A stretch of DNA of 34,158 nt from Spirochaetota bacterium (GTDB taxonomy: Bacteria; Spirochaetota; Spirochaetia; Treponematales; Breznakiellaceae). The position numbers were made by a program, and so were the translations under genes. Below are positions 1 through 34,158 of this stretch, one piece after another. The stretch spans positions 1 to 34,158 of the forward strand of contig WRKI01000348.1 in assembly GCA_009778155.1 (NCBI GenBank). Reading direction: 5' to 3'. The stretch's first letter is position 1; every line of letters begins with the position of its first letter. The notes beneath the pieces are model-generated. The model saw only the letters and a program-made list of their open reading frames with translations. It made no database searches and was not told the DNA's origin.

Positions 1-4
1 CAGA

Positions 5-40
5 GGTTCGATGCGCCGCGAACCTTTGGTTCGATGTGCC
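5..40. repeat. short direct repeat with nested inverted repeat
   Basis: The motif GGTTCGATGYGCC occurs twice, 23 bases apart. The first copy also forms a 7-bp inverted repeat (AGGTTCG/CGAACCT). It lies at the window edge upstream of the OmpA-family gene, so its full extent cannot be seen. It may be the end of an intergenic repeat or a terminator of a gene to the left. Confidence 0.3.
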
Positions 41-117
41 TCCGTGTGATAAAAATGGGAGTAAATTCCGAAGCTCGAGCATTCATGCGTTTGTCGTGTT
101 TTCTTTCGTCTCCCCGC

Positions 118-146
118 TTGCCAAAACTGCATTTGTTTCCGATACT
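118..146 (+). promoter_or_regulatory. possible promoter of the OmpA-family gene
   Basis: TTGCCA and GATACT are separated by 17 bases, with 5/6 and 4/6 matches to the sigma-70 hexamers. Transcription would begin at about the ATG at 153, giving a leaderless or nearly leaderless mRNA. This fits the lack of a visible Shine-Dalgarno before that ATG. Inference from motif matching only. Confidence 0.3.
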
Positions 147-152
147 ATTTAT

Positions 153-1451
153 ATGAGAACCGCAGCACTTAAAAGCATTTTTCCCGTTTTGATGCTCGTT
201 TTTGGCCTGCACGCCCACGCGCAGGATTCCGCCGCGCCAATCCTCAGTATGGAAGGCGCTCACTCGGTTGTCGAGCGTTCCGACTGGCACCGGTATGTCA
301 ACGGCAGTTATGTCGGCTTGGTTAGTCGCGAGGTTCGGGGCACGATTCTGCCCAACCGTCAGGATGACGGCTCTTTCTTGCATCACGGCAATTTTATGGT
401 TATGGAAAGTTTGATTCACAATTCGCCGGCAAGCGCGCGTATTGTGGATGCTGTGGTTCCTGTGAGTTTCCAGATTCACGAAAACGGCAATATGGCGATT
501 GAAAACGATCAGGGCTTTCCAAGGTTGCGGGGGTTCCCGGTTTTTCCTTCCCGGCAGATGGCTGTGGGTACGACTTGGACTGCTCCGGGTTATCGCGCCG
601 CAGACCCGAACAACACGGGGCGGCCTTTGATTATTCCTATTCTTGCGCAGTACGAGTACATGGGGATCGAAGTTTTTCAGGGCGAGCCGGTTCACAGGAT
701 TGCCGCCATGTTTACAAATCGTTACAACAATAGCGGCGCGGCGGGGGACAGTATTTCCCGTGTTCAGGGGAATCACAGGGTTGATATTTTAATTCGTGTC
801 AGTGATGGTTTGCCTGTTTTTATGCGTGATGTTTTTGATGTCCGGTATTTCATGGCTAACGGCTCGGATATTAGGTTGCGTGGGTTTAATCTTACTTTTG
901 GTTCTGTGGTTACGCCGATGGACAGGGGTTCTGTCATTGCATCCTTGGGCGGCACTCTTGATATTGAAACGAGTCCCGCGCCTTTTGTGCCGGAGCCTGT
1001 GGCTTTGCCGCCGGCTGTCGTTACCGCTGTCCCGGAGATTGGCCCTTTGGAGATTGAAGAGGCTTTGGATTTGGCCGACGCGGCGATTGATGTGGCGGCT
1101 GTGCCGGAGGGTATTCGTCTTACGGTTAGAAACATTCGTTTTGCCCCGGACTCTGCGGAGTTTTTGCCGGAGGAGGGCGAGCGTCTTGACCGTATTGCCG
1201 AAGCTTTGGCGCAAATTCCCGGCAGGAATTTTCTTGTGGAGGGGCACACGGCCGCGACTGGTCGTCCTGCCGGCGAAATGGAGCTTTCTCTGCAACGTTC
1301 TCTGCGTATGATCGACGAGATGGCTCGGCGGGGTATTCCTGCCAATCGTTTTATCTCCAAGGGCTGGGGCGGCACAAAGCCCGTGGGGGACAACGCAACG
1401 GCGGCCGGCCGCAGTGTCAATCGCCGCGTGGAGATTACCATTTTGGAGTAG
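153..1451 (+). CDS. OmpA-family outer-membrane/periplasmic protein
   Basis: Exported protein of 432 residues that probably anchors the envelope to peptidoglycan. The ORF track begins at 36, but the ATG at 153 is preferred because it begins a good signal peptide: a basic N-terminus (MRTAALKS), a hydrophobic core, and a probable cleavage site after AHA in GLHAHAQDS. Residues 30-290 form a domain I do not recognise, likely beta-rich and specific to the lineage. A Pro/Ala/Val-rich linker follows. The C-terminal 110 residues are an OmpA-like peptidoglycan-binding domain, seen in the motifs IRFAPDSAEF, VEGHTA and the ending GRSVNRRVEITI. No Shine-Dalgarno is obvious before the start. The domain assignment is firm; the function of the N-terminal part is not known. 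Confidence 0.85.
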   Translation: MRTAALKSIFPVLMLVFGLHAHAQDSAAPILSMEGAHSVVERSDWHRYVNGSYVGLVSREVRGTILPNRQDDGSFLHHGNFMVMESLIHNSPASARIVDAVVPVSFQIHENGNMAIENDQGFPRLRGFPVFPSRQMAVGTTWTAPGYRAADPNNTGRPLIIPILAQYEYMGIEVFQGEPVHRIAAMFTNRYNNSGAAGDSISRVQGNHRVDILIRVSDGLPVFMRDVFDVRYFMANGSDIRLRGFNLTFGSVVTPMDRGSVIASLGGTLDIETSPAPFVPEPVALPPAVVTAVPEIGPLEIEEALDLADAAIDVAAVPEGIRLTVRNIRFAPDSAEFLPEEGERLDRIAEALAQIPGRNFLVEGHTAATGRPAGEMELSLQRSLRMIDEMARRGIPANRFISKGWGGTKPVGDNATAAGRSVNRRVEITILE

Positions 1452-1462
1452 GCTGCCGGCTG

Positions 1463-1490
1463 CCCCAGCGGGGGATTTTTATCGCTGGGG
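1463..1490. other. intergenic hairpin after the OmpA-family gene
   Basis: A perfect 8-bp stem (CCCCAGCG/CGCTGGGG) with a 12-base loop begins 12 bases after the stop codon. It is followed by an A-run rather than a T-run on the plus strand, so it is a poor intrinsic terminator. It may protect the mRNA 3' end or act with Rho. Confidence 0.45.
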
Positions 1491-1522
1491 CTTAAAAAAA
1501 GTTGAAAAAAGGCGTTTTGCGC

Positions 1523-1551
1523 TTGACTATCTGGCTTTTTTGTGGCATATT
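1523..1551 (+). promoter_or_regulatory. likely promoter of rplM-rpsI
   Basis: TTGACT and CATATT are separated by 17 bases. A second possible -10, TATACT, lies at 1552-1557 but would need a 23-base spacer. This is the only good hexamer pair I found between the OmpA-family gene and rplM, about 120 bases before the L13 start. The long leader leaves room for autogenous control of the ribosomal protein operon, but no such structure is evident. Confidence 0.45.
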
Positions 1552-1672
1552 TATACTATCTTTGATGCCTCGCTCAGTTTTGGGCGTGAAAACCGGGGCT
1601 TGCGGCGAATTCGCGTCCGGCGACAGGGGCAAAAAGCTTGAATATTGTGGAAAAGGTGGAAAGGTTATTTAG

Positions 1673-2101
1673 ATGAAAACTGTATTTGCAAAACTTGCAT
1701 CGGTAGAGCGGAAATGGTACGTTATCGACGCGCAAGGAAAGGTTTTGGGCAAGGTGGCGGCAAAGGTGGCCTCCGTAGTCCGGGGGAAAAACAAGGCGAT
1801 TTTTACCCCTAATCAGGAAATCGGGGATTTTGTCGTGGTTATAAATGCCGATAAAATCGTTGTAACCGGCAGGAAGCGCGAGCAAAAGATGTACCATCAC
1901 CATTCGGGGTATCCCGGCGGGTTAAAGTCGTTTACTTACGAGAAGCTGGCGGCGCGGCATCCGACCAAGCCTTTGGAAAACGCGATCAAGGGGATGCTTC
2001 CCAAGTGTCCTTTGGGCAGAAAACTCGCTTTAAACGCCAAAATTTACGCGGGGGCGGAGCATCCGCACAGCGCTCAGAATCCGACTCCGCTGGAAATGTA
2101 A
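1673..2101 (+). CDS. rplM: 50S ribosomal protein L13
   Basis: Large-subunit ribosomal protein of 142 residues, the normal length for bacterial L13. The family's motifs are present: WYVIDAQGKVLGKVAAKVA near the N-terminus, MYHHHSGYPGGLK in the middle, and the P..AI.GMLPK segment near residue 105. The ATG follows a purine-rich stretch (GGAAAGG). It is followed 95 bases later by rpsI on the same strand, the conserved rplM-rpsI pair. The coding sequence is intact and the annotation is secure. Confidence 0.98.
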   Translation: MKTVFAKLASVERKWYVIDAQGKVLGKVAAKVASVVRGKNKAIFTPNQEIGDFVVVINADKIVVTGRKREQKMYHHHSGYPGGLKSFTYEKLAARHPTKPLENAIKGMLPKCPLGRKLALNAKIYAGAEHPHSAQNPTPLEM

Positions 2102-2196
2102 GGCGGGGTTTTTTAGGCGCAGCTTCTTGAAAAAGCGTAGCTTTTTGAAGTTTGGATGAAAATTAGCGGCTAGGCCGTTTCAATAAAGGGTAGAAA

Positions 2197-2589
2197 ATGA
2201 ATATAAATCTTGGGATTGGTACCGGCAGAAGGAAGACTTCGGTTGCGCGGGTTTACGTTAGGGAAGGCAGCGGCAAAATTACCGTAAACGGAAAAGAGTT
2301 GCTCAAGTATTTCCCGCAGGGGGAACACGTTCAGATTGTCCGCCAGCCGCTTATGGTAACCGGCAGCGAAAGCAAGTTCGACATTTTGATTAATGTCTAC
2401 GGAGGGGGTTGCAACGGCCAGGCCGGCGCCTGCCGCCACGGTCTTGCCCGCGCTCTTTGCCAGGTTGACCACACGAATTACACCTCGCTTAGAAGCCACG
2501 GCTATCTTACCCGCGACTCGCGCATGGTGGAAAGAAAAAAATACGGCAAGCCGGGCGCCAGGCGGAGCTTCCAGTTCTCCAAACGCTAA
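2197..2589 (+). CDS. rpsI: 30S ribosomal protein S9
   Basis: Small-subunit ribosomal protein of 130 residues. It begins with an N-terminal extension of only a few residues before the family motif GTGRRKTSVARV. It contains the basic Gly-rich region (GGGCNGQAGACRHGLARAL) and ends in the characteristic KKYGKPGARRSFQFSKR tail, whose final residues reach toward P-site tRNA in known ribosomes. A GGGTAG purine stretch precedes the ATG. It is the second gene of the rplM-rpsI operon, and its stop codon is embedded in the first arm of a hairpin array. Confidence 0.98.
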   Translation: MNINLGIGTGRRKTSVARVYVREGSGKITVNGKELLKYFPQGEHVQIVRQPLMVTGSESKFDILINVYGGGCNGQAGACRHGLARALCQVDHTNYTSLRSHGYLTRDSRMVERKKYGKPGARRSFQFSKR

Positions 2590-2626
2590 CTCTGTTAGCG
2601 CCGCTAACTTTGTTAGCGCCGCTAGC
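2584..2626 (+). repeat. tandem GTTAGCG/CGCTAAC hairpin array over the rpsI stop
   Basis: The arms alternate: CGCTAAC, GTTAGCG, CGCTAAC, GTTAGCG, then the variant CGCTAGCG. Neighbouring arms can pair in two registers, either as hairpins with 3-base loops (tct, ttt) or as near-continuous palindromes with a single-base centre. The first arm contains the rpsI stop codon. A likely role is 3'-end formation or stabilisation of the ribosomal protein mRNA. Confidence 0.6.
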
Positions 2627-2737
2627 GCGGGTTGCGTTTTGTTTGCAATTGTCTCGTTCAAACCCGGCTTTGGGGTTGTCGCGGTGTGTAAATTGGAGAT
2701 GGGAAAGGTGTAAACCGGCCAAAACAGTTTTCTTAAG

Positions 2738-2772
2738 GAAACGCTGATTAACTCGACGCTAATCAGCGTTTC
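2738..2772. terminator. bidirectional terminator-like palindrome, CTGATTA family
   Basis: A perfect 13-bp stem (GAAACGCTGATTA / TAATCAGCGTTTC) with a 9-base loop sits between the convergent genes rpsI and pyrE. The same core and loop recur, in inverse orientation, at 23995-24037, and the core recurs at 9978-10016. Position and symmetry suit a bidirectional terminator. Confidence 0.65.
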
Positions 2773-2824
2773 TTACGGACTATAGGCAAGCTCGAAAAAC
2801 CCAGATGGGGTTTTAGGGGTTGCC

Positions 2825-3415
2825 TTATGCCTTTCTTGAGCCGGGTTTGACCGCTGGGGTTCCTTGCTTGCATAGGTCGCAGTCGGCGGCTTCCCAGTTG
2901 CCGGCGGCCACTTTTACCGCTGGGTAAAAAGGCCAGGGCATATCCGCTTCGCCGGCCAAGCGGCGGTCTACCACGCAGGCAAGGCCGGCAACGGCCGCCC
3001 CTTCAGCTTCCAACGCCTTGGCGCATTCCAAGGACGATTTGCCCGTGGTAACGACATCTTCGACAATGACAACCCTTTGCCCCGGCTTTAGCTCGAAACC
3101 ACGGCGCAGGCGCATAACCCCGCCGTCGTCCCTTTCCGTGAAAAAAGCGGGAAGCCCCAACTGCCGCCCCAGCTCGTAAGCGGGAAGAATGCCCCCGATT
3201 GCAGGCCCGGCGACAGCGTCAACGGCAAGCCCTCCCGACTGCATATCTTGGCGTATTTTTTCTGCGACGGCGGCCATTGCAGCGGCGGCCTTGTCCGGAT
3301 GTTGAAACAGTTTGGCGCATTGAATGTAAACATTTGAATGCTTGCCGGAGCTAAGCAGAAAATGCCCTTCCAAAAACGCGCCGCATTCCTTCAAAATAGT
3401 CATTGCTTTGTCCAT
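2825..3415 (-). CDS. pyrE: orotate phosphoribosyltransferase
   Basis: Enzyme of 196 residues that transfers the phosphoribosyl group of PRPP to orotate, giving orotidine 5'-phosphate, the fifth step of UMP synthesis. The PRPP-binding signature VIVEDVVTTGKSS lies near residue 120, and the N-terminal FLLSSGKHSNVYI segment is typical. The ORF track extends to 3526, but the ATG at 3415 is preceded by a strong AAAGGAGG Shine-Dalgarno, and the upstream residues (an Arg-rich stretch) are antisense low complexity. It is the last gene of the uraA - symporter - pyrF - pyrE operon, starting 10 bases after pyrF ends. A palindrome downstream marks the operon end. Confidence 0.95.
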   Translation of the reverse strand: MDKAMTILKECGAFLEGHFLLSSGKHSNVYIQCAKLFQHPDKAAAAMAAVAEKIRQDMQSGGLAVDAVAGPAIGGILPAYELGRQLGLPAFFTERDDGGVMRLRRGFELKPGQRVVIVEDVVTTGKSSLECAKALEAEGAAVAGLACVVDRRLAGEADMPWPFYPAVKVAAGNWEAADCDLCKQGTPAVKPGSRKA

Positions 3416-3425
3416 AAATCCTCCT

Positions 3426-4352
3426 TTAATTTTTCGCCGCAACCCGCGCCGCAACCCGCGCCGCATCTTGTAGCGCGGCCTGCATCGCCGCCGCCGCTTT
3501 GCGAGCCGCGCCGGCGGCAAAGTCATTGCCGATTGATGTTTCGTCTAACGTGCCGGCAGCTTTCAATTCCCCGCGCCATGCCTCGATAATGGAACGCGAG
3601 GCGTTCACCACTGCCCCGTTTCCGTTATGCAAAAACAAGGCCGCATCTTGCGCCCCCCCGCCTTGAGCGCCGTAGCCCGGAACAAGGAAAAAAAGATTCG
3701 CATAGTTTTTTCTAATTTCGGCAACCTCGTCTTTTTCGGTACAGCCGATCACGGCTCCGAATGCGCCGTAGCCGTATTTTCCCGGAACATCCTTTGCCAA
3801 AAGCGAAAGTTTGTCGCCGACAGCATTGTACAGCCGCCCCCCGCCCCCGGCAACCTCAAGATACTGAAAGTCGCGCATACCGGCGTTGCTCGTTCGCATA
3901 AGAATAAACGCGCCCTTGCCCTTTGACTTTGCCCATGCAAGCCAAGGATCGAGTGTGTCCATGCCCATATAGGGGGACAGGGTAACAAAGTCCGCCTCTA
4001 ACTCGCCGTCAAAGTGGGCTTTCGCATAACGCGCCGCAGTGTCGGCTATGTCGCCGCGTTTTATGTCGGCAATTGCCAAAAGCCCTTTTTTGCGGATATA
4101 TTGCAGGGTTTCCGCATAAACCTTAAACCCCTCTAAACCCATCTCTTCGTAAAAGGCTATCTGCACTTTGTAACAGGCGGCAATATCGCAAGTGGCTTCT
4201 ATTAACGCTTTGTTAAATGCCAGGACAGCGGCCGGCGCGGAATCCGCCTTGCGCACTTCCGCCGGGGGGACGCTGTGTGCGCCGGTGTCCAGCCCCACGC
4301 AAACCGCCCCCCTTTCCTTTACCGACTCGAACAACTTGTCAATGTTATACAT
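3426..4352 (-). CDS. pyrF: orotidine 5'-phosphate decarboxylase (type 2)
   Basis: Decarboxylates OMP to UMP, the step directly after pyrE. At 308 residues it is longer than the compact type 1 enzyme and fits the type 2 group. The catalytic signature DIKRGDI lies near residue 98, and the phosphate-binding region NASRSII near 250. The last 30 residues or so are an Ala-rich helix (AARKAAAAMQAAL...RVAARVAAK) encoded by an imperfect 12-base GC-rich repeat, which I regard as a lineage-specific tail. The ATG begins 2 bases after the symporter stop codon, and GGAGAGG precedes it. Clear operon membership with pyrE. Confidence 0.95.
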   Translation of the reverse strand: MYNIDKLFESVKERGAVCVGLDTGAHSVPPAEVRKADSAPAAVLAFNKALIEATCDIAACYKVQIAFYEEMGLEGFKVYAETLQYIRKKGLLAIADIKRGDIADTAARYAKAHFDGELEADFVTLSPYMGMDTLDPWLAWAKSKGKGAFILMRTSNAGMRDFQYLEVAGGGGRLYNAVGDKLSLLAKDVPGKYGYGAFGAVIGCTEKDEVAEIRKNYANLFFLVPGYGAQGGGAQDAALFLHNGNGAVVNASRSIIEAWRGELKAAGTLDETSIGNDFAAGAARKAAAAMQAALQDAARVAARVAAKN

Positions 4353-4354
4353 TA

Positions 4355-5623
4355 CTATGCGCTGCCTCTCCAGCTGCCAAGCAAGCCAGGGGCAGTCTTT
4401 GCGACATCGTCGGCCAGTTCCAATTCCCCTTCGGTTTTGGCAACGACTATCGATGTGGCCGCATCGCCCAATATGTTGACAGTGGAGCGGACACCGCTGA
4501 CTATGCGGTCTATGCCGGCAAGAAGCGCCATAGTTTCGATGGGAAGCCCTGCGGCGGTTAAAACAATGGACAGAGATACAAGGCCTGCACCGGGAATGCC
4601 GGCAGTACCTATAGAAGCCAAGACTGTCGATAATACTATGATGAACTGCTGGCTTAAAGTTAGTTCTATGCCGAAAATGTGCGCGGCAAAAATAGCCGCC
4701 AGGGCTTGATAAATAGCAGTCCCGTCCATGTTTATAACAGAGCCGAATGGCACGACAAAGTCGGCGACTTTATTTCCAACCATGCGCTTGGTTGCCGCAA
4801 GGGTAAGGGGCATTGTCGCAAAACTACTGCTGGTAGCAAAGGAAAATAAAATGGGTTCCTTCATTTCTTTGAAAAAACGTAAGGGGCTAACCTTGCCTAT
4901 CAAGCCTACCATAACAACACCGTAAACAAGCACTACAAAAATTGCAGAGCCTATGTAAACTGCCACGATAAATTTTGCGAATGGCATAAGAACCGCAAGC
5001 CCGTGTGTTCCGACAACCCAAGCCATAAGCCCCATTATGCCGTAAGGTGCAAAGTTAAGGACAATCGTCATAACCTCTTTCATTACATCGCCGCCGGCCT
5101 TAAACAAGTTATGAACCAGCTTTCCCTTTTCGCCAAGCCTTGTAAGAGCCAGCCCTAAAAGCATGGCAAAGAAAATAATCTGCAACAGATTCGCGCTGTT
5201 TAACGCGGCGAAAGGATTGCTGGGAATGATGTTTACAAGCGTGTCCAGGGCAGAAGGCGCGGCAACCGCAGTCGCCGCAAGCCCTTCTGTGGAAAGATTC
5301 ACCCCCGAGCCAAGATTCATAAGATTTGCAAGAACCAACCCCAAGAGCACTGCGGGAAAACTTGTGCAAATAAATGTAAGTATCGTCTTACCCCCGATTT
5401 TTCCCATTGTTTTGAAATCCCCGACATCGGCCACGGCTGTTACCAAAAGGCAAAGGATTAACGGGGCGGCCAACATACTAAAAAGGCGTATCAAGATGGT
5501 GCCAAGAAATTGCAAAACCGCAGCTTGGGGGCCTAAAATGACCCCCAAGGCGATACCGACGATAAACCCTACCATGATCCGTTTGAATAAGGGCATACCT
5601 CTCCAAAATTTGAACATAAACAT
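4355..5623 (-). CDS. dicarboxylate/amino acid:cation symporter (DAACS family)
   Basis: Integral membrane sodium- or proton-coupled symporter of 422 residues, the usual length for GltP/DctA relatives, with about eight hydrophobic segments. The family signatures are present: the Ser-rich re-entrant loop SSSFATMPLT near residue 270, and NMDGTAIY near 305 in the substrate/cation site, followed by GIPGAGLVSL in the second re-entrant loop. AGGAG lies six bases before the first ATG. Substrate cannot be read from sequence; glutamate, aspartate and C4-dicarboxylates are usual. Its place immediately before pyrF-pyrE, 2 bases apart, suggests aspartate (a pyrimidine precursor) or orotate, which DctA is known to import in Salmonella. 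The specificity is inference. Confidence 0.9.
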   Translation of the reverse strand: MFMFKFWRGMPLFKRIMVGFIVGIALGVILGPQAAVLQFLGTILIRLFSMLAAPLILCLLVTAVADVGDFKTMGKIGGKTILTFICTSFPAVLLGLVLANLMNLGSGVNLSTEGLAATAVAAPSALDTLVNIIPSNPFAALNSANLLQIIFFAMLLGLALTRLGEKGKLVHNLFKAGGDVMKEVMTIVLNFAPYGIMGLMAWVVGTHGLAVLMPFAKFIVAVYIGSAIFVVLVYGVVMVGLIGKVSPLRFFKEMKEPILFSFATSSSFATMPLTLAATKRMVGNKVADFVVPFGSVINMDGTAIYQALAAIFAAHIFGIELTLSQQFIIVLSTVLASIGTAGIPGAGLVSLSIVLTAAGLPIETMALLAGIDRIVSGVRSTVNILGDAATSIVVAKTEGELELADDVAKTAPGLLGSWRGSA

Positions 5624-5651
5624 AATTTCTCCTGTGTTGGTATGTGTTAGC

Positions 5652-5686
5652 GGCCTGTTTCAAAATACCAGACTTTGAAACAGGCC
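5652..5686. other. inverted repeat between uraA and the symporter gene
   Basis: A perfect 13-bp stem (GGCCTGTTTCAAA / TTTGAAACAGGCC) with a 9-base loop fills the 71-base spacer. No T-run follows on the minus strand, so it is more likely an mRNA-processing or stability element that sets different expression of uraA and the downstream genes than a full terminator. Confidence 0.55.
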
Positions 5687-5694
5687 TTACAAAA

Positions 5695-7041
5695 CTATTC
5701 TTTCTTTTTGCCGAACTCGAACTTTTCGCCCGGCAAAACTATGTTAAGGAATACGCCCAAGAGCGCGCCGATTGCGATTCCCAGCCTGTCGATAGGCACG
5801 CTGTAGCCGCCAAGCGTTACGGTGATAAGCGGGCCGAACCTTAACCCAAGCCCTGTTACCAACACTACGGCTATGATAAGCAGGTTTCGCGTTTCGCCAA
5901 TGTCCACCCGGTTGTCAACCAGCGTCCGTATGCCCACCGCCGCTATCATTCCGTAAAGCACGAATGACACGCCGCCGACAATCGAGTCCGGGATTGTGTA
6001 CACGATTGCGGCAAAGATCGGCATAAAGCCAAGGATTGTCGCATAAAAGGCCGCCAGTATTACAACCCTTGCGTCGTGGATTTTCGTAAGAACTACGACA
6101 CCGACATTTTCGCTGTAGGTCGTCGTCGCCGGCGCGCCCACCAAGCCGGAGAAGGTTGTGGCAAGACCGTCGCCGATCAATGTGCGGGTAAGGCCGGGTT
6201 TTTCCGTAAAGTCTTCGCCGCAAACGTCAGACAGGATTATCATGTCGGCAATATGTTCGGATATCGTCGCTATCGCTGCCGGTATCATGACAAGGATAGG
6301 GATAAGCCCGAAGCGCGGCAGGAAAAACGGAGGAAGCCCGACAATGCCCGCCTGCGCCGCGCCGGCAAAGTCAAGAATCGCCGTGCCGTTGGGGTTTGTC
6401 ATGCCGGCAAAATGGAAGATCACCGCCGCCAAATATCCGCCGCCCAAGCCCAAAACAATGGGGACAATCTTGAACATTCCCTTGCCCCAGGCCGCCGCGA
6501 TTATGACTATGCTCAAGGAGATGACGGCTAAGAGCATATTGTTGTTCGACTGGCTGATTGCAAAGGGCGCTAACATTACGCCGACAAGTATGACTATCGG
6601 CCCCGTTACCACTGGCGGCAGATAGCGCATGACTTTTTTCGCGCCGATAATTTTTACCGCAAGCGCCAGAAGCAGGTAGAGAAAGCCGGCGACAAAAATC
6701 CCGCCGGTGGCGTAAGCGAGTTTGTCCGCCCGCGACATATCAAGGCCGGCGAAGATTCCGTTGACTGGGTCTGTAACAAGCTGCACCCCGGCGAGGAAGG
6801 CGAAGGACGATCCCAAAAATACGGGAACGCGCCCTTTGCTCATAAATTGGAAGATTAATGTTCCCACGCCCACGCCGATAAGCGTTACCTGAACGCTAAG
6901 GCCGGTGATAAGCGGGACGAGGATTGTCGCCCCGAACATTGCGAACATATGCTGCAAGCCCAGCAGCATCGATCTTGGCAGGCCAAGTTGTTTGAATGAA
7001 TCCTTTATGGGGCCTATGTCCGGTTCCAGTTGTTTGCTCAT
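5695..7041 (-). CDS. uraA: uracil permease, NCS2 family
   Basis: Membrane protein of 448 residues that imports uracil, or less likely xanthine. About 12-14 hydrophobic segments are visible. The NCS2 signatures are present: GLQHMFAMFGATILVP at the N-terminus, and PATTTYSENVGVVVLTKI near residue 275, the form seen in uracil rather than xanthine carriers. The ATG at 7041 has AAAGGAG seven bases upstream. It overlaps by four bases (ATGA) the stop codon of a 43-codon leader ORF, so its translation may be coupled. It heads an operon with pyrF and pyrE. The 5' leader holds an intrinsic terminator. Confidence 0.93.
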   Translation of the reverse strand: MSKQLEPDIGPIKDSFKQLGLPRSMLLGLQHMFAMFGATILVPLITGLSVQVTLIGVGVGTLIFQFMSKGRVPVFLGSSFAFLAGVQLVTDPVNGIFAGLDMSRADKLAYATGGIFVAGFLYLLLALAVKIIGAKKVMRYLPPVVTGPIVILVGVMLAPFAISQSNNNMLLAVISLSIVIIAAAWGKGMFKIVPIVLGLGGGYLAAVIFHFAGMTNPNGTAILDFAGAAQAGIVGLPPFFLPRFGLIPILVMIPAAIATISEHIADMIILSDVCGEDFTEKPGLTRTLIGDGLATTFSGLVGAPATTTYSENVGVVVLTKIHDARVVILAAFYATILGFMPIFAAIVYTIPDSIVGGVSFVLYGMIAAVGIRTLVDNRVDIGETRNLLIIAVVLVTGLGLRFGPLITVTLGGYSVPIDRLGIAIGALLGVFLNIVLPGEKFEFGKKKE

Positions 7042-7169
7042 GTTTTTTCTCCTTTGCTGTCAACCGCATGGCCGGCATCCATGCCGGCTGGCAGCCTGTT
7101 AAACACCGATGATGCTTTGCGGTTGCTGTTTAAGCAACCGCAAAGCTTTGACTCTTCGACTTGTTCCAT
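7038..7169 (-). CDS. 43-residue leader ORF coupled to uraA
   Basis: Starts with an ATG behind a strong AGGAGG Shine-Dalgarno and ends in an ATGA overlap with uraA. The product (MEQVEESKLCGCLNSN...) has no family I recognise. Two palindromes lie within it: a 14-bp stem over the KLCGCLNSNRKAS codons, and GCCGGCATGGATGCCGGC just before the uraA ribosome-binding region. The Shine-Dalgarno sits directly after an intrinsic terminator. I read this as a regulatory leader peptide or translational coupler rather than a gene with a trans role. It is too short to appear under its own start in the ORF track. Confidence 0.55.
   Translation of the reverse strand: MEQVEESKLCGCLNSNRKASSVFNRLPAGMDAGHAVDSKGEKT
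7071..7088 (-). promoter_or_regulatory. palindrome in the uraA leader ORF
   Basis: GCCGGCAT-CC-ATGCCGGC, an 8-bp perfect stem with a 2-base centre, lies about 20 bases upstream of the uraA Shine-Dalgarno. It could be an operator or an RNA hairpin affecting uraA initiation. Confidence 0.4.
7114..7146 (-). promoter_or_regulatory. 14-bp hairpin inside the uraA leader ORF
   Basis: GCTTTGCGGTTGCT and AGCAACCGCAAAGC form a perfect 14-bp stem with a 5-base loop, inside the 43-codon leader ORF. A ribosome translating the leader would melt it. There is no T-run, so it is not itself a standard terminator. Confidence 0.6.
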
Positions 7170-7198
7170 TAAATCCTCCTGCAACTTGAATTTTGAAC

Positions 7199-7224
7199 AA
7201 AAAAAAACCGCCAAAAGGCGGTTA
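7199..7224 (-). terminator. intrinsic terminator in the uraA 5' leader (attenuator)
   Basis: On the minus strand AACCGCC-TTTT-GGCGGTT is followed by an eight-T tract that includes the last two stem bases. It lies about 20 bases before the Shine-Dalgarno of the leader ORF and downstream of a good promoter. There is no upstream coding gene for it to end on this strand, so an attenuator role is the natural reading. Confidence 0.75.
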
Positions 7225-7344
7225 ATATAACAAAATATGGAAAAATGTTTGCACAGTGCGAACTGGAGCGACAGCCCCGTTTGCACAACCTCGGAACAAC
7301 TTGGTTTTTTTGCGATATTTTCCAAACTTAATCATACTTTTAAA

Positions 7345-7373
7345 AATATAGCGTTTTTTAAAATTTTATGCAA
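7345..7373 (-). promoter_or_regulatory. promoter of the uraA-pyrE operon
   Basis: On the minus strand TTGCAT, a 17-base spacer and TATATT. Transcription would start near 7338, leaving about 115 bases of leader before the terminator. That leader carries two direct copies of TGTGCAAAC (33-base period), the only notable repeat there. No known riboswitch or PyrR-binding loop is clearly recognisable. Confidence 0.6.
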
Positions 7374-7493
7374 GAGGAAAAATGCAAAAAAATAAAAAAA
7401 AATCTCATTTGGCCGTTTTTTTTGCAAAATTCGATTTTTCACCCAAGCGGCGGGTTATGCGGGGTGTTTTTTGACAGCTTGCTTCCCCGCCTG

Positions 7494-7523
7494 TTGACAA
7501 AAAAGCTCGTTTTGCGCTATGCT
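7494..7523 (+). promoter_or_regulatory. strong promoter-like site upstream of the chemotaxis gene
   Basis: TTGACA, an 18-base spacer and TATGCT, followed directly by AAAGGAGGGAGGAG. It could drive the small GTG ORF at 7541 and, 270 bases on, the chemoreceptor gene. The rest of the 7374-7791 interval holds only this, the small ORF and AT-rich sequence. Confidence 0.5.
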
Positions 7524-7540
7524 TAAAGGAGGGAGGAGAA

Positions 7541-7696
7541 GTGAAAACGCTCTTTTTTATTGTTTTGCCGGCTGGGGGGATGTATACAAGCCTTTTTCCT
7601 GCCAAGCTGTGTTTGCTAAACAAGCGGGGGCTGTTTTTCGCTTCGGAAAACTTCTATGCGTTTATCCCCCTCTCCCCCGTTCGGAGTGCAGTATAG
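7541..7696 (+). CDS. possible 51-residue small protein
   Basis: GTG start behind GGAGGGAGGAG and a consensus-like promoter; below the length cut-off of the ORF track. The product begins with a basic-hydrophobic stretch (MKTLFFIVLPAGG), like the start of a signal peptide or a membrane segment, and has no family I know. The predicted transcript would have only about a 10-base leader. The next gene, 95 bases on, is a chemoreceptor. It may be a small membrane protein or a chance ORF. Confidence 0.3.
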   Translation: MKTLFFIVLPAGGMYTSLFPAKLCLLNKRGLFFASENFYAFIPLSPVRSAV

Positions 7697-7791
7697 ATGG
7701 GCTTTCATATACAAAAAACGCTAGTGGGTTCAAGAATCACGCTTTTACAAAGCTCTTGCCAAGGTTCGGGCTTTTATCATAAGGAGGAAAA

Positions 7792-9975
7792 ATGAAATTG
7801 CTATCTAAAATGGGACTAAGCACCGCAGGCTTTGTTTTAGTTTCCATTTTGACTGTAGGCTTGATTGTCTACACTAACATAAGAGCCAACTTTTCAGAAA
7901 TGACAAAGGAACAGGTGTTCGCCGTCTCTTACAGGGCTACGCTGGATATATCAAACTTTTTAGGGCAGTTCTGGCACGGCATTGGCGCGACAGCCAGCAT
8001 TTTGGGGAACTACGAGTTTGTCCCGGCAGAGGGGCGAAGGCTTTATGTAACGCAAATTTTGGAAAATATGTTGCAGGAACATCCGTCGCTTCTGTCGGCA
8101 TGGAGCTTTTGGGAGCCTGACGCTTTGGAAGGAAACGACGCGGCTTTTGCGGCTGTTCCCGGTTCCAACGCGCAGGGGCGTTTTGCGCCTCTTTTGCACC
8201 GGGCTGCTTTTTCCAATGTTACTGTTGCTGTCATTGACGGGCTGGGCGCGGAAAGAGCGTCCTATCTTGCCGAAGTTCGCGCGGCCGGCGAGCGCCGGCT
8301 CATGGAGCCTCGGACTTTAACTGTCGGCGGACAGACTGTGCTTGCAACATCGGTGGCCGCGCCTATACGCAATCAGGCGGGGGCTGTCGTGGGGATTGTG
8401 GGTGTCGATATTCCTGTGGAGGAATTGCACGATGTTGTTCAAGAGGTGGGTTTTTATCCGCCAAGCACGACATACAAATTCAGCCCGCAGGGGACTGCCG
8501 TGTCGCACTCCAACCCGGCTATGCTTGGCTCCGCTCTTACAGACGGGCAAAGCTCAAGGATGTTGGGGCATATCCAGGAGATGACGGCGCAAGTGCAGCA
8601 GGGCAACCAATTTTATTTTACATATGACGACAGTTATTTTTTTGCAGTCCCGGTGTGGCTGGAGGATAGCGTGCCGTGGATATTAAAAAAAGAAATTCCC
8701 GTATCGGTTGCCTACGAGCCGATGTTCGCAATGATTCGCACGATGGCAATCGCCGCCTTTCTTGCTCTGCTGGCTGTGTTAGCTGCATCGATTCTTTTGT
8801 CCAACCGCATTATTATAAAGCCGGTTGTCAATGTTGCCGATTCCTTGCGGGAAATCGCCACGGGGGAGGGGGATTTGACGCATTCTGTGAGCCACACGGC
8901 TTCGGACGAAACGGGGTTGCTTGCCAAGTTTTTTAACACTACTATTGAAAAAATAGCGCGGCTTGTAAAAAACATACGGAAGGAGGCCGACGAGCTTTCC
9001 AAGGTTGCGGTATCGCTTGCCGCCGATGTAAACGAAACAAAGCAGGCTTCGATAGAAACGGCCGCAGACGTGCGTGTTATTAGAAAAATGGTGGACGATC
9101 AAAACAAAAGTCTGGACACTGTCAGCGTGGGGCTTACAACTCTTGTTGAAAATATTGCCAAGGTTTCCGGCTATGTTGACAAACAGGGGGAATCGGTAAG
9201 CCAGTCCTCATCCGCTATCGAAGAAATGTTGGCAAATGTAAATTCCGTTACGGAAAATCTTGTCAAGAATTCCGGCAATGTAAAAGAGCTTGCCAACGCT
9301 TCCGACGCGGGGCGCGCGGGGTTGCAAGAAATGGCGGCGGATATTCGCGAAATAGCCCGCGAATCCGAAGGGCTTTTAGAGATTAATGCCGTTATGGAAA
9401 ACATTGCCAGCCAGACAAACTTGTTGAGTATGAATGCCGCGATAGAAGCCGCCCGCGCCGGCGAATCTGGCAAGGGTTTTGCCGTTGTTGCCGGGGAGGT
9501 GCGAAAGCTTGCGGAGTCTGCCAGCAAACAGTCGCAAACGATTGGCGAGGTTCTGAAAAAGATTAAGGCTTCTATCGACAAAATAACCGGCTCCAATCAA
9601 ATGGTTTTCGGCAGGTTTGAATCTATCGATCTTGGCGTTAAAACTGTGTCCAACCAAGAGTTGGAAATACGCCACGCGATGGAAGAGCAAAGCCACGGAA
9701 GCCGGCAAATTTTACAAGCGATTGCCGAGCTGAACAGTATAACGAGGCAGGTGAAAGAAGCGACGGAAGACATGAACGGCGCATCCGGCAAAATGATTAA
9801 CGAAAGCCGCAACTTGGACAGTATTACGCGCGAGGTTATTCATTATGTTACCAAAATTGACGAGGATACAGACCGTATAGAGGTTGCTGTAAATCACATA
9901 ACGGAGACGGCTCACCAAAACGAGGACAGCATATCGCGCTTGGTTGGCGAGGTTTCCAAGTTTAAGGTGAACTAG
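7792..9975 (+). CDS. methyl-accepting chemotaxis protein with Cache-type sensor
   Basis: Transmembrane chemoreceptor of 727 residues that senses a periplasmic ligand and controls CheA. Layout: first membrane helix at about residues 9-30 ([16 protein letters not shown]), a periplasmic dCache-like domain to about 305 (with the [12 protein letters not shown] motif typical of Cache), second membrane helix at about 308-335, HAMP at about 335-385, then the cytoplasmic coiled coil. The hairpin tip is seen at about 535-570 ([33 protein letters not shown], quoted in part: [17 protein letters not shown]). No C-terminal methyltransferase-tethering pentapeptide is visible. AAGGAGG lies before the ATG. 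It stands alone, ending in a 17-bp hairpin. The ligand is unknown. Confidence 0.95.
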
Positions 9976-9977
9976 AA

Positions 9978-10016
9978 AATAATAACTGATTAGCTCGAAG
10001 CTAATCAGTTATTATT
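9978..10016 (+). terminator. 17-bp terminator hairpin, CTGATTA family
   Basis: AATAATAACTGATTAGC pairs perfectly with GCTAATCAGTTATTATT around a TCGAA loop, four bases after the chemoreceptor stop codon. The AT-rich base of the stem ends in TTATTATT. The CTGATTA core is shared with the palindromes at 2738 and 23995. Confidence 0.7.
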
Positions 10017-10043
10017 CGGAGTGCCGGAAGGGGTAAGGTGTAT

Positions 10044-10925
10044 ATGATAGGGAAAACGCACGAGCTTGATTTTGCAGAAAAGGCTATTGTTTTGGGGATT
10101 CGCAGTTTCATGGAAGAATGCGGGTTCAAAAAGGTTCATCTTGGGCTTTCCGGCGGTCTTGATTCAGCAATGGTCGCTTACCTTGCAGTGCAGGCGGCGG
10201 GTAAGGAAAATGTGGTTTGCATAAATATGCCTTCCCGGTTTTCTTCTGATGGTTCCAAGAGCGATTCCAAGGAGCTTGCGGAAAATCTTGGCTGCCGTTA
10301 CGAGCTTATATCGATTGAACCGATGTTTGAAAGTTTTCTTGTATCTCTGGAGGGGGTTTTTGAAAAGCTGCCTTTCGACACGGCGGAGGAAAACTTGCAG
10401 GCGCGTATTCGCGGTGTTTTGCTTATGGCTTTTTCCAACAAGTTTAATTCCATGCTTCTTACCGGTAGCAACAAAAGCGAGATTGCTATGGGGTACAGCA
10501 CTCTTTACGGCGACACTTGCGGGGCTTTAAGTCCTATTGGCGGTCTTTTCAAAACCGAGGTTTTTGCCCTGGCAAGGCGGATAAACGAGCGTGCCGCTGT
10601 AGCGGGTGTTAAGGCGATCATTCCGCAAAACATTATCGACAAGCCGCCTTCTGCGGAGTTGCGTCCCGACCAAAAAGACACGGACAGTCTGCCTCCCTAC
10701 GATGTGTTAGACGAAATTCTTGAGCGTTACTTAAGCGGTAATTTTCCCGAAGGGTCTGCCGCCGGCCGGCCGGCAGGTGATCTGGAGGGTAAAATTATAA
10801 GGGCTGCTTCTTTGGCGGAATTCAAACGCCGGCAGTCCCCCCCTTCTCTTGTTATAGACTTTAGCGGTTTGGGCAAGGGGGAACCGTCTGCCGCCCGCGC
10901 CGTTTACGGCCACTGCCGCTTTTGA
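10044..10925 (+). CDS. nadE: NAD synthetase, ligase domain only
   Basis: Adenylates and amidates nicotinic acid adenine dinucleotide to NAD in the cytoplasm. The ATP pyrophosphatase P-loop LSGGLDSAM lies near residue 37, and TGSNKSEIAMGYSTLYGD near 150 is the substrate-loop signature. It ends in a FKRRQSPP segment. These motifs match the synthetase half of the long, glutamine-dependent enzymes, yet the N-terminal nitrilase-like glutaminase domain is absent at 293 residues. It therefore either uses free ammonia or takes it from a separate glutaminase. The ATG at 10044 has AAGG at good spacing; a GTG at 10038 is an alternative start. No clear operon partner. Confidence 0.92.
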   Translation: MIGKTHELDFAEKAIVLGIRSFMEECGFKKVHLGLSGGLDSAMVAYLAVQAAGKENVVCINMPSRFSSDGSKSDSKELAENLGCRYELISIEPMFESFLVSLEGVFEKLPFDTAEENLQARIRGVLLMAFSNKFNSMLLTGSNKSEIAMGYSTLYGDTCGALSPIGGLFKTEVFALARRINERAAVAGVKAIIPQNIIDKPPSAELRPDQKDTDSLPPYDVLDEILERYLSGNFPEGSAAGRPAGDLEGKIIRAASLAEFKRRQSPPSLVIDFSGLGKGEPSAARAVYGHCRF

Positions 10926-11172
10926 ACGGCCGCAGGCTCGCCGGGCTCCGGCTCTGCCCGTGCAGGGGTCGCATTGTTTATTTTGCGAAAGGCACTGTAG
11001 CTACACAGCCTCAAGTGGCGTTATTATTTTTCATAATTTGTCAATTCTTTTTTTTTATTTTTTTGAAAATCGGCGAAAATGCCCCCCGAAACCTCCGTTT
11101 TGCAGGTGGAATTCCAACATTCGTCAAGCATCGCGGGGAATTTGACCGCAAGACCGGTACACGCTGGCTAAA
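10926..11172. other. intergenic region between convergent nadE and flavoprotein
   Basis: With the adjoining terminator, about 300 bases without a supported gene. It holds a GC-rich stretch after nadE, a T-rich tract around 11045-11065, and no ORF with a ribosome-binding site. The 127-aa and 61-aa track ORFs here have low-complexity products and are not supported. Confidence 0.5.
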
Positions 11173-11200
11173 AAGGCCGCCCCTTTGCAGAGGCGGCCTT
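11173..11200 (-). terminator. intrinsic terminator of the flavoprotein gene
   Basis: On the minus strand AAGGCCGCC and GGCGGCCTT form a 9-bp stem with a 10-base loop, followed by TTTTT (two of the Ts in the stem). It begins about 30 bases after the flavoprotein stop codon at 11230. Confidence 0.75.
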
Positions 11201-11229
11201 GGTGCGCCGGGGGAAGCCCCTCAAGCGGT

Positions 11230-12827
11230 TTACTGCTGGGCTATAAACGCGCCCGCCCGCTGGGCTATAACCGCGATTATGCTAAGACATGAACCGCCGA
11301 CATAGCCTTGCCCGAAAAAAGGCCGGTTCGATATTTCGCCTACAGCGAACAAATTCGGTATGGGCTGTCCGGAGCCGATCTGCCCGTTGAGCACGCGCCC
11401 GTAATCGTCTGTTACCAGGCCGCCGATGGAGCCGATTATATTGTTCGGTATTACCTGCACGGCGTAAAAGGGGCCGGCCGTCATAGGAACACGCCTGTTC
11501 ATGTCTTTCCCGAAAGCGTCCACAGATGCCGCGTTGTAAGCCGCGACAGTCGCGGAAAGTCCCGGCGCGCCTATGGCGGCGGCAAGCTCCGCGATGCTGT
11601 CCGCGCTGAACGCCATCGAAGGATACGCCGCCACAGCCGCGTCAAGCGTTACGCGCATCGCGGGGGTTGTGGTGCTCCCGGAATAAATTATCCAGCTTGG
11701 TCCCTCCTCACGCGCTATCGCATTGAAAACGTTGTTAAACTCCCCGCTTCCGTAAGGCTGCGCTTCGTTGACAAAACGGTGGCCTTCCCTGTTCACGATG
11801 ATCTGATCCTGCAAACCGAAGTTGACATCGGTGCCCGGACGGGGGAGGGGTACGTTGGCCCGCGTGTTCGCAAGCGAGACTCCGCCTGCCGGCTGCGCAA
11901 TGACAAAGGGGTTGGCCAGCCCGGAAATCACAGCCCAGACACTGGGCGTGCCGTCGGGGTGCCGGTATATGTCGGCGCCGGCATCCCTCATCGCTATTAG
12001 AATCCCGTCCCCCGTGTTGGAGGGGGAAACTGGACCTATGGTGGCGTGTCGCAAACCTAAAGAGCGGTCTGTTTCGGAAGTCCACTCCTGCCAAAGGTGG
12101 GCGCTGGCGGAAAAGCCGCCGGTAGCCAAAACCACGTTGCGGGCGGTTATGTTTATCTCTTGCCCGCCCTGCACGGCTCTGACCCCTGCAACCCTGGCGC
12201 CTTCCATAAGAAGGCCGGTCATTTCAGTCCCCATCATTATTTCCGCGCCGCGCTCCTGAAGAACCCTTATCATGTTGTCTACGAATCCAGGCCCGGAGCC
12301 GACGGCCTGCCGGCGGAGCATTCTGGGATTATAGGCGGGCGGCTGGGAAACCTGCTCGCCGTAAGGCTGGAAGGGGATGCCCATTTCGTCCATCCACGCG
12401 ACCGCGCCCCGCGCCCTGCCGAAGGTGTCTGCAACCCTGTCGTAATCGGGGAAGGGGAAGTCTGTCGGAACCAGCGCGTTCCTTGCCCAATGCTCACGGA
12501 AATTCTCTGGGCCGTGGGTCGCTGTAACTTGAGCGTCCCAAGTCCCAGGAGGCAGCGGTTCGCCGCTCGCCTGCAGCCCGGTAAAGTTGCCGCCGGCTAC
12601 AGCGGTGCTCCCCCCGGCTCGTCCATCATGTCTATGAGCAAGACGCTTCCTGCTCCCGCTTCCAGTGCGCTCAGCGCGGTTATGCCGCCGCCTATGCCAG
12701 TGCCTACTACCAGAAGATCGACGTCAATGTCGCCCACAATCGCCGTGCGGCCCGGCCAGCCGCCGCAAGCCGTAAAACCCAGCCCAAGAATCGCCGCAGA
12801 TGCCAACCCTATAAACCATTTTTTCAT
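11230..12827 (-). pseudogene. fumarate-reductase-like flavoprotein lipoprotein, frameshifted
   Basis: FAD-dependent oxidoreductase of the flavocytochrome c/fumarate reductase family (FAD_binding_2). Start: ATG at 12827 behind GGAGG, with a lipoprotein signal (MKKWFIGLASAAILGLGFTAC). The dinucleotide fold follows (VVGTGIGGG, then LLIDMMDEPGG). A run of six G on the minus strand (12610-12615) then throws the frame off into a TAG; one more G would restore GGSTAVAGGNFTGLQ and join the 387-residue remainder. The intact protein would have 532 residues. The C-terminal half has the family's VNREGHRFVNE, MTAGPFYAVQV, GGLVTDDYGRVL and NLFAVGEI motifs. No FMN-binding domain is present. It is either a real pseudogene, a phase-variable gene or a sequencing error. 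The track ORFs 11230-12393 and 12597-12923 are its two pieces. Confidence 0.85.
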
Positions 12828-13035
12828 TTGAAACCTCCGAAATAAAAACATATTAAATTTGTTAAAAACACCTGCTTTAACAATGCTTCTTTTTATGAAT
12901 AGTGTCAAGTGGTTTGCCAGCAATCACAGCAATTCTAGGTTTAATAAAGTGAGGGAGATATAGAAAGAATTGATTCGGGCGGATAAACGCGGGAACCGTG
13001 TTTCCCGGTGCCGCCCAAAAGATACGAAACAGATT

Positions 13036-13791
13036 TTAAGCCTCCCCGCCCAGCCGGTTGTTCGCGGCGATAATTTCATTGAGCGTAACGTTGGGATTGC
13101 GCCAGCGTTTGGCGCTTTTTTCGTTTTTGTGGTGCAGGGCATTTTGCGGGCACAGATGCAAACAGGCCATGCACGCCTCGCAACTGTCGCTAAAGTTTGC
13201 CTTGCCGGCTACAGCGATGTTTTTTGCGGGGCAGATTTTAGCGCAGATGCCGCAGGCATTGCATTTCTCATCGGCAATATACCCCTGGGCGTATTTTCCC
13301 GGATTGAAAGCTCCGTGCCTGATGTCGGTCATAGCCCTTGTTACAAGATTTGTTTTTACATGAAAAGGCTTGCGGTTTTTTATGTCGGCTATGATTTTTG
13401 CAGTGTTTTCTTCGACCTTTTTCGCCGGGAGCTTTTTTATTTGTTTTCCCATCTCGAAAATTGGCAGATAATTGTTGACCATAATCAACTTGTTGGTGTA
13501 ATGGAATTGACTTTGCAATTTTGACATAGCCCCGTACGCCATCGAGCCGTATGTGCCTATTGCGAAAAGATAATCGGCTTTAAGGCTTGCCCGATCCAAA
13601 AACCGGCGTACCATTATGGGGAGCGACCAATCATATATAGGGAAGACAATGCCTATTGAATCGTCCTTGAATGCAAGCTGCGGCGAATCAATGACCTGCG
13701 GAATCGAAACCGCCTTGCCGTCGCTTTCTTGAGCAATGCTTTTGGCAACCGCCAATGAATTTCCTGTTGCCGTAAAATAGAATATTGTCAT
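13036..13791 (-). CDS. EFR1-type ferredoxin (flavodoxin fold plus two 4Fe-4S clusters)
   Basis: Electron-transfer protein of 251 residues. The N-terminus (MTIFYFTATGNSLAVAK) is a flavodoxin-like FMN-binding loop (TATGNS), with a flavodoxin fold to about residue 150. The C-terminal part carries two ferredoxin clusters: CNACGICAKICP at about 180 and CEACMACLHLCP at about 207, both with complete cysteine sets. This domain order is that of the EFR1 family of anaerobes, whose physiological partners are not defined. AGGTAGG precedes the ATG. It lies upstream of the flavoprotein gene on the same strand with 208 bases between, so it might supply electrons to it; that link is inference. Confidence 0.9.
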   Translation of the reverse strand: MTIFYFTATGNSLAVAKSIAQESDGKAVSIPQVIDSPQLAFKDDSIGIVFPIYDWSLPIMVRRFLDRASLKADYLFAIGTYGSMAYGAMSKLQSQFHYTNKLIMVNNYLPIFEMGKQIKKLPAKKVEENTAKIIADIKNRKPFHVKTNLVTRAMTDIRHGAFNPGKYAQGYIADEKCNACGICAKICPAKNIAVAGKANFSDSCEACMACLHLCPQNALHHKNEKSAKRWRNPNVTLNEIIAANNRLGGEA

Positions 13792-13832
13792 ACGCCTACC
13801 TTGTTATCCTGCAACCATTACTTTGCATTTGA

Positions 13833-14741
13833 TCAATAATGTTTCCTCTGTCCAATTTTCTGTTGATACTCCAGCAACTCTTCATATTTTAAGTCATAAT
13901 GTTTGTGTACTGGGAAATTTATTTTTTTTATATTTTTGCCTAACAGCCAACTGACATTCCCGTCTTCTATTTGCGTGTCAATCAAGCAGACTTCTTCTAT
14001 GTTTATATTTTTCAAAAATTCAAGACTTTTTATTTTGGCGCAATTTTCTATAATTATGGTTTTTAGAGAATTATTTTCGCTTAATGCCCCCCAATCAATA
14101 ATTGACTTGCAGTTTTTTATTTTTAAGTGCTTTAATTTTTGGCACCACTTAATAGGCTCAATGTTTTTTAATTTTGGGAAGTAGCTTATATCCAATGCTT
14201 CAATGTTTTTCAAGCCCTCCAAGCCGTTAATTTCGGTCAACGTGCTTTGGGAAATATTTAAATTTTTAACGTGTTTTAGCTGGGCAAAACCGATTGAAGA
14301 TTTTAAGTTAGCTTTATGTAGCCGTAATGTGGTTACATTTTTATTGACATCCTCAAGCGTGAAATACTTTCCCATAAACAGTTCTAATTTTTGCAATTTA
14401 ATCAGTTCATTAAAATTAAACCTTTTATCAACTTCCGCAACAACTGTTAAATTTTTGATTGTTTGGAAGTCGTGTAAAAAGTCAATGTTTTTTAATGTTA
14501 AATTTTGCAAAAGCAGTGTATAAACAGTGATTTCATTTTTTTTAATAAAATCGATGATTTTTTCTACATTGCTCTCGCTCGTATTCCCAATGCTTAATTC
14601 ATTAATTGCGTGTTTGTGGACAAACTCCAACTGCGATTTTATGTCATAATTCCAGTTAAAAGCGAAAAATTTATATTCTACCCCGCCTTCTGTAAAAAAA
14701 GAGTAATAATAATCGTTTTCATAAAAATACTGTTTTTCCAT
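13833..14741 (-). CDS. leucine-rich-repeat protein, first paralogue
   Basis: Protein of 302 residues with no signal peptide, so probably cytoplasmic. From about residue 90 it shows irregular leucine-rich repeats of about 21-23 residues (LKHVKNLNISQSTL, LKNIEALDISYFPKL, CQKLKHLKIKNCKS), as in internalin-like or BspA-like families. The track starts at MHIM, but the ATG at 14741 (MEKQYFY) has GGAG at better spacing. The DNA is much more AT-rich than the neighbouring metabolic genes. It is a diverged tandem copy of the gene upstream; both end in a DGN(V/M)..LL......FP..KHY block. Function is unknown; protein-protein binding is likely. Confidence 0.8.
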   Translation of the reverse strand: MEKQYFYENDYYYSFFTEGGVEYKFFAFNWNYDIKSQLEFVHKHAINELSIGNTSESNVEKIIDFIKKNEITVYTLLLQNLTLKNIDFLHDFQTIKNLTVVAEVDKRFNFNELIKLQKLELFMGKYFTLEDVNKNVTTLRLHKANLKSSIGFAQLKHVKNLNISQSTLTEINGLEGLKNIEALDISYFPKLKNIEPIKWCQKLKHLKIKNCKSIIDWGALSENNSLKTIIIENCAKIKSLEFLKNINIEEVCLIDTQIEDGNVSWLLGKNIKKINFPVHKHYDLKYEELLEYQQKIGQRKHY

Positions 14742-14756
14742 AATATGCATACTCCG

Positions 14757-15632
14757 TTATTTTTTTCTCAAGCTGAATATTTCGCCCAGCTTGTGCGTAT
14801 AGTGTTTTTTATCTTGGGGAAAACTTATAGAGGTTAAACTTTTTGATTCCAGCAAATACGCCATGTTCCCGTCCTTGCAATCCCAAAAATTTATTTTTTC
14901 CAATTTTTCCATTGCCGGTACAAACGACAAGCTGTCCAAACTGTCTATAAATAAATTTTTTATGCTTTTGTTCCCGGCCAAAAAACCGTAGTCCTGTATG
15001 TTTTTACATTTTTCTATATTCAGTATTTCCAATGCAGGCAAATATTTTATCGCCTCAATGTTTTCCACTTTTGAGTTATGGTCTATGTCCAAGCGTTTTA
15101 TCTTAAAGTTTTCAACCCCGTCGATTGACGTAAAAGTGCCGCCGGAAAGCCGCAGCATTTCCAAATGCTCCAACCCCTTTAAATGGGAGCAATCTTTTGT
15201 TTTTAATGAAATAAGCAAAAGGTCTTTAAGTTTTTTCAATGCGCTTATGTTCTTTACCCCGTCGTTATACTTAAACCACAGGGTTTCAAGCAAGGGGAAG
15301 TTGGCTAAATCGGGCTTGACTGTCGTATTTTCAAACCCGAACTCTTCTAACGAAGTTAATTCATACAATCCTTTTACGCTTTCATCGGTTAATCCTATGT
15401 ATTCATCCAACTGAAGCGATTTTATGAAATTGTATTCCTTGAAAAAACTTGTGTCCAACTTGAATTTTTGCAATTCCTTTGAACTTGCAAAACCGTATTC
15501 CTGAAAATGATTTAGAGGCACTATTTTGATTTTGTCCAGCTTTCTTTTTTTCGCTTCCAAAAGCCCCTTTTCGATAAAAACCGGGTCTATCTCCAATTTG
15601 TTAAGCGTGTCGTTGTATCTAAACTGTTCCAT
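14757..15632 (-). CDS. leucine-rich-repeat protein, second paralogue
   Basis: Protein of 291 residues, starting at the ATG at 15632 (MEQFRYNDTLNK) behind GGGGAAG; the 26 residues before it in the track are an unsupported extension into a GC-rich spacer. Repeats run from about residue 75 (LTSLEEFGFENT, LKDLLLISLKT, LEHLEMLRLSGGTF, LPALEILNIEKCKNI). The C-terminal block CKDGNMAYLLES...SFPQDKKHY matches the downstream paralogue, 15 bases away, so the pair arose by tandem duplication and is probably co-transcribed. No signal peptide or membrane segment. Not assignable to a function. Confidence 0.8.
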   Translation of the reverse strand: MEQFRYNDTLNKLEIDPVFIEKGLLEAKKRKLDKIKIVPLNHFQEYGFASSKELQKFKLDTSFFKEYNFIKSLQLDEYIGLTDESVKGLYELTSLEEFGFENTTVKPDLANFPLLETLWFKYNDGVKNISALKKLKDLLLISLKTKDCSHLKGLEHLEMLRLSGGTFTSIDGVENFKIKRLDIDHNSKVENIEAIKYLPALEILNIEKCKNIQDYGFLAGNKSIKNLFIDSLDSLSFVPAMEKLEKINFWDCKDGNMAYLLESKSLTSISFPQDKKHYTHKLGEIFSLRKK

Positions 15633-15664
15633 AAAACCATCTTCCCCTTTTTGTCTTTTCACCA

Positions 15665-15682
15665 AGCCCCCAACCGGGGGCT
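15665..15682. other. GC-rich hairpin upstream of the LRR pair
   Basis: AGCCCCC-AACC-GGGGGCT. It lies in the 227-base spacer between the 63-residue gene and the leucine-rich-repeat genes, which otherwise is a C-rich spacer with no ORF of note. A weak terminator or processing site is possible. Confidence 0.4.
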
Positions 15683-15859
15683 TTCTCGCTAGACAGCCGC
15701 CCCAAAACACCCACTTTAATCATACCCTCCTTGGCGGGGCGTTGTCAAGGGGCTAATTTCGCAAAAATTTTGCCCGTGAATATTCCCGCCAAAGCCCCCA
15801 AACAAGAGGTTTACCCGCAGGGGAGTTCTCGCCCGGCAGCCAGACAACCGGCGGCCTGG

Positions 15860-16051
15860 CTATGATTCTTCCCTTTCCATTTCTTTTTTAATCAAATCAA
15901 TTGAAATTTCAAACGATTTAATCCTTCTTGTGAGTAGTGTCCATTGAGAAGTCCCTTGAGTTAATTTTATCTGTGCCTTTTTGCATTTACCAAGCGTTGA
16001 GGTTAATGACTTTAATGCTATTTCCAGTTCTTCTTTTGTATAATTTTCCAT
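15860..16051 (-). CDS. conserved-looking 63-residue protein of unknown function
   Basis: A small, highly helical and charged protein (MENYTKEELEIALKSL... ending IKKEMEREES). It resembles small proteins I have seen in Clostridia and treponemes with the same LG.C.KAQ.KL..GTSQ.TLL.RRIK pattern, but I know no function for them. A GGAG lies before the ATG. Cytoplasmic, no cysteine clusters beyond a single Cys. It stands between hrpA and the leucine-rich-repeat genes on the same strand, in AT-rich DNA flanked by C-rich spacers. Confidence 0.65.
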   Translation of the reverse strand: MENYTKEELEIALKSLTSTLGKCKKAQIKLTQGTSQWTLLTRRIKSFEISIDLIKKEMEREES

Positions 16052-16150
16052 GCGAATCGCTCCAAGGGGCTTTCCCGCCGCGCCCCGTTAAACCCCACCC
16101 CCAGCCCCCCCCGGCAGACGCGCCAAGGGGGGCAATCGCAAAAAAATTAC

Positions 16151-18901
16151 TCAGGACAAGTAGTCGGAGAGCCGGCGGTAGCATTGGTTTACAATGTGTT
16201 TAACGCCAATGTCTACGTCATCGCCAAGTTCGCCAATCAGAATGTCAAGGCTGGAAAGGCTTTCGTGAAGACTCGTGTGGAAACCCCTGGAACAGCGCAG
16301 CCAGTAGGTTCCCGCGCCGTCGCTGAACAGGCCAAGAAAGCCAAGTTCTTTTGAGCCTTTTTTCCAGACAGCCGGTTTCACAAGACTGTCCAGGTGGAGC
16401 AAAAGCCCGTCAAGGTTTTCCTGCGAGTTAAACTTTTCCTTGCGCGGCCATTTGCGCTTAAGCGCGTTATCCGCATCGAGAGAGGGCGCAAGCGACAGGA
16501 TCAGCTCCAGCTTTTCTCCGGCGAGCAAGCTGCAGTTGCTAACAAGAACAGTCCCTTTAAGCCCCTTGTAAACGGTTTCCGCCGGAATTGAATCTTGAAT
16601 CGCTTTAAGATTTTCCCAGGGCAGAATAACCGTTTTTTTGCCCTTGATAGTTTTAATCTCGAAAATTTCGCCGGAGATTTTTATGCTGTTTGTAAAATCC
16701 CTGGCCTTCTTTAATTTTTCGCGACGCGGTTCGCCGCCGCCAGCGCCGCCTGCACCGCCGGCGGCTCCGCGTTTTTCGCCCCTGCCGTGTTCGGCCAAAA
16801 AATCGCCGAAAAGCCCGACGCTGATCCTTTCCAAAATCTCCTTTGAAACGGGCGAGACCGACATAGCGTACATCCTTGTAGTGCGGACAACCTCGCCGGC
16901 AACGATAAAGGGAGGGTCCATGCGGAACATGACGGAGCCGGGATGTATAATAATTTTGTCGGCGGTAAGACTATGGTAGGAACCTGCGCGGCCGCGTCCT
17001 TCCCTGGCGCACACGAACTGTATCATGCCGCGGGCAATACAGCAAAGGTAATCGTCGGTGGCGGCCGGCGACAAGGGCCACTTGCCGTGATGCACGGGAA
17101 TGCCCATGCCGGCGACAATTTCTTCCAACTGGGCGACAACGTTTGCAATCTCGGCCATTGCGCGTTCATCAAGATAATTTTTTTCGCAAAACTTGTGTTT
17201 GTTCGCCGAAAAAAGTTTGCCGGAAAAAACCTTCGCCGGCAGAGACTGCGCCGAATCGGCATAAGCGCGGAAAAGCTTTAAGTACGAGACAAAATCCCCG
17301 GCAGGGTCTTGGAACCTCTGGTGCGCAAGACGCGCGTCGCTTTCCTCCCCCGGCGGCAGAATGTAGGGGCTTTGTGTCGAAAGAAAAGCGGCGGCAATCA
17401 GCGTTTCGTACAGAACATCTGGATACTTCATTATCGCTTCCGTAATTATCCGCGAGTGGCGCGGGGCAAGCGGGAACTCCGTCATCATCTTTCCTATTGT
17501 AGAAAGACTGCGATCCGGCTCCAAGGCTTCCAGCAAGTTCAGCGTTTCGATGCCTGCGATAATGCCCGCCCGCTCCGGCGCGGCGATAAAATCGAAACTT
17601 TCAAAGTTTGTGATGCCCAAATCCGCCATGCGCAAAATAACCTCGGAAAGGTCTGTGCGGAAAATCTCTTCCGTAGTAAAAAGCGGGCGGTTTTCAAAAT
17701 CCCGGCGGTTGTAAAGACGGTAGCAAGTGCCCTCGCGTGTGCGCCCGGCCCGCCCCTTGCGCTGGTTGGCAGAAGCCTTCGAGATCGGAGCCTCCACAAG
17801 GCTGGATGTAAAAGTGTGCGGGTTGTACCAGTTCAGTTTTGAAAGGCCAGAATCGATTACCGCCGTAACCCCGTCTATCGTTACCGATGTTTCGGCAATG
17901 TTGGTCGAAATGATCACCTTCGTTTTTCCCTTTGGCGCTTTTTCAAAAACCCGCTCCTGCTCCTCCTTGGCAAGCCGGCCGTACAGGGGCAGAATGTGCA
18001 GCCCCCCCCCGAAGGGGCTGGAAGCCAAAAGGTTCATGCAGTCCTTTATCATTTTTTCGCCGGGCAGAAAAACCAAAATATCCCCGTCGCGTTTTTCGTC
18101 CATAAACCTTGTAACAATGCCAAGAATTTTTTCCAAAAGCGCGTCCAAAGCGCCGGAGCTAAGAGCGCCGCCAAAAGCGCCGTCCCCGGATAGCTTATCC
18201 CCGCGCCCGCGCCCAGAATAATCGTTTCTTCCATTTTTATAATGCCCGCCCGTCTCAAAACGATCGCGGCCGGCAAATGGCGCGGCAAGCGGCGCGGCAG
18301 GCGGCTCGTAAATAAGCGTAACCGGGAAACCCTGCGCGTCAATTTTTACGATAGGGCATTCGCCAAAATATTGAGAAAAAACAACGGCATTGATTGTCGC
18401 CGACGAAATAACCACTTTGAAATCGTGGCGCGTTTCCAGCACCCGTTTTAACAGCCCCAGGACAAAGTCAATATTCAAACTGCGCTCGTGCGCCTCGTCA
18501 ACGACAAGCAGGCTGTACTTTGAAAGCCAGGGGTCGAGCTTCATTTCTTGAAGCAGAATTCCGTCGGTCATGATTTTAATTTTGGTATTGTGGTTCGTGC
18601 GGTCTTCAAAACGCATCTTGTAACCGACAAGCCCCGGCGCGGCGGGGAACTGCGACCCGGCAAACTGCGCGGATGCAAATTGCCGCTCGATAAACTCGCT
18701 TACGGACACCGCCGCAATGCGCCGAGGCTGGGTAACGCCGATAATCCCCCGCTGGGAGTATCCCGCTTCATGCAAAATTACCGGAAGTTGCGTCGTTTTT
18801 CCGGATCCGGTAGGGCTTTCCACCACTACCGCTTGATTTTTTTCAAGCGCCGATAAAATTAATTGATGGTTCTTGTAGACAGGCAAGTCAAAATAGTTCA
18901 T
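16151..18901 (-). CDS. hrpA: ATP-dependent DEAH-box RNA helicase, HrpA-like
   Basis: SF2 RNA helicase of 916 residues, shorter than the 1300-residue E. coli HrpA. Motifs in order: ESPTGSGKTTQLP (Walker A, about 29), TQPRR, VVDEAHERSLN (about 134), SSATIN, FLPGE, STNIAETSVTIDGV, and QRKGRAGRTREG. The HA2/OB-fold region follows. Two low-complexity inserts are visible: a Gly/Arg-rich stretch between motifs III and IV, and GAAGGAGGAGGGE in the C-terminal half. The track start at 19084 adds an Arg-rich run encoded by a GC repeat; the ATG at 18901 (MNYFDLPVYKNHQ) aligns with the family although it lacks a clear Shine-Dalgarno. A role in rRNA or mRNA remodelling is typical; HrpA in Borrelia affects global regulation. 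Confidence 0.9.
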   Translation of the reverse strand: MNYFDLPVYKNHQLILSALEKNQAVVVESPTGSGKTTQLPVILHEAGYSQRGIIGVTQPRRIAAVSVSEFIERQFASAQFAGSQFPAAPGLVGYKMRFEDRTNHNTKIKIMTDGILLQEMKLDPWLSKYSLLVVDEAHERSLNIDFVLGLLKRVLETRHDFKVVISSATINAVVFSQYFGECPIVKIDAQGFPVTLIYEPPAAPLAAPFAGRDRFETGGHYKNGRNDYSGRGRGDKLSGDGAFGGALSSGALDALLEKILGIVTRFMDEKRDGDILVFLPGEKMIKDCMNLLASSPFGGGLHILPLYGRLAKEEQERVFEKAPKGKTKVIISTNIAETSVTIDGVTAVIDSGLSKLNWYNPHTFTSSLVEAPISKASANQRKGRAGRTREGTCYRLYNRRDFENRPLFTTEEIFRTDLSEVILRMADLGITNFESFDFIAAPERAGIIAGIETLNLLEALEPDRSLSTIGKMMTEFPLAPRHSRIITEAIMKYPDVLYETLIAAAFLSTQSPYILPPGEESDARLAHQRFQDPAGDFVSYLKLFRAYADSAQSLPAKVFSGKLFSANKHKFCEKNYLDERAMAEIANVVAQLEEIVAGMGIPVHHGKWPLSPAATDDYLCCIARGMIQFVCAREGRGRAGSYHSLTADKIIIHPGSVMFRMDPPFIVAGEVVRTTRMYAMSVSPVSKEILERISVGLFGDFLAEHGRGEKRGAAGGAGGAGGGEPRREKLKKARDFTNSIKISGEIFEIKTIKGKKTVILPWENLKAIQDSIPAETVYKGLKGTVLVSNCSLLAGEKLELILSLAPSLDADNALKRKWPRKEKFNSQENLDGLLLHLDSLVKPAVWKKGSKELGFLGLFSDGAGTYWLRCSRGFHTSLHESLSSLDILIGELGDDVDIGVKHIVNQCYRRLSDYLS

Positions 18902-18940
18902 AATAACATAATAACGGTTTGCGCGCAAAATTCCAATTAC

Positions 18941-19005
18941 TGCGCGGCGCAGATTGCGGCGCGGTTTGCGGCGCAGATTTCGATGCAAAACGCGGCGCAA
19001 ACCGG
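18941..19005. repeat. imperfect 12-base GCGGCGCRG-type repeats
   Basis: About five imperfect 12-base units (GCGGCGCAGATT, GCGGCGCGGTTT, GCGGCGCAGATT and variants) lie between hrpA and ppdK. The same style of repeat encodes the Ala-rich tail of pyrF near 3436-3466. The whole 18902-19136 spacer otherwise holds the ppdK ribosome-binding site and no clear promoter. Confidence 0.5.
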
Positions 19006-19136
19006 GAAGCCGCTTTGCGGTTTTAATGAAGTGAACGGAACCTATGAAAGCTTGCGTTTTTATAGGGAGATGGGCTTGTTCCAAAATCTGGCATTTTGGG
19101 GCGGTCCTAGATAAAAAAAAAACACGGAGGCTATTA

Positions 19137-22100
19137 ATGGCTAAACAGAAGCAGAAAAATGTGTACTTCTTTGGCGAAGGCAGAGCCGAAGGGGACTCTC
19201 AAATGAAGTTTGTCCTTGGCGGCAAAGGGGCAAACTTGGCGGAAATGACCAATATGGGGATTCCTGTTCCGGCGGGGTTTACCATCGCGATTGACGTTTG
19301 CGCCGCATACTACGCAAACAAAAAAAAGTACCCGCCGGGTATTCAGCAGGAGATCGAAGCGAGCATTAAAAGGCTTGAAAAAGTGATGAAAAAGAAGCTC
19401 GGCGATCCGGCAGACCCTCTTTTGGTTTCCATTCGCTCCGGGGCGGCGGATTCCATGCCCGGCATGATGGACACGATTCTGAATCTTGGCATGAATGACG
19501 AGTCGGTTATCGGGCTTGCCAATAAAACCGGCAACGCTCGTTTTGCTTGGGACGCTTACAGGCGTTTTATTCAAATGTACAGCGATGTCGTTCTTGGCGT
19601 GGACAAAGAGCTTTTTGAAGAGGTTCTGGAGCACACGAAAGAAGAAAAAAATGTCGAGCTTGACACCGCGCTTGACGCGAAAGATTTGCAGGCTATTGTT
19701 GACGAGTATAAAAAAATTGTCCATGAAGAAACCGGCAAAAATTTTCCCCAGTCGCCTTACGAACAATTGTGGGGTTCAATCGAAGCGGTTTTCCGCTCTT
19801 GGATGAATGAGCGGGCGATTAAATACCGGGACCGTGAGCATCTTCAGCATTTAACGGGAACGGCGGTAAACGTTCAATCGATGGTTTTCGGCAACTATGG
19901 CGACGATTCCGGCACGGGTGTGTGCTTTAGCCGCGATCCCTCTACGGGCGATCCCGAATTCTACGGCGAATATCTTATGAACGCCCAGGGCGAAGATGTT
20001 GTGGCCGGCATTAGAACGCCGCACCCGATTTCGCTTTTGGAAAAAGAAAACCCCGAAATTTACGAAGAGCTTGTTGCCATAAAAAACAGGCTGGAAAAAC
20101 ATTTTAAGGATATGCAGGACATAGAATTTACGGTCGAAAAGGATCGTTTGTACCTGCTTCAAACCCGCAGCGGCAAGCGCACCGGGACTTCGGCGGTAAA
20201 GTGCGCTATCGACATGGTGAACGAAGGGCTTATCTCCAAAGAAACAGCCGTTATGCGCGTAACGCCGGGGCATCTTGACCAGCTTCTGCACCCGATGATC
20301 GAGCCTAGCGCCTTGAAGGACGCAAAGCCTGTCTGCAAGGGGTTGAATGCCTCCCCAGGGGCGGCCAGCGGCCGGATTGTTTTTAACTCGAAGGATGCCG
20401 AAGAATGGCACGGCCGGGGCGAAAAGGTTATTTTGCTGCGCAAGGAAACCAGTCCAGAGGACATTAAGGGTATGGACGCTTCCCAAGGCATTATCACCTC
20501 GACCGGCGGCAATACGAGCCATGCGGCGGTTGTGGCGCGGGGTTGGGGCAAGCCTTGTATTGTCGGCGCGAAGGGTGTTTCTGTTCGCGACAACAATACT
20601 GCCGTTATTAAGGAAAAAACTTATCACGAGGGCGACTGGCTTACTATCGATGGTTCCTCTGGCGAGATTTTCGAAGGCGCGCTGCCGCTTGTCGAGCCGA
20701 AGGAGTTGTCGAAAGATGCGACGACTTTCCTGCAATGGTGCGACGAAGTCCGCAGTAAATCGATGCGCGGCCGGGTAAAGGGTTTTGCGATTCGCACGAA
20801 TGCCGACACGCCGGAAGACGCAAAAAAGGCTGTCGATTTTGGCGCGCAGGGTATTGGTCTTTGCAGAACGGAGCATATGTTCTTTGACAAAGAAAAGCTT
20901 ACTCACTTCCGCGCCATGATTGTTGCTGAAACAAAAGAGGAGAGGGAGGAGGCGCTTAAAAAAATCCTGCCTTTGCAGCGCAAGGATTTCTTTGGGATTT
21001 TCAAAGCGATGGGAGACCGCCCGGTTACTATTCGTCTGTTAGACCCGCCTTTGCACGAGTTTGTCCCGCACTCGGATCAAGAGATTGATGAGCTTGCTCA
21101 GCATCTTGGCATTAGTTTCGACGAGCTTAAGCCCAAGGTGGACAAGCTGAAAGAGGCCAATCCCATGCTTGGGCATCGCGGTTGTCGTCTTGGGATAACG
21201 TATCCGGAAATCTACGATATGCAGGTGGAAGCTATTGCGCTTGCCGCTGTTGATTGTGTTACGCACCAATATCCTGCGCCGCGTCCGGAAATTATGATTC
21301 CGCTTATCATAAGTATTCGCGAGCTTAAAATTCTGCGGCCTAATGCCGAAAAGGTTTTGGCGAGGGTTTTCGACGAAAACAACACGAGAATTCCTGTGGA
21401 AATTGGCACGATGATCGAGGTTCCTCGTGCGGCGATTCGCTCGGCAAACATTGCGCATCACGCTGATTTTTTCAGTTTTGGGACTAACGATCTTACGCAG
21501 ATGACTTTGGGTTTTAGTCGCGACGATGTTGGCGCTTTTCTTCCGGACTATATTGAACAGGAGGTATTGGACACTGATCCTTTTGCATCGCTGGATCAAG
21601 AGGGGACTGGAAAGTTGGTAGAAATATCGATTGCTGAAGGTCGCAAGACTAATCCGGATTTAAAAATCGGTGTTTGCGGCGAGCATGGCGGCGATCCTAA
21701 ATCGATTGACTTTTTCTACCGGGCTGGTTTAAGTTATGTGTCATGTTCTCCTTTCCGTGTGCCTTTGGCAAGGCTTGCCGGCGCTCAAGCTGTGTTGGAG
21801 CACGGCGGTATTTCTTCCGGCAAAAAGGTGAAGGTTATTGTCAAGGCGGCGAAGGCGGGCGAAACTGCGGCTTCTAAGGCTGTGGCTAAGGCTGTTGCTC
21901 CAAAAATAGCGGCTCCAAAAATCGTGGCTCCGAAGGCCGCGGCTCCGAAGGCTGCCGCTCCAAAGGCTGCCGCGAAGGCTGTGTCTGCGAAAAAGGCTGC
22001 GGAGAAAAAGCCGGCTAAGGCGGAAAAGGTTCCTGCCAAGAAGGTTGCGGCGAAGGTTGCCGCCCCGGCGAAAAAGGCTCCCGCAAAGGAAGTCGCCCCG

Positions 22101-22202
22101 GCGAAAAAACCTGCGGCGGCTAAAAAGGCCGAAGCTAAAGCTTCAGTCTCCGAGAAAAAAGCCACGGAAAAAAAGTCTACGGCGAAAAAGCCTAAGAAGT
22201 AG
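19137..22202 (+). CDS. ppdK: pyruvate, phosphate dikinase with Ala/Lys-rich tail
   Basis: Interconverts pyruvate + ATP + Pi and PEP + AMP + PPi, often running in the glycolytic direction in anaerobes. The ATG at 19137 follows CGGAGG; the track's earlier start is unsupported. Core of about 890 residues, the family's normal length: N-terminal nucleotide-binding domain (FVLGGKGANLAEM at about 25), phosphohistidine domain with TGGNTSHAAVVARGWGKP at about 455, and the PEP/pyruvate barrel with GVCGEHGGDP near 845 and SCSPFRVPLARLA at the end. A 131-residue tail follows, made almost entirely of Ala, Lys, Pro and Val (KAAAPKAAAPKAAAK...), like the C-terminal domain of histone H1. The tail is not part of the enzyme fold and might bind nucleic acid or polyanions. 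Confidence 0.95.
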   Translation: MAKQKQKNVYFFGEGRAEGDSQMKFVLGGKGANLAEMTNMGIPVPAGFTIAIDVCAAYYANKKKYPPGIQQEIEASIKRLEKVMKKKLGDPADPLLVSIRSGAADSMPGMMDTILNLGMNDESVIGLANKTGNARFAWDAYRRFIQMYSDVVLGVDKELFEEVLEHTKEEKNVELDTALDAKDLQAIVDEYKKIVHEETGKNFPQSPYEQLWGSIEAVFRSWMNERAIKYRDREHLQHLTGTAVNVQSMVFGNYGDDSGTGVCFSRDPSTGDPEFYGEYLMNAQGEDVVAGIRTPHPISLLEKENPEIYEELVAIKNRLEKHFKDMQDIEFTVEKDRLYLLQTRSGKRTGTSAVKCAIDMVNEGLISKETAVMRVTPGHLDQLLHPMIEPSALKDAKPVCKGLNASPGAASGRIVFNSKDAEEWHGRGEKVILLRKETSPEDIKGMDASQGIITSTGGNTSHAAVVARGWGKPCIVGAKGVSVRDNNTAVIKEKTYHEGDWLTIDGSSGEIFEGALPLVEPKELSKDATTFLQWCDEVRSKSMRGRVKGFAIRTNADTPEDAKKAVDFGAQGIGLCRTEHMFFDKEKLTHFRAMIVAETKEEREEALKKILPLQRKDFFGIFKAMGDRPVTIRLLDPPLHEFVPHSDQEIDELAQHLGISFDELKPKVDKLKEANPMLGHRGCRLGITYPEIYDMQVEAIALAAVDCVTHQYPAPRPEIMIPLIISIRELKILRPNAEKVLARVFDENNTRIPVEIGTMIEVPRAAIRSANIAHHADFFSFGTNDLTQMTLGFSRDDVGAFLPDYIEQEVLDTDPFASLDQEGTGKLVEISIAEGRKTNPDLKIGVCGEHGGDPKSIDFFYRAGLSYVSCSPFRVPLARLAGAQAVLEHGGISSGKKVKVIVKAAKAGETAASKAVAKAVAPKIAAPKIVAPKAAAPKAAAPKAAAKAVSAKKAAEKKPAKAEKVPAKKVAAKVAAPAKKAPAKEVAPAKKPAAAKKAEAKASVSEKKATEKKSTAKKPKK

Positions 22203-22214
22203 CTTTTTGCGTTT

Positions 22215-22243
22215 GCCTCACCGGGTTGCACGCCCGGTGGGGC
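22215..22243 (+). terminator. hairpin after ppdK
   Basis: GCCTCACCGGG pairs with CCCGGTGGGGC (11 bp with one T-G wobble, 7-base loop), beginning 12 bases after the ppdK stop. Only a short T-run (CTTT) follows, so termination may be partial and allow read-through to the TPR gene. Confidence 0.5.
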
Positions 22244-22302
22244 AGGCTTTGGAGGGAAGCAGCGGGTGTGTCTCTGCCGTTTCCCCCTTGACGGGGGTTG
22301 CC

Positions 22303-23997
22303 GTGTTGTGCAAAAAATGTTCACAAGAATTAGCTGACGGAGTGGATTTTTGCCCCGAATGCGGCGCGGAGTGGGGCGTAAAAGTCAAAACCGGCGCGAG
22401 GACGCTGGGCGAGTCGCAGCAATTGTTTGAACTTGGAAAAAAACAACTTGACGACGAGCAATACGAGGCTGCAGTAAAAACATACACTAGGGCGATAGAG
22501 CTTGAGCCGGAGAATGCGCAGTTTTATAAGGATCGCGGCAATGCGTATTACAGCCAGAAGGATAATTTCAAGGCGTTTAAGGATTACAGCAAGGCGACAA
22601 AAATTGACGCTGAAAACGCGAGCCATGCGGAGCGTTATATAGATAGCGGCGATTTTTATTTGGACGAAGAAGATTACCACAAAGCACTGGAAGAATACAA
22701 CAAAGCCATAGCACTTGATCCGAATAATTCACGATATTACAATAAGCGCGGCAATATTTATCACAATCAAAATGATTACCCAAATGCGCTTGAAAATTAC
22801 AGCATGGCAATAGAGCTTGACCCAGAGGTCGCGGGCTATTACCGCAATCGCGCAGATATTTACTGCAGGAAAAATGCTTACCGCGAAGCTCTTGAAGATT
22901 ACAGCAAAGCAATAGAGCTTAACCCAAATGACCCGTTGTGTTACAGCAATCGCGGTTATGCTTATTGCAAGCAGGAAGATTACTTCAAATCTATTAAAGA
23001 CCACTTTAAGGCGATAGAGCTTGCCCCTGAAAATGCAAGCTATTACTACAACCTCAGTTATACTTATTGCGAATATAATGATTACCCCAAAGTGTTAAAA
23101 AACTGCAATAAGGCTATAGGTCTTGATCCCGGGGAGGCACGGTATTACAACCTGCGCGGCTATGCTTATTACAAGCTGGGGGATTACCCCAAAGCGCTTA
23201 AAGATCAAAACAAGGCTATAGAGCTTGACCCGGAAAATGCAGGCTATTACGACAATCGCGGTCTTGCTTATTATTACGATTTGGGAGATTACCGCAAAGC
23301 TCTTGAAGACCACAGCAAGGCGATAGAGCTTGACCCGGAAAATGCGAGGTATTACGACAATCGCGGCTATGTTTGTTACGACTTGGGAGATTACCGCAAA
23401 GCTCTTGAAGACCACGGCAAGGCTATAGAGCTTGACCCGGAAAATGCTGAGTATTACCACAATCGCGGTTATGTTTATTACAAGCTAGATGATCACCCAA
23501 AGGCGATTGAAGACTACAGCAAGGCCATAGAGCTTGCCCCGGAGAATGCTGAGTATTACAACAATCGCGGTCTTGCTTATTGCAAGCTGGATGATTACTC
23601 CAAAGCTCTTGAAGATTGTAGCAAGGCGATAAAGCTTGACCCGGAAAATGCGGGCTATTACGACAATCGCGGCTATGTTTATTACAAGCTAGATGATCAC
23701 CCAAAGGCGATTGAAGACTACAGCAAGGCCATAGAGCTTGCCCCGGAGAATGCTGAGTATTACGACAATCGCGGTCTTGCTTATCGCAAGCTGGATGATT
23801 ACCCCAAGGCTCTTGAAGATTGGAGCAAGGCGATAGAGCTTGACCCGGAAAATGCGAGGTATTACAACAATCGCGGTCTTGCTTATCGCAAGCTCGATGA
23901 TTACCCCAAGGCTCTTGCAGACTTTGAAAGGGCTTACGCGCTTGAGCCAAGCGATAAACGGCTGGCTCTGATCAACAAGCTGAAGGCCGACAACTAG
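22303..23997 (+). CDS. zinc-ribbon/tetratricopeptide-repeat protein
   Basis: Protein of about 564 residues. No ATG precedes the conserved start, so I choose GTG at 22303, six bases after GGGGG; TTG at 22306 or 22288 are alternatives. The track ORF that begins inside ppdK is an artefact. The N-terminus is a zinc ribbon (CKKCSQ...FCPECG). Then come about 14-15 TPR units of 34 residues with the consensus YY.NRG.AY..L.DY.KAL.D..KAIELDPENA. No signal peptide or membrane helix. TPR arrays bind proteins; no partner is indicated. Several units are nearly identical at DNA level, showing recent duplication, and the stop codon lies inside a terminator palindrome. Confidence 0.85.
   Translation: MLCKKCSQELADGVDFCPECGAEWGVKVKTGARTLGESQQLFELGKKQLDDEQYEAAVKTYTRAIELEPENAQFYKDRGNAYYSQKDNFKAFKDYSKATKIDAENASHAERYIDSGDFYLDEEDYHKALEEYNKAIALDPNNSRYYNKRGNIYHNQNDYPNALENYSMAIELDPEVAGYYRNRADIYCRKNAYREALEDYSKAIELNPNDPLCYSNRGYAYCKQEDYFKSIKDHFKAIELAPENASYYYNLSYTYCEYNDYPKVLKNCNKAIGLDPGEARYYNLRGYAYYKLGDYPKALKDQNKAIELDPENAGYYDNRGLAYYYDLGDYRKALEDHSKAIELDPENARYYDNRGYVCYDLGDYRKALEDHGKAIELDPENAEYYHNRGYVYYKLDDHPKAIEDYSKAIELAPENAEYYNNRGLAYCKLDDYSKALEDCSKAIKLDPENAGYYDNRGYVYYKLDDHPKAIEDYSKAIELAPENAEYYDNRGLAYRKLDDYPKALEDWSKAIELDPENARYYNNRGLAYRKLDDYPKALADFERAYALEPSDKRLALINKLKADN
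23461..23868 (+). repeat. 204-bp near-perfect duplication within the TPR array
   Basis: The block beginning AATCGCGGYTATGTTTATTA at 23461 recurs at 23665, exactly 204 bases on, which is two 102-base TPR units. Long stretches are identical, so the copy number is probably unstable by slipped pairing or recombination. Confidence 0.8.
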
Positions 23998-24037
23998 GGA
24001 AGCACTGATTAGCGTCGAGTTAATCAGCGTTTCCCTA
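23995..24037. terminator. bidirectional terminator palindrome, CTGATTA family
   Basis: TAGGGAAGCACTGATTA pairs with TAATCAGCGTTTCCCTA over 17 positions with one mismatch and one wobble, 9-base loop. It includes the TPR stop codon and separates that gene from the convergent operon on the right. Its loop and right arm are the reverse complement of the element at 2738-2772. Confidence 0.65.
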
Positions 24038-24055
24038 TGTGCGCAATATTCATGT

Positions 24056-24907
24056 TCAGTAGGTTGTTTGTATCAGCACCAGTTTTATTTTACTGTCAAC
24101 AACTGTTTCCCGCACATCATAGCCCTGCTCTTTTGCCTTTGCCACAATTGCAGAACGTTGTTTTTCGACAAATTCCTTGCGCTCCCGCTCAAGGCGCTGT
24201 TTTTCTTCTTCGGCTTTTTTTATCTCCGCCTGTGCCTGTGCAAGCAGTTTTAGCCGATCCTCTTCGGCAAGCTGTTCTTTGCGCAACCGCTCGGCTCTGG
24301 CAATGGCTGCAAGGCGTTCCTGTTCAATGCGACGCTGTTCTTCCTCGGCTCTTTTCCGTTCCGCTTCCGCCTGCGCAAGTTGCCTTCGCCGCTCTTCCTC
24401 GGCAAGCTGTTCCTTGCGCAACCGCTCGGCCCTGGCAATGGCTGCAAGGCGTTCCTGTTCGATACGCCGCTGTTCTTCCTCGGCTCTTTTGCGCTCCGCC
24501 TCTGCCTGTGCAAGTTGCCTTTGTCGTTCTTGTTCGGCTTTTTCTAGTTGTTCGGCTTGGGCGGCGGCGGCAATACGCTTGCTTTCAAGCTCCCTTATCT
24601 GTCCGTTATAAATAGTACTGTATTGCACTGCGACAGCGTTTAGAAAAGAGCCAACGGATTTATATTGGCGCATATCAATATTTCCCCAAGGATAATTCGG
24701 GCCAAATTTCATATCGGCAGCGCTTGAATCGTGCATAAAAACATATCTTGAACCGTCAAGCACGAATTTTTGAGTGCCGTAATAATCATGGCGGTCTGTA
24801 AGAATGGTATTGCCCTGTATTGTGTAATGGCATCCTACAGCGGTAAGTGCCTTTAGCAGTGTTTCCATGTTAATAAATGGAGTAACAGTTCTTACTACAG
24901 AACTCAT
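24056..24907 (-). CDS. DUF1257/Ycf35-like protein with coiled-coil insert
   Basis: Protein of 283 residues and last gene of the six-gene operon. The N-terminal ~105 residues (MSSVVRTVTPFINMETLLKALTAVG..) and the end (AKEQGYDVRETVVDSKIKLVL) resemble the DUF1257 family, whose plastid member is Ycf35. Between them lies a ~150-residue, highly charged coiled coil rich in Glu, Arg, Gln and Ala (EEEQRRIEQERLAAIARAER), including a 45-residue tandem duplication. DUF1257 proteins are usually little over 100 residues. DUF1257, DUF2997 and Ycf46-type ATPases are known genomic neighbours, and all three occur here. Biochemical role unknown. Starts 3 bases after the DUF2997 stop. Confidence 0.75.
   Translation of the reverse strand: MSSVVRTVTPFINMETLLKALTAVGCHYTIQGNTILTDRHDYYGTQKFVLDGSRYVFMHDSSAADMKFGPNYPWGNIDMRQYKSVGSFLNAVAVQYSTIYNGQIRELESKRIAAAAQAEQLEKAEQERQRQLAQAEAERKRAEEEQRRIEQERLAAIARAERLRKEQLAEEERRRQLAQAEAERKRAEEEQRRIEQERLAAIARAERLRKEQLAEEDRLKLLAQAQAEIKKAEEEKQRLERERKEFVEKQRSAIVAKAKEQGYDVRETVVDSKIKLVLIQTTY
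24267..24520. repeat. 135-bp tandem duplication in the coiled-coil region
   Basis: Segments beginning GGCAAGCTGTTCYTTGCGCA at 24267 and 24402 are nearly identical over about 119 bases with a period of 135 bases (45 codons). It encodes two copies of the LAEEERRRQLAQAEAERKRA-type coil and looks recent. Confidence 0.75.
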
Positions 24908-24910
24908 CTG

Positions 24911-25123
24911 TCAGCCCCTCCTTATTGTTTCGCTTTTTGAAACAGTGTTCTTGTTTTCAACTGTTTGAAACCATTCGTCTGTTTTATCGTATGACTCAAG
25001 ATCAGCCAAGTCGCCCAAAAGCTCCTGCACTTTCTCAAGGCACACCTCCCCTTTAATGCCATCCGTCTTTGCGTTTATTTTACCGTCCTGATCGATGGTA
25101 ATTTCGATACGATGTTCTGCCAT
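24911..25123 (-). CDS. DUF2997 family small protein
   Basis: Protein of 70 residues with the DUF2997 pattern: I.I..DGKI....DGIKGE.CLEKVQELLGDL followed by a T.EW motif. The family is small, cytoplasmic, of unknown biochemical role, and is repeatedly encoded next to DUF1257 proteins and Ycf46-like AAA+ ATPases. Here it lies three bases downstream of the coiled-coil gene and three bases upstream of the DUF1257-like gene, on the same strand. GGAG precedes the ATG. The similarity of the fold to a ubiquitin-like or carrier protein is not something I can show. Confidence 0.8.
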   Translation of the reverse strand: MAEHRIEITIDQDGKINAKTDGIKGEVCLEKVQELLGDLADLESYDKTDEWFQTVENKNTVSKSETIRRG

Positions 25124-25126
25124 TGT

Positions 25127-27346
25127 TTACTCTCCTTTGGCGCATAGTTTTGCCTGTAAGCGTGTCGCTTCTTTTTTTCCATTGTCGTAATCTTCCCAAT
25201 TGGTTATTGCAAGAAAACTTTGACCACTTTGTTGATACAATTCGCCAGTTTCGGGCAGACGATCAAGGGCTGGAACGGGCAGGGTTTGGGGCAAAGCTCC
25301 ACCTGCTGGTTTGCCTGTGTTTTTTTGCGTAACTTCCAAGATAGAGCCTTTTTTCTCTTCTGGCTTTTTTTCTTTTGACATCTGTCTTAGCTGGGCTTCA
25401 AAATTTTGTATTCTGCTTGTATGACTTTGAATCTGGTTTTTTAACTTGCTTATATCCACGGTAAGCTTGCTTTTTTGAACGTTCAAATTATCCAGTTCTT
25501 TTTTCGAAGCCTGGGCTGATTGAACTTTGCCTTCTACACTTTGCAATTCCTCCTTTTTGTTTGTAAGCTCTTTTTCCAATTCCTCCTTTTTGTTTTTGGA
25601 ATCTTCATTTTCATCCTTGGGAAGGCTTTCGATTTCCTTTGTTAAACGCGTTATATCCCCGTCTAACGTTTCTTTTTTGGCATTTAAACCCTTCAGTTCT
25701 TGTTGTGAATTTTTGACAAGTTGTATGCTCTCTTCAGTAGTCTGCAACTTTTTTTCTTCATCATGGAGTTGTTTTTCAAGCTCTTCTTTTTTGCTGTTTT
25801 CGTTTTCAATATCATCCGCAAGTTTGGCTTTTCGGTTTTCTTCAACAATTTCGCCAGAGTCATTTTCAACCGATTTGCGAATACCATTTATCTGTTCAAT
25901 TTTTGTCCTTATTTCAGCCTCTTCAAGGCGGGCAAAATCAGTGTCTCGTAAGTCTTTCAAATCTTTCCGGTACTCTGCACTTTTCTGTTGCTTTCCCAGA
26001 AATAATGATTTTAGCCTTTTGGAAAAAGTTTTCTCTTTTTCCTCGTTTTCGGCAATAGCTTTTTCTATTCCGCCAATAAAATTCTGGATATTTTTAATCG
26101 CATCTTCCCAGTTTTCGTACAGGGAATGTTTCGTGCTACCGGGCGGCAAAGTAAAAGGCTTGTTTGTCCATTGGTACTCGATAGATACGGATTTCCCGTC
26201 ATCGTCGAAATGCGGTTTAACATTGTCAAATTCTTCTTTGGGAAGAAGTTCTTCGGCTTTGGATACATCCAATTTTTGTGTTGTTTTTGCGGCTATTGCA
26301 TACTTTTTAGAAAGCTCCTCTCCAAGTTTGCATATTGTTTTTCCATTTAGGTTTTCACGAAGGCCGAATTTGCAGTATTGGTATAAAGGCTTTTTACTTT
26401 TCAACTCTTCTGCGTGTTTTTCCAAAATATTCTTCTGAGAATCGTTAAGTTGCAGTGCGTACAACTCTTCGCCAGGAGGTGTTGTGCTTATTTTGGGAAT
26501 AAGCCAAGTGCCTTCATGTGTTTTTACTGAATTGAGAAATGCAGTATCGTCTATGGCAAATATTTCATTGTTCTTTTCGCTTATAGAAGATACTAGGTCG
26601 TTATCCATAGCCGTAAAAAGCGAAACAATATTTGAGTTTGAAAAATTTGTAAACTTCAAATAAGGGCTTTTTTCTAAGCGGGATGTGTTTACATGGCAAT
26701 TTTCTGCTTCAACTGTCCAAACTTTTTTAAGATGCTCAAGGTCGCAGCCGTCATCTTTAGGCGGGTAAATATCCAAAGGCGCATCTTCCGTGGGAATAGG
26801 CTTGTTTTCGACAAATTCTTCTACCGTTTTGTTCCAAAATTGCCAGCAAAAATACCGAAAAAGAACAGCGCATTGCGTTGCGTCTAATCCAAGAAGAAGG
26901 TTTGTTGGCGTTGCAAGACTACCGCCGTTGAACCTTCCTGTAAAAAAATAACCGCTAGGGTTACTGCTGTTAGGGTTTTTAAGAATGAAAGAGCCGAGGC
27001 GCGTTGAGCCGCCGTAGCGCATAAGGCAGCCGCTAAGGTTTTTCATTTCATCGTGAAACCCATTGGTAAGGATGTACACGCGACTGCCGTTATCCCGCAC
27101 ATTTGCCAAGTTTTTACAAAGTTCTCCGCTGGAAAGTTCTTCGGAAAAAACACAGACAACGCTGTTTGCTTCGGTGTTTGACAAAAAATCGTTAAGCATT
27201 TTATGTAAATCAACAACTTGCGAATCTGATGTTTTAGTAGCAACTTCTGCAACAGTTTCTGCTGAAATTTTCAGCCAAAATTTTTCAACGGGTATTTTCC
27301 CGTAATTTTTTGTATGTGTTTTTTGCTCTGGTTTGATTGTTGCCAT
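25127..27346 (-). CDS. large coiled-coil protein with possible degenerate PLD-like domain
   Basis: Protein of 739 residues; no known family recognised over the full length. Residues 45-185 read like a PLD-type alpha/beta unit (VVCVFSEELSSGELCKNL, VYILTNGF, then RLGSFILKNP...SGYFFTGRF), but the catalytic His-x-Lys is absent, so it would be inactive. A middle part (about 190-420) is unassigned; it contains SIEYQWTNKPF. Residues about 420-660 are a long, charged coiled coil (KKEELEKEL, SKLKNQIQSHTSRIQNFEAQL), and a Pro-rich tail ends in LAITNWEDYDNGKKEA. No signal peptide or membrane helix. The antisense strand also shows long Ser/Phe-rich ORFs, which are shadows. Four bases separate it from the gene upstream. 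A structural or adaptor role in the operon is inference. Confidence 0.75.
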   Translation of the reverse strand: MATIKPEQKTHTKNYGKIPVEKFWLKISAETVAEVATKTSDSQVVDLHKMLNDFLSNTEANSVVCVFSEELSSGELCKNLANVRDNGSRVYILTNGFHDEMKNLSGCLMRYGGSTRLGSFILKNPNSSNPSGYFFTGRFNGGSLATPTNLLLGLDATQCAVLFRYFCWQFWNKTVEEFVENKPIPTEDAPLDIYPPKDDGCDLEHLKKVWTVEAENCHVNTSRLEKSPYLKFTNFSNSNIVSLFTAMDNDLVSSISEKNNEIFAIDDTAFLNSVKTHEGTWLIPKISTTPPGEELYALQLNDSQKNILEKHAEELKSKKPLYQYCKFGLRENLNGKTICKLGEELSKKYAIAAKTTQKLDVSKAEELLPKEEFDNVKPHFDDDGKSVSIEYQWTNKPFTLPPGSTKHSLYENWEDAIKNIQNFIGGIEKAIAENEEKEKTFSKRLKSLFLGKQQKSAEYRKDLKDLRDTDFARLEEAEIRTKIEQINGIRKSVENDSGEIVEENRKAKLADDIENENSKKEELEKQLHDEEKKLQTTEESIQLVKNSQQELKGLNAKKETLDGDITRLTKEIESLPKDENEDSKNKKEELEKELTNKKEELQSVEGKVQSAQASKKELDNLNVQKSKLTVDISKLKNQIQSHTSRIQNFEAQLRQMSKEKKPEEKKGSILEVTQKNTGKPAGGALPQTLPVPALDRLPETGELYQQSGQSFLAITNWEDYDNGKKEATRLQAKLCAKGE

Positions 27347-27350
27347 ATTT

Positions 27351-28901
27351 TTAATTCTCCTGCATATAGTTTGTAAGGTGTTCTCCCAATACGCTCAGGT
27401 CTACCTGTGTGTATGTCGCCCCGCCTTTTGTAACAGTACCTTCGGCAGATGAAGGAATCTCGCCGCTTATGTCATCAAAGCGTATAAAGTCGATTGAGTT
27501 CGAGCTTTTCCACACAGTTAAATCATTGCCGCTTTTGAACACGATAAACCTGTCATGGAATGCGTCTTTTTTGAAAATAGTACCCATATCTTCCACCCAA
27601 AAACCTTCTTTCTTGGAAATGTAGTCGCTAAATTTATCTTTATCTGGCCTTGTATTGGTGATGACGCAGATGTTTGGAACGTTAAAACATTTTAAAAATG
27701 CGTAAACGCTACGTTGCTGACGATAATTAAAAACAAAGCGGTCGTAATAAAATACTTTGTCTGCCGCATGGCTACCGAACTTTTGAACTAAGTTTTCGAA
27801 ACTGACTTTCTCCCCTTCTGTAAGGCTGAAGTTTGTACCTTTCAGTTTTTGCGGAATATCCACATTGAGATCGCGCGGAGCAGCAAGATGCCAGTAGGCT
27901 TTAGTCCGTTTGGATTTTTGCCCGCTGTCCAGTTCAGCAATGTAACCATCTATAGCCGGGATTTCCAGTTGATTTTCAAATGCCTTTAACCCATTCTTGC
28001 TGTGTACCGCGTTTGTAAGTGCATAAAAATCCCCGTGGTGTAAGTACTGTTTTTCCAGCTCCATGTCTAAAAGTTTATTCCGCCAAGTGCCAGCCTCTTC
28101 AAGGTTGTATGGCTCAATTGGCAATTTGTCATAATGACAGGATGAAAAACCAACGACAGGTAGATTTCCTGTGTACTCAAAATATTGGAAGGCATCATCG
28201 CTTTTAATATCTTCAATTTTGAATTTGCAACGCTTTGTTTCACCATTCAAGTTGGGTAGAATTGTGTCAAAGTGCGGTTCAGGAGGTATCTTTAAATCAA
28301 CAGGTTTTATACCGTCAATTTTATCAGTATTGATTTTTCCGTCTTTATCTGCACTTTGCAAAGTTCCGTTAAAAGTGAATGACGATTCATTTATGCCAAT
28401 GCTCCATGTGCAGTCTATACTTGCATCTTGCTTTTTTTCTCCTTGAGATTCTTTTAAAGACTTGCCAACAAAAAATTCGATGGAATTTCCGTCTTTTCCA
28501 TTGACAGGCAAAGAACAAAAAGGCTTATTGTCCGCTTCAATTCCCAAAGGCTGTATAGCCTCTTTCTTCAAAAAAGGCGAAGGCTCTATACGCTTAAAGT
28601 GGAAAATCCTGTTTCCGAAAAGCGCATCCCCCTGTGTATACCAAATTTGGTATTTGCCTTCTTCTTTTTCCTTGACCAGGCCTGTTTGTTTTGCCTGCTC
28701 TCCGTCTGTCGTTAGTTTAAATTGGCTGTCAAAAATTCCCTGTTTTTCCAAATAGTTTTTCACGCGCTTTTCGATTAACGGATTTGAAAAACTGCCGCCG
28801 TTAAGATAGTTTTTTACATCTTCGCGCTCTACTTTTGTTTCAAGCTCAAGATATAAAACCGCGCTTTTCAATACCAGCTTGCGCTTAAGAGTAATTTTCA
28901 T
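27351..28901 (-). CDS. protein with C-terminal PLD-like HDR motif
   Basis: Protein of 516 residues, start overlapping the helicase stop by four bases (ATGA), with GGAGGAAAA before it. The N-terminal 360 residues are not recognised; they include a segment on substrate or partner binding only by guess. The C-terminal part has the layout of a single-motif PLD-superfamily unit: a strand and helix (KVFYYDRFVFNYRQQRSVYAF), a second strand (NICVITNTRP), and HDRFIVFKSGNDLTVWKSSN at about residue 447, as in the HDR(F/Y)...W..SS.N variant of the HxK motif found in several defence-associated PLD proteins. It could be a nuclease acting with the helicase. Lys is replaced by Arg, so activity is not certain. 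Confidence 0.7.
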   Translation of the reverse strand: MKITLKRKLVLKSAVLYLELETKVEREDVKNYLNGGSFSNPLIEKRVKNYLEKQGIFDSQFKLTTDGEQAKQTGLVKEKEEGKYQIWYTQGDALFGNRIFHFKRIEPSPFLKKEAIQPLGIEADNKPFCSLPVNGKDGNSIEFFVGKSLKESQGEKKQDASIDCTWSIGINESSFTFNGTLQSADKDGKINTDKIDGIKPVDLKIPPEPHFDTILPNLNGETKRCKFKIEDIKSDDAFQYFEYTGNLPVVGFSSCHYDKLPIEPYNLEEAGTWRNKLLDMELEKQYLHHGDFYALTNAVHSKNGLKAFENQLEIPAIDGYIAELDSGQKSKRTKAYWHLAAPRDLNVDIPQKLKGTNFSLTEGEKVSFENLVQKFGSHAADKVFYYDRFVFNYRQQRSVYAFLKCFNVPNICVITNTRPDKDKFSDYISKKEGFWVEDMGTIFKKDAFHDRFIVFKSGNDLTVWKSSNSIDFIRFDDISGEIPSSAEGTVTKGGATYTQVDLSVLGEHLTNYMQEN

Positions 28902-31900
28902 TTTTCCTCCTTTTCATTTGCTACTTTAGAATTTTCATGTGCCAAGGCAAGTTTTTGTAAATCTTGCGATTTGGATTTTTGCGAAAAATAATCATAATCG
29001 CCAAAAATAACCAGTTGGAATTTTGCCCGCGTGATACTTACGTTTAACCTGTTCGGGTTGTCAAGAAAACCGTCCCGCTTTGTTTGCGTCATTGACAAAA
29101 AAACAACGTCCGCTTCATGCCCTTGAAATTTATCTACTGTATGAAGGCGGATATTTATTGTATTTTTGCCACCACCTTTAATCGCAAAAGTTGAATTCCG
29201 TATTTCTCCCGTTATCTCTTGCAAACCTTTTACTCGTTTTCCATACAAGTCGCCGCCTTCGCGGATCAGTTTTTCCTGCCCCTGGTAAAACGCAAGGCAG
29301 GCGACTTCCCACTCTTTCCCTTCTGGTTGCTGATTGTTTTGCGCGTAATCAATAAAGTGTTGAAGTTCGCGCATCATAGCCTGAGCTTCGTAGATATTTC
29401 TGTTTTTGTACGGCGTAAATTTTTCAGGTGTTTTTACATCGAGCCAAATGCTTCGCCTGTTATAATGCGGGTAATCCCACTGGCGAGCAGCTTCTATATT
29501 CGGATGCTCTAAGTCCTGCAGGGCGTTTTTCGCTGTGTAAAAGCGCTCCCGTGGGGAAGATGAAATTTGAGGGTGCATACGGTGCTGGAATACAAGAGTT
29601 GTTTTTCGTATGCTTAAATCACTGTCGCTAAAACCTTCGGTTATGGTAGAAGGGTCACGCGGCTTTTTGCCTTTTATGCCCGTAACAAGGGATTCTAGGA
29701 TTGAAGGAAAGCTCATTGCGACAATAATGTCCCGCGCTTCTTTGAAAAGCTTTGGATCGACAGAACATGGCGTAAGCTCTTCAATTTGCTGGCCAAGATT
29801 TTCCCTTCTTTTACTCCCATCCACAAGACGAAGTTGATGCTCGCTGTCAACACGCCATGCAATTTCCTGCGCCCAGCTTCGTTTGGATATAGCTTCATTT
29901 ATTTCCTTAGCAATTTCAAAGCTGTTTGTAAGTTTTTCCCCCCTATGGTGATATTCATAGCCGATCTTCTTTTGGGCTGCATTGTGGCAAAAAGCGAATT
30001 GCGTATCCTTCCATTTTTCATTCAGCAAAATTGCATGGGTCGGCGGTATTTTAGCAATGAAGTTTTCAGAATGGTAAATTTCTTTGCTCACAAAAATCAG
30101 GTTACAGGCGACCAATTCCAAAAAGTTGGCATCTTTAGGCGAGCGGATAAGCACGTTATCCATTCTACTTTTTTTCTCCTCCTGCCTTGTTACGAATGCA
30201 AAAACCGTTTCCTCATGAAATTTTCCAATCCTCCCAAATGCAAGCTCTGAAATTATTTTTTCAAGCGCCGCCGCATCCACAACAAGCACAAAGCGGTTTT
30301 TGTTAAGTTCGCCATTCTTCTCGTGAAGGCAGTCGCGCATCTTTTCAAGATAAAAAACCGCCTTCTGGATGTTTATGTCAAGTTCTTCATATTGCCCTTT
30401 GGCATTTTCTTTTGGCCAAGACAATTTTTCAAAATTGTGTTCTATGTTATCGCGCTCGGTAAACGGCGAAAGTTGCATTACATCCCCGGCAAGTATCCAG
30501 CGTTTTGCATAAAGGGCCGGGACAAGAAATTCTTGGAATGTTGTTTTGCTGCATTCGTCTATAATAAGGCATTCAAACTCTGGTATTATAGGTGTGTCTC
30601 CGTGAAATGTCATTCCGCGCACACCGCCAGAGCGCGCTTTGAATTTCGGGTGATTTACAATACCCATTGTCGTTCCGCATACAAGATTTGCCGCTTCCAG
30701 TAAAAGCTGCTGCCTCCATTTCTTTTCATTTTCTGGCATATCTTCTTCAAGTAAGTTATCAAGCTGGTATTTGACAATACGCTCATCCACACGATCCGCC
30801 CTGCCTATTCTTACGGGCAACAGGTCGATACTGTTTATCAATGCCGGGCCGTTTTTTTCCTCGATAAGCCGCTCCAAAACATTGTCAATCGCTACGTTTG
30901 TGGAGCCGCAAAGCAATACGCGCTTGCCCTGCGAAACAAGCTGGCAAATAAGCTCAAGGATTACGGTTGTTTTGCCGGAACCAGGCGGGCCTTCCAGTAC
31001 TGCGAAATCGGGAGTTGCAAGTGCCTTTCGTATAAATTCTCTTTGGTTGGAACATCCGCTACGGCTTTCATCTTTTAATACAAACCATTCGTTTACCTTT
31101 TTCTCTTCAAAACGAGCCCAACGTGTCTTATCTTTGTTTTCAAAAAGCCTGATCAGCATTTCATGGTCTTTAAGCGGCATAAGCTTTAAAATCGAGACTG
31201 CTTCAAGCTGGCGCTTTAGATTGATCGTATTTGCCCGAACAGACAAGATTGCTCCTTCTGGGGGAAAAGTATATAAGCTGGTAGATTTATTCCGCAGAAC
31301 TATTTGGTATTCATCAGGATTGCTGCCTTTTCTGTCAACCAAGTATTTGTTTTTTTTGTCTTTGTCGTCTGTTATCTCAATATCTTCGTCGAAAAAATAC
31401 CGAAGCGGGGAGAGCGCGTTTTGCTCTTCGCCAGCAGCATCGTCTTCTTCACGCTCCTTAAGCTGAATTTTATACATTTCAAAGTTGTTTTTCTGAAGCG
31501 GCTTTACTTCAAAGATAATGCCGTTTGAAATAACCTTTTTCCCATAATCAGAGTCATGGCGAAGAGTGATTGTCGCTCCTTCTGCATCCCCCCGTTCAAA
31601 ATCAAGTTTGGCATCTGGCTTGTCGTAAAAAGACAAGCCAGAAAAATCTATGTACTCGCTTGCCTTGTGGTTTTTGAGTTTGAAATCGTTGTCGTTAAGT
31701 TTTATTTGCGAATAAAATATGGCGGTATTACCGTATTCTCGCAAGGCAACGGTATTTTTCGGCAACGGATAAGGATTTGTTACATTAAAGGAAATTTCGC
31801 TGTTTTCGTAAAACAGTTTTTCGTTTGCGGGCAGCCAGCCAGCTATGGTTATTTCATCGTTTTGCGGCTCGCTTGTTACTTGGTATTCTGTTCTGTCTTG

Positions 31901-32383
31901 CCCTTGCAGAACATCGCCTTTTTTTAGATTGAACCATGCGGCTTTTAAATCTATTTTGGCGAAACCCCAGCGCAGGTTGTCAAAGCTTTCTGCTTCGATT
32001 CCTTTAATATAAATGAGTCTGCGGTTGTAATCTTCTTCGGTAATTGAAACCTCGCCTTCCAAACTGCCAATTTGGTACTCAATTTTTTTTGCGTAGTTGG
32101 GATTACCTTCCAAAAGTTCGAGCCGATAATACCCCTTCTCTTTGCCGCTTATTTTTATCGCAGTCCGTTTGGCAAACTCGTAAATTCCGCCAATAACACT
32201 TAGTTCCGCAAGATTTTTTTGCTGTACTTTTTCCCACGAAGCTTTAACCTCCTTTCTTTCAAGCGCAGCTATCGAATTTCTTATGTAACGCTCAAACTGC
32301 TCAAACTGGTTCTGTGCGATGCTTTTTACAGCAAGGGCGCGGTTTAAATTTCCGTCATACAAATTAAGGTAATAGTGCAGCAT
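28898..32383 (-). CDS. UPF1/COG1112-like superfamily 1 helicase
   Basis: DNA or RNA helicase/ATPase of 1161 residues. The first ~450 residues carry no motif I know. Helicase motifs follow: LEGPPGSGKTT at about 463, CGSTNVAIDNVL (Ia), LIIDECSKTTFQEF at about 608 (motif II, with ECSK in place of the usual EASQ/EAAQ), GDVMQLSPF (III), LVFQHRMHPQIS at about 929 (IV), TVDKFQGHEADVVFLS at about 1081 (V) and NRLNVSITRAK at about 1112 (VI). This is the AAA_11/AAA_12 arrangement of UPF1-like enzymes, also used in Mokosh defence. Its ATG touches the stop codon of the AAA+ gene (TAAATG), with GGAAAG as ribosome-binding site. Confidence 0.92.
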   Translation of the reverse strand: MLHYYLNLYDGNLNRALAVKSIAQNQFEQFERYIRNSIAALERKEVKASWEKVQQKNLAELSVIGGIYEFAKRTAIKISGKEKGYYRLELLEGNPNYAKKIEYQIGSLEGEVSITEEDYNRRLIYIKGIEAESFDNLRWGFAKIDLKAAWFNLKKGDVLQGQDRTEYQVTSEPQNDEITIAGWLPANEKLFYENSEISFNVTNPYPLPKNTVALREYGNTAIFYSQIKLNDNDFKLKNHKASEYIDFSGLSFYDKPDAKLDFERGDAEGATITLRHDSDYGKKVISNGIIFEVKPLQKNNFEMYKIQLKEREEDDAAGEEQNALSPLRYFFDEDIEITDDKDKKNKYLVDRKGSNPDEYQIVLRNKSTSLYTFPPEGAILSVRANTINLKRQLEAVSILKLMPLKDHEMLIRLFENKDKTRWARFEEKKVNEWFVLKDESRSGCSNQREFIRKALATPDFAVLEGPPGSGKTTVILELICQLVSQGKRVLLCGSTNVAIDNVLERLIEEKNGPALINSIDLLPVRIGRADRVDERIVKYQLDNLLEEDMPENEKKWRQQLLLEAANLVCGTTMGIVNHPKFKARSGGVRGMTFHGDTPIIPEFECLIIDECSKTTFQEFLVPALYAKRWILAGDVMQLSPFTERDNIEHNFEKLSWPKENAKGQYEELDINIQKAVFYLEKMRDCLHEKNGELNKNRFVLVVDAAALEKIISELAFGRIGKFHEETVFAFVTRQEEKKSRMDNVLIRSPKDANFLELVACNLIFVSKEIYHSENFIAKIPPTHAILLNEKWKDTQFAFCHNAAQKKIGYEYHHRGEKLTNSFEIAKEINEAISKRSWAQEIAWRVDSEHQLRLVDGSKRRENLGQQIEELTPCSVDPKLFKEARDIIVAMSFPSILESLVTGIKGKKPRDPSTITEGFSDSDLSIRKTTLVFQHRMHPQISSSPRERFYTAKNALQDLEHPNIEAARQWDYPHYNRRSIWLDVKTPEKFTPYKNRNIYEAQAMMRELQHFIDYAQNNQQPEGKEWEVACLAFYQGQEKLIREGGDLYGKRVKGLQEITGEIRNSTFAIKGGGKNTINIRLHTVDKFQGHEADVVFLSMTQTKRDGFLDNPNRLNVSITRAKFQLVIFGDYDYFSQKSKSQDLQKLALAHENSKVANEKEEK

Positions 32384-33967
32384 TTACTTTCCTTTTTTCA
32401 CAAAGGGGTTCGAGTAGCTTTCCTGTTTGAGCTTGGGCGTGCTGTCATCCTTCCATTCGTCAAGAGCTTCAGGGGCTTGGGAGGAGGCTGGAACCGCGCG
32501 GCTTTTTGCCCATTGGCGCATATCGTTAATGTCCTCGAACATTGTCCGCGCTAGGGGGAAGGTTTTCGAGAGCGCTTCCAGAATGTCTTCGTCGCTCAAT
32601 GTCCGCCCCAGGTCAAAAGCCCGAAAAAGCGCTTCCTTTACCGCTTCTTCAAGCTCCGCGCCGGAAAAGCCCTTGCTTTGCGCCGCAAGTTTCGCTATGT
32701 CAAACTCGCCGGGGTCGCGGTTCTTTTTCGTCAAATGGATTTTTACAATCTCCTGCCGCTCGGCGGAATTTGGAAGATCGACAAAAAATATTTCGTCCAC
32801 GCGGCCTTTGCGTAAAAGCTCGGGCGGCAGTTTTGTAATGTCATTGGCGGTGGCCACGACAAAAACAGGCTTTGATTTTTCCTGCATCCATGTTAAAAAA
32901 GTGCCAAGCACCCGGGAAGTCGTGCCGCCGTCCGAACTGCCCGATGATGACAGGCCCGACATGGCTTTTTCAATTTCGTCGATCCACAGGATGGACGGGG
33001 CTATTGCCTCGGCAATGTTAAGTGCACCACGAATGTTTTTTTCGGATTCGCCCACTATGCCGCCGAAGATTTTTCCCATGTCAAGGCGCAAAAGGGGGAA
33101 ATGCCACAAGTTGCCGATTGCCTTTGCCGTAAGGCTTTTCCCCGTGCCGGGAATTCCCAAAAGCAAAATTCCGCGCGGGTGGCTAAGGCCAAAGTCGGCG
33201 GCTCCCTTGTCGAAGGCCCGTCCGCGTTTTTCAAGCCAGCCTTTTAGATTGTCAAGGCCGCCCACGTCTTTCAACTCTTCTTTTGGGTGGAAGTATTCAA
33301 GGTAGCCGCTTTTTTTAATAACGCTTTCTTTTTCGCGGATTACAAGAGGTACTTCTGCCGTGCTTAACTTGCCACTTTCTATAAAAGCCAAGGAAAAAGC
33401 TTTTTTGGCTTCCGTTATTGTAAGCCCCAGCGCCGCCTCAATCAAACCTTGTTCCGGATCGTCAGCGGTGTCAAGTTTGTAGCTTTTTCTGACATCGTTA
33501 AAAATTACGGTTAAGTCTTCGTAAGAAGGATATGGAAGTTCCATTATGTGGACTTCTTTTTCAAGCTCGCGCGGCAAAAAGCGTAAAGGCTGCGAAAGCA
33601 CGAGAGTTCGTTTTTGATCCTCGCCGCTTGCCGCGACATTTCTAAGCCGCTTAATGTTTTCTGGCTGGTTTTCACCCATATCCGGGTGGAAGTCTTCCAG
33701 CAGCATGATGATGTCTTCGTGTTCCCAGAAAAAGGCAAAGGCGTTCTCTGGCCTCCTTTCACCTTCGTCAACTACCGTAAAAACAGCTTCGCCTGCATCC
33801 CATTTTTTTATACCGTCCACGCGGTTCCAAAGGTAAAGAGTACGCTCAAGCTCGTCGGCTGCGGTTGCAAGATGGGCGTGGATCATCAGCGTTTCGTAGC
33901 TGATTATCTGTATTATTTGGGTATTTGCCTTGATCAGGTTTACCAATTCTGTTTTTTCCTGTTTCAT
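32384..33967 (-). CDS. Ycf46-type AAA+ ATPase
   Basis: First gene of the operon; 527 residues from the ATG at 33967, which has AGGAG seven bases upstream. The track's 25 extra N-terminal residues are unsupported. Residues 1-235 form the Ycf46-type N-terminal domain (QIISYETLMIHAHL...). The AAA+ domain follows: DVGGLDNLKGWLEKR, Walker A GIPGTGKSLTAKAI at about 270, FGGIVGESEKNIR, Walker B ILWIDEIEKA at about 326, arginine-finger region LRKGRVDEIFFVDLP at about 387, and the C-terminal lid. This matches plastid/cyanobacterial Ycf46 and its bacterial relatives, which are often next to DUF1257 and DUF2997 genes, as here. The substrate is unknown; a remodelling ATPase that works with the downstream helicase and PLD-like proteins is inferred. 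Confidence 0.93.
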   Translation of the reverse strand: MKQEKTELVNLIKANTQIIQIISYETLMIHAHLATAADELERTLYLWNRVDGIKKWDAGEAVFTVVDEGERRPENAFAFFWEHEDIIMLLEDFHPDMGENQPENIKRLRNVAASGEDQKRTLVLSQPLRFLPRELEKEVHIMELPYPSYEDLTVIFNDVRKSYKLDTADDPEQGLIEAALGLTITEAKKAFSLAFIESGKLSTAEVPLVIREKESVIKKSGYLEYFHPKEELKDVGGLDNLKGWLEKRGRAFDKGAADFGLSHPRGILLLGIPGTGKSLTAKAIGNLWHFPLLRLDMGKIFGGIVGESEKNIRGALNIAEAIAPSILWIDEIEKAMSGLSSSGSSDGGTTSRVLGTFLTWMQEKSKPVFVVATANDITKLPPELLRKGRVDEIFFVDLPNSAERQEIVKIHLTKKNRDPGEFDIAKLAAQSKGFSGAELEEAVKEALFRAFDLGRTLSDEDILEALSKTFPLARTMFEDINDMRQWAKSRAVPASSQAPEALDEWKDDSTPKLKQESYSNPFVKKGK

Positions 33968-33988
33968 TTTACGCTCCTGTGTAAAAAA

Positions 33989-34006
33989 GTATACATTGAC
34001 CCCCCC
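33989..34006 (-). promoter_or_regulatory. likely -10 box with poly-G(7) in the promoter of the six-gene operon
   Basis: On the minus strand TATACT lies 21 bases before the ATG of the AAA+ gene, preceded by GGGGGGGTCAATG. The seven-G tract falls in the spacer where a -35 box would be 17 bases away; no strong -35 is visible (CCCGTT). Length change of the G-tract would alter promoter spacing. The rest of the window end (34007-34158) has no supported gene. Confidence 0.45.
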
Positions 34007-34158
34007 AAAAAACGGGCTAACCTGCCGCCAAAGCAGGGCCAAGCGCTTGCCGCGTAGCCTTTAGGCATGGGGCATCCTGCCTTGCAGAGAATTGTCGAGG
34101 ATATTGCCTGTATAAGGAAACTTATCGCCCTGCAACCGCACAGCCCCAAATTGGGGGG

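Follow-up and report, generated by a model that had tools for sequence, protein, structure and literature searches.

A likely pyrBI-type transcription attenuator upstream of a uraA operon in a spirochaete, with counterparts ahead of pyrB in related genomes

The leader of the uraA-dctA-pyrF-pyrE operon in the window, as we term the whole 34,158 nt stretch of spirochaete DNA analysed here, is likely to be a ribosome-coupled, UTP-sensing transcription attenuator of the pyrBI type, in a variant that would be translated from leaderless RNA. Judged by its sequence, the element is homologous to one found in related genomes ahead of the operon pyrB-pyrI-pyrF-pyrK-pyrD-pyrE, and the parts that are conserved, namely a predicted translated leader frame, a U-tract and a terminator, are those of the pyrBI plan. 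These shared parts, together with the lack of both PyrR and Rfam elements and with known precedents for coupling and for leaderless translation, make pyrBI-type attenuation the best account of the leader. Most detailed accounts of UTP-sensing attenuation by a trailing ribosome concern enterobacterial pyr operons, and a search of an open-access library found no report of such an attenuator in spirochaetes.

On inspection of the sequence, all of the elements between 7373 and 7038 read on the minus strand (Table 1). The first-pass annotation of this region had set out a promoter, a terminator, a Shine-Dalgarno sequence and a 43-codon ORF containing two palindromes and overlapping uraA by ATGA, and this layout is present with nearly all details correct; the terminator, credited with eight T, has nine in a row, seven of which follow the stem-loop (7223-7206). 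What was missed is the 37-codon ORF that takes up the leader, with its stop at the terminator. It begins with the ATG at 7335, 9 nt past the -10 box, and no Shine-Dalgarno precedes that codon in the sequence, hence translation would begin on a leaderless or almost leaderless RNA. The TAA stop (7224-7222) is situated at the base of the terminator stem, and the 24 nt ahead of it are U-rich, with 64% U in the last 22 nt before the stem.

Table 1. Features of the attenuator region and the downstream operon, in window coordinates.
Feature	Position	Strand	Basis
-35 box TTGCAT	7368..7373	-	sequence; TTGCCA/TTGTCA in relatives at equivalent place
-10 box TATATT, 17-nt spacer	7345..7350	-	sequence; top-scoring promoter upstream of terminator
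Leader ORF MIKFGKYRKKTKLFRGCANGAVAPVRTVQTFFHILLY plus stop, 37 codons	7222..7335	-	sequence; pyrB leaders of relatives arranged alike
Hairpin GTGCAAACGGGGCTGTCGCTCCAGTTCGCAC, possible pause hairpin ~11 nt before U-tract	7256..7286	-	fold; pausing role putative, not conserved
U-rich tract, proposed UTP-sensitive pause region	7225..7248	-	U enrichment across long leaders
Intrinsic terminator AACCGCC-TTTT-GGCGGTT + T-run	7199..7223	-	sequence; covariance model of pyrB leaders
Shine-Dalgarno AGGAGGA of mini-ORF	7174..7180	-	same place as pyrB ribosome binding site in relatives
43-codon mini-ORF, ends ATGA on uraA	7038..7169	-	sequence; no family match
Perfect 14-bp inverted repeat inside mini-ORF	7114..7146	-	0/1000 shuffles
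uraA-like NCS2 nucleobase permease	5695..7041	-	94% identity to paralogue elsewhere in genome
DctA-like dicarboxylate symporter (SDF family), possible orotate importer	4355..5623	-	family match; orotate role predicted
pyrF, OMP decarboxylase	3426..4352	-	family match
pyrE, orotate phosphoribosyltransferase	2825..3415	-	family match

The repeated leader sequence that had also been pointed out, the 9-mer TGTGCAAAC, does occur twice on the minus strand (7287-7279 and 7255-7247), but as a signal it is weak, a repeated 9-mer appearing in 2.3% of shuffles, and it was not seen in the pyrB leaders of relatives. It was rejected as a switch: TGTGCAAAC offers two alternative pairings with GTTCGCAC, neither touching the terminator arm.

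The leader sequence of the window was not conserved in any other genome, a BLASTN search with the whole leader in 100 relatives returning terminator pieces only; the conservation of the leader that the first-pass annotation had called for among relatives holds instead for the element ahead of pyrB. Upstream of its ribosome binding site, the uraA paralogue in the same genome (L112) has no sequence in common with the uraA of the window, and the leader is not found at the uraA homologues of relatives either; hence conservation was sought at pyrB. In related genomes, some of the terminator matches were ahead of pyrE by about 4 kb, and there the six-gene pyrB-pyrE operon has the element directly ahead of pyrB. 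Together with the gene content, such operons suggest that the genome is from the termite-gut treponeme family of spirochaetes. A covariance model, R1, was built from 22 pyrB leaders with the window excluded; its top site in the 3.5 Mb genome from which the window comes was 7252-7198 (44 bits, E 1.1e-4), the next reaching 26 bits (E 0.48). Among the 100 relatives, the matches to family f1 above 41 bits all lie ahead of pyrB, the window's own excepted. Two weaker f1 matches, and R1 matches, in genomes G081 and G066 were ordinary terminators or chance, and an apparent leader match on contig C274 proved to be the start of another gene on the opposite strand. The proposal of transcription attenuation ahead of a uracil/orotate operon is therefore well supported by the conservation of the element ahead of pyrB.

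A strong terminator lies within 150 nt upstream of pyrB in 31 of 81 regions, against 0.30 expected from dinucleotide shuffles, with a stem that in almost every case reads ACCGCC..GGCGGT. The element is absent from more than half of the pyrB loci. The combination of a promoter, an ATG close to it and an ORF whose end falls at the terminator was found in 13 leaders out of 35, where 0.79 would be expected; in these 13 no Shine-Dalgarno-like motif precedes the ATG. To avoid circularity, the ATG was then picked solely by its distance from the best promoter, and the frame positioned in this way was free of stops before the stem in 24 of 27 leaders. Stop codons before the stem in these 27 leaders totalled 5, 44 and 21 in frames 0, +1 and +2 respectively; the +1 count is inflated by ATGA starts, so that frame +2 is the fairer comparison. 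Shuffle tests of the open frame gave P values of about 2.5e-9, or 1e-8 without the window, which treat the leaders as independent, something not fully true of related genomes; the window leader taken as a single sequence stays open in 19% of its own shuffles.

In 14 leaders the stop codon falls 1 to 6 nt before the stem, with that of the window at -2, whilst in other leaders the frame continues into or through the stem. The gap between the -10 box and the ATG is 6-9 nt in most leaders, which, together with the lack of a Shine-Dalgarno, suggests that the RNAs are leaderless. In some relatives the ATG and the stem are only 36-48 nt apart, and yet the terminator and open frame are common to these leaders too. 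A Shine-Dalgarno seems to precede the leader ORF in two leaders, L267 (G117) and L284 (G106); these and L275 (G107) are from complete genomes, and the switch could be tested there if the genomes are those of cultured strains.

The last 22 nt before the stem contain 56% U in the 13 long leaders, compared with 25% elsewhere, a difference reached in none of 5000 permutations; the short leaders L184, L190 and L201 have no obvious U-run. This bears on the signal, as the best supported parts of the element, the predicted translated leader and the position of its stop, are by themselves not specific to UTP, and a coupled ribosome might report an amino acid or the general rate of translation. We consider sensing of this kind unlikely, given that the feature that recurs is the U-tract before the stem, that the genes are pyrimidine genes, and that the leader peptides share, by inspection, no run of regulatory codons, in which they also differ from amino-acid attenuators of the trp, his and leu type.

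A metabolite-binding riboswitch, in which a closed multibranched aptamer would stabilise or free the terminator, seems less probable again. The leader with its terminator folds better than shuffles (z -4.3, or -2.9 without the terminator), but upstream of the U-tract stability is similar to that of shuffles in most pyrB leaders (z -0.6 in the window), no antiterminator pairing with the terminator arm was seen by eye, and the 36-48 nt between ATG and stem in some relatives is too short for most aptamers. Within the window, no Rfam family reached its gathering score, the best sub-threshold match being RyhB with 26.6 bits versus 55; this match and one to GcvB rest on the terminator. The first-pass annotation had seen no clear match of the leader to the PyrR-binding loop or a known riboswitch. 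Its accompanying suggestion of a possibly new RNA sensor is not supported, as sequence conservation is lacking in the RNA upstream of the U-tract, which in most leaders is no more structured than shuffles. The window has a strong hairpin before the U-tract, and there is no excess structure in this region across leaders.

No more credible is an unregulated 5' leader in which a partial terminator acts constitutively and the ORF is present by chance. The composite layout in the window alone is found in about 1.3% of shuffles, which is not overwhelming, but such a leader would not account for the conservation of the terminator, the ATG position and the open frame across the family, nor for the match to R1. 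PyrR-dependent attenuation with an unusual binding loop, the manner in which Firmicutes control the same genes, is very improbable, as there was no PyrR over the cut-off in 60 genomes (the window's own and 59 relatives), in which control proteins were detected, and no Rfam PyrR match. Bacillus likewise has transcription attenuation of its pyr and uracil permease genes, but this requires PyrR and its binding loop, neither of which was found here.

Under pyrBI-type attenuation, the transcription start, leaderless translation, pausing and UTP signal that we infer would combine as follows. RNA polymerase would begin transcription on the ATG (7335) or a few bases upstream of it, and a ribosome would load on the leaderless, or nearly leaderless, RNA and translate its 37 leader codons. 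With UTP in short supply, polymerase would pause in the U-rich tract (7248-7225) and the ribosome would catch up, covering the 5' arm of the terminator once at the stop codon (7224-7222), such that uraA-dctA-pyrF-pyrE would be transcribed. When UTP is plentiful, polymerase would run ahead, the hairpin (7223-7206) would form and transcription would end near 7199. Precedents exist: termination in E. coli drops from about 90% to less than 10% when a stop codon lies 5 bp ahead of the terminator, the ribosome covering the hairpin arm (PMC4824070), pyrBI operates by coupling leader translation to transcription (PMC5021804), and many mRNAs of the spirochaete Leptospira are leaderless (PMC5243855).

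The resemblance to pyrBI of E. coli and Salmonella, the leader gene of which is pyrL, extends to pyrB and pyrI being the first genes of the operon in the spirochaete relatives, to the predicted translated leader peptide, and to a U-rich stretch before an intrinsic terminator, with tight coupling that would be needed to prevent termination (PMC5021804, PMC4824070). As with E. coli pyrL, the frame of some spirochaete leaders runs into or through the stem. The spirochaete element differs in having its start codon 6-9 nt past the -10 box with no Shine-Dalgarno and in having leaders down to 11 codons, which often stop just before the stem; the switch in the window, moreover, appears to control uraA-dctA-pyrF-pyrE and not pyrB. 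It also has no T-run in its first bases for reiterative transcription, which makes UTP-dependent slippage at the transcription start unlikely.

At the pyrE attenuator that E. coli has behind rph, the ribosome finishes a few bases short of the terminator stem, as it is predicted to do in the window, but what it translates there is the gene of a full-length enzyme, whereas here it is a leader peptide. In Sinorhizobium meliloti, the trpL attenuator RNA (rnTrpL) has the leader-peptide ATG as its 5' end and is hence a leaderless leader mRNA (PMC7298713). The spirochaete leader peptides would be leaderless in the same way, although the S. meliloti system senses tryptophan via Trp codons and alternative hairpins, neither of which was found here. 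On balance we lean towards the wider proposition that a family of spirochaetes uses a stripped-down pyrBI-type attenuator, with a leader peptide read from leaderless RNA of about 60 nt, which probably arose independently of the enterobacterial one and was passed to a uracil/orotate uptake operon in one lineage that lost pyrB. The parts conserved ahead of pyrB across the family would show repressor-free control of pyrimidine genes to be more widespread, and the leaderless versions of 11-40 codons raise the question of whether a ribosome can load at the 5' end of an RNA fast enough to catch polymerase within about 40 nt.

The operon itself fits the import of uracil and orotate followed by the action of PyrE and PyrF, since E. 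coli and Salmonella take up orotate through DctA (PMC13328217), and the DctA-like protein may do likewise. A second copy of the uraA-like permease gene (L112, G000:C346, 3449-4808), with 91% DNA identity from 13 nt before the ATG, sits in a cluster with xanthine dehydrogenase-like and FdrA-like genes, suggesting that the permease has been duplicated between purine and pyrimidine operons. No aspartate carbamoyltransferase above the family cut-off was found in this genome, the assembly of which is 92% complete, whilst one was present in 14 of 14 control genomes; two weaker full-length matches are ornithine carbamoyltransferase and YgeW. There is a pyrB remnant, a C-terminal fragment containing stops and about 65 to 78 codons long (L250, G000:C206, 5228-5461), directly upstream of intact pyrI and pyrC; pyrK-pyrD are on another contig. 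An intact pyrB elsewhere in the genome is possible but unlikely, because the broken fragment adjoins its usual neighbour. As only this fragment is left, the switch that once served pyrB now seems to drive uraA-dctA-pyrF-pyrE, and has probably come to control the uptake of uracil, and probably of orotate, along with the last two steps to UMP. The window would hence represent a regulatory rewiring, with synthesis lost and the switch retained with changed genes.

Different leader ORFs are found ahead of other uraA genes. Upstream of uraA homologues in genome G004 (L113, minus strand, about 5150-5050) and of uraA in termite-gut Defluviitaleaceae (L032 and L034), ORFs led by a Shine-Dalgarno overlap a terminator, possibly another pyrBI-like arrangement, with Firmicutes included.

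The 43-codon mini-ORF had been taken for a translationally coupled component of the attenuator. It sits beyond the terminator and does not belong to the attenuator, but it probably does couple translation to uraA, with which it shares the ATGA at 7041-7038. Its Shine-Dalgarno and ATG are located 37 nt past the terminator, the position at which pyrB starts in relatives, and it is probably the relic start of the replaced first gene, its translation now leading into uraA. The sequence matched no protein family, and a search of the window's own genome matched no other place, the palindromes excepted. The arms of the perfect inverted repeat (7146-7133 and 7127-7114) are separated by a 5-nt loop and followed by no T-run, whilst the second palindrome, GCCGGCATGGATGCCGGC (7088-7071), is REP-like, with many copies in the related genome G080.
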